Assembly (NCBI RefSeq): GCF_900188085.1
Contig: NZ_FZOU01000014.1
Coordinates: forward strand, 1 to 64,000
From: Granulicella rosea
GTDB taxonomy: Bacteria > Acidobacteriota > Terriglobia > Terriglobales > Acidobacteriaceae
Length of the DNA: 64,000 nt
Direction: 5' to 3'
The notes beneath the pieces are model-generated. The model saw only the letters and a program-made list of their open reading frames with translations, had not been told where the DNA came from and made no database searches. Shown here piece after piece: positions 1 to 64,000 of the stretch (positions are counted from its first letter, which is position 1; every line of letters starts with the position of its first letter). The position numbers were made by a program, and so were the translations under genes.

Positions 1-987
1 AGCTTCATGAAGCTGACGCCGCGGCTGCAACTGCTCGACTGGTTCACGCCCACCAATCACTTCGAACTCGACAAGCACGACAACGATCTCGACTCCTCCG
101 GCGCCACTCTGATTCCCGGCACGCATCTCGTGCTCGGCGGTGGCAAGGAGGGAGTCCTGTATACGCTGGACGCCCGCCATCTCGGGCATCTGGGCGATGA
201 GCACGCGATCCAGCACTTCAAGGCGACGGCCTCGCATCTGCATAGCCTCGTCTTCTGGCACAGCGCGAAGGCCGGCGACCTGCTTTACATCTGGGGGCAA
301 CGGGATAAGGCCAAGGTCTACAGGTTCGACGGGGACAAGCTCGGAGAGACGCCGTGGATCATGCGCGACATCCCAAACCAGGGGCATCCGGGAGCCATGC
401 TGTCGCTCTCCGCGAACGGCGACAAGGACGGCATTCTGTGGGCCGCGATTCACGCGACAGGGGACTCATGGCATGAGTCGCGGCCAGGAATTCTGCACGC
501 ATACGATGCGAACGATATCCGGCGCGAGCTTTGGAACTCGCTCGAAACGCCATCGCGCGACGACTGTGGCGAGTACTCCAAGATGGCGCCGCCGACGATC
601 GCCAATGGACAGGTCTATCTCGCCAGCTTCGGCTCGGAGAATGTCGGGACGGGTCAGTTCTGCGTCTACGGTCTGCTGCCGACGCCGGACGCCGAGAGGC
701 TGGCAGCTCCGGCCGGCGCGAAGGCGTCCGTCGCGAAAGGCATGCTGACGCTCACCTGGAATCGAGTCGAGGGAGCGCGGATCTATCGCGTCTCGCGCAG
801 CAGCACGCTCGAGCCGGAGGAGAAGACGATCGCAACCGGACTTACGAGTCTCTACTTCACGGAACCCGCGCCCGAGCGTGGAGAGTCGGCGCACTACAGG
901 ATCGTCGCGGTAGGGCCGAACGGTAGCAGCGAGAAATCGCCGGCGGTGACGGTAACGTCGCCGAAGGTCAAGCCGATGGAGCCGTGA
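1..987 (+). CDS. C-terminal part of a PQQ-like beta-propeller protein with a terminal fibronectin type III domain (5' end outside window)
   Basis: The reading frame is open from the first base with no stop, so the gene begins upstream; the ATG at position 7 need not be the start. The visible 328 residues begin with blade-like repeats of the BamB/PQQ-repeat type (GGKEGVLYTLD, LLYIWGQRDKAKVYRFD, GILHAYDA). From about residue 240 a fibronectin type III-like module follows (LTWNRVEGARIYRVSRSS, then HYRIVAVGPNGSS). Such proteins are usually secreted or periplasmic, but the signal peptide cannot be seen. The exact substrate or partner is unknown. The next gene is 188 bases downstream and unrelated, so no operon is implied. 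The fold is fairly secure and the function is not. Confidence 0.7.
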   Translation, partial: SFMKLTPRLQLLDWFTPTNHFELDKHDNDLDSSGATLIPGTHLVLGGGKEGVLYTLDARHLGHLGDEHAIQHFKATASHLHSLVFWHSAKAGDLLYIWGQRDKAKVYRFDGDKLGETPWIMRDIPNQGHPGAMLSLSANGDKDGILWAAIHATGDSWHESRPGILHAYDANDIRRELWNSLETPSRDDCGEYSKMAPPTIANGQVYLASFGSENVGTGQFCVYGLLPTPDAERLAAPAGAKASVAKGMLTLTWNRVEGARIYRVSRSSTLEPEEKTIATGLTSLYFTEPAPERGESAHYRIVAVGPNGSSEKSPAVTVTSPKVKPMEP

Positions 988-1175
988 GATGTCGATCCCT
1001 CTCGCGCAAGAAATTTGTTTCCTGAAAATTGCCGAGATATCGTTGTCATAACCACTCAAAATTCACATGGGAAACTGAGGGGCCGGTCCATCCTTCGTTA
1101 CGATCCGCATGTGGGAGCGTGTACCCTGAAGCTGTCGCGATTCGCGGACCTGTAAAGAGGAGCAAAAGTATCAGG

Positions 1176-2222
1176 ATGGATGCAGAGCTAAAATCGCCGT
1201 TCAACGAGGATCGTGGCGCGGGCTCGCTCCTCGGCGAGCTTCGCCTCCTCATCCTGAGCGGGCGGCAAAAGGCGCTGCGCTCGGTCGACGTCATCCAGGT
1301 GCAGACCTGCTGGGAGATCGGCCGCCACATCGTCGAGTTCGAGCAGCACGGGCTCGCACGGGCAGACTACGGCGCGGCGCTGCTCCAGACTCTCTCAGCC
1401 GCGCTGACCGCGGAGTTCGGACAGGGCTTCCGTGTCTCGAACCTTCGCTACATGAGGCAGTTCTATCAGGCGTTTCCAATTCATCACGCACTGCGTGACG
1501 AATTGAGCTGGACGCACTATCGCACCTTGCTGAAGGTCGAAAGTCCCGCCGCCAGGCAGTGGTATATGGACGAGGCCGCCGCACAGGGTTGGACGACGCG
1601 CGCGCTCGACCGCCAGATCGGCACGCTTTACTACGAGCGGCTGCTCTCGAGCCAGGATCGCAACGCCGTCGAGCAGGAGGCGAAGGAGCGCATCGCCTCG
1701 GTCGCCGCCCCGCGGGACTTCGTCCGCGACCCCGTCATGCTGGAGTTCCTCGGCCTGCCCGGCGTCGGCCGATTGCTTGAGGCCGACCTCGAGCGCGCGC
1801 TGCTCGACCACCTGCAGGCGTTTCTGCTGGAGCTGGGGCGCGGCTTCGCCTTCGTTGGAAGGCAGGTCCGCATCAGCAGCGAATCGAAGGATTTCTACCT
1901 CGATATGGTCTTCTACAACTATGTCCTGAAGTGTTTCGTCCTCTTCGATCTCAAGGCGGGCGAACTCACGCATCAGGACATCGGCCAGATGGATATGTAC
2001 GTGCGCCTGATGGACGACCGAAAACGCGGCCCGGACGACAACCCCACGGTCGGCATCATCCTGTGTACGCATAAGGACGCCTCCATCGTGCGCTACTCCA
2101 TCCTTCATGAAAACGAGCAGATCTTCGCCAGTCGTTACAAGCTGGTGCTTCCGTCGGAGGAAGAGCTTCGCGCCGAGCTGGACCGCGAACGCGAGATGCT
2201 GGCTTCAAGGCCCGCCGAGTAG
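1176..2222 (+). CDS. PDDEXK nuclease of the YhcG/DUF1016 family
   Basis: 348 residues. The N-terminal half is the helical DUF1016_N region (VQTCWEIGRHIVEFEQ, GFRVSNLRYMRQFY, LSWTHYRTLLKV). The C-terminal half carries the PD-(D/E)XK nuclease core: the Asp in FYLDMVFYN, followed by FVLFDLKAGELT, whose D-x-K supplies the second acidic residue and the lysine. The frame is open 49 codons further upstream, but the ATG at 1176 is the first with an AGGAGC-like site (about 13 bases away) and matches where family members normally begin. Family members are linked to DNA processing and often sit beside restriction-modification or toxin-antitoxin genes. Here no such partner is visible, so its role (defence, recombination, selfish element) is open. 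Confidence 0.85.
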   Translation: MDAELKSPFNEDRGAGSLLGELRLLILSGRQKALRSVDVIQVQTCWEIGRHIVEFEQHGLARADYGAALLQTLSAALTAEFGQGFRVSNLRYMRQFYQAFPIHHALRDELSWTHYRTLLKVESPAARQWYMDEAAAQGWTTRALDRQIGTLYYERLLSSQDRNAVEQEAKERIASVAAPRDFVRDPVMLEFLGLPGVGRLLEADLERALLDHLQAFLLELGRGFAFVGRQVRISSESKDFYLDMVFYNYVLKCFVLFDLKAGELTHQDIGQMDMYVRLMDDRKRGPDDNPTVGIILCTHKDASIVRYSILHENEQIFASRYKLVLPSEEELRAELDREREMLASRPAE

Positions 2223-2305
2223 CCCTGTGACATCGCGGGTACCTCGGCGACCGTTCGGCAAATACCCTCTCGTCCGCGGCCTTCAGGGCCGATACTGGAA
2301 GAGGA

Positions 2306-4633
2306 ATGTCTCTGCCCGGAACTCAGAAGCTCATCCTGCCAGGCTTTTGCGCTGGCCTCATCCTCGCCGTCGGCCTGATGGTGCATGCCCATCCGCCGAC
2401 GGAGGAGCAGCTTCGTGCCGACGCCCAGCCGCACGCGGCGTCTCTCGATCCAGTCCGCGTGCTCGCCGCATCCGCCCCCGCCCTGCCTGCGGATGCGCTT
2501 ACCGTCCCTCCGCCGCCGAGGTTCAACCGCACGCATCAGCCCCTCGTGACGCACCGGTTCTGGGCCGCGAAGAACTGGTTTCCGTTGAACCGCACCGACT
2601 CCGGCGGCGCCTACACGATGTTTCCCGAGCCGCTCGCCGTACAGACGACCGAGACCGGCCTCCTGATCGGCGCTTCGAACCAGATCACGGTCGAAAAGAA
2701 CTTCTTCGTCCACCCGATACAGCCCGACTTCACCATCGGGGCGCCGGGTCTCAAGGCGAAGCATGTGGATGTGACCCTCGCCACCGACCGTCTGGTCGAG
2801 TTCGACTTCGGCCCGCTCCGCACACGCGTCGGCCGCGGCATGCCCTTCGTCTACGTCACCGCCGGGAACGACGCCGAGGTGACGCTCACCTTTGTCGCGC
2901 CCCCGCACATCTTCTCCCGCGGCGCCACCCGGCTCGGCGTCGACATCGGACAGAACCGCTACGGACTCTTCTGCCCCACGGGCGGAAGCTGGTCGGAGCG
3001 CACAGATGCGGCGGGGAAGACCGTCTTCGCCTGCGCCCTGCCCGCCGGCCGCCACTACCTCTCCGCCGCGCTCCTCACCCAGGAGTCCGACCTCGAAGAG
3101 TACAGCCGCTTCGCCTTCGCCTTCCCCACGGCCACGCCGCTCCACTGGGCCTACAACCGTTCGAAGAGCGAGGCCACGACCAGCTTCAACGTCGAAACCG
3201 AGCAGAAGGAGGGCGCCGCCGCAGGCTTCCTGCAGGCGCTTTATCCCCATCAGTACACCGCGCTCGACACCCCCAGCGGCCTTGCCGAGTCGAGCTACAT
3301 CTCGGCCCGCGGACCCATGCGCGTCTTCGAAGGCAGCTCGTTCACCACCGTCAACACCTTCCACGGCATCCTGCCGTTCCTGCCTCTGCCGCGCGAATTC
3401 GACACAGCCGGCGAGGCAAACCTCATCCGCCAGTCGCTCCACAATCCCGCCGACTTCGCCGCGCCCGACACCTACGGACAGGGCAAGAGCTTCGGCAAGC
3501 TCGCCGAGCTCCTGCTGCTCGCTCAAAACTGCGGCCAGACCGGCCTGGCGCATGAGATCGCCGGACAGATGAGCCAGCACTTCGCGCAGTGGAGCGGCTC
3601 CCGCGAGCAGAGCCTGCCGCACTTCCGCTACAACCCCGACTGGCAGACGCTCATCGGTTACCCCGCGTCCTACGGCAGCAACACCCAGTTGAACGACCAT
3701 CACTTCCACTACGGCTACTGGATCGACGCCGCCGCGAAGCTCGGTCTTGCCGATCCTGCCTGGCTCCGCGATCCCGGCAACCGGGCCTTCATCGCCGAGC
3801 TGACGAAGGACATCGCCAACATCGACCCCGATGATACCCGGTACCCGGTACTTCGCAGCTTCGACGCCTACGCCGGTCACTCCTGGGCAGCCGGCGCCGC
3901 GCCGTTCGGCGACGGTCAGAATGCCGAGTCCAGCTCCGAGGCCATCCACGCCTGGGCCGGCCTCATCCTCTACGCGGCCGAGATCCACGACGCCCGCCTC
4001 GAAGACGCGGCGGTCTGGATGTACACGCTCGAGACCACCGCGGCCGAGAGCTACTGGTTCGACGACGGCCCGGTCCGAACCTTCCCGGCGAACTTCACCC
4101 GCACGCAGATCGCGAACGTCTTCGACGGCAAGGCCGACTCCGCCACCTGGTTCGGCGCCGATGGCGCCTACGAACACGGCATCCAGTTCCTGCCCTTTAC
4201 GGGCGCCTCGCTCTACCTCGGACGGCATCCCGCGTACGTGCGGCGCAACCTGCGTGAGGTTACCGATGAGACCCACGGCCACATCGCCACAGCCTCCGAC
4301 AAGTGGCCCGATCTCCTCGAACTCTACCAGGGCTTCTACGATCCGAAGGCCGCGCTCGCCGATCTTCGCAACACGCCATACGTCTTCGACGGCGAGACGC
4401 GGGCGCACGAGCTGGCGTGGCTTTCAAGCCTGGCGGCGTATGGCCAGGTCGACTCCGCGACTTTGGCCGACGCGCCCTTCTACGCCGTCTTTCGCAATGC
4501 CAGCGGCGCAAAGACCCACATCGCCTTCAATCCCGGCGAGACCCCGCTCGTGGTCCACTTCTCCGACGGCGCCAGCCTGAAACTGCCCCCTAGGTCCATG
4601 AGCGCCGAAGGCAGGCTGCTGCAGATGCCGTGA
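2306..4633 (+). CDS. Secreted GH81 endo-beta-1,3-glucanase (laminarinase)
   Basis: 775 residues with an N-terminal hydrophobic segment (residues 9-28) acting as signal peptide or anchor. The N-terminal beta-sandwich starts around HQPLVTHRFWAAKNWFPLN. The catalytic (alpha/alpha)6 barrel shows the GH81 signatures LNDHHFHYGYWIDAAA, whose Asp fits the family's proposed catalytic Asp, and FGDGQNAESSSEAIHAW, whose two Glu residues fit the catalytic pair known for bacterial Lam81A-type enzymes. The expected action is internal cleavage of beta-1,3-glucan such as laminarin, callose or curdlan. A purine-rich GGAAGAGGA lies directly before the ATG. The gene converges with the GH17-like gene of the glucan synthesis operon, so two beta-1,3-glucan-related enzymes meet tail to tail here. 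Confidence 0.9.
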   Translation: MSLPGTQKLILPGFCAGLILAVGLMVHAHPPTEEQLRADAQPHAASLDPVRVLAASAPALPADALTVPPPPRFNRTHQPLVTHRFWAAKNWFPLNRTDSGGAYTMFPEPLAVQTTETGLLIGASNQITVEKNFFVHPIQPDFTIGAPGLKAKHVDVTLATDRLVEFDFGPLRTRVGRGMPFVYVTAGNDAEVTLTFVAPPHIFSRGATRLGVDIGQNRYGLFCPTGGSWSERTDAAGKTVFACALPAGRHYLSAALLTQESDLEEYSRFAFAFPTATPLHWAYNRSKSEATTSFNVETEQKEGAAAGFLQALYPHQYTALDTPSGLAESSYISARGPMRVFEGSSFTTVNTFHGILPFLPLPREFDTAGEANLIRQSLHNPADFAAPDTYGQGKSFGKLAELLLLAQNCGQTGLAHEIAGQMSQHFAQWSGSREQSLPHFRYNPDWQTLIGYPASYGSNTQLNDHHFHYGYWIDAAAKLGLADPAWLRDPGNRAFIAELTKDIANIDPDDTRYPVLRSFDAYAGHSWAAGAAPFGDGQNAESSSEAIHAWAGLILYAAEIHDARLEDAAVWMYTLETTAAESYWFDDGPVRTFPANFTRTQIANVFDGKADSATWFGADGAYEHGIQFLPFTGASLYLGRHPAYVRRNLREVTDETHGHIATASDKWPDLLELYQGFYDPKAALADLRNTPYVFDGETRAHELAWLSSLAAYGQVDSATLADAPFYAVFRNASGAKTHIAFNPGETPLVVHFSDGASLKLPPRSMSAEGRLLQMP

Positions 4634-4673
4634 GCCAATGGAGAAGATTTTCGCTCATTCAAACAAGACGCAT

Positions 4674-4800
4674 ATCCTTCGCTGTGCTCAGGATGACAGG
4701 CGTCTGTGGCAGCATACTTCTACTGGCCCGTCCAAACGCTTGTTATCCTGACATCTGCTGGCCGATCCAACCTCTTGTCATCCTGAGCGTAGCGAAGGAC
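4674..4800. repeat. Inverted pair of a dispersed intergenic repeat (CTGAGCGnnGCGAAGGA family)
   Basis: Between two convergent genes, the sequence TGTCATCCTGAGC..AGCGAAGGA occurs at 4776-4800 (plus) and as its reverse complement, with one or two changes, at 4674-4698. The pair could fold as a long-loop hairpin and act as a transcription end. Related copies lie at 16967-17020 and 44028-44085. After each core comes a similar tail of the kind 'gctttggctgttgcttgctct'. The rest of 4634-4834 shows nothing else. Confidence 0.7.
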
Positions 4801-4834
4801 CCGCGTCTGGCTTTGGCTGTTGCTTGCTCTGGCC

Positions 4835-5818
4835 TCAAGGCCTCGCCCGCTCCAGCACCGGAAACACCGCCCACCCCGGCCAGGGCCGCAGCGACTCATC
4901 CAGCAGCCCCCATGTCGATTCGAAGTCGCGCCAATGCTTCTCCGGGTTGTCGATAGCTTCAAACACCACCGCCGGCGGTCTCCCCGGCAATCCCTGCCAC
5001 GCGCTCCAGAACTGCGCCTGCAGCTCGCGCGAGAACAGCAGCTCCCGGTCGTGGCGCGGGCCCAGCGGACGCGGACTCGTCCCTCCACCCGGCATGCCCA
5101 GCTCGCGAATCAGCACCGGATGCCCCACCGACGCCTTCAGCTCGTTTGCCCGGTCGCGCGTCCACGACGCAGCCAGCGCCGGATCGACGATATCCGTATC
5201 CCAGACGACATGCACGTTCGCCGAGGTGAACTCCCCGAAGCTCGCCGCCGGCCGTCCCTCCGGCGTGCCGTAGAACCACCACGGCTCGGTCGTGGTCATC
5301 TCGACCGGCTTCGCCCCGCGCGTGCGCTCCCGCAGTTGCAACCGTGCCGCGCCGAGATCGGAGAGGGCGTACCGCTTCTCCGAAAGACCCTCCGAGCCGA
5401 TCGACACCGCGAAGGCCATCGCGCCGTGCTGCTGCGCGAGGATGCTGGAGATGGTCGCCAGCTCCGGCTCGGCCTTCGGGTCCCAGATCGTGAAGAGCAC
5501 CGCGCGAAAACCCAGCTCCCGCGCGATGGCCACCAGTGCGGCCGTGTCCGAAGTCGTCTGGTAGAGCGACAGGCCGTCGAAGCGCGTCCGCAGCAACGCA
5601 AGCTGATCCCTCAGCACGCGATGCGAAGGATCCTGCAGCACCGCGCCAACGGGGGAGTAGGCGATCATCCGCGCCGAAGGGTCGGCGATGTAGCCGCGAA
5701 AATCCGTGCTTGCCGGAGCAAGTTTCGGCTGACGCCGGCAGCCTGAGACCCCCAGCAAAGCGGCGAGCGCCAGTAAAGCCGCCACACCCAGCGCAGCCAC
5801 GCGGCGATCGTGCCGCAT
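4835..5818 (-). CDS. GH17-like lipoprotein (putative beta-1,3-glucan-active TIM-barrel protein)
   Basis: 327 residues. A lipoprotein signal peptide (hydrophobic run 8-24, then LLGVSGC with the lipobox Cys at about residue 27) should anchor it in a membrane facing the periplasm. The body resembles GH17-like barrels of bacterial glucan operons: FDGLSLYQTTSDT, GFRAVLFTIWDPK, VIRELGMPGGG (equivalent of the strand bearing the GH17 nucleophile Glu) and VFEAIDNPEKHW..WGLLDE. Its ATG directly follows the TAG stop of the TolC-like gene with no spacer, so it is the last cistron of the HlyD-GT2-TolC operon. A GH17-like partner fits a beta-1,3- or mixed-linkage glucan as the product, where it could trim or branch the chain. 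Catalytic competence is not established by eye. Confidence 0.7.
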   Translation of the reverse strand: MRHDRRVAALGVAALLALAALLGVSGCRRQPKLAPASTDFRGYIADPSARMIAYSPVGAVLQDPSHRVLRDQLALLRTRFDGLSLYQTTSDTAALVAIARELGFRAVLFTIWDPKAEPELATISSILAQQHGAMAFAVSIGSEGLSEKRYALSDLGAARLQLRERTRGAKPVEMTTTEPWWFYGTPEGRPAASFGEFTSANVHVVWDTDIVDPALAASWTRDRANELKASVGHPVLIRELGMPGGGTSPRPLGPRHDRELLFSRELQAQFWSAWQGLPGRPPAVVFEAIDNPEKHWRDFESTWGLLDESLRPWPGWAVFPVLERARP

Positions 5819-7759
5819 CTAGTGTCCGGTCCTGCTGGCGTCGACCGCCACGCCGTTTACCTCAAGCGTCTGGTTCAAGACGGCCTGCAGGTTGATCTGC
5901 GCGCGTGCGAGCGTGTTGCGCGCCGTGATCTCCTGAATCCGGCTGCGGTCGAGCGCGCTTTGCACCGCATAGAGCCGCGTCGGATCGGAGGTTCCGAAGT
6001 CGAACATCTTCCTCTCGGTCGCGAGATTGTGCTCCATCAGCTTGCGCGCGCCGACGCTCAGGTCGTACTGGGCCTTCGCCTGCCGCAGCGCCAGCGCCGA
6101 CTTGATCGTCTGCAGCCGCACGCCATTGCGCAGCGACTGCCGCGCGATCTCCCGCTGACGCAGCTCCACCTGATCCCGCGCCAGGTCCGACTGCGCCGCC
6201 CGGTTCACCAGCGGCACATTCAGTTGGAAGCCTACCTCGTAGTCCGGGAACGCGCCCTGCGCGATCTGGCTCAGCGCCGACCCGAAGTTGCCGACGAACT
6301 TCCGGTCCGTCGCGGTCTGGATATTCGCCGGCGCCAGCGGATTCAAACGCCCCGCCAGACCGTTGCCCTGCACCAGGGCGTAGACGTCGAAGACCGGCCT
6401 GACCGCATTGCGCGTGCCCTGCAGACTCAGGCGGGCGTTCTCGAGCGCCAGATCGGCCTCCTTCATCTCGACGCGCGCCGCAACCGCCCGGTCGCCCAGC
6501 GTGTTGACGTCGGCCGTCAGCAGCGCCGGGTCGACGGCGCTGAAGTCGTCCGTCAGCTCCAGACGCGCGTTGACGATCCTGGGATCTTCAAGCCCGGCAT
6601 GCGTCAGCACGCTCTTCAGCGTCGCCTCCTGCTCGGCGATCTGCGCGTCCGCATCCGTCAGCGCCTGGTGGTTGCCGTCCACGCGTATCTGCGCCTGAAT
6701 GACGTCCGACTCCGCCGCCAGCCCCAGGTCCAGCCGGCCCTTCGTCTGTTCCAGCACATGCTGGTCGCGATCCACGGCCTCGGCCAGCACGCGCCGCTGC
6801 GCCACGAACGAGATGAGATCGTAGTAGAGTCCCTGCACCTCGGCGACCGTAAGAATCAACTGCTGCTCGAAGACCGAATCCGCCAACCTGGCGTTGTTCT
6901 TCGCAATATGGATCGCCCGCGTGTTCGTCTTCCAGCCAAACCCCTGCAGCAGGTGCTGGTCCACCCGGAAGAAGGCGTTCGCCGCCAGGGACGGGTTGAT
7001 CGAGTCGTACGGCGCGTTGCGGCTGGTGCGGATGTCTTCGAAGGCCGCCGTCAGGGTCGTGCCGGTCAGATAACCCTTGCGCAGCCCGGCCTGGTAGTCC
7101 TGAATGTGGCTGTCGAGAAAGTTCGTGCCCGTCACCGTCAGGTTGGCGAGCGGCAGTTGGTCGGCGACGATCCGGCCCGTCGCGAAGAACACCGGCTCGG
7201 TGTTCGGAATCTGAGAGCCCGCAAGCTGCACGTTCAGTCCGCTCAGGAGCGTGCCGCCCGGCGCGCCGGTACCCTCGTAGCCGAAGGGCGAGGCGGTCGC
7301 CAGCGTGCCCGAGGCGCTCGACGCGCCGGGGTTGGTGTTGCTGGGCAGATTGCGCAGCAACTGGCCGGAGCGCGCCCGCGCAAGGTCCGCCCGCGCCATC
7401 GGGTTCAACAGCCGCACCGACTCCACGTCGAGATTGTTCTCCACCGCCAGCGCGATGGCGTCCTTCAGCGATAGCCGGATCGCCCCGTCCGAGACCAGCA
7501 GCGCCGCGCGCTCCGCGTCGCCCATCGAATCGGTGAACTGCATTGGTTCGAGCGTCGTCGCCCTGTAGTTGAAGGCGTACCGGCTGAAGAGCGAGTCGAA
7601 CCGCGACGGAGCGTTTGCCCCAACCCCGTACCCGGCGGTCGCCGTCTTCGCGGGCGCCGGGCCGGCGGGCAGCGCCGCCTGCTGGCCGCGCGCCAAACCC
7701 GCCGCGCCGCAGAGGAACGCAGCCGCCAGAACGTTGACTTTATGTGTATTCGCGCTCAA
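5819..7759 (-). CDS. TolC-like outer-membrane efflux protein (TTG start, overlaps the synthase gene)
   Basis: 646 residues. After a short signal sequence ending around ARGQQ, the body has two long alpha-helical repeats typical of TolC/OEP proteins: LSLKDAIALAVENNLDVESVRL, ARADLARARSGQLL, a central beta-rich part, YEVGFQLNVPLVNRAAQSDLARDQVELRQREIARQ and a final helical segment. The long frame continues upstream opposite other genes, but the convincing start is TTG at 7759, preceded by GGAGG eight bases away. That TTG shares the bases TTGA with the stop codon of the GT2 gene, giving translational coupling. It should form the outer-membrane duct paired with the HlyD-like adaptor two genes upstream. 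The protein is longer than typical TolC (about 490), mostly at the N terminus. Confidence 0.85.
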   Translation of the reverse strand: MSANTHKVNVLAAAFLCGAAGLARGQQAALPAGPAPAKTATAGYGVGANAPSRFDSLFSRYAFNYRATTLEPMQFTDSMGDAERAALLVSDGAIRLSLKDAIALAVENNLDVESVRLLNPMARADLARARSGQLLRNLPSNTNPGASSASGTLATASPFGYEGTGAPGGTLLSGLNVQLAGSQIPNTEPVFFATGRIVADQLPLANLTVTGTNFLDSHIQDYQAGLRKGYLTGTTLTAAFEDIRTSRNAPYDSINPSLAANAFFRVDQHLLQGFGWKTNTRAIHIAKNNARLADSVFEQQLILTVAEVQGLYYDLISFVAQRRVLAEAVDRDQHVLEQTKGRLDLGLAAESDVIQAQIRVDGNHQALTDADAQIAEQEATLKSVLTHAGLEDPRIVNARLELTDDFSAVDPALLTADVNTLGDRAVAARVEMKEADLALENARLSLQGTRNAVRPVFDVYALVQGNGLAGRLNPLAPANIQTATDRKFVGNFGSALSQIAQGAFPDYEVGFQLNVPLVNRAAQSDLARDQVELRQREIARQSLRNGVRLQTIKSALALRQAKAQYDLSVGARKLMEHNLATERKMFDFGTSDPTRLYAVQSALDRSRIQEITARNTLARAQINLQAVLNQTLEVNGVAVDASRTGH

Positions 7760-9438
7760 CTCAGGATCCTCCGGGCGAGCACGTACATGGATTTCAGGAA
7801 GCCGCCCTGTGTAACGGCGTGCCGGAACCGTGTGCTGTCGTCGCTCGGCCGCTCGACGCACACAATCAGCGCCAGGAAGATCAGCCAGAAGTCGAAGATC
7901 GAGAACGCCAGCACCTGCGGCGTGTTGGTGTCCCACACCAGCCAGCGCGGGCCGTACGGCGTCAGGTTCACGAGCATTCCCAGAATCGTCAGCGTCAGCA
8001 GCGCCAGAAAGCCGCGCACGGCCTGCCACTGAAAGACGTACTTGTCGCGCGTCTCGCCCTTCAGCGTTACGCGGAAACGGTGGCCGAAGGGATGGATCAG
8101 GCCGCGGACGATGGTCGGAATGAAGTAGAAGATGCCGACAATGCGGCCCAGCTCCGAGACGATCGGCACCACGCGCCGACCGGTCAGCCAGTAGAGCACG
8201 ATCATGCTCAGCGCCATGCGCGGCACCATCATCGTAATCAGGTGGCCTACCTCGGCGTTGAACGGCGGAATCCCGGTCCACCAATAGATGCCCGGCGCGG
8301 TCAGGATCAGGAACGGCCAGAAGTAGCTGAGATAAAAGAGGATGGGGTCGAGAAAGAACAGGCGGTCGAGCAGGCTGAGGCCGCGCGCGCGCAGCGGTCC
8401 GCCCGGCAGGTACAGGCACTGCAGCGTCCCCATCGCCCAGCGGCTGCGCTGCCGGATGAAGCCCGCGAGGCTCTCCGCCGCCAGCCCTTCGCTCAGCGTC
8501 TCGTTCAGATACCGCACCGTGTAGCCCGCCGCGCGCAGCAGGTACGACGAGTACAGATCCTCCGTGATGCTGTCCTCCGGAATGCCGCCGATCTTATCGA
8601 GCGCGCTGCGCCGCACCAGAAACGAGCCGCCATAGCAGAAGGCGTTGTCCCAGGTATCGCGGCCCGGCTGCACGATGTCGGTGAAGACGCGCTGCTCCTC
8701 CGGCCACGCGTCCTCGCCCTTCAGGTTGTACTGGATCGGGTCGGCGTTGGTCAGGTTGCCGGGCGTCTGGACGAGCGCGATCTTCTGGTCGCGCATGAAC
8801 CCGACCGTGCGTTCGAGAAAGTGCGGATAGACGACGAAGTCCGCGTCGATCGAAAGGATGAACTCGCCCGAGGTCTGCGCCAGCGCATTGTTGACGTTGC
8901 CTGCCTTATATCCCTTGTTGCCGTCGCGGCGAATGTAGCCGACGCCGCCAGCCTCGCAGCGCTGACGCAGCCACGGCCGGTCGCCGTCGTCCAGCACATA
9001 GATCTCGAGGTTCTTCCAGCGAAGCTGCTGCGCGGCATAGATGCTGCGCTCCAGAATCTCCCAGCCCTCGTTCACCGTCGGAATGAAGACGTCGACCGTA
9101 GGGAAGACGCCCGAAGCCATCAACTGCGCCTCGCGCTGATTGGCCTCCTCCGTTCGGTCGGAGAGGCGGATGAAGAGCAACATCTGGAAGCTCAGTTGGA
9201 GAACCGCCACCAGTTCGGCGATGAAGACGATGCCGCTCCAGAAGAACTGGAGCGTGAAGCCCGCCGCCGGCAGCGTGTCCGAAAACCGCCAGAGCTCGTA
9301 CCGCAGATTGAAATAAACGACGATGAACGCGCCGATCGCCCGGACAAACGGCGCCTTCCAGGGCAGCATCGGAGCGATGATCAGCACCGCAACCAGAAAA
9401 ATCAGATATCCCAGAAATCCGGGAAAGAGGTCGATCAA
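7756..9438 (-). CDS. Membrane GT2 polysaccharide synthase of the cellulose/curdlan synthase type
   Basis: 560 residues. Three or four hydrophobic segments precede residue 90, the catalytic domain spans about 112-340, and four or more membrane segments follow. Processive GT2 residues are all present: DDG at 150-152, DAD at 198-200, TED at 292-294 and the QxxRW motif (QRSRW) at 330-334. Cellulose synthases carry a C-terminal PilZ domain that binds c-di-GMP; here the region after RFRVTLKG runs into further membrane segments and no PilZ motif is seen. That is closer to curdlan (CrdS) or mixed-linkage glucan (BgsA) synthases. The GH17-like and GH81 neighbours also point to a beta-1,3-containing glucan. 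Its stop overlaps the TolC-like start (TTGA), and the HlyD gene ends 35 bases upstream. The donor is probably UDP-glucose, by inference. Confidence 0.88.
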   Translation of the reverse strand: MIDLFPGFLGYLIFLVAVLIIAPMLPWKAPFVRAIGAFIVVYFNLRYELWRFSDTLPAAGFTLQFFWSGIVFIAELVAVLQLSFQMLLFIRLSDRTEEANQREAQLMASGVFPTVDVFIPTVNEGWEILERSIYAAQQLRWKNLEIYVLDDGDRPWLRQRCEAGGVGYIRRDGNKGYKAGNVNNALAQTSGEFILSIDADFVVYPHFLERTVGFMRDQKIALVQTPGNLTNADPIQYNLKGEDAWPEEQRVFTDIVQPGRDTWDNAFCYGGSFLVRRSALDKIGGIPEDSITEDLYSSYLLRAAGYTVRYLNETLSEGLAAESLAGFIRQRSRWAMGTLQCLYLPGGPLRARGLSLLDRLFFLDPILFYLSYFWPFLILTAPGIYWWTGIPPFNAEVGHLITMMVPRMALSMIVLYWLTGRRVVPIVSELGRIVGIFYFIPTIVRGLIHPFGHRFRVTLKGETRDKYVFQWQAVRGFLALLTLTILGMLVNLTPYGPRWLVWDTNTPQVLAFSIFDFWLIFLALIVCVERPSDDSTRFRHAVTQGGFLKSMYVLARRILS

Positions 9439-9473
9439 GAGGTACTCCTCAGCGGCAGCTCATACGGTGCGAG

Positions 9474-10787
9474 CTACATGCGTGTGATCCAGAAATAAAT
9501 GCTCGCCCGCAGAGGATGTTTCGAACCCGGGAACAGAACCTTGGCCGACTGCCCGATGTACTCGGCCCTGCGGTCGACCGGATCGAGCTCGATGCTCACG
9601 TGGTACTGGTCCGGGTGGACGGCCTGCAGGTCGATTGCGTTGACCTCTTCATCCAGCCGGCGGCGGCTCGTGCCCTCGAACGAGGTCACGCGGCCGCGCA
9701 GCTCCTTGCCCATGCCGTTCAGGTAGACCAGCGCGATATCGCCGATGGCGAGTTGCGGCCCGTACCGCCGGTCCAGCCACACCTCGACGTGGATCGAGTT
9801 CGCGTCGGCGATGCGGAAGAGGTCGTCGCCCTCCTGTACCGCCTGACCGGTCGCCACCGTGCGGGACCAGATCGTGCCCGAGACCGGGCTGTAGATCGTC
9901 GTCCGGGCGCCCTTCACGGGTTCGCCGTTCGCGCCGGTCACGGGTGTGGGGAGTCCGTCGCTGCCCAGAAGCTGGTCGTCGAGCGCCGCCTTCTCCTCGC
10001 GCAACCGGTCGACCTGCGCCGCGGCGTTGTCGCGCGCGCTCAGGAACGCGGGCGTCTTGCTGGGATCGAGTACGAAGCCGGCCTTCACATCGGACGCCTG
10101 TTGCTTCAGCCGGCGCAGGTTGGCGCCGCGCGTATCGGCCTCACTCTGCGCCGCGTCGGCCTTCTCCGTCGCCTGGTCCAGCATCGGCCGCGAGATCAGG
10201 TGCTCCTTCAGCGCCTGGCGGTTGCGTTCGAGGTCATCGGCGGCCGACTGCGCCCGCTTCTGCGCGGTGTCGTACGCGGTCTGCGCCTCGCGCACCTGCA
10301 GCGTCAGGTCCGCGCCCGTGTGCTGCATGTAATCGTTGTACATCTTGTCGTAGCGAGCCTTCTCCAACTGCGCCGCAATCAGCGATGCGTTCAGCTTGGC
10401 GGACTCTTCCTTCAAATCGCTGCGCCGGCGGGTATCGCCAACCGCCTCCGCGTGCAGCATGGAGGGCGCAACCGTGGTCGTCGCCAGCACCTGGTTCGTC
10501 ACAACCGAGTCGCCGGTCTCAAGCCTGACCTCGCCGACCTGCCCTTCGATCGGCGCCTTCACCTCCGACAGACGTGCGTTCACCACGGCCTGCGTGCTTA
10601 CGGGGACCACCGAAAGCGGAAAGAGCGCCGCCAGCGAGACGACCAGCAGCGGAAGCGCGACCAGGAGCCGGATCAGACGCCAACGCACCGGCTCGTTCGG
10701 CAACTGGGTGGGCGTCGGCGGCGCCGAGAGTCGTATCTCGTTGTCCGCGGCAAGCTCCTGGGGCGGCGACTCAATGAGGTTAGACAT
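9474..10787 (-). CDS. HlyD-family membrane-fusion (adaptor) protein
   Basis: 437 residues starting at the ATG preceded by AGGAG (CAGGAGAACC). There is one membrane segment (about residues 30-53). Then comes a half-biotinyl motif (VKAPIEGQVGEVRLETGDSV), a long coiled coil (about residues 100-260, rich in Ala, Glu, Lys and Gln), and the second lipoyl half with beta-barrel (IYSPVSGTIWSRTVATGQAV, LFRIADANSIHVEVWLDRRYG). It is the first gene of the operon and should bridge the inner-membrane synthase and the TolC-like duct. HlyD-like partners of glucan synthases are known (BgsB in Sinorhizobium), which supports glucan export over drug efflux. An in-frame extension of 44 codons upstream lacks a ribosome-binding site and is not used here. 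Confidence 0.87.
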   Translation of the reverse strand: MSNLIESPPQELAADNEIRLSAPPTPTQLPNEPVRWRLIRLLVALPLLVVSLAALFPLSVVPVSTQAVVNARLSEVKAPIEGQVGEVRLETGDSVVTNQVLATTTVAPSMLHAEAVGDTRRRSDLKEESAKLNASLIAAQLEKARYDKMYNDYMQHTGADLTLQVREAQTAYDTAQKRAQSAADDLERNRQALKEHLISRPMLDQATEKADAAQSEADTRGANLRRLKQQASDVKAGFVLDPSKTPAFLSARDNAAAQVDRLREEKAALDDQLLGSDGLPTPVTGANGEPVKGARTTIYSPVSGTIWSRTVATGQAVQEGDDLFRIADANSIHVEVWLDRRYGPQLAIGDIALVYLNGMGKELRGRVTSFEGTSRRRLDEEVNAIDLQAVHPDQYHVSIELDPVDRRAEYIGQSAKVLFPGSKHPLRASIYFWITRM

Positions 10788-11078
10788 GGTTCTCCTGAGG
10801 GACAGGCTTTCTGGATAAATGGGTAACCACCTCAGAAGACCGCATGGAATCCCTTTCGTCAATAAACTTTTGGTAACTACCGGTCTGGGTCGTATGGCGA
10901 CATTCGGTGAGTTGTCCATCCGGAATCGCTGCTCGGGTACGTCTTTTCACGCGGCTCCGATAGAATCGCCGTGGGAGCGATCGAAAACCGGTCACTGGCC
11001 GGAAGCGACGAGAATCTGTACCTACACTTTTGCTTTTGCGACATCTAACCCAGAACGGAACGGCACACAGGAGGTTTC
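10788..11078. promoter_or_regulatory. Divergent intergenic region between the glucan operon and gnd
   Basis: 291 bases without a gene, so the promoters of both transcription units must lie here. The minus-strand leader contains the palindrome GGTAGTTACC (around 10870-10880). Near gnd there is a CGATAGAAT element that could serve as a -10, and GGAGG lies a few bases before the gnd ATG. I could not assign a known operator or riboswitch; a c-di-GMP (GEMM) riboswitch was looked for and not seen. Confidence 0.4.
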
Positions 11079-12101
11079 ATGCAACTGGCAATGGTAGGAC
11101 TCGGTCGTATGGGCGCGAACATGGTGAAGCGGTTGGCCGCCCACGGGCACACCTGCGTCGTCTTCGACCGGTCGCAGCAGGCCGTCGACGATCTCGCGAA
11201 GACTCCGGGCGTCACCGGCGCAACCTCCATCGAGGACATGGTCGCGAAGCTGGAGCTGCCGCGCGCCATCTGGCTCATGATTCCGGCTGGCGTGGTCGAT
11301 CAGACCATCGAGCAGATCGCCCCGCACCTTGAAAAGGGCGACATCCTCATCGACGGCGGCAACTCGTATTACATCGACGACATCGCCCGCGCCAAGGTGC
11401 TTGGTCCCGGCGGCATCGAGTACGTGGACGTAGGCACCAGCGGCGGCGTCTGGGGGCTGGAGCGCGGATACTGCATGATGATCGGAGGCTCGGAGGCGAC
11501 GGTGAAGCACCTCGACCCGATCTTCAAGACGATTGCGCCCGGCGTCGGCAATGTGGACAAGACTCCCGGCCGCGCGCCCGGCAAGGGCACCGCCGAGGAA
11601 GGCTACCTGCACTGCGGCGGCAACGGCGCCGGTCACTTTGTGAAGATGGTTCACAACGGCATCGAGTACGGCATGATGGCCGCCTACGCCGAGGGTCTGG
11701 GCGTGCTGAAGGCCGCGAACATCGGCAAGCATGTGGGCGAGATCGACGCCGAGACCACCCCGCTGCGCGATCCGGAGCACTACCAGTACGACATGGACCT
11801 GCCGGAGATCGCCGAGGTCTGGCGCCGCGGCAGCGTGATCGCATCGTGGCTGCTGGACCTGACCGCCTCCGCGCTGATCTCCGATCCGGAGCTGTCGAAG
11901 TTCGGCGGACGCGTGTCGGACTCGGGCGAAGGTCGCTGGACCATCAAGGCGGGCATCGACGAGGGCGTGCCCACGCCGGTGCTCACGGCTTCGCTCTACG
12001 AGCGCTTCAGCTCGCGCGGAGAGGCGGACTACTCGAACAAGCTGCTCTCCGCGATGCGGTATGAGTTCGGCGGCCATTTGGAGAAGCCCAAGGACAAGTA
12101 G
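11079..12101 (+). CDS. gnd: 6-phosphogluconate dehydrogenase (decarboxylating), short NAD-type
   Basis: 340 residues, the length of the short YqeC/GndA-like bacterial form rather than the 470-residue NADP enzyme. The Rossmann motif GLGRMGANM is at residues 7-15. Substrate and catalytic segments include DGGNSYY, GTSGGVWGLERGYCMMIGG and HCGGNGAGHFVKMVHNGIEYG, with the catalytic Lys in FVKMVHN. It converts 6-phosphogluconate to ribulose 5-phosphate with release of CO2. A strong ACAGGAGG site precedes the ATG. It lies just ahead of the NfrA/NfrB-type genes but is followed by a hairpin, so it is probably transcribed separately. With Edd at 46.6 kb the cell can send 6-phosphogluconate to either the pentose-phosphate or the Entner-Doudoroff route. 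Confidence 0.95.
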   Translation: MQLAMVGLGRMGANMVKRLAAHGHTCVVFDRSQQAVDDLAKTPGVTGATSIEDMVAKLELPRAIWLMIPAGVVDQTIEQIAPHLEKGDILIDGGNSYYIDDIARAKVLGPGGIEYVDVGTSGGVWGLERGYCMMIGGSEATVKHLDPIFKTIAPGVGNVDKTPGRAPGKGTAEEGYLHCGGNGAGHFVKMVHNGIEYGMMAAYAEGLGVLKAANIGKHVGEIDAETTPLRDPEHYQYDMDLPEIAEVWRRGSVIASWLLDLTASALISDPELSKFGGRVSDSGEGRWTIKAGIDEGVPTPVLTASLYERFSSRGEADYSNKLLSAMRYEFGGHLEKPKDK

Positions 12102-12118
12102 CGCGATGGTCTTCGAAG

Positions 12119-12167
12119 GGCAGGCGCCACTTCTTCTCCGACGTTCCGGGAAAGCAGGGCGCCTGCC
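12119..12167 (+). terminator. Hairpin after gnd
   Basis: A 10-bp inverted repeat, GGCAGGCGCC (12119-12128) and GGCGCCTGCC (12158-12167), encloses a 29-base loop 18 bases after the gnd stop. There is no T-tract, so it may be a weak or Rho-assisted terminator. Confidence 0.5.
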
Positions 12168-12279
12168 AGCTTCATGACGAGCGCTGTTCTTGTTCGAAGA
12201 TCCTTCGCCAAGCTCGGCAGGACAGGCATTTGGAGTGGGTGACGTGCGTTTCGTTCACTCGTCCGTGGAAGATATTTAG

Positions 12280-13584
12280 GTGTGTGTATTGTTGATGACG
12301 TTTCGTTTGCGCGGTATCTTCGGGGCCGTTTGTTTCGCGGCGCTGGCCTTCACGGTTGGGGGGCATGCCCAACAGTCCAAGCTGCCGGTGGCGAACGACG
12401 CCTCGGATGCATGCCCCGCCGCCGCGGAGACCGGCGATACGACCTATCCGATTCGCAAGCTGGCCTTTGAAGCCCTGAGCGCGGGCCGTCAGGCGGAGGC
12501 TCGTCACCTGATGCGCTGCGCGCTGCATGTCAATCCGTCCGATCTGGTGGCGTTGCGACAGATCGTCTACATGGATCTGAATGCCGGCGACGAGAGCGGC
12601 GCTGTCGAGGACATCGACGCGCTGCGCGGGATGAATGCGAGCACGCCGACCTTCGAGGCGCAGGAAGGCTACATCCTCTTTCACCAGAAGAAGAACGAAC
12701 AGGCGCGCGCCGCCTTTGTCCGCGCCATGGCGGGCGACGATGCGTTGATCCGCGAGCATGCCCGGCAGGCTATCGCGGTGATAGACGCACAGTTTCCGAA
12801 TCACACGCTGGAGATCGCGGTCGACGGGCAATATCTGAACCGCTTCGACGATGGCGTGGTCGACGCCTATGCCCGGTACTTCGAACGCGTGGGCGGCAAG
12901 GACTCGCCGATCCGTGCGTATGTGGGCGCACGTCTGCTGCGCGACACGGCCTCGCAGAACGGACCGCTGCCGCAGATCTTCTCCGACAACGCCTTTCTCA
13001 GTGGCGTGGGGCTTGCCTATCAGCCGCAGGGCGCGCACTACTTCGTCTCGACCGAGGCGAATGCAGCCTATGCGCTCTATGCCGGACGCAACCATACGGC
13101 GGCGGTGATCCCCGACTTTCGCATGGTGGCCGGTTACTACAACCTCTTCCGGCCCGGCGCGGGCTCGCCGCTGCATCGGCTTTCGGTGCAGGCGAATGGT
13201 TCTGTGGGCTTCTACTCGCGGTATCAGGACAACATCATCGCGTACCTGCAGCCGCAGGAGACCTACGACCTGACGACCGGCGCGCTGCGTATCTCGCCCT
13301 TCTTCCAGCAGAGCTTTGCCTTCGACGTCAACCAGCAGTTCTACAACAACATCGCCGAGATGATCCCCGGGGTGCAGTTCTCGCTCGCGCGGTTTCCGGG
13401 CGCCGCGCTGCGGGCGGAGTATGTGCGGGGCTACTACCTGCCGTTTCACACCAACTCCGTCAATCCCTACGGCTCGGAGTACAACGACATCCGCGTCCGC
13501 CTGACCTTCGACAAGCTCTTTTTCCTGAAGCACAGCGACCGGGGTGAATCGGCGGTCGAGCCGCCCGCCGGAGGCCCGCATTGA
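12280..13584 (+). CDS. NfrA-like outer-membrane protein (TPR region plus NfrA_C-type beta-barrel)
   Basis: 434 residues. A signal peptide ends at VGGHAQQ. Residues about 45-165 form TPR-like helical pairs (ALSAGRQAEARHLMRCALHVNPSDLVALRQIVYMDLNAGD). From about 170 on, alternating beta-strands resemble the C-terminal barrel of the N4 adsorption protein NfrA (YVGARLLRDT, FLSGVGLAYQPQG, FYSRYQDNIIAYLQPQETYDL, PFFQQSFAFDVNQQFYNNIAEMIPGVQF). E. coli NfrA is about 990 residues, so this is a compact version. The assignment is supported by the next gene, an NfrB-type synthase whose TTG start overlaps this stop (TTGA). The expected role is secretion of the NfrB glycan through the outer membrane. The start could be GTG 12280 (GGAAGA eight bases ahead) or ATG 12295. 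Confidence 0.75.
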   Translation: MCVLLMTFRLRGIFGAVCFAALAFTVGGHAQQSKLPVANDASDACPAAAETGDTTYPIRKLAFEALSAGRQAEARHLMRCALHVNPSDLVALRQIVYMDLNAGDESGAVEDIDALRGMNASTPTFEAQEGYILFHQKKNEQARAAFVRAMAGDDALIREHARQAIAVIDAQFPNHTLEIAVDGQYLNRFDDGVVDAYARYFERVGGKDSPIRAYVGARLLRDTASQNGPLPQIFSDNAFLSGVGLAYQPQGAHYFVSTEANAAYALYAGRNHTAAVIPDFRMVAGYYNLFRPGAGSPLHRLSVQANGSVGFYSRYQDNIIAYLQPQETYDLTTGALRISPFFQQSFAFDVNQQFYNNIAEMIPGVQFSLARFPGAALRAEYVRGYYLPFHTNSVNPYGSEYNDIRVRLTFDKLFFLKHSDRGESAVEPPAGGPH

Positions 13585-16500
13585 TCGCCCTGATGTGGGT
13601 GCTGGCCGTGCTGTATCTCTTCGGCGGCCTGAACGACGCTTTCCTCGACCTCGTCTTCTATGTGAAGCCGTTGCGCCGGCTGATCGGACAGGGGCGCGAG
13701 AATCCCACCTGCGAAGAGGCGGAGCTGCACGGCATTCCGGAGAAGCGCATCGCCATCATGGTGCCTGCTTGGGACGAGTCGGCGGTCATCGGCGCGATGC
13801 TCGAGAGCACCTGCGACCGGCTGGAGTATGAGAACTACGACATCTTCGTCGGCACCTATCCGAACGATGAGGCCACGCAGATGGAGGTGGCGCGCGCGGC
13901 CTTCGACCGAAAGCACATCCACCGTGTCGTGTGCCCCAACGATGGGCCTACGAGCAAGGCCGACTGCTTGAACTGGATCGTCGAGACCATCAAGCTGCGC
14001 GAGCGCGAATCCGGCGAGCGATACGAGATCTTCTGTCTGCAGGATGCGGAGGACGTCGTGCATCCGCTGACGCTGAAGGTCTTCAACCGCTTCGTGCCGG
14101 AGTACGACCTGGTTCAGCTTCCCGTCATTCCGTATGAGCGCAGCCTGAACAAGCTGACCGGCGGCACGTATCTGGATGAGTTCGCGGAGGTTCACCTGAA
14201 GGGGTTGACCTCGCGCCTCGCGGTCGGCGGCATGGTGCCTTCGGCGGGCGTCGGCACGGCCTTCTCGCGCGCGGCGTGCGATGAACTTGCCGAGCAGACG
14301 AACCACATTCTCTTTCCGCCGGTCTCGCTGACGGAGGACTACGACTTCTCCTTCCGGCTCTTTCGCAACGCACGCAAATCGGGCATCGCGGAGGTGTGGG
14401 TCGATCGTACCGACGCCAAGGGCCGCTACATCAAAGAGCTCGTCGCCATCCGCGAGTTCTTCCCGGCGATCTTCGGCGACGCGGTGCGTCAGAAGCAGCG
14501 CTGGATGCTGGGCATCGCCTTCCAGGGCGCGCAGAAGCTGGGTTGGGGAACGGGCTGGCGCGAGCGCTACATGCTCATGCGCGACCGCATCGGCGTGCTG
14601 ACGAGCATCCTGAACCTGGGCGCCGCGTTCATCTTCTTCGAGCTTTGCTTCAACATCGGCTGGGGGCTTGCGCACCATCTCACGTGGTCACAGAGTCTGC
14701 CGCCTTACTATCCGCACCACGCGCTTTCGCTGATGATCGACGCGAACCTGATCCTGCTGGTGAACCGCATCTTCCAGCGCGCGCGCTGCGTGGGACAGAT
14801 CGCCAGCCGGCGCCAGATGCTGCTTGCGCCGGTGCGCATCGTGTGGTCGAACATCATCGACTTCTACTGCACCTATCATGCGATCCGGCGGTTCACGCAC
14901 TCGATCTATTCGGGCAAGCCGCTGAAATGGCTGAAGACGGCGCACGAGTTTCCTAACGTGGAGGCGCTGCTACAGCGGCATCGTCCGCTGGGCGACCTGC
15001 TGCTGGAACATCGCTTCATCTCGCCCGTGCAACTGCGCAAGGCGCTCGGCATTCAAAGCCGCACCACTGATCGCAATATGCCGCTGGGGCAGATTCTGCT
15101 GGCGGAGAGCGCCATCACGAAGGACCAGCTTCTGATGGTGCTCAACCTGCAACGTCAGTCGCGTGCGGCGATGAACGAGGCGACCGGCGCGGATGCACGC
15201 GCGGCCTTCCCGGCGTCGCACCTGGCTGAGATGGACCTCAGCGCCGATCTCCCCTCGGGCCTGCGCACGATCTATACCGAGTCCGTGCAATCCGTCGTGC
15301 CCGCTGCGGTCGAGATTCCCATGCAGCCGGCCGCTGCACCCGCAGCGACCTTTACCACGGTCGCCCCGGCGCGGCTGGCCTCGGGCGAGATCAAGATCTT
15401 TCCCGTCGCCACACCTGCGCCGCCGGCCCATCCGCCGGAGTTCGTGCATGCGGCGCCTCCCACGGAGCCGGCCGCGGTGCCGGTCGTCGCCATGCCGACC
15501 GTGGCGAAGCCCGCCGCGCAGCGCCCGGTCACCTCCGTCAAGCCGCCAACGCCTGTTGTGATTAGCATGCAGCCGCCGGCGCCCGCTCCGGCACAGTCGA
15601 ACGCCTCGCGCGAACATCTGCGCAATCCACGCACCGCCGTGACCCGCATCGTACCTGCCGCACCCATTGGAAAGAGGTTCTCCGTGCTCCACTCCGTCGC
15701 GTCCAAATGGACTCCCACCATGCAGAGCCGCCGCTTTGTCGTGGCTATCGGCACACGGCCCGAGGCCATCAAGCTGGCGCCGGTCATCCGCGAGTTGCGG
15801 CTTCGCGCGGAGATCATGAAGGAGCCCGATCCGGTCTTTGTCTGCGCGACCGGCCAGCATATGGATATGGTGAGCGACGCGCTCTCGCTCTTCGGCGTCA
15901 GGGTCGATCGCAACCTCGCGCTGATGACGCCCGGCCAGTCGCTGGCCGCCATCTCCGCCCGAGTACTCACGGCCTTCGAGACCGTGCTCGCGGAGATCCG
16001 GCCGGAGTGGGTCATCGTGCAGGGCGACACCGCAACCACGGCCATGGCCGGACTCGCCGCCTTCTATGCGGGCTGCAAGATCGCGCACATCGAGGCGGGG
16101 CTGCGCACCAACGATCTGCGCAACCCGTTTCCGGAGGAGTTCAACCGGCGCATGGTCGGCATCTTCGCGACCGTCCACTTTGCCGCTACCCCGATGGCCC
16201 GGCAGAACCTGCTCCGCGAGGGCGTCGCGCCACGCACGATCGTCGTGACCGGCAATACGGGCATCGATGCGCTTCGCCGCAACGCCCAGCGGCTCGGCAT
16301 CTCCTTGCAGGGTCAGCCCGCGAATTCCGCGATCGGCACGCGGCCGCTGCGCGTTCTGGTCACGGCGCATCGCCGCGAGAATCTCGAGCAGGGGATTGAA
16401 AATCTCTGCCGCGCCATCCGCGCGCTGGCGGCGAATCATCCCGGACGCTACCAGTTTGTGTGGCCTCTGCATCCGAACCCGCAGGTCGGCGAACGCGCGC

Positions 16501-16925
16501 GGCATTTTCTGCGCGAGACGTCCGGCGTCGCGCTGACCGGGCCCGCCTCCTACGACCGCCTGCTCGAACTGTTGAACGACTGCGACCTCGTCATGACCGA
16601 CTCCGGCGGCATCCAGGAAGAGGCGCCATCGTTCGGCAAGCCGGTGCTGATTCTTCGCGAGACGACGGAGCGTCCGGAGGGCGTGGAGGCAGGCGTTGCG
16701 TGGTTGGTCGGCACGGAGCCGACCCGCATCGTCGCGGCAGTCGAACGGCTTACGCTGAGTTTGCAGCAGCTTCGCCCGAAGGCCAATCCGTACGGAGATG
16801 GACACGCCGCGGGCCGGATCGCGGACTTCTTCGCTGGGCTGCCCGTGCAGGAGTTCGGCGCGAATCTGGACTCGTTCGAGCGTGCCGGCGAAAATCCCCG
16901 GTTGGCCGTGGCGGCTCGGACTTAA
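13581..16925 (+). CDS. nfrB: NfrB-WecB fusion: GT2 glycan synthase, MshEN-type domain and UDP-GlcNAc 2-epimerase in one chain
   Basis: 1114 residues. The order is: N-terminal membrane segment (1-28); GT2 domain (about 55-320) with DAED at 155-158, TEDYDF at 251-256 and QKQRW at 304-308; membrane segments (about 340-430); two 24-residue MshEN-like motifs at 469-492 (PLGDLLLEHRFI..LRKALGIQ) and 501-524 (PLGQILLAESAI..LLMVLNLQ); a Pro/Ala-rich linker (about 540-700); and a complete non-hydrolysing UDP-GlcNAc 2-epimerase (about 716-1090). The epimerase has GTRPEAIK at 724-731, GDTATT at 815-820, HIEAGLRT at 836-843, PFPEEFNR at 849-856, TAHRREN and SGGIQEEAPSFGKPV, so its catalytic Asp, Glu and His residues are present. 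The first three parts match E. coli NfrB, whose glycan pathway depends on WecB-made UDP-ManNAc; here donor synthesis and polymerisation are joined. The TTG start has GGAGG six bases ahead and overlaps the NfrA-like stop. The canonical MshEN arginine is Pro in both motifs, so c-di-GMP binding is uncertain. Confidence 0.9.
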   Translation: MIALMWVLAVLYLFGGLNDAFLDLVFYVKPLRRLIGQGRENPTCEEAELHGIPEKRIAIMVPAWDESAVIGAMLESTCDRLEYENYDIFVGTYPNDEATQMEVARAAFDRKHIHRVVCPNDGPTSKADCLNWIVETIKLRERESGERYEIFCLQDAEDVVHPLTLKVFNRFVPEYDLVQLPVIPYERSLNKLTGGTYLDEFAEVHLKGLTSRLAVGGMVPSAGVGTAFSRAACDELAEQTNHILFPPVSLTEDYDFSFRLFRNARKSGIAEVWVDRTDAKGRYIKELVAIREFFPAIFGDAVRQKQRWMLGIAFQGAQKLGWGTGWRERYMLMRDRIGVLTSILNLGAAFIFFELCFNIGWGLAHHLTWSQSLPPYYPHHALSLMIDANLILLVNRIFQRARCVGQIASRRQMLLAPVRIVWSNIIDFYCTYHAIRRFTHSIYSGKPLKWLKTAHEFPNVEALLQRHRPLGDLLLEHRFISPVQLRKALGIQSRTTDRNMPLGQILLAESAITKDQLLMVLNLQRQSRAAMNEATGADARAAFPASHLAEMDLSADLPSGLRTIYTESVQSVVPAAVEIPMQPAAAPAATFTTVAPARLASGEIKIFPVATPAPPAHPPEFVHAAPPTEPAAVPVVAMPTVAKPAAQRPVTSVKPPTPVVISMQPPAPAPAQSNASREHLRNPRTAVTRIVPAAPIGKRFSVLHSVASKWTPTMQSRRFVVAIGTRPEAIKLAPVIRELRLRAEIMKEPDPVFVCATGQHMDMVSDALSLFGVRVDRNLALMTPGQSLAAISARVLTAFETVLAEIRPEWVIVQGDTATTAMAGLAAFYAGCKIAHIEAGLRTNDLRNPFPEEFNRRMVGIFATVHFAATPMARQNLLREGVAPRTIVVTGNTGIDALRRNAQRLGISLQGQPANSAIGTRPLRVLVTAHRRENLEQGIENLCRAIRALAANHPGRYQFVWPLHPNPQVGERARHFLRETSGVALTGPASYDRLLELLNDCDLVMTDSGGIQEEAPSFGKPVLILRETTERPEGVEAGVAWLVGTEPTRIVAAVERLTLSLQQLRPKANPYGDGHAAGRIADFFAGLPVQEFGANLDSFERAGENPRLAVAART

Positions 16926-16966
16926 GGCAAATTTCGTTGAGGTATACGGCGACCGCGCTCAATGTT

Positions 16967-17020
16967 TGTCAACCTGAGCGTCGCGAAGGATCTGCTTTGG
17001 CCTTCGTTCTTGCTTGTTCC
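16967..17020 (+). repeat. Dispersed intergenic repeat copy
   Basis: TGTCAACCTGAGCGTCGCGAAGGATCTGC with the tail 'tttggccttcgttcttgcttg' matches the core and tail seen at 4776-4833 and, more weakly, 44028-44085. It lies between two convergent genes, the typical site for such elements. No coding capacity. Confidence 0.65.
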
Positions 17021-17034
17021 TGGGACGGGCGCGT

Positions 17035-18285
17035 CTACCAGATGTAGCTGGCGACGATGCGCGGCGGCCCGGGCTTGCCGTCGATGATCTGCGTCTCGAC
17101 GATGGCCTCGAAGTTCTGGTTCGAGCGGGGAAGCAGGTTGTTGCGCTTGAGGTCGGCGAGGTAACGGTCGTCGGTCAGCACCCAGCTTGCGGCGACGGTG
17201 CCGTTCTCGCCGATGCCGGCGGCGACGACGACCAGTTGCTCGGTGGTCGAGTCGTGGAAGCGGGCGACGATGCCGTAGTCGTGGCTCATCTTGACGAACT
17301 GATCGGCGGTGTTGATGCTCCAGCGGCGATGCTCCGGGTCGGTGCGGTCCTGGATGGTGTAGTCGTCGGTCGAGGTGCGGACGAGGTGAAAGCGCAGCGG
17401 ATCGGTGATGCGCATCGTCCACGGATTGTTGAAGCCGGAGATGAGGACGACCGGCCCTTTCTGCAGATCGGAGAACGAGGTGCCGGTCGAGGACTCGAGC
17501 GTGCTCGTCTTCGAACGCGCGGAGAGCACCTGCTGAATGCTGGACAGGGCCGTCGCGTCCGAGACCGCGATGGGATCGGAGGCAAGCGGATGCCCGCTGA
17601 CGGTCGAGGGCGCCGGGGCGACCGCGCCGCCGTTCACCATCGCCACCACGGAGCCGACCGAGATCAGCACCGGACCGTTCGCATCGATGACCGGTTGCCA
17701 GAAGAGATCGGTCGCGGTGGTCCGGTGCAGGCGCGGCGCCAGGGCGGCGGCAACGGCCAGCACCAACGCCACGGCCAGACCGAAAGAGATCCTTCTCCAT
17801 ACTCCGGCGGTCTCGTCTGGGATCGCCGAGCGATCAGCCGGCTGCGCCGGAACGGTGATCGTCGCCGGGGCGAGGGCGATGTCGAGCCGGGGTTCGGTCT
17901 TGCCCTCTGTAAGGGCCGGGGCGTGTTCGGCCGCGGAGTCCGCCAGACGGAACTCCGGAATGTAGGAGCCGGGACGAAGTTCGATGCGGAGTTCATCGCG
18001 GTGATCGGGCTCGTAGTAGTACTGGGCGAGCCGCTTGCGCACCTCACCGGCGGTGACGCGGACGACCGGATCGGTGTTCAGATCGTAGTCCGAGGCGCGG
18101 CCAAAGGCCTCGAGTCCGATGGTGCGTTCCTTTAATTCGTCGCCATGACCGCTGATCGTCTTGCGGACGACATAGTCCAGAAAGATGGGGTAGCGACGGC
18201 TATGACTGAACAGGGGACTGCTGCGCAGCCGGCCAAGCTGACGCTCGATGATCTCGGTCGAAATGCCGTTGATTTCCGTTTCCAT
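17035..18285 (-). CDS. Membrane-anchored one-component regulator-like protein (paralogue of the 39156 gene)
   Basis: 416 residues in three parts. The N-terminal cytoplasmic domain (about 8-115) follows the pattern ERQLGRLRSSPLFSHS..FLDYVV..LKERTIGLEAFGR..YDLNTDPVVRVTAGEVRKRLAQYY, ending in RIELRPGSYIPEF. One membrane segment lies at about 165-188 (ISFGLAVALVLAVAAALAP). The C-terminal periplasmic domain begins TDLFWQPVIDANGPVLISVG and contains GPVVLISGFNNPWTMRI. The same layout recurs in the protein at 39156-40577. This N-terminal module is common in acidobacterial regulator-like proteins and is probably a winged-helix DNA-binding domain, but that is inference. The gene is divergent from GH16 and the receptor at 18.5-24.3 kb, so it may sense a glucan fragment and control that locus. 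No exact family name is known to me. Confidence 0.7.
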   Translation of the reverse strand: METEINGISTEIIERQLGRLRSSPLFSHSRRYPIFLDYVVRKTISGHGDELKERTIGLEAFGRASDYDLNTDPVVRVTAGEVRKRLAQYYYEPDHRDELRIELRPGSYIPEFRLADSAAEHAPALTEGKTEPRLDIALAPATITVPAQPADRSAIPDETAGVWRRISFGLAVALVLAVAAALAPRLHRTTATDLFWQPVIDANGPVLISVGSVVAMVNGGAVAPAPSTVSGHPLASDPIAVSDATALSSIQQVLSARSKTSTLESSTGTSFSDLQKGPVVLISGFNNPWTMRITDPLRFHLVRTSTDDYTIQDRTDPEHRRWSINTADQFVKMSHDYGIVARFHDSTTEQLVVVAAGIGENGTVAASWVLTDDRYLADLKRNNLLPRSNQNFEAIVETQIIDGKPGPPRIVASYIW

Positions 18286-18496
18286 ATCTCAATACGACCT
18301 GACTGCCAGCCCGATGAAAGGTATCATACTCCCCCATCGGGGTTCGAACTGAATTTGTAAGATGCACATTGCAAAAGACTTTTATGGAAATTGAAGGTCC
18401 ATGCAGTAGTACACCTATCCGATCGTCGTTCCATGTCCGTAGTGTGGCTCTCGCTCTTGTACAGCAGTTTTTCGAGCGCTCTATATAAGGATGATC
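18286..18496. promoter_or_regulatory. Divergent control region of the glucan-use locus
   Basis: 211 bases between the regulator-like gene and GH16. It contains a short hairpin CCCC-ATC-GGGG (around 18331-18343), the half-site GTAAGA followed by TGCAC (18357-18367), which weakly resembles one half of the operator described at 39021-39079, and an AT-rich stretch TATATAAGG just before GH16 that holds the ribosome-binding site. The promoters must lie here, but none is clearly defined. Confidence 0.35.
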
Positions 18497-20452
18497 ATGT
18501 ATTTCGCACCTCGCACGAACCATACCAGACCGGCTCTGCCGCTCCTTGCGCTGGCCTTGATCGTGCTTTCGCCGGCCGGCATCGCGCAGCAGCAGACCTC
18601 GGGTTGGAAGCTGGTCTGGAGCGACGAGTTCAACGGTACCTTGGGCGCCGCGCCGGACGCAAGCAAGTGGAAGTTCCAGACCGGCGCTGGCGCCGCGGTC
18701 GCCGGGAACGATGAAGCAGAGGTCTACTGTGCGCGCGAATCGGCGCCGCCCTGCCGGGCCGACCAGCCGAACGCCTACCTCGACGGCAACGGCCACCTTG
18801 TCCTCGTCGCGGTTCGGACCGGCGCCAGCATCACGGTGGGGGCGAAGAAGGTCGTCTCGCCGGTCTACACCTCCGCCCGCATGACCAGTGTGCAGAGCTT
18901 TCGCTATGGGCGGATGGAGGCCAGCATCCGGATTCCGGCTGCGGGCAAAGGCGTCTGGCCGGCGTTCTGGGCGCTGGGCCAGGAGAGCGGCGGCGTCCAC
19001 TGGCCGGCGGTGGGCGAGATCGACGTGATGGAGCAGTGGAACCCGATGCCCGGCGCGCCGGACAAGATCGATGGAGCGACCATTCACGGAGCGGTTCATG
19101 GCCCGGTGACGCCGGGATCGGAGACGGGTTTTCTAGACCAGAGCGCGGACTTCGTCCTGCCGACGTTGCCGTCCGCCGGCCTGCACCAGTACGCGGTGGA
19201 GTGGGCTCCGGGCGAGGTGGACTTCTACGTCGATGGGTCGCTCTACCATCGGACGTCGGTCGGCTCGATGACCGGCAAGGAGCTTTGGGAGCAGGATCGC
19301 GGGCCGTTCAACCTGCTGCTGAACCTGGCGATGGGAGGCGGCTTCTTCGGCTATCCGGATGCGACGACCGGCGCGACCCCGACGATGGTGGTCGACTATG
19401 TCCGGGTCTACCAACCGGCGGAGAAGCTGCTGGGGCCGGGATGGTCGAACGCCGATATCGGCGGGCCTGGCGAGGCGGGTTCGGCGGTGCTGCGCGACGG
19501 CGTTCACACGGTGGCGGGCGGCGGCGCGGGGATCTCCGGTCGATTCGACCAGTTTCAGTTTGCTTACAAACCGCTGGCGGGCGACGGGGAAGTGACCGCT
19601 CATGTGATCGACCAGAGCTCGAAGGTTGCGCAGGCGAAGGCTGGCGTGATGCTCCGCGAGGGCCGGGGAGCGGCGGCGCCGTACGCGATGGCGTTCGTCT
19701 CGCCCGATGGCAGCGTACACTTTCGCTTTCGGACGACGCGCGGAGAGATTCCGGGCGAGGTGCTGTACAGGGGCGCGGCTGCGTGGCTGAAGGTCGGGCG
19801 CGTGGGCGATGTCTTTACAGGCTACGTCTCGGCCGATGGAAAGAAGTGGGAGGCGATCGGCAATGCGAAGCTGTTCGTGAGGCACGATCTGATCGCTGGA
19901 ATGATCGCGACGTCGCGCGATAACAAGGCCGCCAATACCGTGCGCTTCGACCATCTCGACGTGACGCCGACGGATGCGGCCTTCGATGGCGAGGCCGCTC
20001 CGCTGCCTGGCGTCGTGCAGGCGGAACGCTTCGATACCGGTGGCGTGGGCTATACCTTCAGCGCCGAGTTCGGCGAGGCGGGGCCGCAGATCGAGCGCAT
20101 ACCCGATGCGGCTGGAACCGAGGCAAGCGCTGGAGGCTACACCCTGCGCGGTCTGAAGGCCGGCCGATATATCAACTACTCCGTGAACGTCGCCAGGGAA
20201 GGCGACTACACGATCTTCGTGCGGGCGGCTTCGGCGGGCGCCGGCGGCACGCTGCACTTCAACCTCGACCAGAAGCCTCTGTCGAAGCCGTTCGTGCTGC
20301 CCGATACCGGCGGGGAAGACCAGTGGCGCGAGGTCAAATCGCCCACGGTTCACCTGGCCGCCGGCCAGCATACGCTCGCCCTGGTGACGGACACCGCCGG
20401 CGCATCGGGCGTGCTGGCCAACATCGATCTCTTCGCGGTTCGTCCGCAATAG
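18497..20452 (+). CDS. Secreted GH16 beta-1,3-glucanase with DUF1349-like and CBM6-like modules
   Basis: 651 residues from the ATG at 18497 (AAGG six bases upstream); an ATG two codons earlier touches the same site and is less likely. A signal peptide ends near GIAQQQ. The GH16 jelly-roll (about 35-300) has the laminarinase signature GEIDVMEQ, with the first catalytic Glu at residue 174 and the second in VMEQ. A DUF1349/concanavalin-like module follows (about 310-485, FDQFQFAYKPLAGDGEVTAHV, KAGVMLREGRG). A CBM6-like carbohydrate-binding module is at the C terminus (about 495-650, VQAERFD..GGYTLRGLKAGRYINYSVNV). It should cut beta-1,3 or mixed beta-1,3/1,4 glucan outside the cell. It begins a plus-strand series with receptor, NHL/Ig protein and GH1. 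Confidence 0.9.
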   Translation: MYFAPRTNHTRPALPLLALALIVLSPAGIAQQQTSGWKLVWSDEFNGTLGAAPDASKWKFQTGAGAAVAGNDEAEVYCARESAPPCRADQPNAYLDGNGHLVLVAVRTGASITVGAKKVVSPVYTSARMTSVQSFRYGRMEASIRIPAAGKGVWPAFWALGQESGGVHWPAVGEIDVMEQWNPMPGAPDKIDGATIHGAVHGPVTPGSETGFLDQSADFVLPTLPSAGLHQYAVEWAPGEVDFYVDGSLYHRTSVGSMTGKELWEQDRGPFNLLLNLAMGGGFFGYPDATTGATPTMVVDYVRVYQPAEKLLGPGWSNADIGGPGEAGSAVLRDGVHTVAGGGAGISGRFDQFQFAYKPLAGDGEVTAHVIDQSSKVAQAKAGVMLREGRGAAAPYAMAFVSPDGSVHFRFRTTRGEIPGEVLYRGAAAWLKVGRVGDVFTGYVSADGKKWEAIGNAKLFVRHDLIAGMIATSRDNKAANTVRFDHLDVTPTDAAFDGEAAPLPGVVQAERFDTGGVGYTFSAEFGEAGPQIERIPDAAGTEASAGGYTLRGLKAGRYINYSVNVAREGDYTIFVRAASAGAGGTLHFNLDQKPLSKPFVLPDTGGEDQWREVKSPTVHLAAGQHTLALVTDTAGASGVLANIDLFAVRPQ

Positions 20453-20528
20453 CCGGGCCGGCGATCGCTCACCATCCGTTCACGATCTTCGCAACTCACG
20501 CTTCAACCCCTGTATGGAGGCAATTGCA

Positions 20529-23500
20529 ATGCGCAACTTCAACTCAACACTCAGCCGCTACCGCGCCGATAAGCAGCGCGGACCGGGCTCCCTGGTCAGA
20601 ACGGCAGCGCTTGGACTGGCTGTGCTACCCATCGCCTGTGCGACTCTGGCGCCAATCATGGCATACGCTCAGACCACCACGGCTACGCTCAGCGGCAATG
20701 TGGTCGACGATAGCGGCGCCATCGTTCCGGGCGCGGATGTAACGCTCGTCAACGCCGGCAATGGCAGCGTGCGCAGCACGAAGAGCAACTCCGGCGGCTC
20801 GTTCGTCTTCGCCGCCGTACCCACGGGCGACTACACCGTGACGGTCAAGTTCAACGGCTTCAAGAGCAACGTCATCAAGGGCATCCACCTCAATCCGCAG
20901 GACACGCAGAACCTCACGAAGATCATGCTGCAGGTCGGCGAAGTGACGCAGGTGATCGACGTCACGACCAGCGATGCGGGCCTGAGCGACTCCGGAGAGC
21001 GCAGCACGCTGATCACGGCCAAGGACATCGCGAAGCTCTCGGTCGAAGGCCGCGATGTGGGTGAGTTGGTGAAGATGCTGCCAGGCTTCGCCATTGCGCA
21101 GACCTCGGGCGCGATTGACAACACGGCGTACGATCCAGGGCAGGTGAGCGTGACGGGCGCGCTGCGTTCGTATGCGGCCAACGGCAACGCGGCGAACGGC
21201 GTGACGCTGCTCTCCGATGGCGCGAACGTATCCGACCCCGGCAACTACGGCGACTCCACGCAGAACGTGAACTCCGACATGGTCGAAGAGGTGAAGGTGC
21301 AGACCTCGAACTTCACCGCCGAGACCTCGAACGGTCCCATCGTCGTGAATGCCGTCGGCAAGTCGGGCACGAAGGACTTTCACGGCGCGCTCTATGCCTA
21401 TGCGCGCACCTATCAGTTGAACGCGCAGGACTGGCTTTCGAAGTACGAAGGACAGTTGAAGCCAGCCGACCGCTATGTCTATCCGGGCGGCAACATCAGC
21501 GGGCCGCTGGTGATTCCCGGCACGAACTTCAACCATGCGAAGAAGCTCACCTTCTTCGCGGGCGCGGAGGACTACGCGCAGCGCAACATCTATGCCTATG
21601 GCAGCGCGTCGCAGGCCATCGCGCACGCGCTTGTGCCGACAGCGGCGATGCGCAAGGGCGACTTCAGTTGCACGTCGTTGCAGGCCTATCTTGGCTCAAG
21701 CATCATCAGCGGATGCAATGCGAACGGATCGTCGACCATCGCGAACGCCTCCTATAACAACATCGCCACCGTGCCGACGCAGACGCGCGATGCGCATACC
21801 GTTGGCAATGGACAGATCGCCTCAACCTACTTCGATCCTGGCGCGTTGGCGCTGCTGAATACGCTGCCCCTGCCGAACAGCGCGCCGTTGAACGGCTTCA
21901 ACTATTTTCAAACGAACCTCGTCAACAACAACCTGTGGCAGGGACGCACGCGCGTGGATTACTCCTTCTCCGAGAAGGTGAAGCTCTTCGCGACGTATAA
22001 CATCGAGCGCGGCAGCCAGGGCGTTCCGGAGGTGCCCTACTACTCGCCCTCGCAGACGGCGCCCATGGGCGGCATCGACACGCCGGGTGGCGGCTTGCTG
22101 AGCACGGTCAACTCGCAGACCGGCGGCCTCAACCTTACCGTGATTCTTTCGCCGCGCATGACGAACGAGCTGCAGGCGAACATGACGTGGCTGCACCAGG
22201 CCTTTGTGCCGAAGACGCCGAGCGCCTTGTTGAAGACCACCATCGGCTATCCCACGTCGTACTACGGGCTCTCCGATCCGACGACGGGCAAACCCATCAG
22301 CAACAGCACGCAGTTCCCGCAGTTGAGCGACTACGGCACGGATGGTCTGCCGCTGAACCTCGCGCCAGACTTCTCCGTCGGCGAGCCGTATGCGAGGAAG
22401 ACGCTGCCTTCGGTCGCGGATAACTTCACCTTTGCGGTGAAGTCGCACACGCTGAAGGCCGGCGCCTATGTGCAGAAGGTCATCAACAATCAGCGGCTCT
22501 CGTCGGCGGTGTCGAGCACGAGCGGCCGCATCGCGAACTACTACTTCGGGTCGACCTTCCAGGATCCCGATGGCACGACCGTCTTCACCAGCGGCAACTA
22601 CCTTGCGAACTTTCTGCAGGGCATGGTCGAGCAGTTCAACCAGCAGAATATCGAGCCACAGCAGAACCTCTACTTCTGGAATATCAACTGGTACGTCACC
22701 GACTCGTGGAAGATCGTCCCGCGCCTCACGGTCGACTACGGCATCCGCTTCGAGCACCTCGGCCCCTGGCAGGACGCGCATGGGCAGGGAATCGCAGTCT
22801 TCGATCCAACCACGGCTGGCAATCCCAATGCGGCCCATCAGGGTTACACCTACCACGGCATCGATAAGACGGTTCCCAACTCAGGCGTAGCCGCGCGCTT
22901 CGCCTTCTACGAGCCGCGCGTGGGCATCGCCTTCGATCCCTACGGCAACGGCAAGACCATGATCCGCGGCGGTTGGGGCATGTACCGCAATCATGACAAC
23001 TGGAACGTCATTCAGCTTCCTGCCGCGCAGGCGCAGGGGGTAACCGTCACCAGCGTCTCCGGCGGCGCGGGCATCGACCTGAAGCAGATCGGCGCGAGCA
23101 ACGTCTCGGGCACGGTGGGCGCGGGCAACTTCAGCTCCGGCTCCGCGTCGGCCAACAACTATGTGGTCGATCGCAACGATAATGAGCAGCCGCTCACTTA
23201 TACCTATAGCTTCACGGTCGATCAGGAGTTGCCGAAGAACGTACACTTCGAAATCGCCTACACCGGCAACCAGGGACGCTACCAGACCGCGCAGAATGTG
23301 AACAACCTCACGCTCTCGCTGCAGAACATCAACCCCGTACCGCGCGGCGCGTTCTTCCAGCCCGACCCGGTCACCGGTGCGGTGACGCCGCTGGGCGCCA
23401 TCGACAGCCTGAGCACGGCGCAGGTCAACGACTATCGCCCTTACAGCAAGCTCGGCAACATCTACGAGCCGCGCCACAATCTCTACTCCTACTACAACGG

Positions 23501-24299
23501 TCTGCAGACCAGCCTGAACAAGCAGAGCGGCCACCTGAGCTACGGCGTCAACTATACGTGGAGCAAGGCGCTCGGCATCAAGGATGGCTTCTACAACGGC
23601 AATGCCGTCGACGCCACGAACCTGCGCAACAACTATGGCGTGCTCTCCTTCGACCGCACGCACATCTTCAACGCGAGCTACAGCTACGATGAAGGCGCGC
23701 CTTACAAGGGCGAACGCGTGTTGCGGTATGTGCTGAACAACTGGGCCGTCTCCGGCATCACGGGTCTACAGAGTGGACCGAATCTGCAGGCGACGTACTA
23801 TGCGAACTTCAACCTCGTCGGCAAGCTCGGACCCAGCGGCGGCACACAGTTGAATGTGGACAACAAGACCTTCCTCGGCACGCCGGACGTGCAGTTGCAG
23901 CCGCTGACTACCTGCAACCCCGGCCAACACACCGCGCCGAATCAGTTCGTGAACGGCAACTGCTTCCAGCTTCCGCAGATCGGGCAGAACGGTCCCTTCA
24001 ACTATCCGTACATTCATGGGCCTGCCTTCTTCAACAGCGACCTGACTCTGGCGCGCAACATACCGATGGGTGAGAAGCGTAACCTGCAGTTTCGCTTCGC
24101 GGCGTTCAACTTCCTCAACCATCCGCTTACGAGCTTCTCAACCTCCTTTCCCCAACAGGTGCAGCTCAATCTGAGCAACCTCTCCTCGACCGGCTACACC
24201 GCAAATCCCGCGACGGCTACACCGGCGCCGGGCTTCGGCGTGTCGACGATCAAAGAGGGCCGCCGTGTTGTAGAGATCGCGGCAAAGTACACCTTCTAA
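20529..24299 (+). CDS. Oar-like TonB-dependent receptor (glucan locus)
   Basis: 1256 residues from the ATG preceded by GGAGG. A signal peptide ends near MAYAQTTT. The carboxypeptidase-regulatory-like beta-sandwich (about 45-130) reads TLSGNVVDDSGAIVPGADVTL..FVFAAVPTGDYTVTVKFNGFK. A plug region follows (about 150-300) and then a very long series of beta-strands ending with the aromatic terminus EIAAKYTF. This is the acidobacterial Oar/SusC-like receptor class that imports oligosaccharides using TonB energy. It lies 77 bases after GH16 and is followed 31 bases later by the NHL/Ig protein, so the three are probably co-transcribed. The substrate is inferred from GH16/GH1 context as beta-1,3-glucan oligomers. 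Confidence 0.92.
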   Translation: MRNFNSTLSRYRADKQRGPGSLVRTAALGLAVLPIACATLAPIMAYAQTTTATLSGNVVDDSGAIVPGADVTLVNAGNGSVRSTKSNSGGSFVFAAVPTGDYTVTVKFNGFKSNVIKGIHLNPQDTQNLTKIMLQVGEVTQVIDVTTSDAGLSDSGERSTLITAKDIAKLSVEGRDVGELVKMLPGFAIAQTSGAIDNTAYDPGQVSVTGALRSYAANGNAANGVTLLSDGANVSDPGNYGDSTQNVNSDMVEEVKVQTSNFTAETSNGPIVVNAVGKSGTKDFHGALYAYARTYQLNAQDWLSKYEGQLKPADRYVYPGGNISGPLVIPGTNFNHAKKLTFFAGAEDYAQRNIYAYGSASQAIAHALVPTAAMRKGDFSCTSLQAYLGSSIISGCNANGSSTIANASYNNIATVPTQTRDAHTVGNGQIASTYFDPGALALLNTLPLPNSAPLNGFNYFQTNLVNNNLWQGRTRVDYSFSEKVKLFATYNIERGSQGVPEVPYYSPSQTAPMGGIDTPGGGLLSTVNSQTGGLNLTVILSPRMTNELQANMTWLHQAFVPKTPSALLKTTIGYPTSYYGLSDPTTGKPISNSTQFPQLSDYGTDGLPLNLAPDFSVGEPYARKTLPSVADNFTFAVKSHTLKAGAYVQKVINNQRLSSAVSSTSGRIANYYFGSTFQDPDGTTVFTSGNYLANFLQGMVEQFNQQNIEPQQNLYFWNINWYVTDSWKIVPRLTVDYGIRFEHLGPWQDAHGQGIAVFDPTTAGNPNAAHQGYTYHGIDKTVPNSGVAARFAFYEPRVGIAFDPYGNGKTMIRGGWGMYRNHDNWNVIQLPAAQAQGVTVTSVSGGAGIDLKQIGASNVSGTVGAGNFSSGSASANNYVVDRNDNEQPLTYTYSFTVDQELPKNVHFEIAYTGNQGRYQTAQNVNNLTLSLQNINPVPRGAFFQPDPVTGAVTPLGAIDSLSTAQVNDYRPYSKLGNIYEPRHNLYSYYNGLQTSLNKQSGHLSYGVNYTWSKALGIKDGFYNGNAVDATNLRNNYGVLSFDRTHIFNASYSYDEGAPYKGERVLRYVLNNWAVSGITGLQSGPNLQATYYANFNLVGKLGPSGGTQLNVDNKTFLGTPDVQLQPLTTCNPGQHTAPNQFVNGNCFQLPQIGQNGPFNYPYIHGPAFFNSDLTLARNIPMGEKRNLQFRFAAFNFLNHPLTSFSTSFPQQVQLNLSNLSSTGYTANPATATPAPGFGVSTIKEGRRVVEIAAKYTF

Positions 24300-24329
24300 G
24301 CCATACCACCGAAGATTTGAGGGATCGAT

Positions 24330-27300
24330 ATGCGTAATAGATATGTAACGAATATAGTTACAACGGCCACGACTCTCCTGCTTAGCCTTGGGGCAAGCAT
24401 AGGCACGGCAGCCAGCGCGCAGAGCTTCACTCCGCCCGCCGCCGCCACATCCACCACTACCATGCCCTACAGCGACCTGGTGCAATCGCAGGCGATTGCG
24501 GTCGACTCGAGCGGCAACATCTTCTTCTCGCGTCCGGCCTCGGGCATCCTGGCTGAGAAGCCTGCAAACGGCGGCGCGGAGATTACACTGTACACAGCGC
24601 CCTCCGGCGGCGGCGGCTATCCGAAGGGCGTCGCCGCAAACGACACGTACGCGTACCTCACGGACTATGCCGGACATCTCTGGCAGGTCGCGATCGCAGG
24701 CGGCGCCGCGACCGACATTCTCAGCTCATGCAGCGGCATCGACAACGGATATCTCGGCTCGCAGGAGGTTGCGGTCGATGGCCTTGGAAACGTCTACGTA
24801 GCGGGCAACAATGAGACGACGCTCTTCAAAATCACGCAGGCTGGCGCATGCTCGGTCGTGAGCGGCGTAACGCTCGACGCGAACTCGCACGTCTCCGCCG
24901 ATGCCGTGGGAGACCTCTCCTATTCGACCAACGGCGTGCTCTACAGCATGCCCGTGGGAGCGACCGCAGGCGTGGCCGTACCAGGCACGTTCAACAGCAT
25001 CATCGGCCTGCGCGCGGATAGCGCCGGCGATGTCTTCGTCACGACCTACAGCGGTATCGTCGAGGTCCCGTTCCTCGGCGGAGCGCTCGACGGCACACGA
25101 GCCTTCACGGTGCTTGCAGGAAGCTCGCAGAACGATGTCGCGGTGGCGCCGAGCGGCACGCTTTATACGACCGACGGAACGAACATCTTCAAGAACACAC
25201 TGGGTACGACACGATACAGCGCGACTGCCGTAGGAACCGCATCTGCCGCGCAGACCGTTACTGCCGTCTTCAACAGCACGCAGGTGCTCAGCGGCATACG
25301 CTACGCCGCCGGCGCGGGGATCTCGACCGAGATCGTCAACGCGGGCACGGGAAGCTGCGCCATCGGGCAGAGCTATGCGCCAGGATCGACCTGCACCATC
25401 AATCTCAGCTTCACGCCGCAGGGAATTGGCGCACGCAATGGAGCCGTCATCCTGTCGTCCGCGTCGGGCGTCATCGGTTCGATTGCCATTGCGGGACAGG
25501 GCTCGGGCGCAGGCCTGGTGCTCGACCCAGGCACGCAGTCGAACGTCGGCAGCGCATGGCAGTCGCCTGCGGGCGTGGCGGTTGGGCCGAGCGGGGAGGT
25601 ACTGGTTTCGGATAAGACAGCGGGCACGGTGTCTTACTTCGCTCCGGGCAGCACGTCCGCCGTGGTCATTGCAACCGGGCTGACGCAGCCTGGCGCTATC
25701 GCCATCGCCGCCGATGGCACAGCCTATATTGCAACCTCCAACGGCACAATTTTGCAGGCGCCCTATACCGGCGCGGCCTACGGCACGGCAGCGGTTGTCG
25801 TCACTGGCCTGAAGTCGCCAGGCGGCATCGCGATCGGACCGGGCGGCAGTCTTTATGTCGCCAACACCGGCGCGGGCACGGTGCTTCGCTATCCCAACCA
25901 GAGCGGTACGCGCAACTTCGCGGCGCCGAGCGTGGTGGGCAGCGGCTTCAAAGCGCCCACTGGACTGGCCTTCGACGCAGGCGGCAACCTCTATGTCGCA
26001 GATGCGTCCGCAGGCAGCATCTTCAAGGTAGCGGGCACGACGACCACCACCGTGGCCACCAGCCTTACCTCGCCTGCGGGCGTTGCGGTCGATGACTCCG
26101 GCAGCCTGTACGTTCTGCAAACCGGCATCGCCACCGTCCTGCGCATCCCCTATACAAACGGCAACTACGGCAGCAACAGCACCACGGCGCTTGGCAACGG
26201 GCTCACGACGCTTGCCTCCTTCGCCGCGGATAGCGCTGGCAATCTCTACGTTGCCGACTCCGGCGCACCCGCTGTGATCTCGATCCGCCGCACGGCGGGC
26301 TCACTCAACCTCGGCAGGATCAATGTCGGTTCCTCTAGTTCCGCGCAAAGCCTTAGCCTCAGCAACGACGGCGATCTTTCGCTCACGCTTGGTTCGCCGC
26401 TTTACGTCGCATCGGGCAACACCACGGACTTCGCGTTGAGCAACTCCTCTTCAAACGCCTGCTCCAATGGCGGCTCACTCATCTCCGGCGCCGCATGCGG
26501 CATCTCGGGAACCTTCACACCCAACGTCATCGGCACACGCACTGAGACCCTTGCGCTCAGCACCAATGCCGCCAATGCAACCGCCATCACCGGCGCCTTC
26601 ACGGGCACAGGCATCAACCTGCCGAAGACCACGCTCACCCTCACGACCAATCCGAGCGGAACCGTCAGTTATGGAACGAACGTGACCGCGACCGCGTTGG
26701 TCGCCGCGCCAACTGGCTCCACCATCGCCCCTACGGGAACGGTCACCTTTCTGCTCAACGGCACATCGTACAAGGTAGTCGCACTGTCCGGCGGCACTGT
26801 CTCCGCAGTCATCAGCGGTCTGCCCGGTGGAGCCAACACGATCGCCGCAAGCTACAGCGGGGATGCGAACTACGCGGCAAGCTCAGGTGCGCCGCAGACC
26901 ATCACGGTCACGCTTCTGGCGTCGACCACCACCTTCACCAGCTCCATCACAAGCGCAACGGCAGTTCCTCCCGGCTCCAGCGCGACCCTCACTGCGACGG
27001 TTCTTTCAAGCGTTACAGGCGCAAAGCCAACGGGCACGGTGAACTTCACGGGGAGCGGGTTGACGCTGGCCACGGCCACCGTCAACCCGGCCACCGGCGT
27101 TGCCGTCGTCACGACCACCACCTTGCCCACCGGCGTCTATGCCATCACTGCGGTCTATAGCGGCGATGCTGGATTTGCGCCGTCATCCTCAGCCTCCATC
27201 ACCGTGTCAATACGCACACCGCAGTTCGACATCGGCAGCGCGCCGACGACTCTCAACGTATCGGCGCCTGGATCGGTCGGCACTGCCTTCAGTATCGTAC

Positions 27301-27734
27301 CGATCAGCGGCTACGTGGGTGGGGTCGACATGGCGTGCTCTGGACTGCCCGCCAACACGCAATGCAGCTTCCTGCCGGCAACGGTCGCATTGAACGGCAG
27401 CACTGCGCCGCAGAGCGTGCAGCTCACCATCGCGACCTACACTCCGCCGCCAACCACGGTGGCGGCATGGATGGCGCCGTTTGCCGCGCTGCTGCTGCTC
27501 GGTCTGTGGCGCAAGCGTATGCCTCGTTATGCCATGACGCTTGCGTGCGTGCTGATTGCGGGCGCTGCGCTGGTCTCGTTGAACGGATGCGGCGGCAATA
27601 CGGCATCCACCCCTAAGGGCTCATCGACGGTCACGGTGACGCTCACCGGTACGCCAAACGGCACGACGACGACTCCGGCCAACGGCACGGGCAACATCGT
27701 GAAGAGCTTCAGCTTCACGCTCAACGTGCAGTAA
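24330..27734 (+). CDS. Secreted NHL-repeat beta-propeller / Ig-like repeat protein
   Basis: 1134 residues. A signal peptide ends near ASAQSF. Residues about 40-300 and 395-650 hold NHL-type propeller repeats (QSQAIAVDSSGNIFFS, EVAVDGLGNVYVAG, PTGLAFDAGGNLYVADASAG, LASFAADSAGNLYVADSG). An abnormal-spindle/choice-of-anchor-type domain lies between them and again near 660-750 (FTPQGIGARNGAVILSS; FTPNVIGTRTETLALST). Two bacterial Ig-like domains follow (about 765-960: GTVTFLLNG, ANTIAASYSGDANYAAS; GTVNFTGSG, YAITAVYSGDAGFAPS). The end has a hydrophobic segment, a basic patch (LLLGLWRKRMPRY) and another hydrophobic stretch with LNGCGGN, common in acidobacterial surface proteins. It may bind glycan or act as a surface adhesin; the function is not known. 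Confidence 0.8.
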   Translation: MRNRYVTNIVTTATTLLLSLGASIGTAASAQSFTPPAAATSTTTMPYSDLVQSQAIAVDSSGNIFFSRPASGILAEKPANGGAEITLYTAPSGGGGYPKGVAANDTYAYLTDYAGHLWQVAIAGGAATDILSSCSGIDNGYLGSQEVAVDGLGNVYVAGNNETTLFKITQAGACSVVSGVTLDANSHVSADAVGDLSYSTNGVLYSMPVGATAGVAVPGTFNSIIGLRADSAGDVFVTTYSGIVEVPFLGGALDGTRAFTVLAGSSQNDVAVAPSGTLYTTDGTNIFKNTLGTTRYSATAVGTASAAQTVTAVFNSTQVLSGIRYAAGAGISTEIVNAGTGSCAIGQSYAPGSTCTINLSFTPQGIGARNGAVILSSASGVIGSIAIAGQGSGAGLVLDPGTQSNVGSAWQSPAGVAVGPSGEVLVSDKTAGTVSYFAPGSTSAVVIATGLTQPGAIAIAADGTAYIATSNGTILQAPYTGAAYGTAAVVVTGLKSPGGIAIGPGGSLYVANTGAGTVLRYPNQSGTRNFAAPSVVGSGFKAPTGLAFDAGGNLYVADASAGSIFKVAGTTTTTVATSLTSPAGVAVDDSGSLYVLQTGIATVLRIPYTNGNYGSNSTTALGNGLTTLASFAADSAGNLYVADSGAPAVISIRRTAGSLNLGRINVGSSSSAQSLSLSNDGDLSLTLGSPLYVASGNTTDFALSNSSSNACSNGGSLISGAACGISGTFTPNVIGTRTETLALSTNAANATAITGAFTGTGINLPKTTLTLTTNPSGTVSYGTNVTATALVAAPTGSTIAPTGTVTFLLNGTSYKVVALSGGTVSAVISGLPGGANTIAASYSGDANYAASSGAPQTITVTLLASTTTFTSSITSATAVPPGSSATLTATVLSSVTGAKPTGTVNFTGSGLTLATATVNPATGVAVVTTTTLPTGVYAITAVYSGDAGFAPSSSASITVSIRTPQFDIGSAPTTLNVSAPGSVGTAFSIVPISGYVGGVDMACSGLPANTQCSFLPATVALNGSTAPQSVQLTIATYTPPPTTVAAWMAPFAALLLLGLWRKRMPRYAMTLACVLIAGAALVSLNGCGGNTASTPKGSSTVTVTLTGTPNGTTTTPANGTGNIVKSFSFTLNVQ

Positions 27735-27741
27735 CGACCAT

Positions 27742-27775
27742 GGCGCGGAGCCTCGCGGAAACGCGACTCCGCGCC
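27742..27775 (+). terminator. Strong hairpin with GAAA loop after the NHL/Ig gene
   Basis: Stem GGCGCGGAG (27742-27750) pairs with CTCCGCGCC (27767-27775). Inside it TCGCG and CGCGA pair around a GAAA tetraloop. The sequence after it is pyrimidine-rich but has no long T-run. It lies eight bases after the stop and separates the receptor genes from GH1. Confidence 0.7.
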
Positions 27776-27824
27776 GTATCGTCTCTTCTTATCACGCGAC
27801 AGATGCAACGATTCGAACGAACCC

Positions 27825-29303
27825 ATGGGGCGCATGAAAACCTCTCTCTCACGACGTGACCTTGGCCGCCTGCTTGGCGCATCGGCCGTTGCTTCAACTG
27901 CAACCTCTTCTTTCGCTCTCGAAAATGCTCCATCGGTTTCTCCGATGGGTCGTCGGTCCGAGGGCTTTCCGGATCGTTTTCTCTGGGGCTCCGCGACTGC
28001 TTCGTATCAGGTGGAAGGGTCTGTGAACGATGCAGGTCGCGGACCTTCGATCTGGGATACCTTCTCTCACACGCCGGGAAAGGTCGCCAACCATGACACG
28101 GGCGATGTCGCCGACGATTTCTTCCGGCGCTATCGTGACGATGTGCAGCTTATGAACGGACTGGGCATTCAAGCTTTTCGCTTCTCCGTGGCCTGGCCGC
28201 GCGTCTTTCCTACGGGCGGTGGCATGCCCAATCCACAGGGTCTCGACTTCTACCTGCGGCTGGTGGAAGAGTTGCATGCGCATGGAATTGAACCCTTCTG
28301 CACGCTGTATCACTGGGATATGCCGCAGGCTTTACAGGATCGCGGGGGATGGGAGAGCCGCGACACCGCGTATCGGCTGGCGGAGTACGCCGGGTATGTC
28401 GCGGGCAAACTATCCGCGGTTGGTGTGAAGCACTTCTTCACCATGAATGAGATTCGCACCTTCGTCGAGCTGGGCTATGGCAACGGGACGCATGCGCCGG
28501 GACTGAAGGTTGGTCGCAAACGCCTTGCGCAGCTCAACCATCATGCGCTGCTCGGTCATGGGCTCAGCGTGCAGTCTATACGGGCACACGCAGTGGGCGA
28601 TGTACAGGTTGGCGTGGCGGAGAACCCCATTGCGCCGGTCCCTGTAACTCCCTCCGGGGACGACATCGCCGCCGCGCGCACGGCGATGCGCGAGGAGAAT
28701 GCTTCATACCTTACGGCGATCCTCGAAGGCGTTTATACCGATCGTTACCTTGCCGGTCTGGGCGTCGATGCGCCTCACTTCACCGCCGAGGAGATGCGCA
28801 TCATCTCAACCCCGCTCGATGTGCTGGGTCTGAACTTCTATACCTCGACCTATGTGCGTGCAAGCCATTCGCCAGCATCGTACGAGACGCTTGCGCTACC
28901 GGCCGATTTTCCCCATATGGCCAGTTCCTGGCTCACCGTGAGCCCGGAGTGCGTTCACTGGGGACCGCGGCTGGTGCATGAGTGCTGGCGCCCGAAGGCC
29001 ATCTACATTACGGAGAATGGCTGTTCGGCCGACGATGGGCTGAATGCGAACGGCGAGTGTCTCGACACGGGCCGCATCATGTATCTGCGCAACTGCCTCA
29101 GCCAGCTCGAGCATGCGCTCGCACATGGCGCTCCTGTGCAGGGGTACTTCGTCTGGAGCCTGCTCGATAACTTCGAGTGGGCGGATGGCTACGGGAAGCG
29201 CTTCGGCATTGTTCATGTCGACTTCAAGACGCAAAAGCGGACGCCCAAACTGAGCGCTCGCTTTTACCAGAAGGTGATCGAGGGGAACGGAAAGAATCTT
29301 TAG
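27825..29303 (+). CDS. Tat-exported GH1 beta-glucosidase
   Basis: 492 residues. The N terminus carries a twin-arginine leader (SRRDLGRLLGASAVAS), so the enzyme is probably exported folded. The GH1 barrel follows: FLWGSATASYQVEGSVNDAGRGPSIWD at the start, TMNEIRTF with the acid/base Glu (the usual Pro after NE is Ile), ITENG with the nucleophile Glu, and WSLLDNFEWADGYGKRFGIVHVD at the C terminus. It should release glucose from beta-glucosides produced by GH16 or GH81. No clear ribosome-binding site precedes ATG 27825 or ATG 27834; the second start is equally possible and does not alter the leader. Confidence 0.92.
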   Translation: MGRMKTSLSRRDLGRLLGASAVASTATSSFALENAPSVSPMGRRSEGFPDRFLWGSATASYQVEGSVNDAGRGPSIWDTFSHTPGKVANHDTGDVADDFFRRYRDDVQLMNGLGIQAFRFSVAWPRVFPTGGGMPNPQGLDFYLRLVEELHAHGIEPFCTLYHWDMPQALQDRGGWESRDTAYRLAEYAGYVAGKLSAVGVKHFFTMNEIRTFVELGYGNGTHAPGLKVGRKRLAQLNHHALLGHGLSVQSIRAHAVGDVQVGVAENPIAPVPVTPSGDDIAAARTAMREENASYLTAILEGVYTDRYLAGLGVDAPHFTAEEMRIISTPLDVLGLNFYTSTYVRASHSPASYETLALPADFPHMASSWLTVSPECVHWGPRLVHECWRPKAIYITENGCSADDGLNANGECLDTGRIMYLRNCLSQLEHALAHGAPVQGYFVWSLLDNFEWADGYGKRFGIVHVDFKTQKRTPKLSARFYQKVIEGNGKNL

Positions 29304-29318
29304 ATCGCCGCATCGCTG

Positions 29319-29354
29319 GACGGTGATGGTTATCAGGGCTCCACCATCACCGTC
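29319..29354 (+). terminator. Hairpin after GH1
   Basis: An 11-bp perfect stem GACGGTGATGG (29319-29329) and CCATCACCGTC (29344-29354) has a 14-base loop, beginning 15 bases after the GH1 stop. No T-tract. Confidence 0.6.
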
Positions 29355-29946
29355 GCGACATCTTACGGAGAGGCTATCCACCTGCCACAAGCCAACGTCG
29401 GAGCCCCTGTGCCGACTCCATCATGCACTGGCGCATGACCTTTCTAAAGTACATTTGGGATCGATCTCACATTGCCACCGCACTGCCGCTAACCTTCAGC
29501 CCGGACAATTCAACTTTGCGCCTACACGTAAATGAGACAGAGACTCCGTTATCGGACGTGTGCAACTGGAATTGTTACACATGCAGTTGATCTTAGTTGC
29601 TTTGCCGGACAGTGCGAGTTACTTGGTGTAAACCACAAACATGGCAGGCCTGTATCCGGGTTATGACTTCCTGTGCTGGTCACGCAGATGTTGCTGCGTC
29701 GGCGCCCTCGGTAAGCCGGAGACCGCCCCCCTCGCGGCTCACCCTCTGCGGGCTCAACTCGCTTGCGACCACCGTCGCCCCTGGCATAGGCCAGCGCATT
29801 CCACCTCCGTCTCCGTGCCGATTCAGGTCGATGCCGACAATCAGACCGACCATGATGGGCAAAATTTCTCAAAAAACACTATATTTTGATCGTATAGCCG
29901 CCAAATGACGATTTATACTGATACTAAGCCATCTGCGAGGTCCATC
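29355..29946. other. Intergenic region without a supported gene, holding the promoter of the SIS gene
   Basis: About 590 bases. Several short frames cross it, but none has a ribosome-binding site or a recognisable domain. The part 29640-29840 is GC-rich and may be a decayed sequence. The end is AT-rich: a CTATA..TATAG inverted repeat (around 29879-29897) and TTTATACTGATAC (around 29910-29922), with TATACT as a plausible -10, lie ahead of the SIS gene. Confidence 0.4.
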
Positions 29947-31077
29947 ATGTCCGACACGCCCCAACCCTTCCCGCACTGGATGCTTAGGGAGATTCACGAG
30001 CAACCGCAGGCTCTCGCCGCCACGCTCGAGCGTTATCTGACCGGCGCGACCTTCATCGCCGAGACCTGCGAGCCCATCCGCCAGTGGCTGCGCGAGTCGC
30101 ACCGGCAGATCGTCGTCGCCGCCAGCGGTTCCAGCCGCCATGCCGGCCTCGTCGCCGAACTCATGATCGAAGACCTCAGCGGCATCGCCGTCGACGTCGA
30201 GTACGCCAGCGAGTATACCTATCGCACCGAAAAGTGCCGCCGCGACGCCGCCGTCCTCGTCATCTCGCAGTCCGGCGAGACCGCCGACACCCTCGCCGCG
30301 CTGCGCCGCGCCAACCACGCCGGACACGTCACGCTCGCCATCACCAACGTCCCCGGCTCGACCATGGCGCGCGAGGCGACCGTCTCCTTCCCCACCGCCG
30401 CCGGTCGCGAACGCGCCATCCCCGCTACCAAAAGCTTCACCGCGCAGTTGCTGAATCTTTACCTGCTCTCGCTGCTCGCCGCCGAGGTCGCCGAGGAGAT
30501 TGCGCCCGAAGAACTCCGCGCCCGCCTGCATGAAGTCGCGCGCGTCCCCGCGCAGGTAGCCGCGCAACTGCCCGCCTGGGAGATCGCCATCCGCGCCGCC
30601 GCCGAGCAGCACCGCGACGCCAAGAACTTCCTCTTCCTCGGACGCAACGTCCATTACCCCATCGCACGCGAGGGCGCGCTCAAGCTCAAGGAATCGGCCT
30701 ATCTCCACGCCGAGGGCTACCCTTCGGGCGAGCTCAAACACGGCCCCAACGCGCTCGTCGCCGAAGGCACGCCGCTGGTCATGATCGCCACCGTCGACCG
30801 CGCCGACCCCGACTCCATCCAGCGCTACGAGAAGGTCGTCCAACTGCTGCGCGACATGCGCGATCAGGGCGCCAACACCTTCGCCATCGCCAACACAGGC
30901 GACCTCACCATCGCGGGCCTCGCCACCCACACCGTCTTCGTCGACCCCGTGCGCGAGCCGCTCATGCCCCTCTTCGAGGTCATCCCTTTCCAGCTCTTCG
31001 CCTATTGCATGGCCATCCAGAACGGCATCGACGTCGACAACCCACGCAACCTCACCAAGGCTGTACTCGCCGAGTAA
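29947..31077 (+). CDS. GlmS-isomerase-like SIS-domain protein (probable glucosamine-6-phosphate deaminase/isomerase, NagB-II-like)
   Basis: 376 residues from ATG 29947 (GAGG five bases ahead; a 14-codon extension has no site). Both SIS domains of GlmS are present: HWMLREIHEQPQ at the start, ASGSSRHAG, VISQSGETADTLAALR, ATKSFTAQ, then YPIAREGALKLKESAYLHAEGYPSGELKHGP and the C-terminal PRNLTKAVLAE. The residues matching the GlmS isomerase Glu, His and C-terminal Lys are kept. The glutaminase domain with its N-terminal Cys is wholly absent. It should therefore work on glucosamine 6-phosphate and fructose 6-phosphate with free ammonia, most likely in the catabolic direction. A decayed GH20 hexosaminidase lies just downstream on the other strand, which fits former amino-sugar use. 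Confidence 0.82.
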   Translation: MSDTPQPFPHWMLREIHEQPQALAATLERYLTGATFIAETCEPIRQWLRESHRQIVVAASGSSRHAGLVAELMIEDLSGIAVDVEYASEYTYRTEKCRRDAAVLVISQSGETADTLAALRRANHAGHVTLAITNVPGSTMAREATVSFPTAAGRERAIPATKSFTAQLLNLYLLSLLAAEVAEEIAPEELRARLHEVARVPAQVAAQLPAWEIAIRAAAEQHRDAKNFLFLGRNVHYPIAREGALKLKESAYLHAEGYPSGELKHGPNALVAEGTPLVMIATVDRADPDSIQRYEKVVQLLRDMRDQGANTFAIANTGDLTIAGLATHTVFVDPVREPLMPLFEVIPFQLFAYCMAIQNGIDVDNPRNLTKAVLAE

Positions 31078-31097
31078 CGGAGCCGCGATGAGTTGTC

Positions 31098-31268
31098 CCG
31101 CTGGCTAACTCTGGATAAGCGACGAGCCATGCCGCGCTCTCGCACGCAGGCCACAACCTCTCGAGCCTGCTCCTGCGTGTAGAAGAGACCGTCGGAACCG
31201 CTGGCCGTGAGCTTTGGAAAGGTCTTACTCGATGCGAAAGCCTTGATCTTCCGTTGTCGATCAGACAG
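31098..31268 (-). pseudogene. Remnant of a GH20 beta-N-acetylhexosaminidase
   Basis: Read on the minus strand, 31268 down to about 31125 encodes LSDRQR..IKAF, then SKTFPKLTASGSDGLFYTQEQ and AREVVACVRERG. This is the GH20 segment that normally precedes the catalytic loop (R-V-V-P-E-F-D-M-P-G-H). That loop is missing. The next frame continues directly with AWLVAYPELASG (31098-31135), the segment that follows it in GH20 proteins. So an internal deletion with frameshift has removed the catalytic Asp region, and both gene ends are gone. No start or stop of a working gene exists. The rest of 31078-31422 shows only the leader of the peroxidase gene. Confidence 0.75.
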
Positions 31269-31422
31269 GATGCACCTTCGACCCTATCCCTCGATTGAGG
31301 GGGCGGAGCGTGGCGCCATGGAGGGCGTCGAGGCATGCGCTTTCGCGATAAACTCTTCAACAGACCATATGTGCGAGGATGGGGCAAGTTGCCGCGCGCA
31401 CAGCGGTCGAACGAGAGAACGT

Positions 31423-32511
31423 ATGACGATATCCCAAGGGCCAGACCCATTGCCGCTTCCACAGTCTGTGCTCGCGCCGCTCACCCGTGCGGCAATCTTC
31501 CTCGTCGTTACGATCAAGAACGACGCCGGGAGCTTCGACACCATACGCTCCTTCACCGGCGACCTTGCGGGCATCGTCCGCGCCGTGGAGTTCCGCGATA
31601 TCGATGCCGGCCTCAGTTGTATTACCGCCTTCGGATCGGGCGTCTGGGACCGGCTGTTTGGATCTCCGCGACCGGCGGAGCTTCATCCCTTCCGCGAGTT
31701 CCATGCCGGCAACCGCCATGCCCCTGCCACTCCCGGCGACATTCTCTTTCACCTTCGCGCCGGTCGCATGGATATCTGCTTCGAACTCGCGACCCAGATC
31801 ATGGAGCGCATCGCCGATGCCGTCGAGGTGGCCGACGAGGTCCAGGGCTTCCGTTACTTCGAAGATCGCGATCTCATCGGCTTCGTCGATGGCACGGAGA
31901 ATCCACGCGGGGACCTTGCTCTGCAATCCGCGCTCGTCGGGGACGAGGACGCGGCCTTCGCCGGCGGCAGCTACGTGCTCATCCAGAAATACCTCCACGA
32001 CATGAAGGCCTGGAACGCCCTCACCACCGAGGCGCAGGAGCGTATCATCGGCCGGAAGAAGATGACCGACATCGAGCTCGATGAGGCCACCAAGCCCAGC
32101 AACGCCCACAGCGCGTTGACGGTCATCGAGGTGGATGGCAAGGAGCTCAAGATCCTGCGCGACAACATGCCCTTCGGGCAGCCGGGCCGTGGAGAGTTCG
32201 GCACCTACTTTATCGGCTACAGCCGCACGCCGCGCGTCACGGAGCTGATGCTTGAAAACATGTTCGTCGGCCGTCCACCGGGAAACTACGACCGCCTGCT
32301 CGACTTCAGCCGCGCCATTACCGGAGGCCTCTTCTTCGCGCCCTCGGCGACCTTCCTCGAAGGTGTGGGCCAGGAGCAGCCAGCCGCCGCGGCGCTCGCT
32401 ACACCGCCTGTCGCTGCATCGGCCCCGGTCGCGCCGTCATCCAACAAAGACACTTCGTCTGGAACAGGATCGCTCAACATAGGATCGCTCAAAGGAGAAC
32501 GCAATGAATAA
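31423..32511 (+). CDS. DyP-type peroxidase with encapsulin cargo-loading peptide
   Basis: 362 residues from the ATG after CGAGAGAACGT; the frame is open far upstream but without family similarity. The DyP fold shows the GxxDG motif (GFVDGTENP, distal Asp), the proximal His in PSNAHSAL, and the distal Arg in KILRDNMPFG. After the catalytic domain a flexible Ala/Pro/Ser-rich tail (about 310-345) ends in TGSLNIGSLKGERNE. That is the consensus targeting peptide that docks DyP inside encapsulin shells (Ser-Leu-x-Ile-Gly-Ser-Leu-Lys). The encapsulin gene starts inside the last codons (ATGAATAA overlap). It should be a haem peroxidase packaged in a nanocompartment for oxidative defence or oxidation of aromatic substrates. 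Confidence 0.95.
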   Translation: MTISQGPDPLPLPQSVLAPLTRAAIFLVVTIKNDAGSFDTIRSFTGDLAGIVRAVEFRDIDAGLSCITAFGSGVWDRLFGSPRPAELHPFREFHAGNRHAPATPGDILFHLRAGRMDICFELATQIMERIADAVEVADEVQGFRYFEDRDLIGFVDGTENPRGDLALQSALVGDEDAAFAGGSYVLIQKYLHDMKAWNALTTEAQERIIGRKKMTDIELDEATKPSNAHSALTVIEVDGKELKILRDNMPFGQPGRGEFGTYFIGYSRTPRVTELMLENMFVGRPPGNYDRLLDFSRAITGGLFFAPSATFLEGVGQEQPAAAALATPPVAASAPVAPSSNKDTSSGTGSLNIGSLKGERNE

Positions 32512-33307
32512 CCTCCATCGGGAGCTCGCCCCCATCTCGGACGCCGCCTGGGCGGAGATCGAGGAGGAGACCACCCGCACGCTCAAGCGATATCTCGCGG
32601 GCCGCCGCGTCGTGGACGTACCGTCACCCGCTGGAATTGGTCTTCCCGGCGTCGGCACCGGTCATCTGCTCCCTCTCGCTTCGCCCGGCGAAGACATCCT
32701 CGCCCGCCAGCGGCAGGTGATGCCGCTCGTCGAGCTCCGCGTCCCCTTCGAACTGACCCGCGAAGCCATCGACGACGTCGAGCGAGGCTCGAACGACTCC
32801 GACTGGCAACCCGCCAAGGACGCCGCACGCAAGCTCGCCTTTGCCGAAGACCGCGCTATCTTCAACGGTTATCGCGAGGCCAATATCCAGGGCATTCGCG
32901 AAGGCACGAGCAACCCCATCCTCACGCTTCCGGCCGACGTCCGCGCCTATCCCGACGCAATCGCCCAGGCGCTCGGCCAGCTTCGCCTTGCCGGCGTCAA
33001 CGGACCCTACTCGGTGCTGCTCGGCGCCAAGGCCTACACCGAGCTCACCGAGACGAGCGACCACGGCTATCCTGTTCTCGAACATATCAAACGCATCGTC
33101 GACGGCAACATCGTATGGGCGCCTGCCATCGAAGGCGCCTTTGTCCTCACCACGCGCGGCGGCGACTTCGAACTGAACATCGGCCAGGACGTCTCGATCG
33201 GCTACCTCAGCCATACCGATACAACCGTCCGCCTTTACCTGCAGGAGACCTTCACCTTCCGCCTACTCACCGGTGAAGCGTCGGTCGTCCTCACAGCCGC
33301 GCAGTAG
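32504..33307 (+). CDS. Encapsulin shell protein (family 1, linocin M18-like)
   Basis: 267 residues with the HK97-like family 1 encapsulin sequence: N-terminal helix MNNLHRELAPISDAAWAEIEEE (cargo-binding region), RTLKRYLAGRRVVDVPSP, LVELRVPFELTREAIDDVERGSNDSDW, EDRAIFNGY, GPYSVLLGAKAYTEL, FELNIGQDVSIGYLSHTDTTVRLYLQETFTFRLLT. It self-assembles into a shell, usually 60 subunits, that holds the DyP cargo encoded immediately upstream. The AAAGGAG ribosome-binding site lies within the codons of the cargo targeting peptide, so expression of cargo and shell is coupled. Length and ends match the family. No second cargo, such as a ferritin-like protein, is nearby. Confidence 0.96.
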   Translation: MNNLHRELAPISDAAWAEIEEETTRTLKRYLAGRRVVDVPSPAGIGLPGVGTGHLLPLASPGEDILARQRQVMPLVELRVPFELTREAIDDVERGSNDSDWQPAKDAARKLAFAEDRAIFNGYREANIQGIREGTSNPILTLPADVRAYPDAIAQALGQLRLAGVNGPYSVLLGAKAYTELTETSDHGYPVLEHIKRIVDGNIVWAPAIEGAFVLTTRGGDFELNIGQDVSIGYLSHTDTTVRLYLQETFTFRLLTGEASVVLTAAQ

Positions 33308-33321
33308 AGCCGACATCGAAG

Positions 33322-33353
33322 CGCGCCGGCCTGCTCCATGCGCAGCCGGCGCG
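33322..33353. terminator. Bidirectional hairpin between encapsulin and GH28
   Basis: CGCGCCGGC (33322-33330) pairs with GCCGGCGCG (33345-33353) across a 14-base loop in the 66-base gap between two convergent genes. No T-run on either side. Confidence 0.5.
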
Positions 33354-33373
33354 GCTTCCCTCCTGCATCGCGC

Positions 33374-34996
33374 TTACGCCTTCTTCATCACGTTGTACTC
33401 GCTGTGGACTGCGCTCGCATCGCCCTCGGCAACAGCGGCGGCGCCGCGCAGATCGCATCCCGTGACCAGCAGATCCTTCGACGACTTCGACTTCAACAGC
33501 GCGCGTGCGCCCTGCGGCGCCTTCGCGTCTGAGACCCATGCGCCGGTCACATCGTCCATCTGCAGCATGGGTTCGCCATGGAGCGCGGACGTGGATTGAA
33601 GACCGTCAATCCGAAGGTTCTGCACGTCGTCGAAGACCATCGTGGGGCGCCACTCATCGGCCGGCGCCGAGAACGATACGTCGCGCATGGAGAGACCATG
33701 CACATGACGCACATACAGGCCGCTTGCAGGCAGCCAGCCGAACATGCGCGACTGCGGATAGTCGGGCGCGACCTCGGGCACCGGCTTCGACACCCACTCC
33801 GGCTTACCCGGCATCGTGGTGGCGATGCGAATATCCGACAGGCGAACATCCTCGATGTGCATGCCCGGCAGCCCGGTGATGGAGCTGGTCAGGATCGCGT
33901 CGGTCGCATGCAGACCTTCGATGACGACGCCGCGCATGCCGTTCTGCGGCGTGACGTTGTCCGTATGTCGCGTTCCGCGGCGCAGGCAGATCGGCGCCCG
34001 CACACGCCGCATCTGGATGCCGCTGATGACGACTCCATCGACCCAGCCGCCATCGACAGCGCTCAACTGAATGCCTGCGATCGACCGCGAGGACAGAGGC
34101 ACGTCGTCGTTATAGATCACCGAGTTCGAGAAGGTGATGTTTTCAAATCCGCCGAACGTTGGCGTGCCGAACTTGAAGCCGTTGCAGCAGCCGCTGAGGA
34201 CGCAGTTGGTGACGGTGATGTTCTTCGACGGTCGAACCGGCGCGCCGTCGAGCGACTCGCTCTTCAGGCAGATCGCATCGTCGCCCGTGTCGATGATGCA
34301 GTCCGAGATGACCACGTCCGTGCAGCAGGTCGGATCGATGCCGTCCGAATTCGGGCTGTAGACCGGGTTCTTGATGACGATCCCGCGAATCTGCACGCGT
34401 TCGCAGTTGAAGGGCCGCAGCGTCCACCCTGGAGCGTTGGTGAGGAGGACATCGGAGATATGAACATCGGTGCAGCCTTCGAACTCCACCATGGGCGAAG
34501 GATGCTTTGGCGTATGCGTCCAGTCGAGATGGATCGCGTCGAACCACGCCAGATCCTCCGATACCTGCGGCCGGTTCGTGCGCACCCAGAACGCCGGACC
34601 GTTGCCATCGATCTTGCCCGTGCCCGCGAGGCCTACGTTCTGCGCGTTGCTGGCAAAGATGAGATGGAGCTGCTTGTAGTCGGCGATATCGCCGCTGCCA
34701 AGGATGGTCGCGCCCGCCTCGAGATAGAGCGTGACGTTGGACTTGAGGACCACCGTGCCGCAGAGATACGTGCCGGGCGCAAGGTAGACGATGCCGCCGC
34801 CGGCTGCCGTGCATGCGTCGATCGCGCGCTGTATTGCCGGGGTGTCCTTGGCGCGGCCGTTGCCAACCGCTCCGAAGACGCGGGGATCGAAGACGGTCGG
34901 ACGTACGCCGTCGCTCTTAGGCGCGACGGCTGCCTGTGCGGTCAAGGTCGACGCTCCGAAACAGCCAATCGCTGCAATCATTTCTCTGCGGTCCAT
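33374..34996 (-). CDS. Secreted GH28 polygalacturonase-like enzyme
   Basis: 540 residues from the ATG preceded by AGGAG; a seven-codon extension is possible but lacks a site. A twin-arginine-like leader (MDRREMIAAIGCFGAS) comes first. The right-handed beta-helix follows with FGAVGNGRAKDTPAIQRAIDAC at the N-terminal end. The catalytic GH28 motifs are NSDGIDP (first Asp) and DTGDDAICLKS (paired Asp). The His motif G-H-G of classical polygalacturonases is replaced by CCNGFKFGT, as in the rhamnogalacturonan-type or divergent branches. It should hydrolyse galacturonic-acid-containing chains. It is the second gene after the receptor on the same strand (156-base gap), so the two probably share the promoter at 39.0 kb. 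Confidence 0.87.
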   Translation of the reverse strand: MDRREMIAAIGCFGASTLTAQAAVAPKSDGVRPTVFDPRVFGAVGNGRAKDTPAIQRAIDACTAAGGGIVYLAPGTYLCGTVVLKSNVTLYLEAGATILGSGDIADYKQLHLIFASNAQNVGLAGTGKIDGNGPAFWVRTNRPQVSEDLAWFDAIHLDWTHTPKHPSPMVEFEGCTDVHISDVLLTNAPGWTLRPFNCERVQIRGIVIKNPVYSPNSDGIDPTCCTDVVISDCIIDTGDDAICLKSESLDGAPVRPSKNITVTNCVLSGCCNGFKFGTPTFGGFENITFSNSVIYNDDVPLSSRSIAGIQLSAVDGGWVDGVVISGIQMRRVRAPICLRRGTRHTDNVTPQNGMRGVVIEGLHATDAILTSSITGLPGMHIEDVRLSDIRIATTMPGKPEWVSKPVPEVAPDYPQSRMFGWLPASGLYVRHVHGLSMRDVSFSAPADEWRPTMVFDDVQNLRIDGLQSTSALHGEPMLQMDDVTGAWVSDAKAPQGARALLKSKSSKDLLVTGCDLRGAAAVAEGDASAVHSEYNVMKKA

Positions 34997-35152
34997 AAAC
35001 TTTTCTCCTGGGGACATGACTCATTGCTGCAAATGGAAAGATGGGAGCGCCAACTCTCGCATGGGAGAGAAGAGTCGCGGTATGGTTCGTCCTTCCTCCA
35101 AGAGGAAGAGCGTTCCGTACCGCGACCTCAACGGTTCAACGGTTGCGCAGGC

Positions 35153-38100
35153 TTAGAATTCGATACGGCCCGAAAACTGTGCCTGACGCGGATTGTTGGC
35201 TTGGGTGGAAGGAACGCCGAAGCTCGCGTTGCCTACGGAGAGGTTGATATTTCCGAACTGCACAAAGTTGGTCACGTTGTACAAGTCGGCCTGAATATCG
35301 AACTTCGTCTTGTCGTTGATATGTAGGGGGAAGCTGCGCCGCAGGCTGATATCCATGCCGAAGTAGCCAGGGCCTGTCAGTCCATACGGCGCCGTACGAG
35401 GTGCATTGCCGAAGGTGTAAGCCGGCATGTACACCGTGTTCGCCAGAGCCGGAGCAATGAATGGCCCAGAGGGAGCGACGGTTGCGCTGCCGGTGCTCGC
35501 CACGATGTTCGGACCGAAGCCCGACCAGTGCTTCGTAAGGCGTGCGCTGCCGGTAAACGCAGGATTCAGCGTTGGCTCGCAGGTTGACTGCGCGGGGTTG
35601 GTCTGGCACGACGTGGCCGTGAGAGCCAGCGGCGAACCGGAGTAGATCTGCACGATCTGCGAGAACTCGAAGCCGCCGAGGATCGCTCGCGTCCAGGCAT
35701 GCTCGCCACCGAAATGACCGGCGCCGAAGGGAAGATGCTCCACGCCGGTAAAGACGAAGTGATGTGGCTGATTGACCGACGAGACCGTGCGCTCGATCGC
35801 ATCCGCCTTGTACGAACGGCCTGTGTTCGAGTATGCCGCCGGGATGGCATACCCCGAACGGAAGGTGCCGGTGTCGTCGATGCCGCGGCCCCACGTGTAG
35901 CTCGACATGATCGTGATGCCATGCGTGACGCGAAGATTGGCAACCAACTGAAGCGCGTTGTAATGTGCGTTGCCAACCTGATTGTAGTTGTCGTTTACGG
36001 CATACTGCGGGAACGGCTTGAGTGCGACGTTCAGTTGCTGACCCGTGTTGAACCAGGCCGGAACCGAAGCTCCAGCTTGCTGCAGCGCGGTTGCGCAGTT
36101 GGCGCCTGCGCCATTCGTAGTCGTGGCCAGCTTCGAGACCGCCGTGGAGAGGCACGAACCAAGACCCAGATACTTGGGATCCAACTGATCCGCCCAATAG
36201 CCGCGCGGGTTGCTGCCGTCGGTTGCCAGAAAGTGACCCTGGCTGCCGACATAGCTGATCGACGAGGTGAAGGTGCTCGTCCACTGGTGCTGGAAGCCGG
36301 CCGCGTAGTTGATGAACTGCGGCGCCCGGCTGCCGTAGTAGGGGTCACCGTAGTACGCAGTCGATGGCGAACCCGTATACCCTGCGGTCGTCGTGTAACC
36401 CGTACCATACTGGGCGCCGGAAGCGCGGCCAGCGGAGGGAATGTAAGCTGGCACGCCAGCGTCAAGCGGCGCCGAGGTGAGATAGGTTGCGGTGTTTGCC
36501 TGGAAGTTGGGCGATGCCGAGAACCCAAGGGTCTTCGTACCTTGACTCGACGCAGCCGAACCCGCCACGCCATTTCCATGCGAATAAATCACACCGTAGC
36601 TGGCATGGAAGACCGTCTTCGGATCGACCTGATACGCCAATCCAATGCGCGGACCGATATTCTTGAAATAATTGCTCACCGGGGTGTGGCAGTTACACGT
36701 TCCAGCGCCACTCCCCGCGAAGTTCAACGCGCCGTTTGTGCCGGTTACTGGATTCAGCAGGTTGGGGTCGAAGTAGCTCATCACATCGTGAGCTTCCCTG
36801 TAAGTCGGATAAAAGTCGTAGCGCAACCCAAGATCGAGCGTCAGCTTATTGTTCACCTTCCATGTGTCCTGCACATACGGCGACATCGGCCGGAATCGCG
36901 CGTTGGTGGTGGCCACCGCATACTGCGTGAAGCTGACGTTGTCGGGCTGCCCGAGCAGAAAGCTGGCGTATCCCACACCGGTCGAGCTGATGAGGGAGCC
37001 GTTGCTTTGAATACCCGCCGTCTCCGTCACCGCATTGCTGATGGTCACCACGGTCGATCCGCCCACCGCGGGAGTATCGGAGTACTCCAGCCAGCTGATC
37101 ATCCCGCCAAACGTCAACGAGTGCTTGCCCAGCGTCCACTGCAGATTGTCGAGCAGCTCAAACGAGTTCGCGATTCCGATGACGGCGGTGTACCCCGCGA
37201 AACTTGTGGGCGCGTCGACGCCGCTGAATGTCACATTGGGAAAGGCGCCCGAAGCCTCGCCGGCAGGTGCTCCGTTATAGCCGAAGGTCGTCGCCGCGTA
37301 CTTCGGAGTCTGGTTGACGTTGAAGTCCAGCGAAGCATAGCGGCCGAACCCGTAGTTGAACTGGTTCAGCAGGTTGGGCTTGAACACATGCGTTTCCTGG
37401 ATGATCCCGACATAGGTCTTGGGCGCATAGGCCTGGCCATAGTTGTAAGGCTCCGGCCCCTGATTGTTGGTTGTGCTGGTCGAACCGACAGGACTGCTGC
37501 TCACCTGCCGTCCATAGCCGCCGATGATCGTCAGCACATCCTTGCCCGAGGCGATGTAATCGATGCGGTGCGTCGTGGAGTAGTTGTTGAGACCCTTCAC
37601 ATTCGGGGCGATGAAGTTGTTGGTCGGGTTGGCGTTGATCAACTGCGAGTTGGGAAGAAGCGACTGCAGAGCCAGGGCGACCTTGCTCATCTCGCTGTTC
37701 GGGATCACATTGATCGGCGCGCCGGTGGGTACCTGCGCGCTGCCTGCACCGGTGGGAGACGTGCCGTGCGTATATCCGAACTGGTAGCGGCACTCGTACC
37801 CGTAAAACGCGGTGCAGGCCGTCTCCGTATTCGGGTCGTAAATATTGGCGATGCCCTGGAAGTTGCCCTGCTGTTCCGCCACGGAAGGGTAACTCTGAAT
37901 CGTCGGGTGAGTGGAGGTGCTACGGAAGCCGGTGTAGTTGCCGAAATAGAAGAGCTTCTCGCGCAGCGATCCGAATGGAAGCAGCGGCCCGCCAATCGTG
38001 AGGCCGAACTCATTCTGATGTTCCACCGGCTTTTGCGGAAGACCCGTATAGGGGTTGTTGGACTTGACGAAGCCCCACGAATCGAGCGCCGTGTTGCGGA

Positions 38101-38950
38101 AGAACTCGTACACAGAGCCGTGGTAACCTTTGCCGCCCTGCTTGACGTTGTAGTTCTGCACGCCTTCGCCCTCATACATCGCGGAGTAGCCCGACGTCTG
38201 CACCTGAAACTGACCGACCGCATCCACCGAGATCGCCGACCAGACAAATCGCGGATCGCCTTCGCCGGAGACGTTCGTAAACGGCACGCCATTGACGTAG
38301 ATTGCCGTTGCGCCGCCGCGCGACCCTACACCGTTCACGATGCCCGAGTTGGTCGTGGTTCCACCGCTGGTCTGGTTGCCCTGCACGCCGGGCAGCAGAT
38401 AGGCGAAGTCGGTCGCGCGACGCTGATCCTGCGAGCCGAACGCGCCCATCTCGACCGGAAGGGCGGAGTACATCTCCGCTTCAAGCGTTCCGCCGAGCGT
38501 AGCGTCGGCCGTCTGCAGTTGGGGCGGGGCGGTCGAAATATTGACCGTCTCGGAACTCGAACCGAGGGTCAGCTTCGGGCTGTAGTTCGTGGTCTCAAGC
38601 GCGTTGACGTTGACGTTCTGCTGCTGCTGCGTCTCGAAGCCGGGAGCCTCGACCTTGATCGTGTAGCCGCCGGGATCGAGCGTGGAGAAGTTATAGTCGC
38701 CCGCGGCGGTCGTGATGGACGTGACGCTGACGCCGGTGGCGGTGTTGGTGACCGTTACCTTCGCGTTCGGGATCGCGGCGCCGGTCGGGTCGTCGACGAT
38801 GCCGCTGATGGCGCCCTTTCCAGCCAGTTGCGCAAGCATGGCCGTTCCCGGAAGCATGCTGGCGAGAACGATAGACCGAAGGAGTGGAGGAGAGAAGAAC
38901 CGGCGGAGTGGACCGCTCGTTGTTGTGAATGCTTTTTCAGCAAATTGCAT
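35153..38950 (-). CDS. Oar-like TonB-dependent receptor (pectin locus)
   Basis: 1265 residues from the ATG with AGGAGG eight bases ahead. A signal peptide ends near AMLAQLAG. The carboxypeptidase-regulatory-like domain (about 30-115) reads AISGIVDDPTGAAIPNAKVTVTNTATG..YNFSTLDPGGYTIKVEAPGFE. Plug elements follow (YLLPGVQGNQTSGG, AIYVNGVPFTNVSGEGDPRFVWS), then the beta-barrel, ending in QFSGRIEF. It should import oligosaccharides released by the GH28 encoded downstream. The control module at 39021-39079 lies about 100 bases before the ATG and separates it from the divergent regulator gene. Confidence 0.92.
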   Translation of the reverse strand: MQFAEKAFTTTSGPLRRFFSPPLLRSIVLASMLPGTAMLAQLAGKGAISGIVDDPTGAAIPNAKVTVTNTATGVSVTSITTAAGDYNFSTLDPGGYTIKVEAPGFETQQQQNVNVNALETTNYSPKLTLGSSSETVNISTAPPQLQTADATLGGTLEAEMYSALPVEMGAFGSQDQRRATDFAYLLPGVQGNQTSGGTTTNSGIVNGVGSRGGATAIYVNGVPFTNVSGEGDPRFVWSAISVDAVGQFQVQTSGYSAMYEGEGVQNYNVKQGGKGYHGSVYEFFRNTALDSWGFVKSNNPYTGLPQKPVEHQNEFGLTIGGPLLPFGSLREKLFYFGNYTGFRSTSTHPTIQSYPSVAEQQGNFQGIANIYDPNTETACTAFYGYECRYQFGYTHGTSPTGAGSAQVPTGAPINVIPNSEMSKVALALQSLLPNSQLINANPTNNFIAPNVKGLNNYSTTHRIDYIASGKDVLTIIGGYGRQVSSSPVGSTSTTNNQGPEPYNYGQAYAPKTYVGIIQETHVFKPNLLNQFNYGFGRYASLDFNVNQTPKYAATTFGYNGAPAGEASGAFPNVTFSGVDAPTSFAGYTAVIGIANSFELLDNLQWTLGKHSLTFGGMISWLEYSDTPAVGGSTVVTISNAVTETAGIQSNGSLISSTGVGYASFLLGQPDNVSFTQYAVATTNARFRPMSPYVQDTWKVNNKLTLDLGLRYDFYPTYREAHDVMSYFDPNLLNPVTGTNGALNFAGSGAGTCNCHTPVSNYFKNIGPRIGLAYQVDPKTVFHASYGVIYSHGNGVAGSAASSQGTKTLGFSASPNFQANTATYLTSAPLDAGVPAYIPSAGRASGAQYGTGYTTTAGYTGSPSTAYYGDPYYGSRAPQFINYAAGFQHQWTSTFTSSISYVGSQGHFLATDGSNPRGYWADQLDPKYLGLGSCLSTAVSKLATTTNGAGANCATALQQAGASVPAWFNTGQQLNVALKPFPQYAVNDNYNQVGNAHYNALQLVANLRVTHGITIMSSYTWGRGIDDTGTFRSGYAIPAAYSNTGRSYKADAIERTVSSVNQPHHFVFTGVEHLPFGAGHFGGEHAWTRAILGGFEFSQIVQIYSGSPLALTATSCQTNPAQSTCEPTLNPAFTGSARLTKHWSGFGPNIVASTGSATVAPSGPFIAPALANTVYMPAYTFGNAPRTAPYGLTGPGYFGMDISLRRSFPLHINDKTKFDIQADLYNVTNFVQFGNINLSVGNASFGVPSTQANNPRQAQFSGRIEF

Positions 38951-39020
38951 GGGTGAAGCCTCCTGAAACGTCTGGCGCCGGTCGCCTCGGCGAACGCGAA
39001 AACCAGTAAGTAGTGACGAG

Positions 39021-39079
39021 CCTTGATACGCCGCTTGGAGAGGCTTTGTGATGTGTGACACAGTGCTCTTACTGTAAGA
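39021..39079 (-). promoter_or_regulatory. Three-part operator/promoter module, copy A (receptor-GH28 unit)
   Basis: Read toward the receptor: palindrome TCTTACAGTAAGA (39079-39067), five bases, then TGTGTCACACA (39062-39052, itself palindromic), 23 bases, and TATCAAGG (39028-39021) within AAGCGGCGTATCAAGGCTCG. The same three blocks recur at nearly identical spacing at 40609-40665 and 44248-44305. Copy C matches this last 20-base block at 18 positions. TATCAA could be the -10, with the palindromes covering the upstream control site. Confidence 0.75.
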
Positions 39080-39142
39080 ATGCCGCTAACTCCTTGTTTT
39101 CATTGCAGTCATTCGCAACGACGTTCCGTGTACCGCGCGGGG

Positions 39143-39148
39143 TATAAT
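39143..39148 (+). promoter_or_regulatory. TATAAT -10 box placed for a leaderless transcript
   Basis: A perfect TATAAT ends seven bases before the ATG (39156) of the regulator-like gene. Transcription would begin at or within a base or two of the start codon, and no ribosome-binding site is present. A clear -35 is not seen. Confidence 0.5.
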
Positions 39149-39155
39149 TTCCGGC

Positions 39156-40577
39156 ATGTTGAAAGAGGCAATTCTCGACGATCGAAACGGCCACTCTTCT
39201 CCCGCATCGGAAGAGGTTCCAATAGCGCCGGATCTCATTCGAGAGGAGCTGCAACGGATCGTTGCCAGCCGGCATTTCAGAACCAGCCGTCGCGGCAAGG
39301 AGTTCCTCCAGTATGTAGTCGACGAGAAGATCAATGGACACGGCGATCTATTGAAGGAGCGGCTCATCGGGGTGCAACTCTTCGGACGCAAGCCAGACTA
39401 CGCGACAGGAGAAGACCCGGTCGTTCGCGTGCAGGCTGGCGATGTGCGGCGGCGGCTTGAGAGCTATCACGCCGACCCGGAGATACAGGCCGACATCCTC
39501 ATCCAGATTCCGGTCGGCTCCTATGCGCCTGTCTTTCTCTACCGCAAGAGCATCCCTCACTACGAGCCGTGGCCGTCGCCCGAGACGACGCACGCCGAAG
39601 CCGAAGGAGTCGACGAGGCTCCATCGGGTACGATGGAGCACCTGTCTGCGGCGGCGGAGTCGTTGCCTCATGGGCAGAACGACCACCCCCCGGTGGTCCC
39701 CGTCGCCTCGGCGCCGCAGCATGCCGGCTGGCGCGACCGGCGTTGGCGTCTCGCGATTCCTGCCGCTGCCTGTCTCGCGCTCGTGGCCTGGCTTACCTTC
39801 TCTTACCTGCGCCATTCGCCGGATTCGACGCTGAAGACCTTCTGGCAACCGGCTTCCCTCTCCGCGAGACCCGTACTGATCTGCCTGCCCAAGCCGATCG
39901 TCTATCGCCCTTCCGAGAAGCTCTACGATCAGTACGCCGCGAAGCACCCCGAGGCCTTCGCCACGCGCGAATCGCGTCGCGACCAGATCCTTCCCATGGC
40001 GCCGACCGACACCGTCCAGTGGAGCGACATGGTTCCCGTTCGATCCTCGGGGCCGGGCATCGGCGCCGTCGTGGCCGCCGTCAATATCGGCAAGCTGCTC
40101 ACCGAGCAGGGCATCCGCTTCGAGCTGCGATTCGGAGAAGAGGCCACCTACGCCGACATGCGCGACTCGCCCGTGGTCATCGTCGGGGCCATCAATACCG
40201 AGTGGGCGTCGGAGCTTACGTCGGAGTCCAACTTCGTCTTCGACGAGTCGCGCGACGCGCCGAAGATCCTCGAGACCGCGGGCTCCAGGCGAGTCTGGAA
40301 GATGGAGAGTCGCGACGGCAACATCACCCGGGATTACGGGCTGATCACGCGACAGTTGTCCGGAAAGGCCGGACAGTTCCTGGTGCAGGTCGCGGGCATC
40401 TCTCACTTCGGCACCGAAGCCGCAAGCGAGTTTCTGGCGAACAAGAAAGAGCTGACCGGCGCGCTGCATTCGAAGCCGATCAATCTGCAGAAGCAGAACT
40501 TCCAGATCGTCGTCTCGACCGACATTACGGCGGGACGGGCAGGTCCTCCGCACGTTGTGGCCATTGGAAGCTGGTAA
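39156..40577 (+). CDS. Membrane-anchored one-component regulator-like protein (paralogue of the 17035 gene)
   Basis: 473 residues. The N-terminal domain (about 28-135) reads IREELQRIVASRHFRTSRRGKEFLQYVV..LLKERLIGVQLFGR..ATGEDPVVRVQAGDVRRRLESY..IQIPVGSYAP. It corresponds segment by segment to the 17035-18285 protein. A spacer and one membrane segment (about 192-212, RLAIPAAACLALVAWLTFSYL) precede a periplasmic domain (TLKTFWQPASLSARPVLICLPK, SPVVIVGAINTEWASEL, DYGLITRQLSGKAGQFLVQVAGISHFGTEAASEFL, GPPHVVAIGSW). The gene is divergent from the receptor-GH28 unit, with operator copy A in between. It is the best local candidate to recognise that operator, by inference. Translation may be leaderless (see 39143-39148). 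The periplasmic part could bind a sugar or a signal; its family name is not known to me. Confidence 0.7.
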   Translation: MLKEAILDDRNGHSSPASEEVPIAPDLIREELQRIVASRHFRTSRRGKEFLQYVVDEKINGHGDLLKERLIGVQLFGRKPDYATGEDPVVRVQAGDVRRRLESYHADPEIQADILIQIPVGSYAPVFLYRKSIPHYEPWPSPETTHAEAEGVDEAPSGTMEHLSAAAESLPHGQNDHPPVVPVASAPQHAGWRDRRWRLAIPAAACLALVAWLTFSYLRHSPDSTLKTFWQPASLSARPVLICLPKPIVYRPSEKLYDQYAAKHPEAFATRESRRDQILPMAPTDTVQWSDMVPVRSSGPGIGAVVAAVNIGKLLTEQGIRFELRFGEEATYADMRDSPVVIVGAINTEWASELTSESNFVFDESRDAPKILETAGSRRVWKMESRDGNITRDYGLITRQLSGKAGQFLVQVAGISHFGTEAASEFLANKKELTGALHSKPINLQKQNFQIVVSTDITAGRAGPPHVVAIGSW

Positions 40578-40608
40578 ATTCTGCGTCCTAACCGGCCTCC
40601 GAACGTAT

Positions 40609-40665
40609 CCTTACAGTAAGACACCGTGTCACACTTATTGCAGACCGGGGTATGACGTATCAAGG
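40609..40665 (+). promoter_or_regulatory. Three-part operator/promoter module, copy B (sorbosone-dehydrogenase-like gene)
   Basis: CCTTACAGTAAGA (40609-40621), four bases, GTGTCACAC (40626-40634), then TATCAAGG at 40658-40665, 23 bases after the second block. It lies about 100 bases before the ATG at 40768, the same distance as copy A from its gene. Confidence 0.72.
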
Positions 40666-40767
40666 TGGGGCGGCCTCCCAAGGGGTAACGACAGAACCAT
40701 GGGGCGAGGCGGATTTCGACCTTATGTTCGCCTCTGTCCAACGCCGTTCGATATTTGGAGCCCCATC

Positions 40768-42195
40768 ATGAAGAAAGTGCTCTTCGCCGTCAGCATCATC
40801 GCGGCTGCCTCCCCCGCATTCGCTCAGCAGGTTGTCACAGGACAGGCCGCCTTCGCTGATTGGAACCAGCAGCAACCCGGCGTTCGCCGCAGGATCACCG
40901 CGGCCGACCTCCCCGCGCCCGCCCCGCAGGAGGCTGTCAATAACGGTCCGCATCTCGTCGCCAAGCCAGCCGGCGCGTGGCCCATCGCGCCCGCCGGCTT
41001 CAAGGTCACCCTCTACGCCGGTGGCGACTTCACCCCCACCGCCGCCTCCTCGTCGCAGAACAACCAGGCGCCCAGCGTGCCTGCCGCGCCCAGCACCTTC
41101 CGCGAGCCGCGTCTCCTGCGCACGGCGCCCAACGGCGACATCTTCCTGTCCGACTCGCACGGCGACAAGATCTTCGTCCTGCGCGGCGTCGGCCCCGACG
41201 GCAAGGCCCAGACCGTCTCCACCTTCGCCAAGGGCCTCAACCTGCCCTTCGGCATCGCCTTCTACCCGGCCGACAATCCCAAGTGGGTCTACGTTGGCAA
41301 CACCGACTCCGTCGTCCGCCTCCCGTATAAGTCGGGCGACCTCGTGGCCTCCGGCCCGGCGGAAAAGGTCGTCGCGCAGCTTCCCGGCTTCGCCCAGCTT
41401 CGCGGCGGCGGGCACTGGACCCGCGACATCGTCTTCACCCCCGACGGCTCGAAGATGCTGGTCTCGGTAGGCTCCGGTTCGAACCTCGACGATCCCGACA
41501 CGACGCCCAACGAGTTTCATCGCGCCGACGTGCTCGAGTTTACCCCCGAAGGCAAGTTCCTCAAGGTCTACGCCTCCGGCATTCGCAACTGCGTCGGCGA
41601 GGCGATCGAGCCCACCACCGGCGAGCTCTGGTGCTCGGTCAACGAGCGCGACAACCTTGGCAACCACCTCGTGCCCGACTACGTTACGTCGGTGAAGGAG
41701 GACAGCTTCTACGGCTGGCCGTGGTACTACATCGGCTCGCACGCCGACCCGCGCGTCCCCGCGCCCTGCGCCGACGGCCTCGCGGCCAATCCGCAGGCCG
41801 GCGCCATCTCGCCCGATGGCAAGTCCTGCAAGCGTGTCGATCTATCCGGCAAGGTAAGCGTCCCCGACGTCCTCGTTCAGCCGCACATGGCCTCGCTTGA
41901 GATGGCCTTCTACACCGCACACTCCGGCTTTCCGCAGGCCTACCGCGGCGACGCTTTCGCCGCCGAGCACGGAAGCTGGAACCGCGCCAACCGCGCCGGC
42001 TACGAGGTCATCCGCATCCCCATGCACAACGGCAAAGCCGAAGGCACATACGAGGACTTCCTCACCGGCTTCGTCACCAAGGACGGCGAGGTCTGGGGCC
42101 GCCCCGTGGGCGTGACCATCGCGCATGACGGCAGCATGCTCGTCACCGACGATGGCAGCCGTTCGGTGTGGCGCATCACGTATGCCGGCAAATGA
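40768..42195 (+). CDS. Exported L-sorbosone dehydrogenase/PQQ-dependent glucose dehydrogenase-like beta-propeller protein
   Basis: 475 residues from the ATG with GGAG upstream. A signal peptide ends at SPAFAQQ. The six-bladed propeller of the GSDH/sorbosone dehydrogenase family is visible: PAGFKVTLYAGG, PRLLRTAPNGDIFLSDSHGDKIFVLRG, LPFGIAFYPADNPKWVYVGNTDSVVRLPY, HWTRDIVFTPDGSKMLVSVGSGSN, YASGIRNCVGEAIEPTTGELWCSVNERDNLG, SFYGWPWYYIG, AEHGSWNRANRAGYEVIRIP, RPVGVTIAHDGSMLVTDDGSRSVWRI. It has no CxxCH haem site, so electrons must pass to a separate carrier. It would oxidise a free sugar in the periplasm. Operator copy B precedes it, tying it to the pectin/galactoside regulon. GH27 follows 209 bases downstream. 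Confidence 0.82.
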   Translation: MKKVLFAVSIIAAASPAFAQQVVTGQAAFADWNQQQPGVRRRITAADLPAPAPQEAVNNGPHLVAKPAGAWPIAPAGFKVTLYAGGDFTPTAASSSQNNQAPSVPAAPSTFREPRLLRTAPNGDIFLSDSHGDKIFVLRGVGPDGKAQTVSTFAKGLNLPFGIAFYPADNPKWVYVGNTDSVVRLPYKSGDLVASGPAEKVVAQLPGFAQLRGGGHWTRDIVFTPDGSKMLVSVGSGSNLDDPDTTPNEFHRADVLEFTPEGKFLKVYASGIRNCVGEAIEPTTGELWCSVNERDNLGNHLVPDYVTSVKEDSFYGWPWYYIGSHADPRVPAPCADGLAANPQAGAISPDGKSCKRVDLSGKVSVPDVLVQPHMASLEMAFYTAHSGFPQAYRGDAFAAEHGSWNRANRAGYEVIRIPMHNGKAEGTYEDFLTGFVTKDGEVWGRPVGVTIAHDGSMLVTDDGSRSVWRITYAGK

Positions 42196-42230
42196 AACCG
42201 GCTCATCTTCGACAAGCGCGATGACTGTGC

Positions 42231-42291
42231 CCGTCGTTGCTTTCAGGTAAGCCAGGGCTTTAGCCCTGGCGCTGAAACCCGGCAACGACGG
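42231..42291 (+). repeat. Three-tier long hairpin (REP-like element) between the dehydrogenase and GH27
   Basis: Nested stems line up in order: CCGTCGTTGC (42231-42240) with GCAACGACGG (42282-42291), TTTCAG (42241-42246) with CTGAAA (42272-42277), and GCCAGGGC (42251-42258) with GCCCTGGC (42263-42270) around a TTTA loop. All three stems are perfect, with small internal bulges. It resembles palindromic REP/MITE-type elements and may also end transcription or stabilise the upstream mRNA. Confidence 0.75.
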
Positions 42292-42404
42292 TGCTTCAGC
42301 CCTTGGGGTATGCCCTCGTATCGCGGGCCACATCACCTTCGGATCTCGTTCAACCGGACGAGCGTCTCGTTGCGCCTCATCCCGGATCGACAAGGAGAAC
42401 ATCG

Positions 42405-43910
42405 ATGGCAGTCCGCCTCATTTCGCGCCTCACCTTCCCCGCCCTCCTCATCGCCGCATCGTTCGCCATGCCTGTCATGGGGCAGAATATCGCCGGCAAG
42501 TGGGTCGGCAACCAGCGCGTGCTCGACAATGGCGAGCCCGTTCGAGTCTTCCTCGATCTTCATCAGACCGGCGCCGATGTCAGTGGAACGGTCACCACCA
42601 TCGGCCATATCTATGAGGTGAAGGGCGTGTTGAAGGGAACGCACTTCGAACTCTTCTCCTCCCCGAAGGACGCCAAGCCGAAGATCGCGGGCGATGTCGC
42701 CGGCAGCGAGTTGCAACTCACGCGCGACGACTCTCACTTCGTCGCGACGCTGGCCAAAGCAGGCGATGAATATCCTCCGTATGACCACATCGCCCCGCCC
42801 GCATTGCATGATGTCCCGGCCAATGCATTGGCCAGGACCCCGCCCATGGGTTGGAATAGTTGGAATCTCTTCCAGAGCAGGATCGACGATAAGACGGTTC
42901 GCGAAATCGCCGATGCCATGGTCACGAGCGGCATGCGCGACGCTGGCTATGTCTATGTGAACATCGACGACACATGGGAAGGCGTGCGCGACGCACAGGG
43001 CAACCTGGGCTCAAATAAAAAGTTTCCCGATATGAAGGCGCTCGCCGACTACGTGCACTCGAAGGGCCTGAAGTTCGGCGTCTACTCCTCGCCCGGGCCG
43101 CGCACCTGCGCCGAGTACCCAGGCAGCTACGGACACGAAGAACAGGACGCGAAGACCTTCGCCGCATGGGGCGTCGACTATCTGAAGTACGACTGGTGCG
43201 GCGCGCGCTTCATCTACACCCATGACGATCTGCAGGCCATCTATCAGAAGATGGGCGACGCCCTGCTCAAGAGCGGACGCCCGATCGTCTACAGCCTGTG
43301 CGAGTACGGAAGCGGCAACGTCGAGCGTTGGGGCGCGAAGGTCGGAGGCAATCTCTGGCGCACCACCGGCGACATCAGCGACACGTGGACCAGCATGATC
43401 TCCAACATCGAGAAGCAGGTTCCGACCGCTCCCTATGCGGGTCCGGGACACTGGAACGATCCCGATATGCTGGAGATCGGCAACGGCCATATGACCGATG
43501 AAGAGTACAGAACGCACATGAGCCTGTGGGCGCTCACCGCCGCGCCGCTGCTCGCGGGCAACGACATCCGCACGATGACGCCGGCGATCAAAGAGATCCT
43601 GATGAACCGTGAGGTGCTCGCCGTCGATCAGGACGCGCTGGGCAAACAGGCGACGCCCGTGAAGCATGGCGACCTTGAGACGTGGGTCAAGCCACTGGCC
43701 GATCGCTCCGTTGCCGTAGGTGTCGTGAACCTCGGCAAGACGGAAGCGACGGTCGCGATCAAGGCCGAAGATCTGGATCCCGACGTCCACGTGAAGTCGG
43801 CGCGCGATCTCTGGCGGCACACAGACGTCGTCTTTCGCGATGGCGTTTATACCACGAGCGTCCCAGCACATGGCGTGCTGATGCTTCGGGTAACTTTGAA
43901 GGATAAGTAG
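42405..43910 (+). CDS. Secreted GH27 alpha-galactosidase with an N-terminal beta-barrel-like domain
   Basis: 501 residues from the ATG with AAGGAGA eight bases ahead. A signal peptide ends at PVMGQN. Residues about 25-120 form an additional beta-rich domain (GKWVGNQRVLDNGEPVRVFLDLHQ..SGTVTTIGHIYEVKGVLKG) that is not part of the standard GH27 core. The GH27 barrel starts at TPPMGWNSWN. The nucleophile Asp is in LKYDWC and the acid/base Asp in GHWNDPDMLEIGN. A C-terminal antiparallel beta-domain ends with GVLMLRVTLKDK. It should release alpha-1,6-linked galactose from galactomannan or raffinose-type sugars. It may be transcribed with the upstream dehydrogenase through the hairpin at 42.2 kb, or have its own promoter. 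Confidence 0.93.
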   Translation: MAVRLISRLTFPALLIAASFAMPVMGQNIAGKWVGNQRVLDNGEPVRVFLDLHQTGADVSGTVTTIGHIYEVKGVLKGTHFELFSSPKDAKPKIAGDVAGSELQLTRDDSHFVATLAKAGDEYPPYDHIAPPALHDVPANALARTPPMGWNSWNLFQSRIDDKTVREIADAMVTSGMRDAGYVYVNIDDTWEGVRDAQGNLGSNKKFPDMKALADYVHSKGLKFGVYSSPGPRTCAEYPGSYGHEEQDAKTFAAWGVDYLKYDWCGARFIYTHDDLQAIYQKMGDALLKSGRPIVYSLCEYGSGNVERWGAKVGGNLWRTTGDISDTWTSMISNIEKQVPTAPYAGPGHWNDPDMLEIGNGHMTDEEYRTHMSLWALTAAPLLAGNDIRTMTPAIKEILMNREVLAVDQDALGKQATPVKHGDLETWVKPLADRSVAVGVVNLGKTEATVAIKAEDLDPDVHVKSARDLWRHTDVVFRDGVYTTSVPAHGVLMLRVTLKDK

Positions 43911-44027
43911 TAAGCGCGACCTGCTGGAAAATATGCTCTCGGTATGTGAAATAAAGTAACAACATATCGAGAGCTTCAAGAGCTCTGGGGTAGGTTCCTG
44001 GGCGCCCGGCACTCGCTTGAAAAGGCT

Positions 44028-44085
44028 TGTCATCCTTCGCGCAACGGAGGACCGGCTTTCGCCTTGGTTGCCGTTTGTTCTGCAT
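44028..44085 (+). repeat. Dispersed intergenic repeat copy (degenerate)
   Basis: TGTCATCCTTCGCGCAACGGAGGACC followed by 'ggctttcgccttggttgccgtttgttctgc' shares the start and tail of the repeats at 4776-4833 and 16967-17020, with the central CTGAGCG part altered. The rest of 43911-44247 holds no other recognisable feature. Confidence 0.55.
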
Positions 44086-44247
44086 TTCTGCGGCTACACC
44101 TCCACGCAAAAGGAATCTTTCAACAACCTACAAAAAACAGAGGGAAGGTAGTCCTTCGCATGGCTGCATAACAACCATTTGCGGCGTTTAAAAATAATCC
44201 GGCAAAGTGGCTCTTACCTGCATTCCATCGAAAGCACTTATACCGAT

Positions 44248-44305
44248 TCTTACGGTAAGAAACTGTGTCACACATGACAAGCTTCGATAAAGCGGCATAT
44301 CACGG
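44248..44305 (+). promoter_or_regulatory. Three-part operator/promoter module, copy C (second GH28-like gene)
   Basis: TCTTACGGTAAGA (44248-44260), four bases, GTGTCACACA (44265-44274), 23 bases, TATCACGG (44298-44305) within AAGCGGCATATCACGGCTCG. ATGACA (44274-44279) sits 18 bases before TATCAC and could be the -35 of a promoter whose -10 is TATCAC, placing both palindromic blocks directly upstream of or overlapping the -35. Confidence 0.75.
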
Positions 44306-44431
44306 CTCGACAGTAAATTCGCTTCCCGGCCGTCGTGGGAGAGCAGGCTGTCGCGCCCGTCCTCCTATGCTTGAGCCTCTTGACCGTTCGGCTCAGGCCA
44401 GCCGCAGTGAACCACCTTGAAAGGCGAAGCC

Positions 44432-46543
44432 ATGCAGACACTGATTTCCCATAACCAAGCCCTCCCGAGTAACTCGGGCTTCATCTCACTCGTAAGATCG
44501 TTCCTCTATCTAGCGATCCTCGCCGCAGGCATCTTCGGAGTATCTCAAGCTCATGCAACGGCCACTTACATGCTGGCGTATCCCGCGGCGCCCTATGACG
44601 GCGCAAGCGGCACGTATACCCTGAAAGCCGACAGCACGACGATCCCGGTTACCTCTTACTACGGCGGTCGCTATAGCTTCGGCCATCTCGCCTTCGAAGG
44701 CACGACCACGTTCACCTTGTCGACCCGTAACGGAGCGGCGATCACCAGCTACAACATCAGCCCGCACGACTTCGGCATCACCGGAACGGTCAGCGGTTCG
44801 AGCCTCACCTTCTCCGTCACGCAGGGTAAGTCGACGTATCTCATCATCAGCGTCAGCACGAGCGCAGGCGCGCTGGAGCCGATGGTCATCGCCGGCGATC
44901 CGCAGGAGACAAACATACCGACCATCGGCGGCAACGTGTACGACATCACCGCCTCGCCCTATAACGCCGACAAGACCGGCAATACGCTGCTGAACACCAC
45001 CATTCAGAACGCGATCAACACCGTCAGCTCCGCGGGCGGCGGCACGTTGTACTTTCCCGCCGGCGTCTACGAGATATCGAACAACATCCAACTGAAGAGC
45101 AACATCACCATCTATCTCGCCGCTGGCGCCTTCATCCACGGCTCCTCCAACCGCAACGACTACACCTGGAACACTAGCGGAACGCTGCAGAACGGCCAGC
45201 CCGAACAAGGTCCGCAGAACTTCCTGATTACCGGCGCGATCAATAACGTCGCCTTCACCGGCAGAGGCGTCATCGACGCCAACTCGACCGTCCTGGTCAC
45301 GCCCGCAACCACGGGTGGAACCATCGATGGCTTCGGCAACTACCGCAAGGGAATCATCGAGAGCAGCGCGGACAGCAGCGGCAACCGGCCCAACGGACTT
45401 AAGATCATCGGCATCACCGTCAAGGACGCGACCACCTGGACCTTTGACATTCAGGATGAGCAGAACGTGACCATCCAGAACGTGAAGATGCTGGACGATT
45501 TCGATTGGGTCCACAGCGATGGCTACGACATCGTCTCCACCGACACCGCCCTGATCGACAACTGCCTGGGCATCACCGGCGACGACACCTTCGACGCCAA
45601 GGCCGGCGATACCAACCCCGTCACGAACATCATCTACAGCAACGACGTTGGCTACAGCCACGAAGGCGACGGCACGAAGGTAGGCGACCAGTCGACCGGC
45701 GCCGCCACCAACATCCTCTTCAGCAACATCCAGGTTGTTGCCGGACAGCGTGCCGTCAGCATCTCTCATGACGAGGGCACAGCCGCCTGGAGCAACATTC
45801 ACTTCAACGACATCCACATGGAAAACCTCGAAGGAAGCTCCACCTCGGGAGAGTTCCTCGTGGCTCCGCTCGTGTTATGGACTTACAGCAGCGGTGGCGC
45901 CGGACCGGTGAGCGATGTAAGCCTGTCGCGCGTCACCGTCGATAACAGCAACGGACACATGGGCCTGATTCAAGGCACCAGCTCCGCCGGTGCGCTCTCC
46001 AACATCACCTTGCAGGATGTGACCATCGATGGCGTCGCCATCACCAGCAGCAACGCATCGTCGAAGATCACGGTCGGATCCAATGTGAGCAATCTGCAGT
46101 ACGGCCTTGTCTCCGGCGGCATCTATACCTTCGTCAGCCAGCACAACAGCCTGGCCATGGATAGCGGCAACTCGACGGTCAGCGGCAGCCCGGTCATTCA
46201 ATGGCCCGTCAACCTTCCGGAGACAACCACGCAGCAGTGGAAGATCACCTCGGTCAGCGGCAGCACATACACCTTGACGAACCAGCAGAACGGATACAAC
46301 CTCAGTACCGCCAACTCCACCACGTCGGGCGCCGGACTGATTCAGTCCGGAGGCACACAGACCGACAAGGACTGGACAATCACCAGCGTAGGCGGCGGCT
46401 ACTACAAGGTGATCAGCGCGCAGAGCGCCCTCGCTCTGGACGACGACAACATCGCGCCCGGAACGCAGAGCACAAGCAGCCAGGTGGTGCAGTTCACTCC
46501 AAACGGCGGCGCCACACAGAAGTGGAAACTCACCAAGCAGTAG
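44432..46543 (+). CDS. Secreted right-handed beta-helix glycosidase (GH28/GH49-like) with C-terminal ricin-type lectin domain
   Basis: 703 residues from the ATG after AAGGCGAAGCC. A signal peptide ends near SQAHATA. An N-terminal beta-sandwich (about 45-165) precedes the beta-helix (TTIQNAINTVSSAGGGTLYFPAGVYEI, ..AAGAFIHGSSNRNDYTW, GVIDANS). Probable catalytic acids lie in WVHSDGYDI and ITGDDTFDAKAG, the positions of the S/N-D-G and G-D-D motifs of GH28 and GH49. An N-terminal sandwich before the helix is more typical of GH49 dextranases, so the substrate is not certain. Residues about 565-700 form a ricin B-like (CBM13) trefoil with Q-x-W-type repeats (QQWKITSVSGSTYTLTN, KDWTITSVGGGYYKVIS, QKWKLTKQ). 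Operator copy C, 127 bases upstream, links it to the pectin regulon. Confidence 0.78.
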   Translation: MQTLISHNQALPSNSGFISLVRSFLYLAILAAGIFGVSQAHATATYMLAYPAAPYDGASGTYTLKADSTTIPVTSYYGGRYSFGHLAFEGTTTFTLSTRNGAAITSYNISPHDFGITGTVSGSSLTFSVTQGKSTYLIISVSTSAGALEPMVIAGDPQETNIPTIGGNVYDITASPYNADKTGNTLLNTTIQNAINTVSSAGGGTLYFPAGVYEISNNIQLKSNITIYLAAGAFIHGSSNRNDYTWNTSGTLQNGQPEQGPQNFLITGAINNVAFTGRGVIDANSTVLVTPATTGGTIDGFGNYRKGIIESSADSSGNRPNGLKIIGITVKDATTWTFDIQDEQNVTIQNVKMLDDFDWVHSDGYDIVSTDTALIDNCLGITGDDTFDAKAGDTNPVTNIIYSNDVGYSHEGDGTKVGDQSTGAATNILFSNIQVVAGQRAVSISHDEGTAAWSNIHFNDIHMENLEGSSTSGEFLVAPLVLWTYSSGGAGPVSDVSLSRVTVDNSNGHMGLIQGTSSAGALSNITLQDVTIDGVAITSSNASSKITVGSNVSNLQYGLVSGGIYTFVSQHNSLAMDSGNSTVSGSPVIQWPVNLPETTTQQWKITSVSGSTYTLTNQQNGYNLSTANSTTSGAGLIQSGGTQTDKDWTITSVGGGYYKVISAQSALALDDDNIAPGTQSTSSQVVQFTPNGGATQKWKLTKQ

Positions 46544-46555
46544 ACCTCAACCTAT

Positions 46556-46593
46556 ACGTGGTCTCCGCGCATACCAGCCGGAGGCCACGTTTT
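46556..46593 (+). terminator. Rho-independent terminator between convergent genes
   Basis: ACGTGGTCTCCG (46556-46567) pairs with CGGAGGCCACGT (46579-46590) across an 11-base loop with one G-T pair, followed by TTTTA. It ends the beta-helix gene 13 bases after its stop and could also serve edd from the other side. Confidence 0.8.
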
Positions 46594-46602
46594 ATCAGGC
46601 AG

Positions 46603-48447
46603 TCAACGCGCGGCGGAAGAGAAGATCGAAGCGCCTGCATCGGGCGTGCCGACCGTCCTGCGGAACATGCGAAAGAGTTCGCGGCCAACGCCGTGGTCCG
46701 ACTCCGAGAGGTCTTCGACGGCAGGTTCACGGCGCTCCCACTCTGCCGGCTCGACCAGCACGTTCATCTCGTGCGTATTCGCATCGATGCGAACGATGTC
46801 GCCATCCCGCAGCTTCGCGATCGGACCGCCGTCCGCCGCCTCGGGCGTCAGGTGAATCGCGGCGAGCACATCGCCCGATGCGCCCGAGAGACGGCCATCG
46901 GTGATCAGCGCCACCTTGAATCCGTGGTTCTGCACGGCCTGCAGTGGGGGCAGCAACTTATGCAGCTCCGGCATGCCATTGGCGCGCGGCCCCTGGAAGC
47001 GCACGACGCAGATGATGTCGCGGTGCAGCTCGCCCGCCAGGAACGCACCCTGCATCTCCTCCTGACTGTGAAAGGTCCGCACCATCCCTTCGATCGTGTG
47101 GCGCTCGGGCGCGATCGCCGAGGTCTTCACGATCGCGCGGCCGAGGTTTCCATCGAGCACGCCCAGTCCGCCATGACTTTCGAACGGCTCCGCAGCGGGG
47201 CGCAGCAGCTTCGATTCGCCGCTTACCGCGACTCCCTCACGCCACACCAGCTCGCCATCGGCGCCGAGAAACGGCTCCTGCGTGTATCGGCTGAGACCCG
47301 GTCCTGCAATGGTCTGAACATCCGGATGCAGCAGGCCCGCGCCGAGCAGTTCACGTATGAGAAAGCCCATGCCGCCTGCCGCGTGAAAGTGGTTCACATC
47401 GGCCTTGCCATTGGGATAGACGCGCACCAGGCTTGGCACGACCTCGGCCAGCTCGGCAAAGTCGTCCCAGCGCAGCTCAATGCCTGCCGCCGCGGCCATC
47501 GCGACCATGTGCATCGTGTGATTGGTCGAGCCGCCGGTGGCCAGCAGACCGACCAATCCGTTGACGAAGACACGTTCATCGAGCAGCCGGCCAACCGGCG
47601 TATACTCCGCTCCCAGAGCGGTGATCGCCAGTGCGCGCCGCGTGCCAGCGCGCGTCAGGGCGTCGCGCAACGGCGTGTTCGCGTTGACGAAGGACGATCC
47701 GGGCAGGTGAAGCCCCATGATCTCCATCATCATCTGGTTGGTGTTCGCCGTTCCGTAGAAGGTGCATGTGCCGGGCGAGTGATAGGACTGCGCCTCGGCG
47801 TTGAGCAGCTCCTCGCGCGTGATCTGTCCCTCGGCATAGCGCTGCCGCATCAGCTTGCGGTCGTCGTTCGAAAAGCCGGAGGTCATGGGGCCGCTGGGCA
47901 AAAACACGGCCGGAAGAGACCCGAAAGATAGCGCGCCAATGACCATCCCCGGCACGATCTTGTCGCAGATGCCAAGGTACACGGCCGCGTCGAAGCTCTG
48001 GTGCGAGAGGGCCACCGCGGTCGAAAGCGCGATCACGTCCCGCGAAAAGAGAGACAGCTCCATGCCGGTCTCGCCCTGCGTGATTCCGTCGCACATGGCA
48101 GGGATGCCGCCAGCCACCTGCGCGGCGCCACCGGCCTCGCGCGCGGCGGCTCGTATGATCTCGGGAAAGCGCTCATACGGCTGATGCGCGGAGAGCATGT
48201 CGTTATACGAGGTCAAAATTGCAAGATTGCCGCCACTGCCGGAGCGCAGAAGCGACTTGTCGTGCTCTCCGCAGGCGGCGAATCCATGGGCCTGATTGGC
48301 GCAGCCCAGGGCCTGCCGCCTGGGGCCAGCGCTGTTTCCTCCGGCAATCGATTGCAGATAACGTTCGCGCGCAGGCTTGCTGCGCTCAACAATACGGCGG
48401 GTGACGCCGGAGACACGGTTCAGCACGTCCATCGAAGTCCTATTCAT
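46603..48447 (-). CDS. edd: Phosphogluconate dehydratase (Entner-Doudoroff pathway)
   Basis: 614 residues, full length for the IlvD/Edd family. Fe-S ligands and active-site segments are seen: NDMLSAHQPYERFP, GGIPAMCDGITQGETGMELSLFSRDVIALSTAVALSHQSFDAAVYLGICDKIVPGM, SYHSPGTCTFYGTANTNQMMMEIMGLHLPGSSFV, LATGGSTNHTMHMVAMAAAAGI and LITDGRLSGASGDVLAAIHLTPEA. The three cysteines in MCDG, ICDK and GTCTFYG match the cluster-binding pattern, and the extra Edd-specific segments separate it from dihydroxy-acid dehydratase. It makes 2-keto-3-deoxy-6-phosphogluconate; the aldolase is not in the window. ATG 48447 or ATG 48432 could be the start. It provides the route for hexoses released by the surrounding hydrolases. 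Confidence 0.94.
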   Translation of the reverse strand: MNRTSMDVLNRVSGVTRRIVERSKPARERYLQSIAGGNSAGPRRQALGCANQAHGFAACGEHDKSLLRSGSGGNLAILTSYNDMLSAHQPYERFPEIIRAAAREAGGAAQVAGGIPAMCDGITQGETGMELSLFSRDVIALSTAVALSHQSFDAAVYLGICDKIVPGMVIGALSFGSLPAVFLPSGPMTSGFSNDDRKLMRQRYAEGQITREELLNAEAQSYHSPGTCTFYGTANTNQMMMEIMGLHLPGSSFVNANTPLRDALTRAGTRRALAITALGAEYTPVGRLLDERVFVNGLVGLLATGGSTNHTMHMVAMAAAAGIELRWDDFAELAEVVPSLVRVYPNGKADVNHFHAAGGMGFLIRELLGAGLLHPDVQTIAGPGLSRYTQEPFLGADGELVWREGVAVSGESKLLRPAAEPFESHGGLGVLDGNLGRAIVKTSAIAPERHTIEGMVRTFHSQEEMQGAFLAGELHRDIICVVRFQGPRANGMPELHKLLPPLQAVQNHGFKVALITDGRLSGASGDVLAAIHLTPEAADGGPIAKLRDGDIVRIDANTHEMNVLVEPAEWERREPAVEDLSESDHGVGRELFRMFRRTVGTPDAGASIFSSAAR

Positions 48448-48531
48448 TCTCTATCTGAAATCGGTGCAGCTTGATTTCAATTAGGGATTATATCCGATAA
48501 TCGGACGGCAGGGCGCGCGCCAATCCCCGCG

Positions 48532-50745
48532 CTACCGGGTCTTCAGGTCGAGCGTGTAAAGATCGCCGGTCCCGTTCTTCGGTTGCACCAGCAGTTCGTT
48601 CGCCGGGGTGACGCCGCCGAAGAAATAACTGACGATCGCCGGGTCGCGGAAGCCATTCAGATCGGCGATCACATGCATACCGCCGTCGGGCACATCGATT
48701 TTGAGAATCGGCTGTTTTTCGGCCAGGAAGGCATGGATGTATACGGCTTTGCTATCCGCGCTCCAGATCGGGTCGGCGGCGCTGGTCCGGGCCAGCTCCT
48801 TCCAGCGCCGTGCGGCGACGTCGTAGATCATGACGCTTTGCTGGTTGAGCGACAACGCAACGATCCAGCGACCGTCCGGCGACCAGCGCGGGCTGAACAT
48901 GCCCTCCGAATCCGGCAACATCTCCGTCTGCATGTTCGCCAGGTGGACAATCTGGATCGCGTGCGAGCCGCTCTCCTTGCCCATCAGATCCGGCTCCCGG
49001 CCGAAGACCAGACTCTGTCCGTCGGCCGACCAGCCGGGATCGGCCGCGTTGCGATTCTCGTTCAGCACCGGCTGCGGCGTGCCTCCGTCCGCATTCACCA
49101 GGTAGGTCCGCCAGACCTTGCCCGGCTCGCGCGCCATCACGGCGAGCCGGCTGCTGTCCGGCGACCAATGCGCCATGAAGACCTCAAGGTATCTAGGGGT
49201 GAGCTGAACCTTGTCCGACCCATCGGCGGCCCGGGCTCGCCACAGCTTCTGATCGTTGTCCGTCCATGCGACCCATACGCCATCGCGCGAGTAGTCCACC
49301 CGGCTTGCGTTGGCGAGGAACGCGGGAGCGGGGTGAAAGCCCTGTCTGGCGTCGAACTGCTGCATGCCGAAGGGCCGGTCCAGCCCGATGAAATAAATGC
49401 GCGAGCCGATGCGAGCCGTTACCGGCGAAAGATAGCGCAACGGGCCGTTCGTCAACTGCGAAAGACTGGAGGTGAACCCATGTCCCTTCAACTGCCACAG
49501 GTTATCGCCGACCTGCAGGATGTAGGCGCTGCCGTCCGATGTCCACGAGCCGCAACAGGCGGCGCCCTGCTCCTCCTGCAGGCCGAGCAGGCGCCTGGGC
49601 GTTTCTCCGGCGCTTTGCATCTCCCAGATGCCGGAGTTGTGCGAGACGGGATCCTGCAGCGTGTAGCGCAGTACCTTGCCATCCGGCGACCAGCGCATCC
49701 AGAACGCTCTGCCGTTCAACTTCGCAAACGGGGTCGAGACGCCGTCGTCCAGCCGGATGACGGCGAGATCGTTGCCGTTGGCATAGAGGATGCTTGCGCC
49801 ATCGGGCATCCACGCGGCATCGTGCGCCAGTACACCGCCCACGCGCAGCGCGCTGCCGCCCGACGAAGGCACCACCCAGAGCGCCTGCTCGGACGCCGAG
49901 GACGAGTGACTCTTCAACAGCAGCCGTGTTCCGTCCCGCGATATATCGGTCAGGACGCTGGAGGCGAGCTCCTGCGGAAGCGGAAGATTCTGCACCTCGC
50001 CCGTTCCGATCGAGATCGCCGACAGGCGAGGCCGGCCGCCCTCCATCACCGACGTCAGGATGCGGTTGCCGTCGGTCGCCAGATTCAGCAGGTTCTCGCG
50101 GTTCGGCGGTCCGGCGGAGATCGCCACCGTGTGCGTCAGTTGATCGATCTCGAGCGGTCCCGGATCGGGCCGCAACTTCCAGAACCAGACCACCACCAGC
50201 GCCAGTCCGAACGCCAACGCCGCAAGTCCGATCGGAAGGAGCAGCGGCAGAAATCGGCGCCGGTCCGGCTTGGATCGGGAGCTTGCTACCTCGCCCACGA
50301 ACGGATCGGTCCGATGCTCGGCGACAGCGGGATGCGTGTAAGCGGCCTCGTGCGTCTCCGCCTCGGATTCGCCCGGTGGGGCGACGACCGCCGTCTTCTG
50401 CGGGGATCGTACGAACGTGACCGGCGCGATGAAGCGGTACCCTCGCTTGGTGAGCGTCTGGATGAAGCGGGGGTTTTCGGCGGAGTCGCCCAGCGCCTCC
50501 CGCACCTTGTTGACGGCGCCGGCGAGCGCGCGTTCGAAGTCGATGTTGACGTTGTCGCCCCACACCTTCGCCTGCAGCTCTTCGCGCGTCACTACCTCGC
50601 CGGGTTTGGCGACCAGTGTCGTGAGCACCTTGAAAGGCTGACTCGCAAGCCGGACCTTGTGGCCCGCCCTCCAAAGCTCTCCGGCGGCCAGATCCAGTTC
50701 GAAAAGTCCGAAGGAGATGCGATCCGTTTGTTCGATCATCAACAT
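48532..50745 (-). CDS. CadC-like membrane-anchored transcriptional regulator with TolB/PD40 beta-propeller
   Basis: 737 residues. The N-terminal OmpR/PhoB-type winged helix (about 9-108) reads FGLFELDLAAGELWRAGHKVRLASQPFKVLTTLV..VVTREELQAKVWG..VNKVREALGDSAENPRFIQTLTKRGYRFIAPV. One membrane segment is at about 178-200 (LLLPIGLAALAFGLALVVVWFW). The periplasmic part (about 210-735) is a TolB-like propeller with WSPDG-type repeats (MRWSPDGKVLRY, AHWSPDSSRLAVMA, PGWSADGQSLVFG, PRWSPDGRWIVAL, PIWSADSKAVYIH). Such fusions act as one-component sensors that bind DNA while anchored in the membrane. It is divergent from the receptor-GH13-GH31 unit and is its likely regulator, by position. Confidence 0.88.
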   Translation of the reverse strand: MLMIEQTDRISFGLFELDLAAGELWRAGHKVRLASQPFKVLTTLVAKPGEVVTREELQAKVWGDNVNIDFERALAGAVNKVREALGDSAENPRFIQTLTKRGYRFIAPVTFVRSPQKTAVVAPPGESEAETHEAAYTHPAVAEHRTDPFVGEVASSRSKPDRRRFLPLLLPIGLAALAFGLALVVVWFWKLRPDPGPLEIDQLTHTVAISAGPPNRENLLNLATDGNRILTSVMEGGRPRLSAISIGTGEVQNLPLPQELASSVLTDISRDGTRLLLKSHSSSASEQALWVVPSSGGSALRVGGVLAHDAAWMPDGASILYANGNDLAVIRLDDGVSTPFAKLNGRAFWMRWSPDGKVLRYTLQDPVSHNSGIWEMQSAGETPRRLLGLQEEQGAACCGSWTSDGSAYILQVGDNLWQLKGHGFTSSLSQLTNGPLRYLSPVTARIGSRIYFIGLDRPFGMQQFDARQGFHPAPAFLANASRVDYSRDGVWVAWTDNDQKLWRARAADGSDKVQLTPRYLEVFMAHWSPDSSRLAVMAREPGKVWRTYLVNADGGTPQPVLNENRNAADPGWSADGQSLVFGREPDLMGKESGSHAIQIVHLANMQTEMLPDSEGMFSPRWSPDGRWIVALSLNQQSVMIYDVAARRWKELARTSAADPIWSADSKAVYIHAFLAEKQPILKIDVPDGGMHVIADLNGFRDPAIVSYFFGGVTPANELLVQPKNGTGDLYTLDLKTR

Positions 50746-50993
50746 GCAGCGATACCATCCGCACTGGAATACTACTCCACGCGCCGATTTCCAGGCCCAG
50801 CGGAATCGACATCTTTTCGCAATCTATTGAAAACGAACCACTTGGAAGTCAATATCAAAACCGCGTAAATGTAAGCCAAATTCCATTGCAGGAATATGGC
50901 GCCGGGAGCGAGTGTGATCTCCGCAAACGAACAGCCGGATCGCGACAGTTCCAAATCCAAGCATCCGTCCGATTCATGCACTATGGAGACCAC

Positions 50994-53900
50994 ATGAGAC
51001 GCACCCAGACAGGAACTCTAAACTACGGATCGCCCCTCGGGATGGCGTGTGGCGTCGTCCTCGTCACGTCGCTGGCAGCGGGATTTCATCCCTCCGCGTT
51101 CGCGCAGTCCGACTCCGGAAGAGTCGTCGGCACGGTGACCGACACCTCCGGCGCGCTGATCCCCGGCGCGACGATCACCCTGACGAACGTCGCGAATGGA
51201 ACCGTGCGCGTCGAAAAATCGGGCGCCAGCGGAGAGTTGAATATCGCCGCCCTGCCCGCGGGCAACTACTCGGCGCGTATCGAAGCCACCGGCTTCCAGT
51301 CGCAATCGCTGAACTTCACCCTGGTCGTGACGCAGGTCCAGAGCCTCAGCTTCAAGCTGACCCCCGGCGAGACGACCACCACCATCGAGGTTGAGAGCGC
51401 CGCGCAGGTGGTCAACACCTCCGACCCAACGCTCGGCGAGACGATCGAAGGCAAGCAGATCACCGAGCTTCCGCTCAACGGCCGGAATGCGCTGAACCTC
51501 GCCCTGCTCGCTCCCGGCGTCACCGGCGGCGTCGTCGGCGAGGCCAGCAACGACCCCTCGAACCGCAACGGCGAGAACGGCGGCACGGAGCTCTCCGTCA
51601 ACGGCTCGCGCTCGCAGGCCAACAACTTCATCCTGGACGGCGTGGACAACAACGACGGCCTGCAGAACATCATCCTCTTCTTCCCGCCGGTCGAGGCGAC
51701 GCAGGAGTTCAAGGTGAACACGAGCGTCTCGCCGGCGCAGTTCGGACGCGGCGGCGGCGGTCTCATCATCGCCTCCTACAAATCCGGAACGAACCAGTAT
51801 CACGGCTCGGCCTTTTACTTCTATCGCAGCGGCAAGTTCGCCGCCAATAACAACTACCTCTTCCCGAGCCTGCCGACCTTCGTGCCGAAGCCGCCCTTCA
51901 ACCGCAACCAGTACGGCGGCGCCATGGGTCTGCCGATTCTGAAGGATCACCTCTTCCTCTTCGGCGACTACGAGGGAACGCGTGAGTCGCTGCCCGGCAA
52001 CCTCGGCACGGCTTCGGTTCCCACGGTAAAGATGCGTACGGGCGACTTCTCCGAGCTGCTCAATCCCACCTTCACCAACGGACAGTTTCAGACCACCTTC
52101 CCGGTCTGCCTGCCGAACGCAGGAACCCTGAACGCCAACATCCCGGCCAACAGCAAGGGGCAGATCTACGATCCGCAGACCTGCCAGCCGTTCGCGGGCA
52201 ACATCATTCCAACTGCCCGGCTGAACCCGGCCGCGGTCAACTACCTCAACGCGTATCCTCTGCCGACGCGGTCGAACGAAGCGCTTCAGAACTACTCCTA
52301 TCAGCAGCAGTCGGCGATCAAGTACAACCGCTTCAACGCGCGCACCGACTGGGCGATGTCGCCGAAGGATCTCTTCTTCTTCCGCTTCTCTTACGACAAC
52401 TCGGTCAACGGCAGCACGTCGAAGTTCCCCAAGCTGCCCCACGACGCCGGCACCTCGTATGTGCATGCCCGCGGCTACGACCTGGGATATACCCGCACCA
52501 TCAACACGAACATCGTCAACGAGGCGAGACTCGCCTACAACCGCGACGACTACGGGTACCAGCCGCCGTTCTACGGTCAGAACATCTCCGCGAATCTCGG
52601 CATCGTCAACGCCAACCGCTCCATCGAGACCTCGGGCGGCGCGCTGATCGGCGGCAACAACGGACAGCTCGAATACACCGGCGACTACGGCCTCTTCGCC
52701 GTGCCGCAGAACACCTACGAGCTGACCGACACCCTGAACCTACAGTTAAAGAACCATTCGCTCAAGGTCGGCGGCACGTATCTGCGGCGCGAGGTCGCGT
52801 TCTTTCGGCCGATCTCCGGCAAAGGCTTCTTCAGCATCGCCGGCAACGGCGCCGGTTACACCGGCTGGGAGACCTCCGAGCTGCTCGTCGGCGGCACCAG
52901 CAACTACGCCATCGGCGCCCAGAACGGCTTCTTCGCCAACGAGAGCCAGGAGGATGCGCTCTTCATCCAGGACGACTGGCGCGTCAACCGGCGGCTGACG
53001 CTCAACCTCGGCGTCCGCTACGACCTCATCACCTGGCCGTATGAGAAACACGATCAGCAGGCCGCCTTCGATCCGAACACCGGCGCGCTTCTGCTCGCGG
53101 GCAAGAACGGCGTTCCCCGGTCGATCGTCAACCAGGACAACCTGCTCTTCGCGCCGCGTATCGGCTTTGCCTATGACGTCTTCGGCACCGGCAAGACCGC
53201 GCTTCATGGCGGATACGGCATCTTCTACTTCCCGGACTACGGCGGCATCAGTAACCAGTTGGGCCAGAATCCGCCCTACGGTGGAACCGCCAACTACTCC
53301 GCGAGCCAGGGTTATTGCATCACCTTCACCGGACAGACGGCGCAGGGCGCGCCCTACACCTGCCCCGGCTATACCGTGGGAACGGCCGCGACCGGCGCTC
53401 TGCCGCTACCCGGCTTCCCGAACTTCAACGCGGCGAATCCTCCGGCTGGCCTGGGCGGCGTCGCGGTCGATGTGAACAACAAGCACAGCCGTCAGCAGCA
53501 GTTCAACCTGCAGGTGCAGCAGCAGCTTGGGAAGAACGACACCGTCAGCGTCGCCTATGTGGGCGCGCATGCGGACCGGCTCTCCACCTACTATCCGATC
53601 AACAGTCCGACCTTCAACTTTCCTGGCTTCAAGTTCCCGAATCTGGCCCAGTACGGCGTCACGCTGAACAAGTACAACGGCATCTCCTGGTACAACGGGC
53701 TGCAGACGCACTTCGAGCATCGTCAGGGGAACGCCTTGCTGACCGGCTCTTACACCTGGTCGCATGCGCTCGACGACTCCGGCGGTGCGTATATCGGGTC
53801 GACCGTGGCTCTGCCGAACAACCCGCTCGCAAGCTACGGCAACTCGGGCGAGGATCAGCGGCATATCTTCTCCGGCTCGGCCGTCTACAGCCTGCCCTTC

Positions 53901-54419
53901 GGAAAGCATCAGAAGTACCTCGGCTCCGCGAGCCGCGTGATGGATCTCGTGGTCGGCGGCTGGCAGACGAACCTCATCGGGTTCTTCGCCACCGGCCAGC
54001 CCTTCGAGGTCTCCACCGGCTTGACCAACATGGGCAACTACCCGGACAAGGTCGGGCCGATCACGTATCCGAAGCAGATCACCGGCAGATGGTTCAATCC
54101 GGCGGCCTTCTCGAGCGCCAACATTCCGGTGGTCGTGGGCGCGAACCAGGTGACGGTCTACACCCGTGAGGGAACGCTGGGCCGCAATCAGGTCTTCGGG
54201 CCGGGCTTCCGCACCATCAACCTCGGTCTGCAGAAGAACCTGCACATGACGGATCGCATCTCGCTCGAGCTTCACGGGGACGCCTTCAACGCCCTGAACA
54301 CACCGCAGTTCACCAGCCCCAACAGCAACGTAAGCGACACGTTCAACTTCGGCAAGGTGCTGGGTACGCGGCAGAACTCCGCGCGCGAGATTCAGCTCTC
54401 CTCGCGCCTGGTGTTCTAA
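50994..54419 (+). CDS. Oar-like TonB-dependent receptor (alpha-glucan locus)
   Basis: 1141 residues from the ATG with GGAG seven bases ahead; upstream in-frame starts lack a site. A signal peptide ends near SAFAQSDS. The carboxypeptidase-regulatory-like domain (about 40-125) reads GRVVGTVTDTSGALIPGATITLTNV..LNIAALPAGNYSARIEATGFQ. Next is the plug with ITELPLNGRNALNLALLAPGV, LSVNGSRSQANNFILDGVDNNDG and the GRGGGGLIIASYKSGTNQYHGSAFYFYR hallmark of Oar receptors. The barrel ends in EIQLSSRLVF. It is followed by GH13 and GH31 on the same strand, so malto-oligosaccharides are the probable cargo. The 248-base region upstream must hold divergent promoters; no motif shared with the pectin operators was found there. 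Confidence 0.92.
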   Translation: MRRTQTGTLNYGSPLGMACGVVLVTSLAAGFHPSAFAQSDSGRVVGTVTDTSGALIPGATITLTNVANGTVRVEKSGASGELNIAALPAGNYSARIEATGFQSQSLNFTLVVTQVQSLSFKLTPGETTTTIEVESAAQVVNTSDPTLGETIEGKQITELPLNGRNALNLALLAPGVTGGVVGEASNDPSNRNGENGGTELSVNGSRSQANNFILDGVDNNDGLQNIILFFPPVEATQEFKVNTSVSPAQFGRGGGGLIIASYKSGTNQYHGSAFYFYRSGKFAANNNYLFPSLPTFVPKPPFNRNQYGGAMGLPILKDHLFLFGDYEGTRESLPGNLGTASVPTVKMRTGDFSELLNPTFTNGQFQTTFPVCLPNAGTLNANIPANSKGQIYDPQTCQPFAGNIIPTARLNPAAVNYLNAYPLPTRSNEALQNYSYQQQSAIKYNRFNARTDWAMSPKDLFFFRFSYDNSVNGSTSKFPKLPHDAGTSYVHARGYDLGYTRTINTNIVNEARLAYNRDDYGYQPPFYGQNISANLGIVNANRSIETSGGALIGGNNGQLEYTGDYGLFAVPQNTYELTDTLNLQLKNHSLKVGGTYLRREVAFFRPISGKGFFSIAGNGAGYTGWETSELLVGGTSNYAIGAQNGFFANESQEDALFIQDDWRVNRRLTLNLGVRYDLITWPYEKHDQQAAFDPNTGALLLAGKNGVPRSIVNQDNLLFAPRIGFAYDVFGTGKTALHGGYGIFYFPDYGGISNQLGQNPPYGGTANYSASQGYCITFTGQTAQGAPYTCPGYTVGTAATGALPLPGFPNFNAANPPAGLGGVAVDVNNKHSRQQQFNLQVQQQLGKNDTVSVAYVGAHADRLSTYYPINSPTFNFPGFKFPNLAQYGVTLNKYNGISWYNGLQTHFEHRQGNALLTGSYTWSHALDDSGGAYIGSTVALPNNPLASYGNSGEDQRHIFSGSAVYSLPFGKHQKYLGSASRVMDLVVGGWQTNLIGFFATGQPFEVSTGLTNMGNYPDKVGPITYPKQITGRWFNPAAFSSANIPVVVGANQVTVYTREGTLGRNQVFGPGFRTINLGLQKNLHMTDRISLELHGDAFNALNTPQFTSPNSNVSDTFNFGKVLGTRQNSAREIQLSSRLVF

Positions 54420-54420
54420 C

Positions 54421-54463
54421 GACGTGGACCCGAGGCGCCAGCACGGCGCCTCGGGTCCACGTC
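54421..54463 (+). terminator. 19-bp perfect hairpin directly after the receptor gene
   Basis: GACGTGGACCCGAGGCGCC (54421-54439) is exactly complementary to 54445-54463 around a five-base AGCAC loop. It begins one base after the receptor stop and ends 62 bases before the GH13 start. No T-tract follows, so it may be a partial terminator or an mRNA-stabilising element that sets receptor and enzyme levels apart. Confidence 0.78.
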
Positions 54464-54525
54464 GCATCGCTCTTCGTGTTGCATCGAACGAAGGCCAACC
54501 GTACAACGTCAAAGACAGGATCGGA

Positions 54526-55977
54526 ATGAAGACTTTCTTGCCGCATATTCTCTGCTGCCTGCTCTCCACGGCGGCTGCATCATTTGCACAGATGCCAGCG
54601 GGCCCGGTAGGCGCGCCGGCGACCGCCTCCGCAGCCACGGCGCGAACCCCGCAGCCGTGGCTGCAATCCGCTGTGATCTACGAGATCTTTCCCCGCTCGT
54701 TCTCGCCCGCGGGCAATCTCAACGGCGTCACGGCGAAGCTCGATCAACTGCAGCAGCTCGGCGTGAACGTGCTCTGGCTGATGCCTCTTCATCCGGTGGG
54801 ACAGCTTCAGAAAAAAGGCCCACAGGGCAGTCCCTACGCGGTGCGCGACTACTACGCGATCGACCCCGGCTATGGTACGAAGGACGATCTGCATCGTCTG
54901 ATCGACGAAGCCCATCGCCGGCACATGCGCGTCATCATCGACATCGTGGCGAACCACACCGCGTTCGACAGCGTGATGATGTCGCACCCCGACTTCTACA
55001 AGCACGATGCGCAGGGCAAAATCCTCTCGCCCTACGACTGGACCGACGTCGCCGCGCTGGACTACACGAACCCGAAGCTGCGCCGCTACATGATCGACAT
55101 GCTGCTCTACTGGGCGAAGGACTTCAACCTTGACGGCTTCCGCTGCGATGCGGCGGGCGAGGTTCCGACCGACTTCTGGGAGAGCGCGCGCAGGGAGCTC
55201 GACCACCTACATCCCGGCATCCTGATGCTTGCCGAGGCCTCGAAGCCGGAGCTGCTCCGCAGCGCCTTCGATCTCGATTACTCCTGGCCGATGATGGCCG
55301 CGCTGAACGACATCCTCCAGCATGGCCAGTCGGCCAGCTCGCTCCGGACGACGCTCGCGCAGGAGGCAGCCGCGTTTCCCAAACAGTCCGTTCACATGCG
55401 CATGTTCGACGACCACGATGAGCAGCGCGCCCTCGGACGTTACGGCGCGGCCGGCTCGCTCGCCGCGGCGGCGCTCATCTTCACCCTCGACGGCGTACCC
55501 ATGATCTATAACGGAATGGAGGTCTCGGACACGACCGAATCCGGCGCTCCGGCATTGTTCGAAAACCTCAAAATCTGGTGGCAGGCTGGCGAGATGCGGC
55601 CAGAGTTCCCCCGGTACTACGACTTCCTGATCGCGCTTCGAGCGCATGAAGCGGCCTTGCGGCAGGGCGCCACCGTGTGGATTCACAACTCGGACGAGGC
55701 CCATGTCGTCAGCTATATTCGACGGACGAACGAGGACGAGATGCTCGTCGCGGTCAACCTCTCCGGCACGCCGTTTCGCGGAACGCTTGAAGCCGCCGGT
55801 GCGTGGGACGAGGTCGTTGCGCCCGCGACACGCCAGCGGCCAAACACGAACGAAGCCGCGCCGCCAGAGGCCAGCGTTCCGGCGCCGGCACTGCCCGCAC
55901 TGTCTTTGAACTCTTTCGGGGTTCGAATCTTTCATCGCTCGCTGCACGGCGCCGCCCAGCCCGCACCGAGCCATTGA
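54526..55977 (+). CDS. Exported GH13 alpha-amylase-family enzyme
   Basis: 483 residues from the ATG with AGGA ahead. A signal peptide ends near ASFAQMP. GH13 conserved regions: I DIVANHT, II GFRCDAA (nucleophile Asp), III LMLAEAS (acid/base Glu), IV FDDHDEQR (the usual N-H-D is D-H-D, with the transition-state Asp kept). VIYEIFPRSFSP and LWLMPLHPVGQLQKKGPQGSPYAVRDYYAIDP mark the start of the barrel. It probably hydrolyses or transglycosylates starch-type oligosaccharides in the periplasm. The C-terminal domain is short and Pro/Ala-rich. The GH31 gene follows by 20 bases, and the two form an alpha-glucan processing pair with the receptor upstream. Confidence 0.9.
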   Translation: MKTFLPHILCCLLSTAAASFAQMPAGPVGAPATASAATARTPQPWLQSAVIYEIFPRSFSPAGNLNGVTAKLDQLQQLGVNVLWLMPLHPVGQLQKKGPQGSPYAVRDYYAIDPGYGTKDDLHRLIDEAHRRHMRVIIDIVANHTAFDSVMMSHPDFYKHDAQGKILSPYDWTDVAALDYTNPKLRRYMIDMLLYWAKDFNLDGFRCDAAGEVPTDFWESARRELDHLHPGILMLAEASKPELLRSAFDLDYSWPMMAALNDILQHGQSASSLRTTLAQEAAAFPKQSVHMRMFDDHDEQRALGRYGAAGSLAAAALIFTLDGVPMIYNGMEVSDTTESGAPALFENLKIWWQAGEMRPEFPRYYDFLIALRAHEAALRQGATVWIHNSDEAHVVSYIRRTNEDEMLVAVNLSGTPFRGTLEAAGAWDEVVAPATRQRPNTNEAAPPEASVPAPALPALSLNSFGVRIFHRSLHGAAQPAPSH

Positions 55978-55997
55978 TGCACTCAGGAGCCTTTGGC

Positions 55998-58460
55998 ATG
56001 ACCTTTCGCATTGCTCCAACTCTTGCCGTCTGCGGCTTTTTCCTGACGGTCTCCGCATTCGCCCAGCAGGCGCTCGACCATACGGCCACCGGCGTTCAGG
56101 CTTCGTCCGGCGCCAGGACGCTCCGCGTCGATGCACTGCGTCCCGACGTTCTGCGTGTTCGCCTCTTCCCGCTCGGCCAGCCGAAGGAGGACGCCTCCTG
56201 GGCCGTGCTCGAAGCCGCGCGCACGGCGCATGCCGCGGTGACGTCCACCGGCGATGGCTTCACCACCTCCGCCCTGCGAGTAATCGTCGGCCCGGACCTG
56301 CGTCTCAAGGTGACCGACCTCGCCGGCAATGTTCTTCAAGAAGACGCGGCGCCGGTCAGCTTCGACGGCGCGGGCTTCAAGGTCAGCAAGCAGAAGTCGC
56401 CCGAAGACCACTTCTTCGGCCTCGGCGATAAGCCGGGCCCGCTCGATCGCGCCGGGCAGTCCTTCGTCATGTGGAACACCGATAACTTCGGCTGGCAGGA
56501 GTCCACCGACCCGATCTATAAGTCGATTCCCTTCTTCCTCGACATGCACTCCGGCCGTGCGCTCGGCGTGCTCTTCGACAACACCTTCCGGTCTTACTTC
56601 GACTTTGGACACGAGCGCACCGACCGCTACGCCTTCTCCGCTCCCGACGGCCCGCTCGACTACTACCTGCTCTACGGTCCGGAGCCGAAGCAGGTGATTG
56701 AAACCTATGCCTGGCTGACCGGCCCGACGCCTCTGCCGCCGATGTGGGCGTTGGGATACCAGCAATCGCGCTACAGCTACACCCCCCGCGCGCGCGTGGA
56801 AGAGGTTGCGGCGAAGCTGCGCGCGGACCATATCCCCGCCGATGTGATCTGGCTGGACATCGACTACCAGTACAGAAACCGGCCCTTCACCGTCGACCCC
56901 GAAACCTTCCCCGACTTTCCCGGCCTCATCCACAAACTTACGGCGGAGAACTTCCAAACAGTCGTCATCACCGATCTGCACATCGCGGAGCAGCCCGGCC
57001 AGGGCTATGCTCCTTACGACTCCGGCAAGGCAGGCGACCACTTCGTCAAACGCGGCGGCAAGGACTACGTCGGTCCCGTGTGGCCCGGTCCTTCGGTGTT
57101 TCCGGACTTCACCCGCAAGGCGACTCGCGACTGGTGGGGCACGCTCTACAAGCAGTTCGTCGCCGATGGCGTCGCCGGTTTCTGGAACGATATGAACGAG
57201 CCCGCCGTCTTCAGCTATCCGACCAAGACCATGCCCGATGATGTTGAGCATCGCATCGAAGAGCCCGGCTTCCAGTCGCGCACAGCGTTGCACACGGAGA
57301 TCCACAACCTGTACGGCATGGAGAACACGCGCGCGACCTGGGACGGTCAACTCGCGCTGCGGCCGAATCTGCGGCCCTTTGTGATGACCCGCGCCAGCTA
57401 CGCCGGTGGTCAGCGTTATGCCGCGACCTGGACCGGCGACAACTCCTCCACCTGGAACCACCTGCGCCAGACGACGCCCCAACTGCTCAACCTCGGATTG
57501 AGCGGCTTCTCGCTGGCCGGCGCGGATGTCGGCGGCTTTGCCGGCTCGCCGTCGCCCGCGTTGCTGACACGCTGGCTCATGCTTGCCGCCTTCCAACCGA
57601 TCGACCGCGACCACGCCGCCAAGGGCACGCGCGATCATGAGCCCTGGGTCGACGGACCCGAGGAAGAAGCCATTCGCAGGCGTTACATCGAGGAGCGTTA
57701 CCGCCTCATGCCTTACCTCTACACGACCGCCGAGGAGACCTCGCGCGACGGCCTGCCGATCGTGCGTCCGCTATTCCTCGAGTTCCCGCATGCCGCCGCC
57801 GACGGACGTCCGCTCGATCTCGATGCCTCGGGCGAGTTCCTCTTCGGCTCGTCGATCCTGGTCGCCGCATCGCCCTCGCCCGAGGAGGTTGCGCCATATG
57901 AAGTCCATCTGCCGCCCGGCGTCTGGTACGACTATTGGACAGGAGCGAAGCTCGATCGGAGGGCGCCGGTCGAGGCCCGCGATCTCGAAATCCGCGATGC
58001 AAAGGCCACGGCGTTGAAGCCTGTCATGGCGAACCCCGGTCCGGCCGATCTGCCGGTGTATGTTCGCGGCGGCGCCATCCTGCCGATGGCGCCCGTCGTT
58101 CAGTCCACCGGCGAGAGACCGTCCGGGGCGCTCACGCTACGCGTCTTTCCCGGCGAAGACTGCCAGGGATCGATCTACCAGGACGATGGCAAGAGCTACG
58201 ACTTTCGTAAAGGCGCCTACTTCCGCCAGCGTTTTACCTGCGCGCAGAGCGCGGATGGCGCCGTGACGGTCAGCCTGTCGACGCCCGAGGGAAGCTACTC
58301 TCCGTGGTGGCATCAGGTGCGCATCGAGGTGGTTGGACTTGACCGTCCCGCGACCACGGCAACATCAAACGGCAAAAACATCCTCATCGAAACAACAACC
58401 CTCGGCCAGGCCACGACCATCGCTTCCTCCAGCAAAGCGCAAAGCATTACGCTGCGTTGA
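55998..58460 (+). CDS. Exported GH31 alpha-glucosidase
   Basis: 820 residues from the ATG with AGGAG about nine bases ahead; an earlier ATG (55977) overlaps the GH13 stop and is less favoured. A signal peptide ends near SAFAQQAL. GH31 features: FFGLGDKPGPLDRAG, PPMWALGYQQSRYSY, DVIWLDIDYQ, nucleophile Asp in FWNDMNEPAVF, acid/base Asp in ATWTGDNSSTW, GLSGFSLAGADVGGF and RWLMLAAFQPIDRDHAAKGTRDHEPW. C-terminal beta-domains follow, including a DUF5110-like segment (LRVFPGEDCQGSIYQDDGKSYDF). It should release glucose from alpha-linked oligosaccharide ends. It is the last gene of the alpha-glucan unit. Confidence 0.95.
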   Translation: MTFRIAPTLAVCGFFLTVSAFAQQALDHTATGVQASSGARTLRVDALRPDVLRVRLFPLGQPKEDASWAVLEAARTAHAAVTSTGDGFTTSALRVIVGPDLRLKVTDLAGNVLQEDAAPVSFDGAGFKVSKQKSPEDHFFGLGDKPGPLDRAGQSFVMWNTDNFGWQESTDPIYKSIPFFLDMHSGRALGVLFDNTFRSYFDFGHERTDRYAFSAPDGPLDYYLLYGPEPKQVIETYAWLTGPTPLPPMWALGYQQSRYSYTPRARVEEVAAKLRADHIPADVIWLDIDYQYRNRPFTVDPETFPDFPGLIHKLTAENFQTVVITDLHIAEQPGQGYAPYDSGKAGDHFVKRGGKDYVGPVWPGPSVFPDFTRKATRDWWGTLYKQFVADGVAGFWNDMNEPAVFSYPTKTMPDDVEHRIEEPGFQSRTALHTEIHNLYGMENTRATWDGQLALRPNLRPFVMTRASYAGGQRYAATWTGDNSSTWNHLRQTTPQLLNLGLSGFSLAGADVGGFAGSPSPALLTRWLMLAAFQPIDRDHAAKGTRDHEPWVDGPEEEAIRRRYIEERYRLMPYLYTTAEETSRDGLPIVRPLFLEFPHAAADGRPLDLDASGEFLFGSSILVAASPSPEEVAPYEVHLPPGVWYDYWTGAKLDRRAPVEARDLEIRDAKATALKPVMANPGPADLPVYVRGGAILPMAPVVQSTGERPSGALTLRVFPGEDCQGSIYQDDGKSYDFRKGAYFRQRFTCAQSADGAVTVSLSTPEGSYSPWWHQVRIEVVGLDRPATTATSNGKNILIETTTLGQATTIASSSKAQSITLR

Positions 58461-58491
58461 TTCCAGACCATGGCAGGATGAGCATTGGATG

Positions 58492-58536
58492 GGCCGGCGC
58501 GTTCTTCGCTCCGGGTTGCGGCTTTATGCGCCGGCC
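58492..58536. terminator. Hairpin at the convergence of GH31 and the TIM-barrel gene
   Basis: GGCCGGCGC (58492-58500) pairs with GCGCCGGCC (58528-58536). The right arm lies within the last codons of the minus-strand gene. The loop is 27 bases. It is a weak structure, listed because the two genes end here. Confidence 0.4.
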
Positions 58537-59483
58537 TTCATCAACTCCTTCTTCATCCCTGCCCAACTGATTCTGCTGGCCTCCTCCGTCGTGCCTGTGC
58601 CCTTCCAGTGCGTCTCGAGACTCACTGCATCCGCATAGCCGATGTCCTTGAGCGCCTTGAACTGCGCCGCCCAATCGATGAAGCCGATGTCGACCGGCGA
58701 CCACTCAATCTTGCCTGCGTCGTTCTTCACCGCGTTCTTGACATGGCAATGGTGAATGCGATTCTTGGGCAGGCTCTCCCAACCGCCCGGAAAGGCGTCC
58801 AGCTCCCCACGCATGACAGCGTTGGCGGGATCCCAGTTGAGCGCGAAGTTGCGGGACGGGATAGCCGCCAGCGTAGCCGCTGCCTCACGCCCCGTTGCAG
58901 TGTTACACGCAAACTCATTCTCCAGCACAAGCATGACGTTGTCCTTGGCCGCCGTCTCCGAAGCCTGCTGGAGCTTCTCGTTGATCGCCTTGCGATACGG
59001 CTTGATGTCGTCGATGCGCCAGAAGTCGAAGCACCGCACCTTATTCGTCTTGAACTGTCTGGCGAGCGAGATGGAGCGCGCCAGAACCTCGTCCTGTTGT
59101 TTGAAGGTCGTCTCCGCGGCGCCATGCATATCGCCCTTGGACCCATAGGAGGAATGCGGCGCATCCGGCCAATCGACCTTATACAAGGGACTGCCGATAT
59201 CGGTGACCTGTAGACCATACTTCGCAATGATCTTCTGCGCCTCGGCGATCTGCGCATCGGTGATCGCCTGCAGGTTCTTGCCCCAGAGTTCACGAAGCTC
59301 GACAAAGTGGAGACCGAACTCCTTGCTGATGACATAACATGCGTGGTCGAAATCCTGCGAGATCTCATCGGAGATCACGCCTACTTTAAACTTCGAGGCG
59401 GCAGCCCAGGCGCGCTGCGACAGAAGAGAGGCGGTCGCCGCGGCGGCTCCACCAACGAAGGTTCGACGGGATACTGACTTCAT
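58524..59483 (-). CDS. Tat-exported sugar phosphate isomerase/epimerase-like TIM-barrel protein
   Basis: 319 residues from the ATG with AGGAG eight bases ahead. A twin-arginine leader (SVSRRTFVGGAAAATASLLSQ) directs export. The xylose-isomerase-like AP2 barrel shows FKVGVISDEISQDFDHA, LHFVELRELWGKN, VTDIGSPLY, VLENEFAC (metal-binding Glu), FALNWDPANA (Asp), HHCHVKNAV (His) and VSLETHWKG (Glu). All the expected metal ligands of this superfamily are visible. A cytoplasmic epimerase would not need export, so it probably acts on a periplasmic sugar or keto-sugar. It lies on the same strand as a Tat-exported Gfo/Idh/MocA protein and GH43, suggesting a joint pathway. Confidence 0.85.
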   Translation of the reverse strand: MKSVSRRTFVGGAAAATASLLSQRAWAAASKFKVGVISDEISQDFDHACYVISKEFGLHFVELRELWGKNLQAITDAQIAEAQKIIAKYGLQVTDIGSPLYKVDWPDAPHSSYGSKGDMHGAAETTFKQQDEVLARSISLARQFKTNKVRCFDFWRIDDIKPYRKAINEKLQQASETAAKDNVMLVLENEFACNTATGREAAATLAAIPSRNFALNWDPANAVMRGELDAFPGGWESLPKNRIHHCHVKNAVKNDAGKIEWSPVDIGFIDWAAQFKALKDIGYADAVSLETHWKGTGTTEEASRISWAGMKKELMKAGA

Positions 59484-59543
59484 AGCGTAGCTCCTGTAAT
59501 TCATCAAAAGAGTTCGATCGATCAATCGCGTCTGGACTCAACG

Positions 59544-59657
59544 CTAATTTCCTGATTGCGTCATCTCCGCGAGCACGCACTCGCCAGGCCGAGACGAATC
59601 GGCGGCGCCGGTCAGTGCGCTGGAACGTAGGAAGCTGCGGCGGGAGAGCGGGTTCAT
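59544..59657 (-). pseudogene. Orphan twin-arginine leader ORF (37 codons), probable remnant of a Tat-exported protein gene
   Basis: The ATG at 59657 has GGAAGGA six bases ahead. It encodes MNPLSRRSFLRSSALTGAA, a textbook Tat leader, then 18 more residues and a TAG at 59544. No mature domain follows. It lies between two genes that also encode Tat-exported proteins on the same strand, so a third such gene has most likely lost its body by deletion. A genuine small protein is less likely but not excluded. Confidence 0.6.
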
Positions 59658-59699
59658 GGACGTCCTTCCGGGTGACGATGTCGCGTAACGAAAGACGAG

Positions 59700-61007
59700 T
59701 TAGAGATGAGGCTCCCACCCAGGTTCGTACCGGCGACCGAAGTGCTTCATCGCCTCTGGATCGTCGAGAATCTTGCCGTCCGTTGTATCGATGTGAAGCT
59801 CCCGCCCAACCTCCCACGCGATGTTCGAAAGCTGCATCAGGGTGACGGAGACGTTGCCCTGCTCGATTGGCTGGCGCAGCTTCTCGCCCGTTCGAATGGC
59901 GGCGATGAGATTGGCGAAATGTAGATCGGTCATGGAATCGCTGCCGACCAGATCGGACGAAGAGGTCGTATGCGGCAGCTTGAACTCGCTGGTCTTGTTG
60001 CCCTTCAGGTCATAGATCTCGTAGCCGTCGCGGTCGATCACAACCGTGCCGTTCGTGCCCATGATGCACGATCCACGGTCGCGCCCGTAATACTTCATGT
60101 TGTTGCAGCACTTCCCCTCCCACGAGAGCATCGCGTCTTCATAGGTGAAGCTGGTCACCATCGTGTCGTAAAACTGCCAGTCGTCCTTGAAGTGATAGCG
60201 GCCGGCGCTCGCGGTCACGGCCTTCGGATATGCGACGCCGAGAGCCCACCGGCAGATATCCACCTCGTGGGTGCCGTTATTGAGCGACTCGCCCGTGCCC
60301 CAGGTCTTGAACCAATGCCAGTTATAAGGCTGAACGTTGTCCCTGTAATCCTCACGCGGCGCCGGTCCCTGAAACAGATCCCAGTCGAGTGTCGCGGGCG
60401 CCGGCACGTGTTTGCCCACACCGATGGACTTACGCATATTGCTGTACCAGGCTTTGCCGAAGTACGCGCGGCCGATCAGCCCGTTGTGAATCTTCTCGAC
60501 GATCTCGATGGTGGGGGGAGACGATCTCTGCTGCGAGCCCATCTGCACCAGCTTGCCGTACTTGCGCTGCACAGCCACCAGCAACGCTCCCTCCTGGGGA
60601 TTGTGGCTGCATGGCTTTTCGACGTAGACATGCTTCCCTGCCTGCACGCCCATGATGGCCATCGGCGCGTGCCAGTGGTCCGGAGTAGCGATCGTGATGG
60701 CGTCGATCTCCCGCATGGCAAGAACCTTGCGGAAGTCCCGCTCCGCCATTGGCGCCTCACCCATCTCCCGTTGCGCGGCCGAGGCATACTTGGCTAGTAT
60801 GTTGCTCTCCACGTCGCACACGCAGGCGAGACGAGCCTTGCTTTTATTCGCCTTCAGCGAGGAGAGGTGAGCATAGGCGCGGCTGTTCAACCCGATCACG
60901 GCAAAGTTGACACGGTCGTTCGCGCCGACGATCTGGCTGTAGCTCTTTGCTGTCGACGCAATCGCTGCGCTGGCAGCAAGTCGATTGAAGGTCCGGCGCG
61001 TGATCAT
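59700..61007 (-). CDS. Tat-exported Gfo/Idh/MocA-family oxidoreductase
   Basis: 435 residues from the ATG with GGGAGG four bases ahead. The leader MITRRTFNRLAASAAIAS is twin-arginine. The Rossmann part has VNFAVIGLNSRAYAHLSSL, a variant of the nucleotide loop in which the usual GxGxxG is altered, then CDVESN. The family signature EKPCSHNPQEG (the E-K-P motif) follows, as does the catalytic region WKTWGTGESLNNGTHEVDICRWALG with its His and Asp. Members of this exported subgroup are glycoside- or sugar-oxidising/reducing enzymes that carry a tightly bound NAD. It is in line with GH43 upstream (160 bases) and the TIM-barrel gene downstream, so the three probably form one unit. The substrate is unknown. 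Confidence 0.88.
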   Translation of the reverse strand: MITRRTFNRLAASAAIASTAKSYSQIVGANDRVNFAVIGLNSRAYAHLSSLKANKSKARLACVCDVESNILAKYASAAQREMGEAPMAERDFRKVLAMREIDAITIATPDHWHAPMAIMGVQAGKHVYVEKPCSHNPQEGALLVAVQRKYGKLVQMGSQQRSSPPTIEIVEKIHNGLIGRAYFGKAWYSNMRKSIGVGKHVPAPATLDWDLFQGPAPREDYRDNVQPYNWHWFKTWGTGESLNNGTHEVDICRWALGVAYPKAVTASAGRYHFKDDWQFYDTMVTSFTYEDAMLSWEGKCCNNMKYYGRDRGSCIMGTNGTVVIDRDGYEIYDLKGNKTSEFKLPHTTSSSDLVGSDSMTDLHFANLIAAIRTGEKLRQPIEQGNVSVTLMQLSNIAWEVGRELHIDTTDGKILDDPEAMKHFGRRYEPGWEPHL

Positions 61008-61166
61008 AGTCCTCCCGATAGCCCGCTTACCTGTGCGCGTCGAACGATGCCGAAACGCGATACAGCAGTAAAGCATGCGATGACAGCGGAAGACAAGAAC
61101 GCCCTCCCCGGCAGCCGGACACGAGGACAAAAAGAGTTCAAGGAAGACAGGGTTGTCGGCGACGTT

Positions 61167-62786
61167 TCATGGCGTGGTGAGCTGGAAGGAAGTCACCTCT
61201 ACCGACCCGCCCAGCTTGGCCGTGGCGTAGTTGAAGATGCCGAAGCGGTAGCCCATGAAGAATTGCCAGCTATTACTCAGAACGAAGGGCACGCCCAGTG
61301 GGCGAAACGTCACTCCATCGGTGCTGTAGGAGAAGGTTGCGGTGTGTCCCGCACCGGGGCGGATATCCGCGGCTGCCCGCAGCCAGATGTGTTGTTTGTC
61401 CGTCGGCACGCTGGCGATATCGGTCCCTGTGCTCTTGGTGTTCCAGTGCTCATCCATGGTGATGTCGTTACGCATCACGACTCGCAGCTTCCCTGCATCG
61501 CGTACAACGCCAATCCATGCCGAGGAGTCGCGAAACAGAGCAAGTCCGGTGCGATCGCCATCGCCCATATGAGAGCAGTCGATCGAAATCGTTGCGGTGG
61601 ACGTCGGTCCGACAATCCGATGCGTCAACGTGTTGCGCGCTGCGTACAGATCATCTGTAACGGTGGCGGCCCGCAAGGTCAGCCCATGCCCGAGAGAGTA
61701 ACTCGTAGTGTCGGGGTTATGGTTCCACTCCCACTCCGGACCAAGGGTACGGGCTTGAAACAACTCTATCCTGGCCCCGGTTGTGTCCGGCCGATGGTCC
61801 GTTTCAACCGATGGCATCGGGTAGGAAGATTGCCACGCATTTTCGACCAACCCAACCGCGGGCCAACCATCCGCACCCCACTTGAGCGGAGCAAGGACCG
61901 GGATTCGGCCACCTGGGAAGGCATCCGTAAACGCCATGTAATACCAGTCTCCCTTCGGTGTTTGTACAATCCCTCCCTGATGCGGCACGCCCGCCCCTGG
62001 TACGGGGCTGCTTGCGCCGACCAACAGGGGTCGGATCTCGTATGGGCCAAACGGTCCGGTCGTCGATCTCAGGACATACTCCGCATTGGCGGGCCGCGTC
62101 GTGAAGATGTAGTAGTTCCCATTGACCTTATAAAAGCGCGAACCCTCAAGAACTCCTATGCCGGGCGGAGTTCTGAAGACGACCTGCGTCTTCACCTCAT
62201 GCTTTGCGTCGGAGGATAGCTGCGCCACATGGATCGTCGTATTGCCGTATGCAACATACATCGTGTCATCGTCGTCGATCAACAGACCGGCGTCGTAGTA
62301 GCAGTTGTCGAGAATGGCCTTCCTGGTCCAGGGGCCCTCCGCCGCAGGAGCGGTAAAGATATGTGTTTTCTTGAAGCCGATGCAGCCTCCCCAATAGAAG
62401 GTCTTCTCGCTCTTGCGGTAGCCCAAAAAAGAAGCCCAGCTTCCGCCCACATACGCTCGTCCGCCGTGAAGGTCATACGCTGGAGAGAAGTCCAGCACAG
62501 GAATCGAGTGGCCGACATACTCCCAATGCACCAGATCGTAAGAACGAAGCAGAGGCGCTCCCGGAGAATAATGCATGTTCGAGGCGGAATAGTAAAAAGC
62601 ATCTCCGACCCGAATGATGTCGATATCCGCCAGGTCCTCCCATAGAACAGGATTCTGGAAATTCTTCGCTTCCGATCCTGCACGCGACTGCGCTCGGCTC
62701 TCGCTGGGTTGAGAAAACAAGAACAATCCAATCAAAGCCAGCCAGGCCGCCGCCGATCGCTTGAGTGTGCTCAAACCGAATATCAT
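61167..62786 (-). CDS. Secreted GH43 beta-xylosidase/arabinofuranosidase-like enzyme with C-terminal beta-sandwich
   Basis: 539 residues. A signal peptide ends near SESRAQS. The five-bladed GH43 propeller (about 42-325) has the base Asp in EDLADIDIIRVGDAFYYSAS, the pKa-modulating Asp in CYYDAGLLIDDDDTMYVAYG, and the acid Glu in GVLEGSRFYKVNGNYYIFTT; HQGGIVQTPKGDWYYMAF closes the propeller. Residues about 345-538 form a GH43_C2/DUF1349-like sandwich (LGPEWEWNHNPD, DGDRTGLALFRDSSAWIGVV, WLRAAADIRPGAGHTATFSYSTDG). It should remove xylose or arabinose from hemicellulose or pectin side chains. It is the first gene of the minus-strand unit with the two Tat-exported proteins. Confidence 0.9.
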   Translation of the reverse strand: MIFGLSTLKRSAAAWLALIGLFLFSQPSESRAQSRAGSEAKNFQNPVLWEDLADIDIIRVGDAFYYSASNMHYSPGAPLLRSYDLVHWEYVGHSIPVLDFSPAYDLHGGRAYVGGSWASFLGYRKSEKTFYWGGCIGFKKTHIFTAPAAEGPWTRKAILDNCYYDAGLLIDDDDTMYVAYGNTTIHVAQLSSDAKHEVKTQVVFRTPPGIGVLEGSRFYKVNGNYYIFTTRPANAEYVLRSTTGPFGPYEIRPLLVGASSPVPGAGVPHQGGIVQTPKGDWYYMAFTDAFPGGRIPVLAPLKWGADGWPAVGLVENAWQSSYPMPSVETDHRPDTTGARIELFQARTLGPEWEWNHNPDTTSYSLGHGLTLRAATVTDDLYAARNTLTHRIVGPTSTATISIDCSHMGDGDRTGLALFRDSSAWIGVVRDAGKLRVVMRNDITMDEHWNTKSTGTDIASVPTDKQHIWLRAAADIRPGAGHTATFSYSTDGVTFRPLGVPFVLSNSWQFFMGYRFGIFNYATAKLGGSVEVTSFQLTTP

Positions 62787-63230
62787 TCATCCTCGCCATG
62801 TGGCTGTCCGCCACGATCTTGAGTCTAGTCGTCCCGCCAGTTTTTGAGTCGGCTATGAGGATCGTCTCGACCGCGGCCCGGTCAGATGGAGGTCTGGACA
62901 AGTACCGGAGTGCAGCCCGCTCTCTCTTCCATCTGCTGACGCTCCATTGCGGCGTCGTCCATCGACCGCTTCAACGGCGCCGTATTTCGACTGCACCAAA
63001 GCTTAGCCGCTACGCATGAAGTGCGATATGAGGTGGTGATTCATCACGGCTCGATAAGACGGCGCATCCGTCCCTCTGGAACCCTATGGGGCTTGAGCAG
63101 ACAACCGGAACGAAGCAAGGGAAACCATCGTTTCTCGGTAGCGGCACCCGGGCTGGGCCAAACTTATTGCTTCCGGTAGCGCGCGCCGTAGGACAGCGCA
63201 ACTTCATAAGTTTATCTTCAAGAGACTCGA
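62787..63230. other. Intergenic region, no gene seen
   Basis: About 440 bases upstream of GH43. Short frames lack ribosome-binding sites and domain similarity. The only clear element is the isolated first copy of the right-end 15-bp repeat (63033-63047, GTGGTGATTCATCAC). The GH43 promoter must lie at the left of this stretch. Confidence 0.4.
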
Positions 63231-63261
63231 ATCGGTTTGTGTTTCACAGGAAGTATCCAGC

Positions 63262-63303
63262 TAACTACCGGCTTTTATAGGGTTACTACCGGTTAACTAC
63301 AGG
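63262..63303 (+). repeat. Three copies of a 10-bp repeat (TWACTACMGG) in an AT-richer stretch beside the array
   Basis: TAACTACCGG (63262-63271), TTACTACCGG (63283-63292) and TAACTACAGG (63294-63303) are spaced 21 and 11 bases start to start, i.e. on one face of the helix. They lie in a locally AT-richer section (about 63200-63315) just left of the main run of 15-bp repeats. Confidence 0.6.
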
Positions 63304-63429
63304 ATACCTATTAAGCGGTGTGGCAATTCATCACGAAATTGGTGGCGATTCATCACAGATGCGGTGTGGGGATTCATCGTGGAAGCAGTGGCGATTCATC
63401 GTGGAAAAGTCCTGTTGGCTGGGGAAATC

Positions 63430-63438
63430 TGTGTAAAA
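63430..63438 (-). promoter_or_regulatory. Near-consensus DnaA box within the repeat array
   Basis: TGTGTAAAA on the plus strand is one base away from the complement of the DnaA box TTATNCACA. It lies between the fifth and sixth 15-bp repeats. A single near-match of nine bases is weak evidence alone and counts only together with the neighbouring repeats. Confidence 0.35.
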
Positions 63439-64000
63439 CGAGGTTTGCCCTGTGGGGTGGCGATTCATCATTCAAGAGTGCCGGCCCGCAACATACGGTT
63501 GCGGTGCTCGTTCCGAACAGAGATAGCTGCCTGCCTGAAGAAAGCTAAGGCGGATGCTCTTTCCGGGGTGGCAATTCATCATGCTTGCAGCGCATCGATG
63601 AGAGCGTTTGGTTCATTCGAACAGTGGCCGCGTAACAGGCCCGCTTCGGCTCCCGGCGGTGAGATCCAGAATCTCTCTCATCGCGTCGGTTGGGTGATGA
63701 TCCTGCGATTCGCCCATTCTTATGCTGCAGGTCCCTGCGCATGATCCTCGATTCCATCCGCGCTGGTTGAGAGAATGTCGCTATGTCGTGGCAATGATTG
63801 CGGTAAGGAGATTCATGGGTGGTAACTCATCACCCGGCGGCGGGTGGCGATTCATCATGTACAAGCTGCGTTCCTTGGGGTGGCGATTCATCATCGGAAT
63901 CTGTCCTCCGGTGTGGCGATTCATCATCGATCCGCACGGAGTGGCGTCGATTGGTGGCGATTCATCACGCGAAAGGTGGATTGGGGTGGCAATTCATCAC

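Follow-up and report, generated by a model that had tools for sequence, protein, structure and literature searches.

The closest described system is that of Escherichia coli, in which NfrB, a c-di-GMP-activated glycosyltransferase, provides the glycan receptor of phage N4 together with NfrA and WecB (NfrC). The receptor requires wecB, nfrB must have its GT and MshEN sites, and NfrB needs WecB for function (PMC8669469, PMC8669472); infection by N4 depends on WecB, not on WecC (PMC8669469). In E. coli itself the product of NfrB is a proposed one, a ManNAc polymer according to Sellner et al. (PMC8669472). The arguments for ManNAc have so far come from E. coli genetics and from gene neighbourhood. 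Junkermeier and Hengge reported that where a genome lacks any other wecB, there is one beside nfrB (PMC8669469). In Pseudomonas soli, in Achromobacter, on Zymomonas plasmids and in two Elusimicrobiota loci (L025 and L026) the enzymes are encoded in one locus by separate genes, wecB being usually upstream of nfrB (this analysis and PMC8669469); in Achromobacter xylosoxidans nfrA, nfrB and wecB are clustered (Sellner et al., PMC8669472).

Here we describe a locus in which synthase and epimerase are parts of one polypeptide. It lies in a stretch of 64,000 nucleotides from Granulicella rosea, referred to below as the window. The NfrB/NfrA/WecB system itself is already known, and the fusion is apparently unreported: it is not mentioned in the available parts of PMC8669469 or PMC8669472, and no paper reporting an NfrB-WecB fusion, or NfrB in acidobacteria, was found in the open-licence literature. 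The fused form adds the NfrB system to the Acidobacteriota.

The fused gene and its outer-membrane partner

The reading frame of the fusion is uninterrupted, and the TGA stop codon of the upstream frame ends at 13584, so that TTGA is common to the two genes (Table 1). The initial annotation had described an NfrB-type GT2 synthase, MshEN motifs and a full WecB domain in one chain of 1114 residues; this was borne out by scans with the Pfam and NCBIfam models, and its coordinates, frame and TTGA overlap were exact.

Table 1. Features of the fusion locus and of the adjoining cluster (positions in the window; aa, amino acid residues)
Feature	Position	Strand	Remarks
TolC-like outer-membrane factor	5819-8419 (frame)	-	by eye
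CelA/BcsA-like GT2 without PilZ match	7756-9438	-	
HlyD-type membrane-fusion protein	9474-10919	-	
NfrA-like outer-membrane export protein	12280-13584	+	signal sequence; predicted TPR superhelix about aa 43-171, 12-strand beta barrel 175-415
NfrB-MshEN-linker-WecB fusion gene	13581-16925	+	1114 aa; begins with TTG; shares TTGA with the end of the upstream gene
GT2 synthase and membrane helices (aa 1-463)	13581-14969	+	DAED 155-158, LTED 250-253, QKQRW 304-308; 37% identical to NfrB of E. coli
MshEN-type c-di-GMP motif pair (aa 464-530)	14970-15170	+	RPLGDLLL..., MPLGQILL...; NF053729
Pro/Ala-rich linker (aa 531-716)	15171-15728	+	disordered about 569-701
Putative ribosome-binding site AAGAGG within the gene, with in-frame GTG (15684-15686)	15672-15686	+	putative free WecB, 413 aa
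WecB/MnaA non-hydrolysing UDP-GlcNAc 2-epimerase domain (aa 718-1085)	15732-16835	+	TIGR00236, Epimerase_2, alignment to E. coli WecB

In the synthase half (residues 4-531) the NfrB-type models NF012033 (466.2 bits) and NF008411 (437.8 bits) were the best families by far, with scores under their strict cut-offs of 537 and 1170, and Pfam Glyco_tranf_2_3 matched with an E-value of 1e-31. The D-x-D-like, TED and QxxRW active-site motifs of GT2 enzymes are present and align with those of E. coli NfrB. The order of GT2 and MshEN is also that of the E. coli protein, and the identity to it extends over 602 aligned positions, MshEN motifs included. The MshE-related c-di-GMP motif NF053729 was found after the GT domain at residues 469-524 (43.2 bits, cut-off 38), where it aligns with the MshEN of E. 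coli NfrB. The part that follows MshEN in E. coli (about 600-745) is replaced by the linker in the window.

The C-terminal half proved to be Epimerase_2 (Pfam, 3e-101), and TIGR00236 (wecB) scored 366.6 bits over residues 720-1081 against a cut-off of 210, whereas the model of the hydrolysing epimerases NeuC/NnaA, TIGR03568, stayed below its cut-off (63.9 bits, cut-off 235.9). Residues D816, E838, E852 and H930 of the fusion align on D95, E117, E131 and H213 of E. coli WecB, which we take to be the catalytic residues. The domain thus shares with WecB/MnaA epimerases the family score and the four aligned residues, and differs from them in being fused behind a membrane synthase. In an AlphaFold2 model built from 61 sequences the GT2 domain with the membrane helices (1-444) and the WecB domain were predicted with confidence, the MshEN region was poorly defined with low confidence, and between them lay a disordered stretch of about 130 residues (569-701) and a short helix (700-709). 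Foldseek matched the modelled WecB domain to the UDP-GlcNAc 2-epimerases 6vlb, 3beo and 1f6d.

For the upstream gene, the ATG at 12295 is a likelier start than that given in Table 1, for it aligns with the related locus L023 (see below). In E. coli as in the window the synthase has an outer-membrane TPR-barrel partner encoded by an overlapping gene, but this gene is the first of the two in the window and the second in E. coli, and its product has 434 residues and no Pfam match as compared with 990 residues in E. coli. No Pfam family, hence no NfrA_C domain, was detected in it at E-values up to 0.1. Its AlphaFold2 model (mean pLDDT 79) shows a signal sequence, a TPR superhelix and a barrel of 12 strands, and the best PDB match found with Foldseek was the cellulose exporter BcsC (9b8a, 1e-8), PgaA (4y25) being matched at 5e-6. 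The predicted fold therefore has the layout of BcsC, PgaA and NfrA, with TPR helices in the periplasm and then a barrel in the outer membrane, although the window protein is smaller than the BcsC and PgaA exporters, with its 12 predicted strands. A profile of the barrel family matched long frames beside proteobacterial nfrB, in the position of NfrA, at E-values between 1e-7 and 1e-3, the matches falling mainly in the TPR region; with a seven-member profile hhalign gave 95%, and the similarity to E. coli NfrA was again mostly in the TPR repeats. Since there is no Pfam match and the profile similarity lies mostly in the TPR part, the protein is named NfrA-like and is not a proven NfrA. Of the NfrA-like outer-membrane gene proposed in the initial annotation, the coupled TPR-barrel gene, its position and its predicted fold stand; the NfrA_C domain does not.

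Related fusions and separate neighbours

NfrB homologues were surveyed for C-terminal WecB fusions by using the NfrB part of the fusion as query against 84,980 species genomes. Two more genes with the whole architecture were found, both behind the same barrel gene. The first (L023), from an uncultured Granulicella MAG, encodes 1117 residues and is 68% identical to the window fusion; the second (L024, JANXWZ010000154.1) encodes 1124 residues, is 60% identical and is labelled Rhodanobacteraceae. With that of the window, three fusions are known in all. In phylogenetic trees their NfrB halves formed one clade and their WecB halves another, each with a support of 100, and on this grouping of both halves the fusion arose once. 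The linkers are 24% identical between the fusions, always in frame and of similar length.

The label of L024 raised the possibility that the fusion had been transferred to Rhodanobacteraceae. This was rejected on two grounds: the neighbouring mnmE is 64% identical to that of the window genome (362 bits), whereas no solved MnmE protein scored above 197 bits, and the next gene encodes an Oar-like CarboxypepD_reg/OMP_b-brl_4 protein. Although binned as Rhodanobacteraceae, the contig is thus apparently acidobacterial.

In the NfrB tree the sequences nearest to the fusions were from Elusimicrobiota (support 83). There, in L025 and L026, the barrel gene, nfrB and wecB follow in the order seen in the window as three separate adjacent genes, and in L026 only a few bases lie between the nfrB stop and the wecB start. 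Such an arrangement is the expected state before fusion. When a wecB homologue was looked for within the stretch fetched around each of 80 nfrB loci, one was found nearby in 66, in 57 of these upstream of nfrB on the same strand. On plasmids of Zymomonas and Thalassospira the two genes are side by side, and in one family of the class (f6) they are often far apart or on different contigs.

Closer to the window the system is rare. No NfrB match was obtained in 36 genomes of the same genus, and among 250 genomes of the family there was no fusion besides that of the window and a single other NfrB-like gene (genome G232, 43% identity). The latter (L132:1402-4320) is unfused: a TPR-barrel-like gene is followed by an NfrB-like gene without MshEN and without a WecB part, a variant which, by its sequence, looks independent of c-di-GMP. 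Such a scattered distribution would fit either horizontal gain or repeated loss. Viral contigs gave no match to the fusion; in phage records, matches to the WecB half were among the best, none of the matches listed covering at least 80% of the query.

A frame with the two enzymes in reverse order, WecB-NfrB, was seen in a single gammaproteobacterial MAG (L082:5672-8452, 926 residues). It differs from the window fusion in that WecB comes first and no MshEN is seen. Whether this is a second, independent fusion is doubtful: with an SD-like run and an ATG at the start of its NfrB part, the frame may also represent two genes that have lost the stop codon between them, or a sequence error.

A possible internal start before the WecB domain

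Just before the WecB domain the window fusion reads gga AAG AGG ttc tcc GTG (GTG at 15684). At the same position L023 has aga AAG AGG tat gct TTG and L024 has gca AGG AGA ttc tcc ATG. The last codon shown encodes a different residue in each gene (V, L and M), yet it is a start codon in all three, and AGA and AGG are infrequent among the arginine codons of these genes (2/92 in the window gene, 12/99 in L023 and 4/84 in L024). When synonymous codons were drawn at random from each gene's own usage, an SD core combined with a start codon arose with probabilities of 0.009, 0.013 and 0.021 (window, L023 and L024), jointly about 2.5e-6, a value to be discounted because the pattern was seen before the test, the genes are related and there are a few dozen possible start positions. 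In SD energy the site is not unique, ranking fifth, third and first among the in-frame starts of the three genes. The organism uses SD-type signals: in the window an SD core accompanies 21% of the candidate start codons close to gene starts, as against 5% inside genes.

The conserved site suggests that a free epimerase may also be made from the internal start. In L025 and L026, where wecB is a separate gene, its start codon is preceded by GAGGAG or AGGAGA; the site in the fusions may therefore be a retained relic of an ancestral separate wecB. The conserved internal start can be put to the test as an example of a single gene that may yield both fused and free versions of one enzyme.

Donor supply, mechanism and competing readings

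The genome of the window organism (5.3 Mb, 99.9% complete) has a single match to TIGR00236, the fused domain, which is thus its sole WecB-family epimerase. For this reason the genome fits the rule given in PMC8669469, as an extreme case of wecB adjacent to nfrB. The initial description of the system as self-contained agrees with this point and may be too simple in another, since the internal ribosome-binding site, kept in the three genes, points to free WecB as a further product. With 21 GGDEF domains in the genome, c-di-GMP can be made. Other users of UDP-ManNAc are possible, given one WecG/TagA-type (PF03808) transferase gene and two nucleotide-sugar dehydrogenases, one of which scored 253 bits against the UDP-ManNAc dehydrogenase model, below the cut-off of 459. 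The sole PF03808 gene (L122:1243-2550) encodes a WecG/TagA-type glycosyltransferase with, by eye, a C-terminal STAS-like stretch.

The gene probably encodes an NfrB-type, c-di-GMP-responsive membrane GT2 polysaccharide synthase whose polypeptide also contains the UDP-GlcNAc 2-epimerase supplying its donor. We infer c-di-GMP control, a ManNAc product, the export route and the expression of two products as follows. The cytosolic WecB domain, on its long flexible tether, would convert UDP-GlcNAc to UDP-ManNAc at the inner membrane. Binding of c-di-GMP at the MshEN motifs would switch on the GT2 domain, which would polymerise ManNAc, alone or with GlcNAc, and pass the chain to the periplasm through its membrane helices; the TPR-barrel protein of the overlapping upstream gene would then carry it through the outer membrane. 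Consumption of UDP-ManNAc where it is made would pull the unfavourable epimerisation forward. Substrate channelling, proposed in the initial annotation, would on the model of the protein take the form of proximity: the disordered tether of about 130 residues would give a high local donor concentration and no closed channel. The glycan might in addition act as a phage receptor, as the initial annotation suggested. Any free WecB made by internal initiation may make up the epimerase dimer or be available to other enzymes that use UDP-ManNAc, for example the WecG/TagA-type transferase. A nested two-product gene, in which the full-length synthase-epimerase and a free WecB initiated at GTG 15684 together complete an epimerase dimer around each synthase, is put forward tentatively; in that case donor supply would be fixed to the polymerase by translation itself.

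By the 'Rosetta stone' argument the conserved fusion directly supports UDP-ManNAc as donor and, with it, the proposal that NfrB polymerises this substrate. Alternatively, the two enzymes might be merely tethered through a lost stop codon, without functional coupling, WecB feeding another pathway (a WecG/TagA-type transferase, aminouronate) and NfrB using another donor such as UDP-GlcNAc. In favour of this are the barely conserved linker sequence, the PF03808 gene and the two dehydrogenases, and the putative internal start, which would release WecB for other purposes. Against it, the frame and the length of the linker were kept in three diverged genes, the genome is without another WecB-family epimerase, wecB accompanies nfrB in most loci across phyla, and E. 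coli genetics link WecB, not WecC, to NfrB function (PMC8669469). We regard a mere tether as unlikely.

It is quite improbable that the enzymes are mostly two proteins in the cell, released by internal initiation or linker cleavage, the fusion being a functional operon with a read-through form. When the linkers were shuffled, the chance of their staying open was 0.07, 0.05 and 0.01 for the three genes, jointly about 4e-5, and if the fused form were useless, there would be no reason to expect an open, in-frame linker in each of the three, even though the SD-like run and start codon before WecB are kept in each of them and the linker has some 130 disordered residues where it might be cleaved. 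A frameshift or chimeric assembly joining two genes was rejected as scarcely credible: the three sequences are draft contigs, but the frame is single and open in the window and intact, without a stop codon, in L023 and L024, the three assemblies being independent and the proteins 60-68% identical. With donor synthesis, polymerisation and c-di-GMP control combined in one polypeptide, the product could be synthesised from UDP-GlcNAc and examined in a single reaction.

Several further genes of the window were recorded. The barrel gene is immediately preceded by a 6-phosphogluconate dehydrogenase gene of the gnd_rel type (11079-12101, + strand), and downstream of the fusion there is a glycanase-like gene with a weak match to EglC (18491-20452). 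Adjoining the fusion locus and divergent from it is a second exopolysaccharide-type cluster (5819-10919, - strand), whose genes are included in Table 1.
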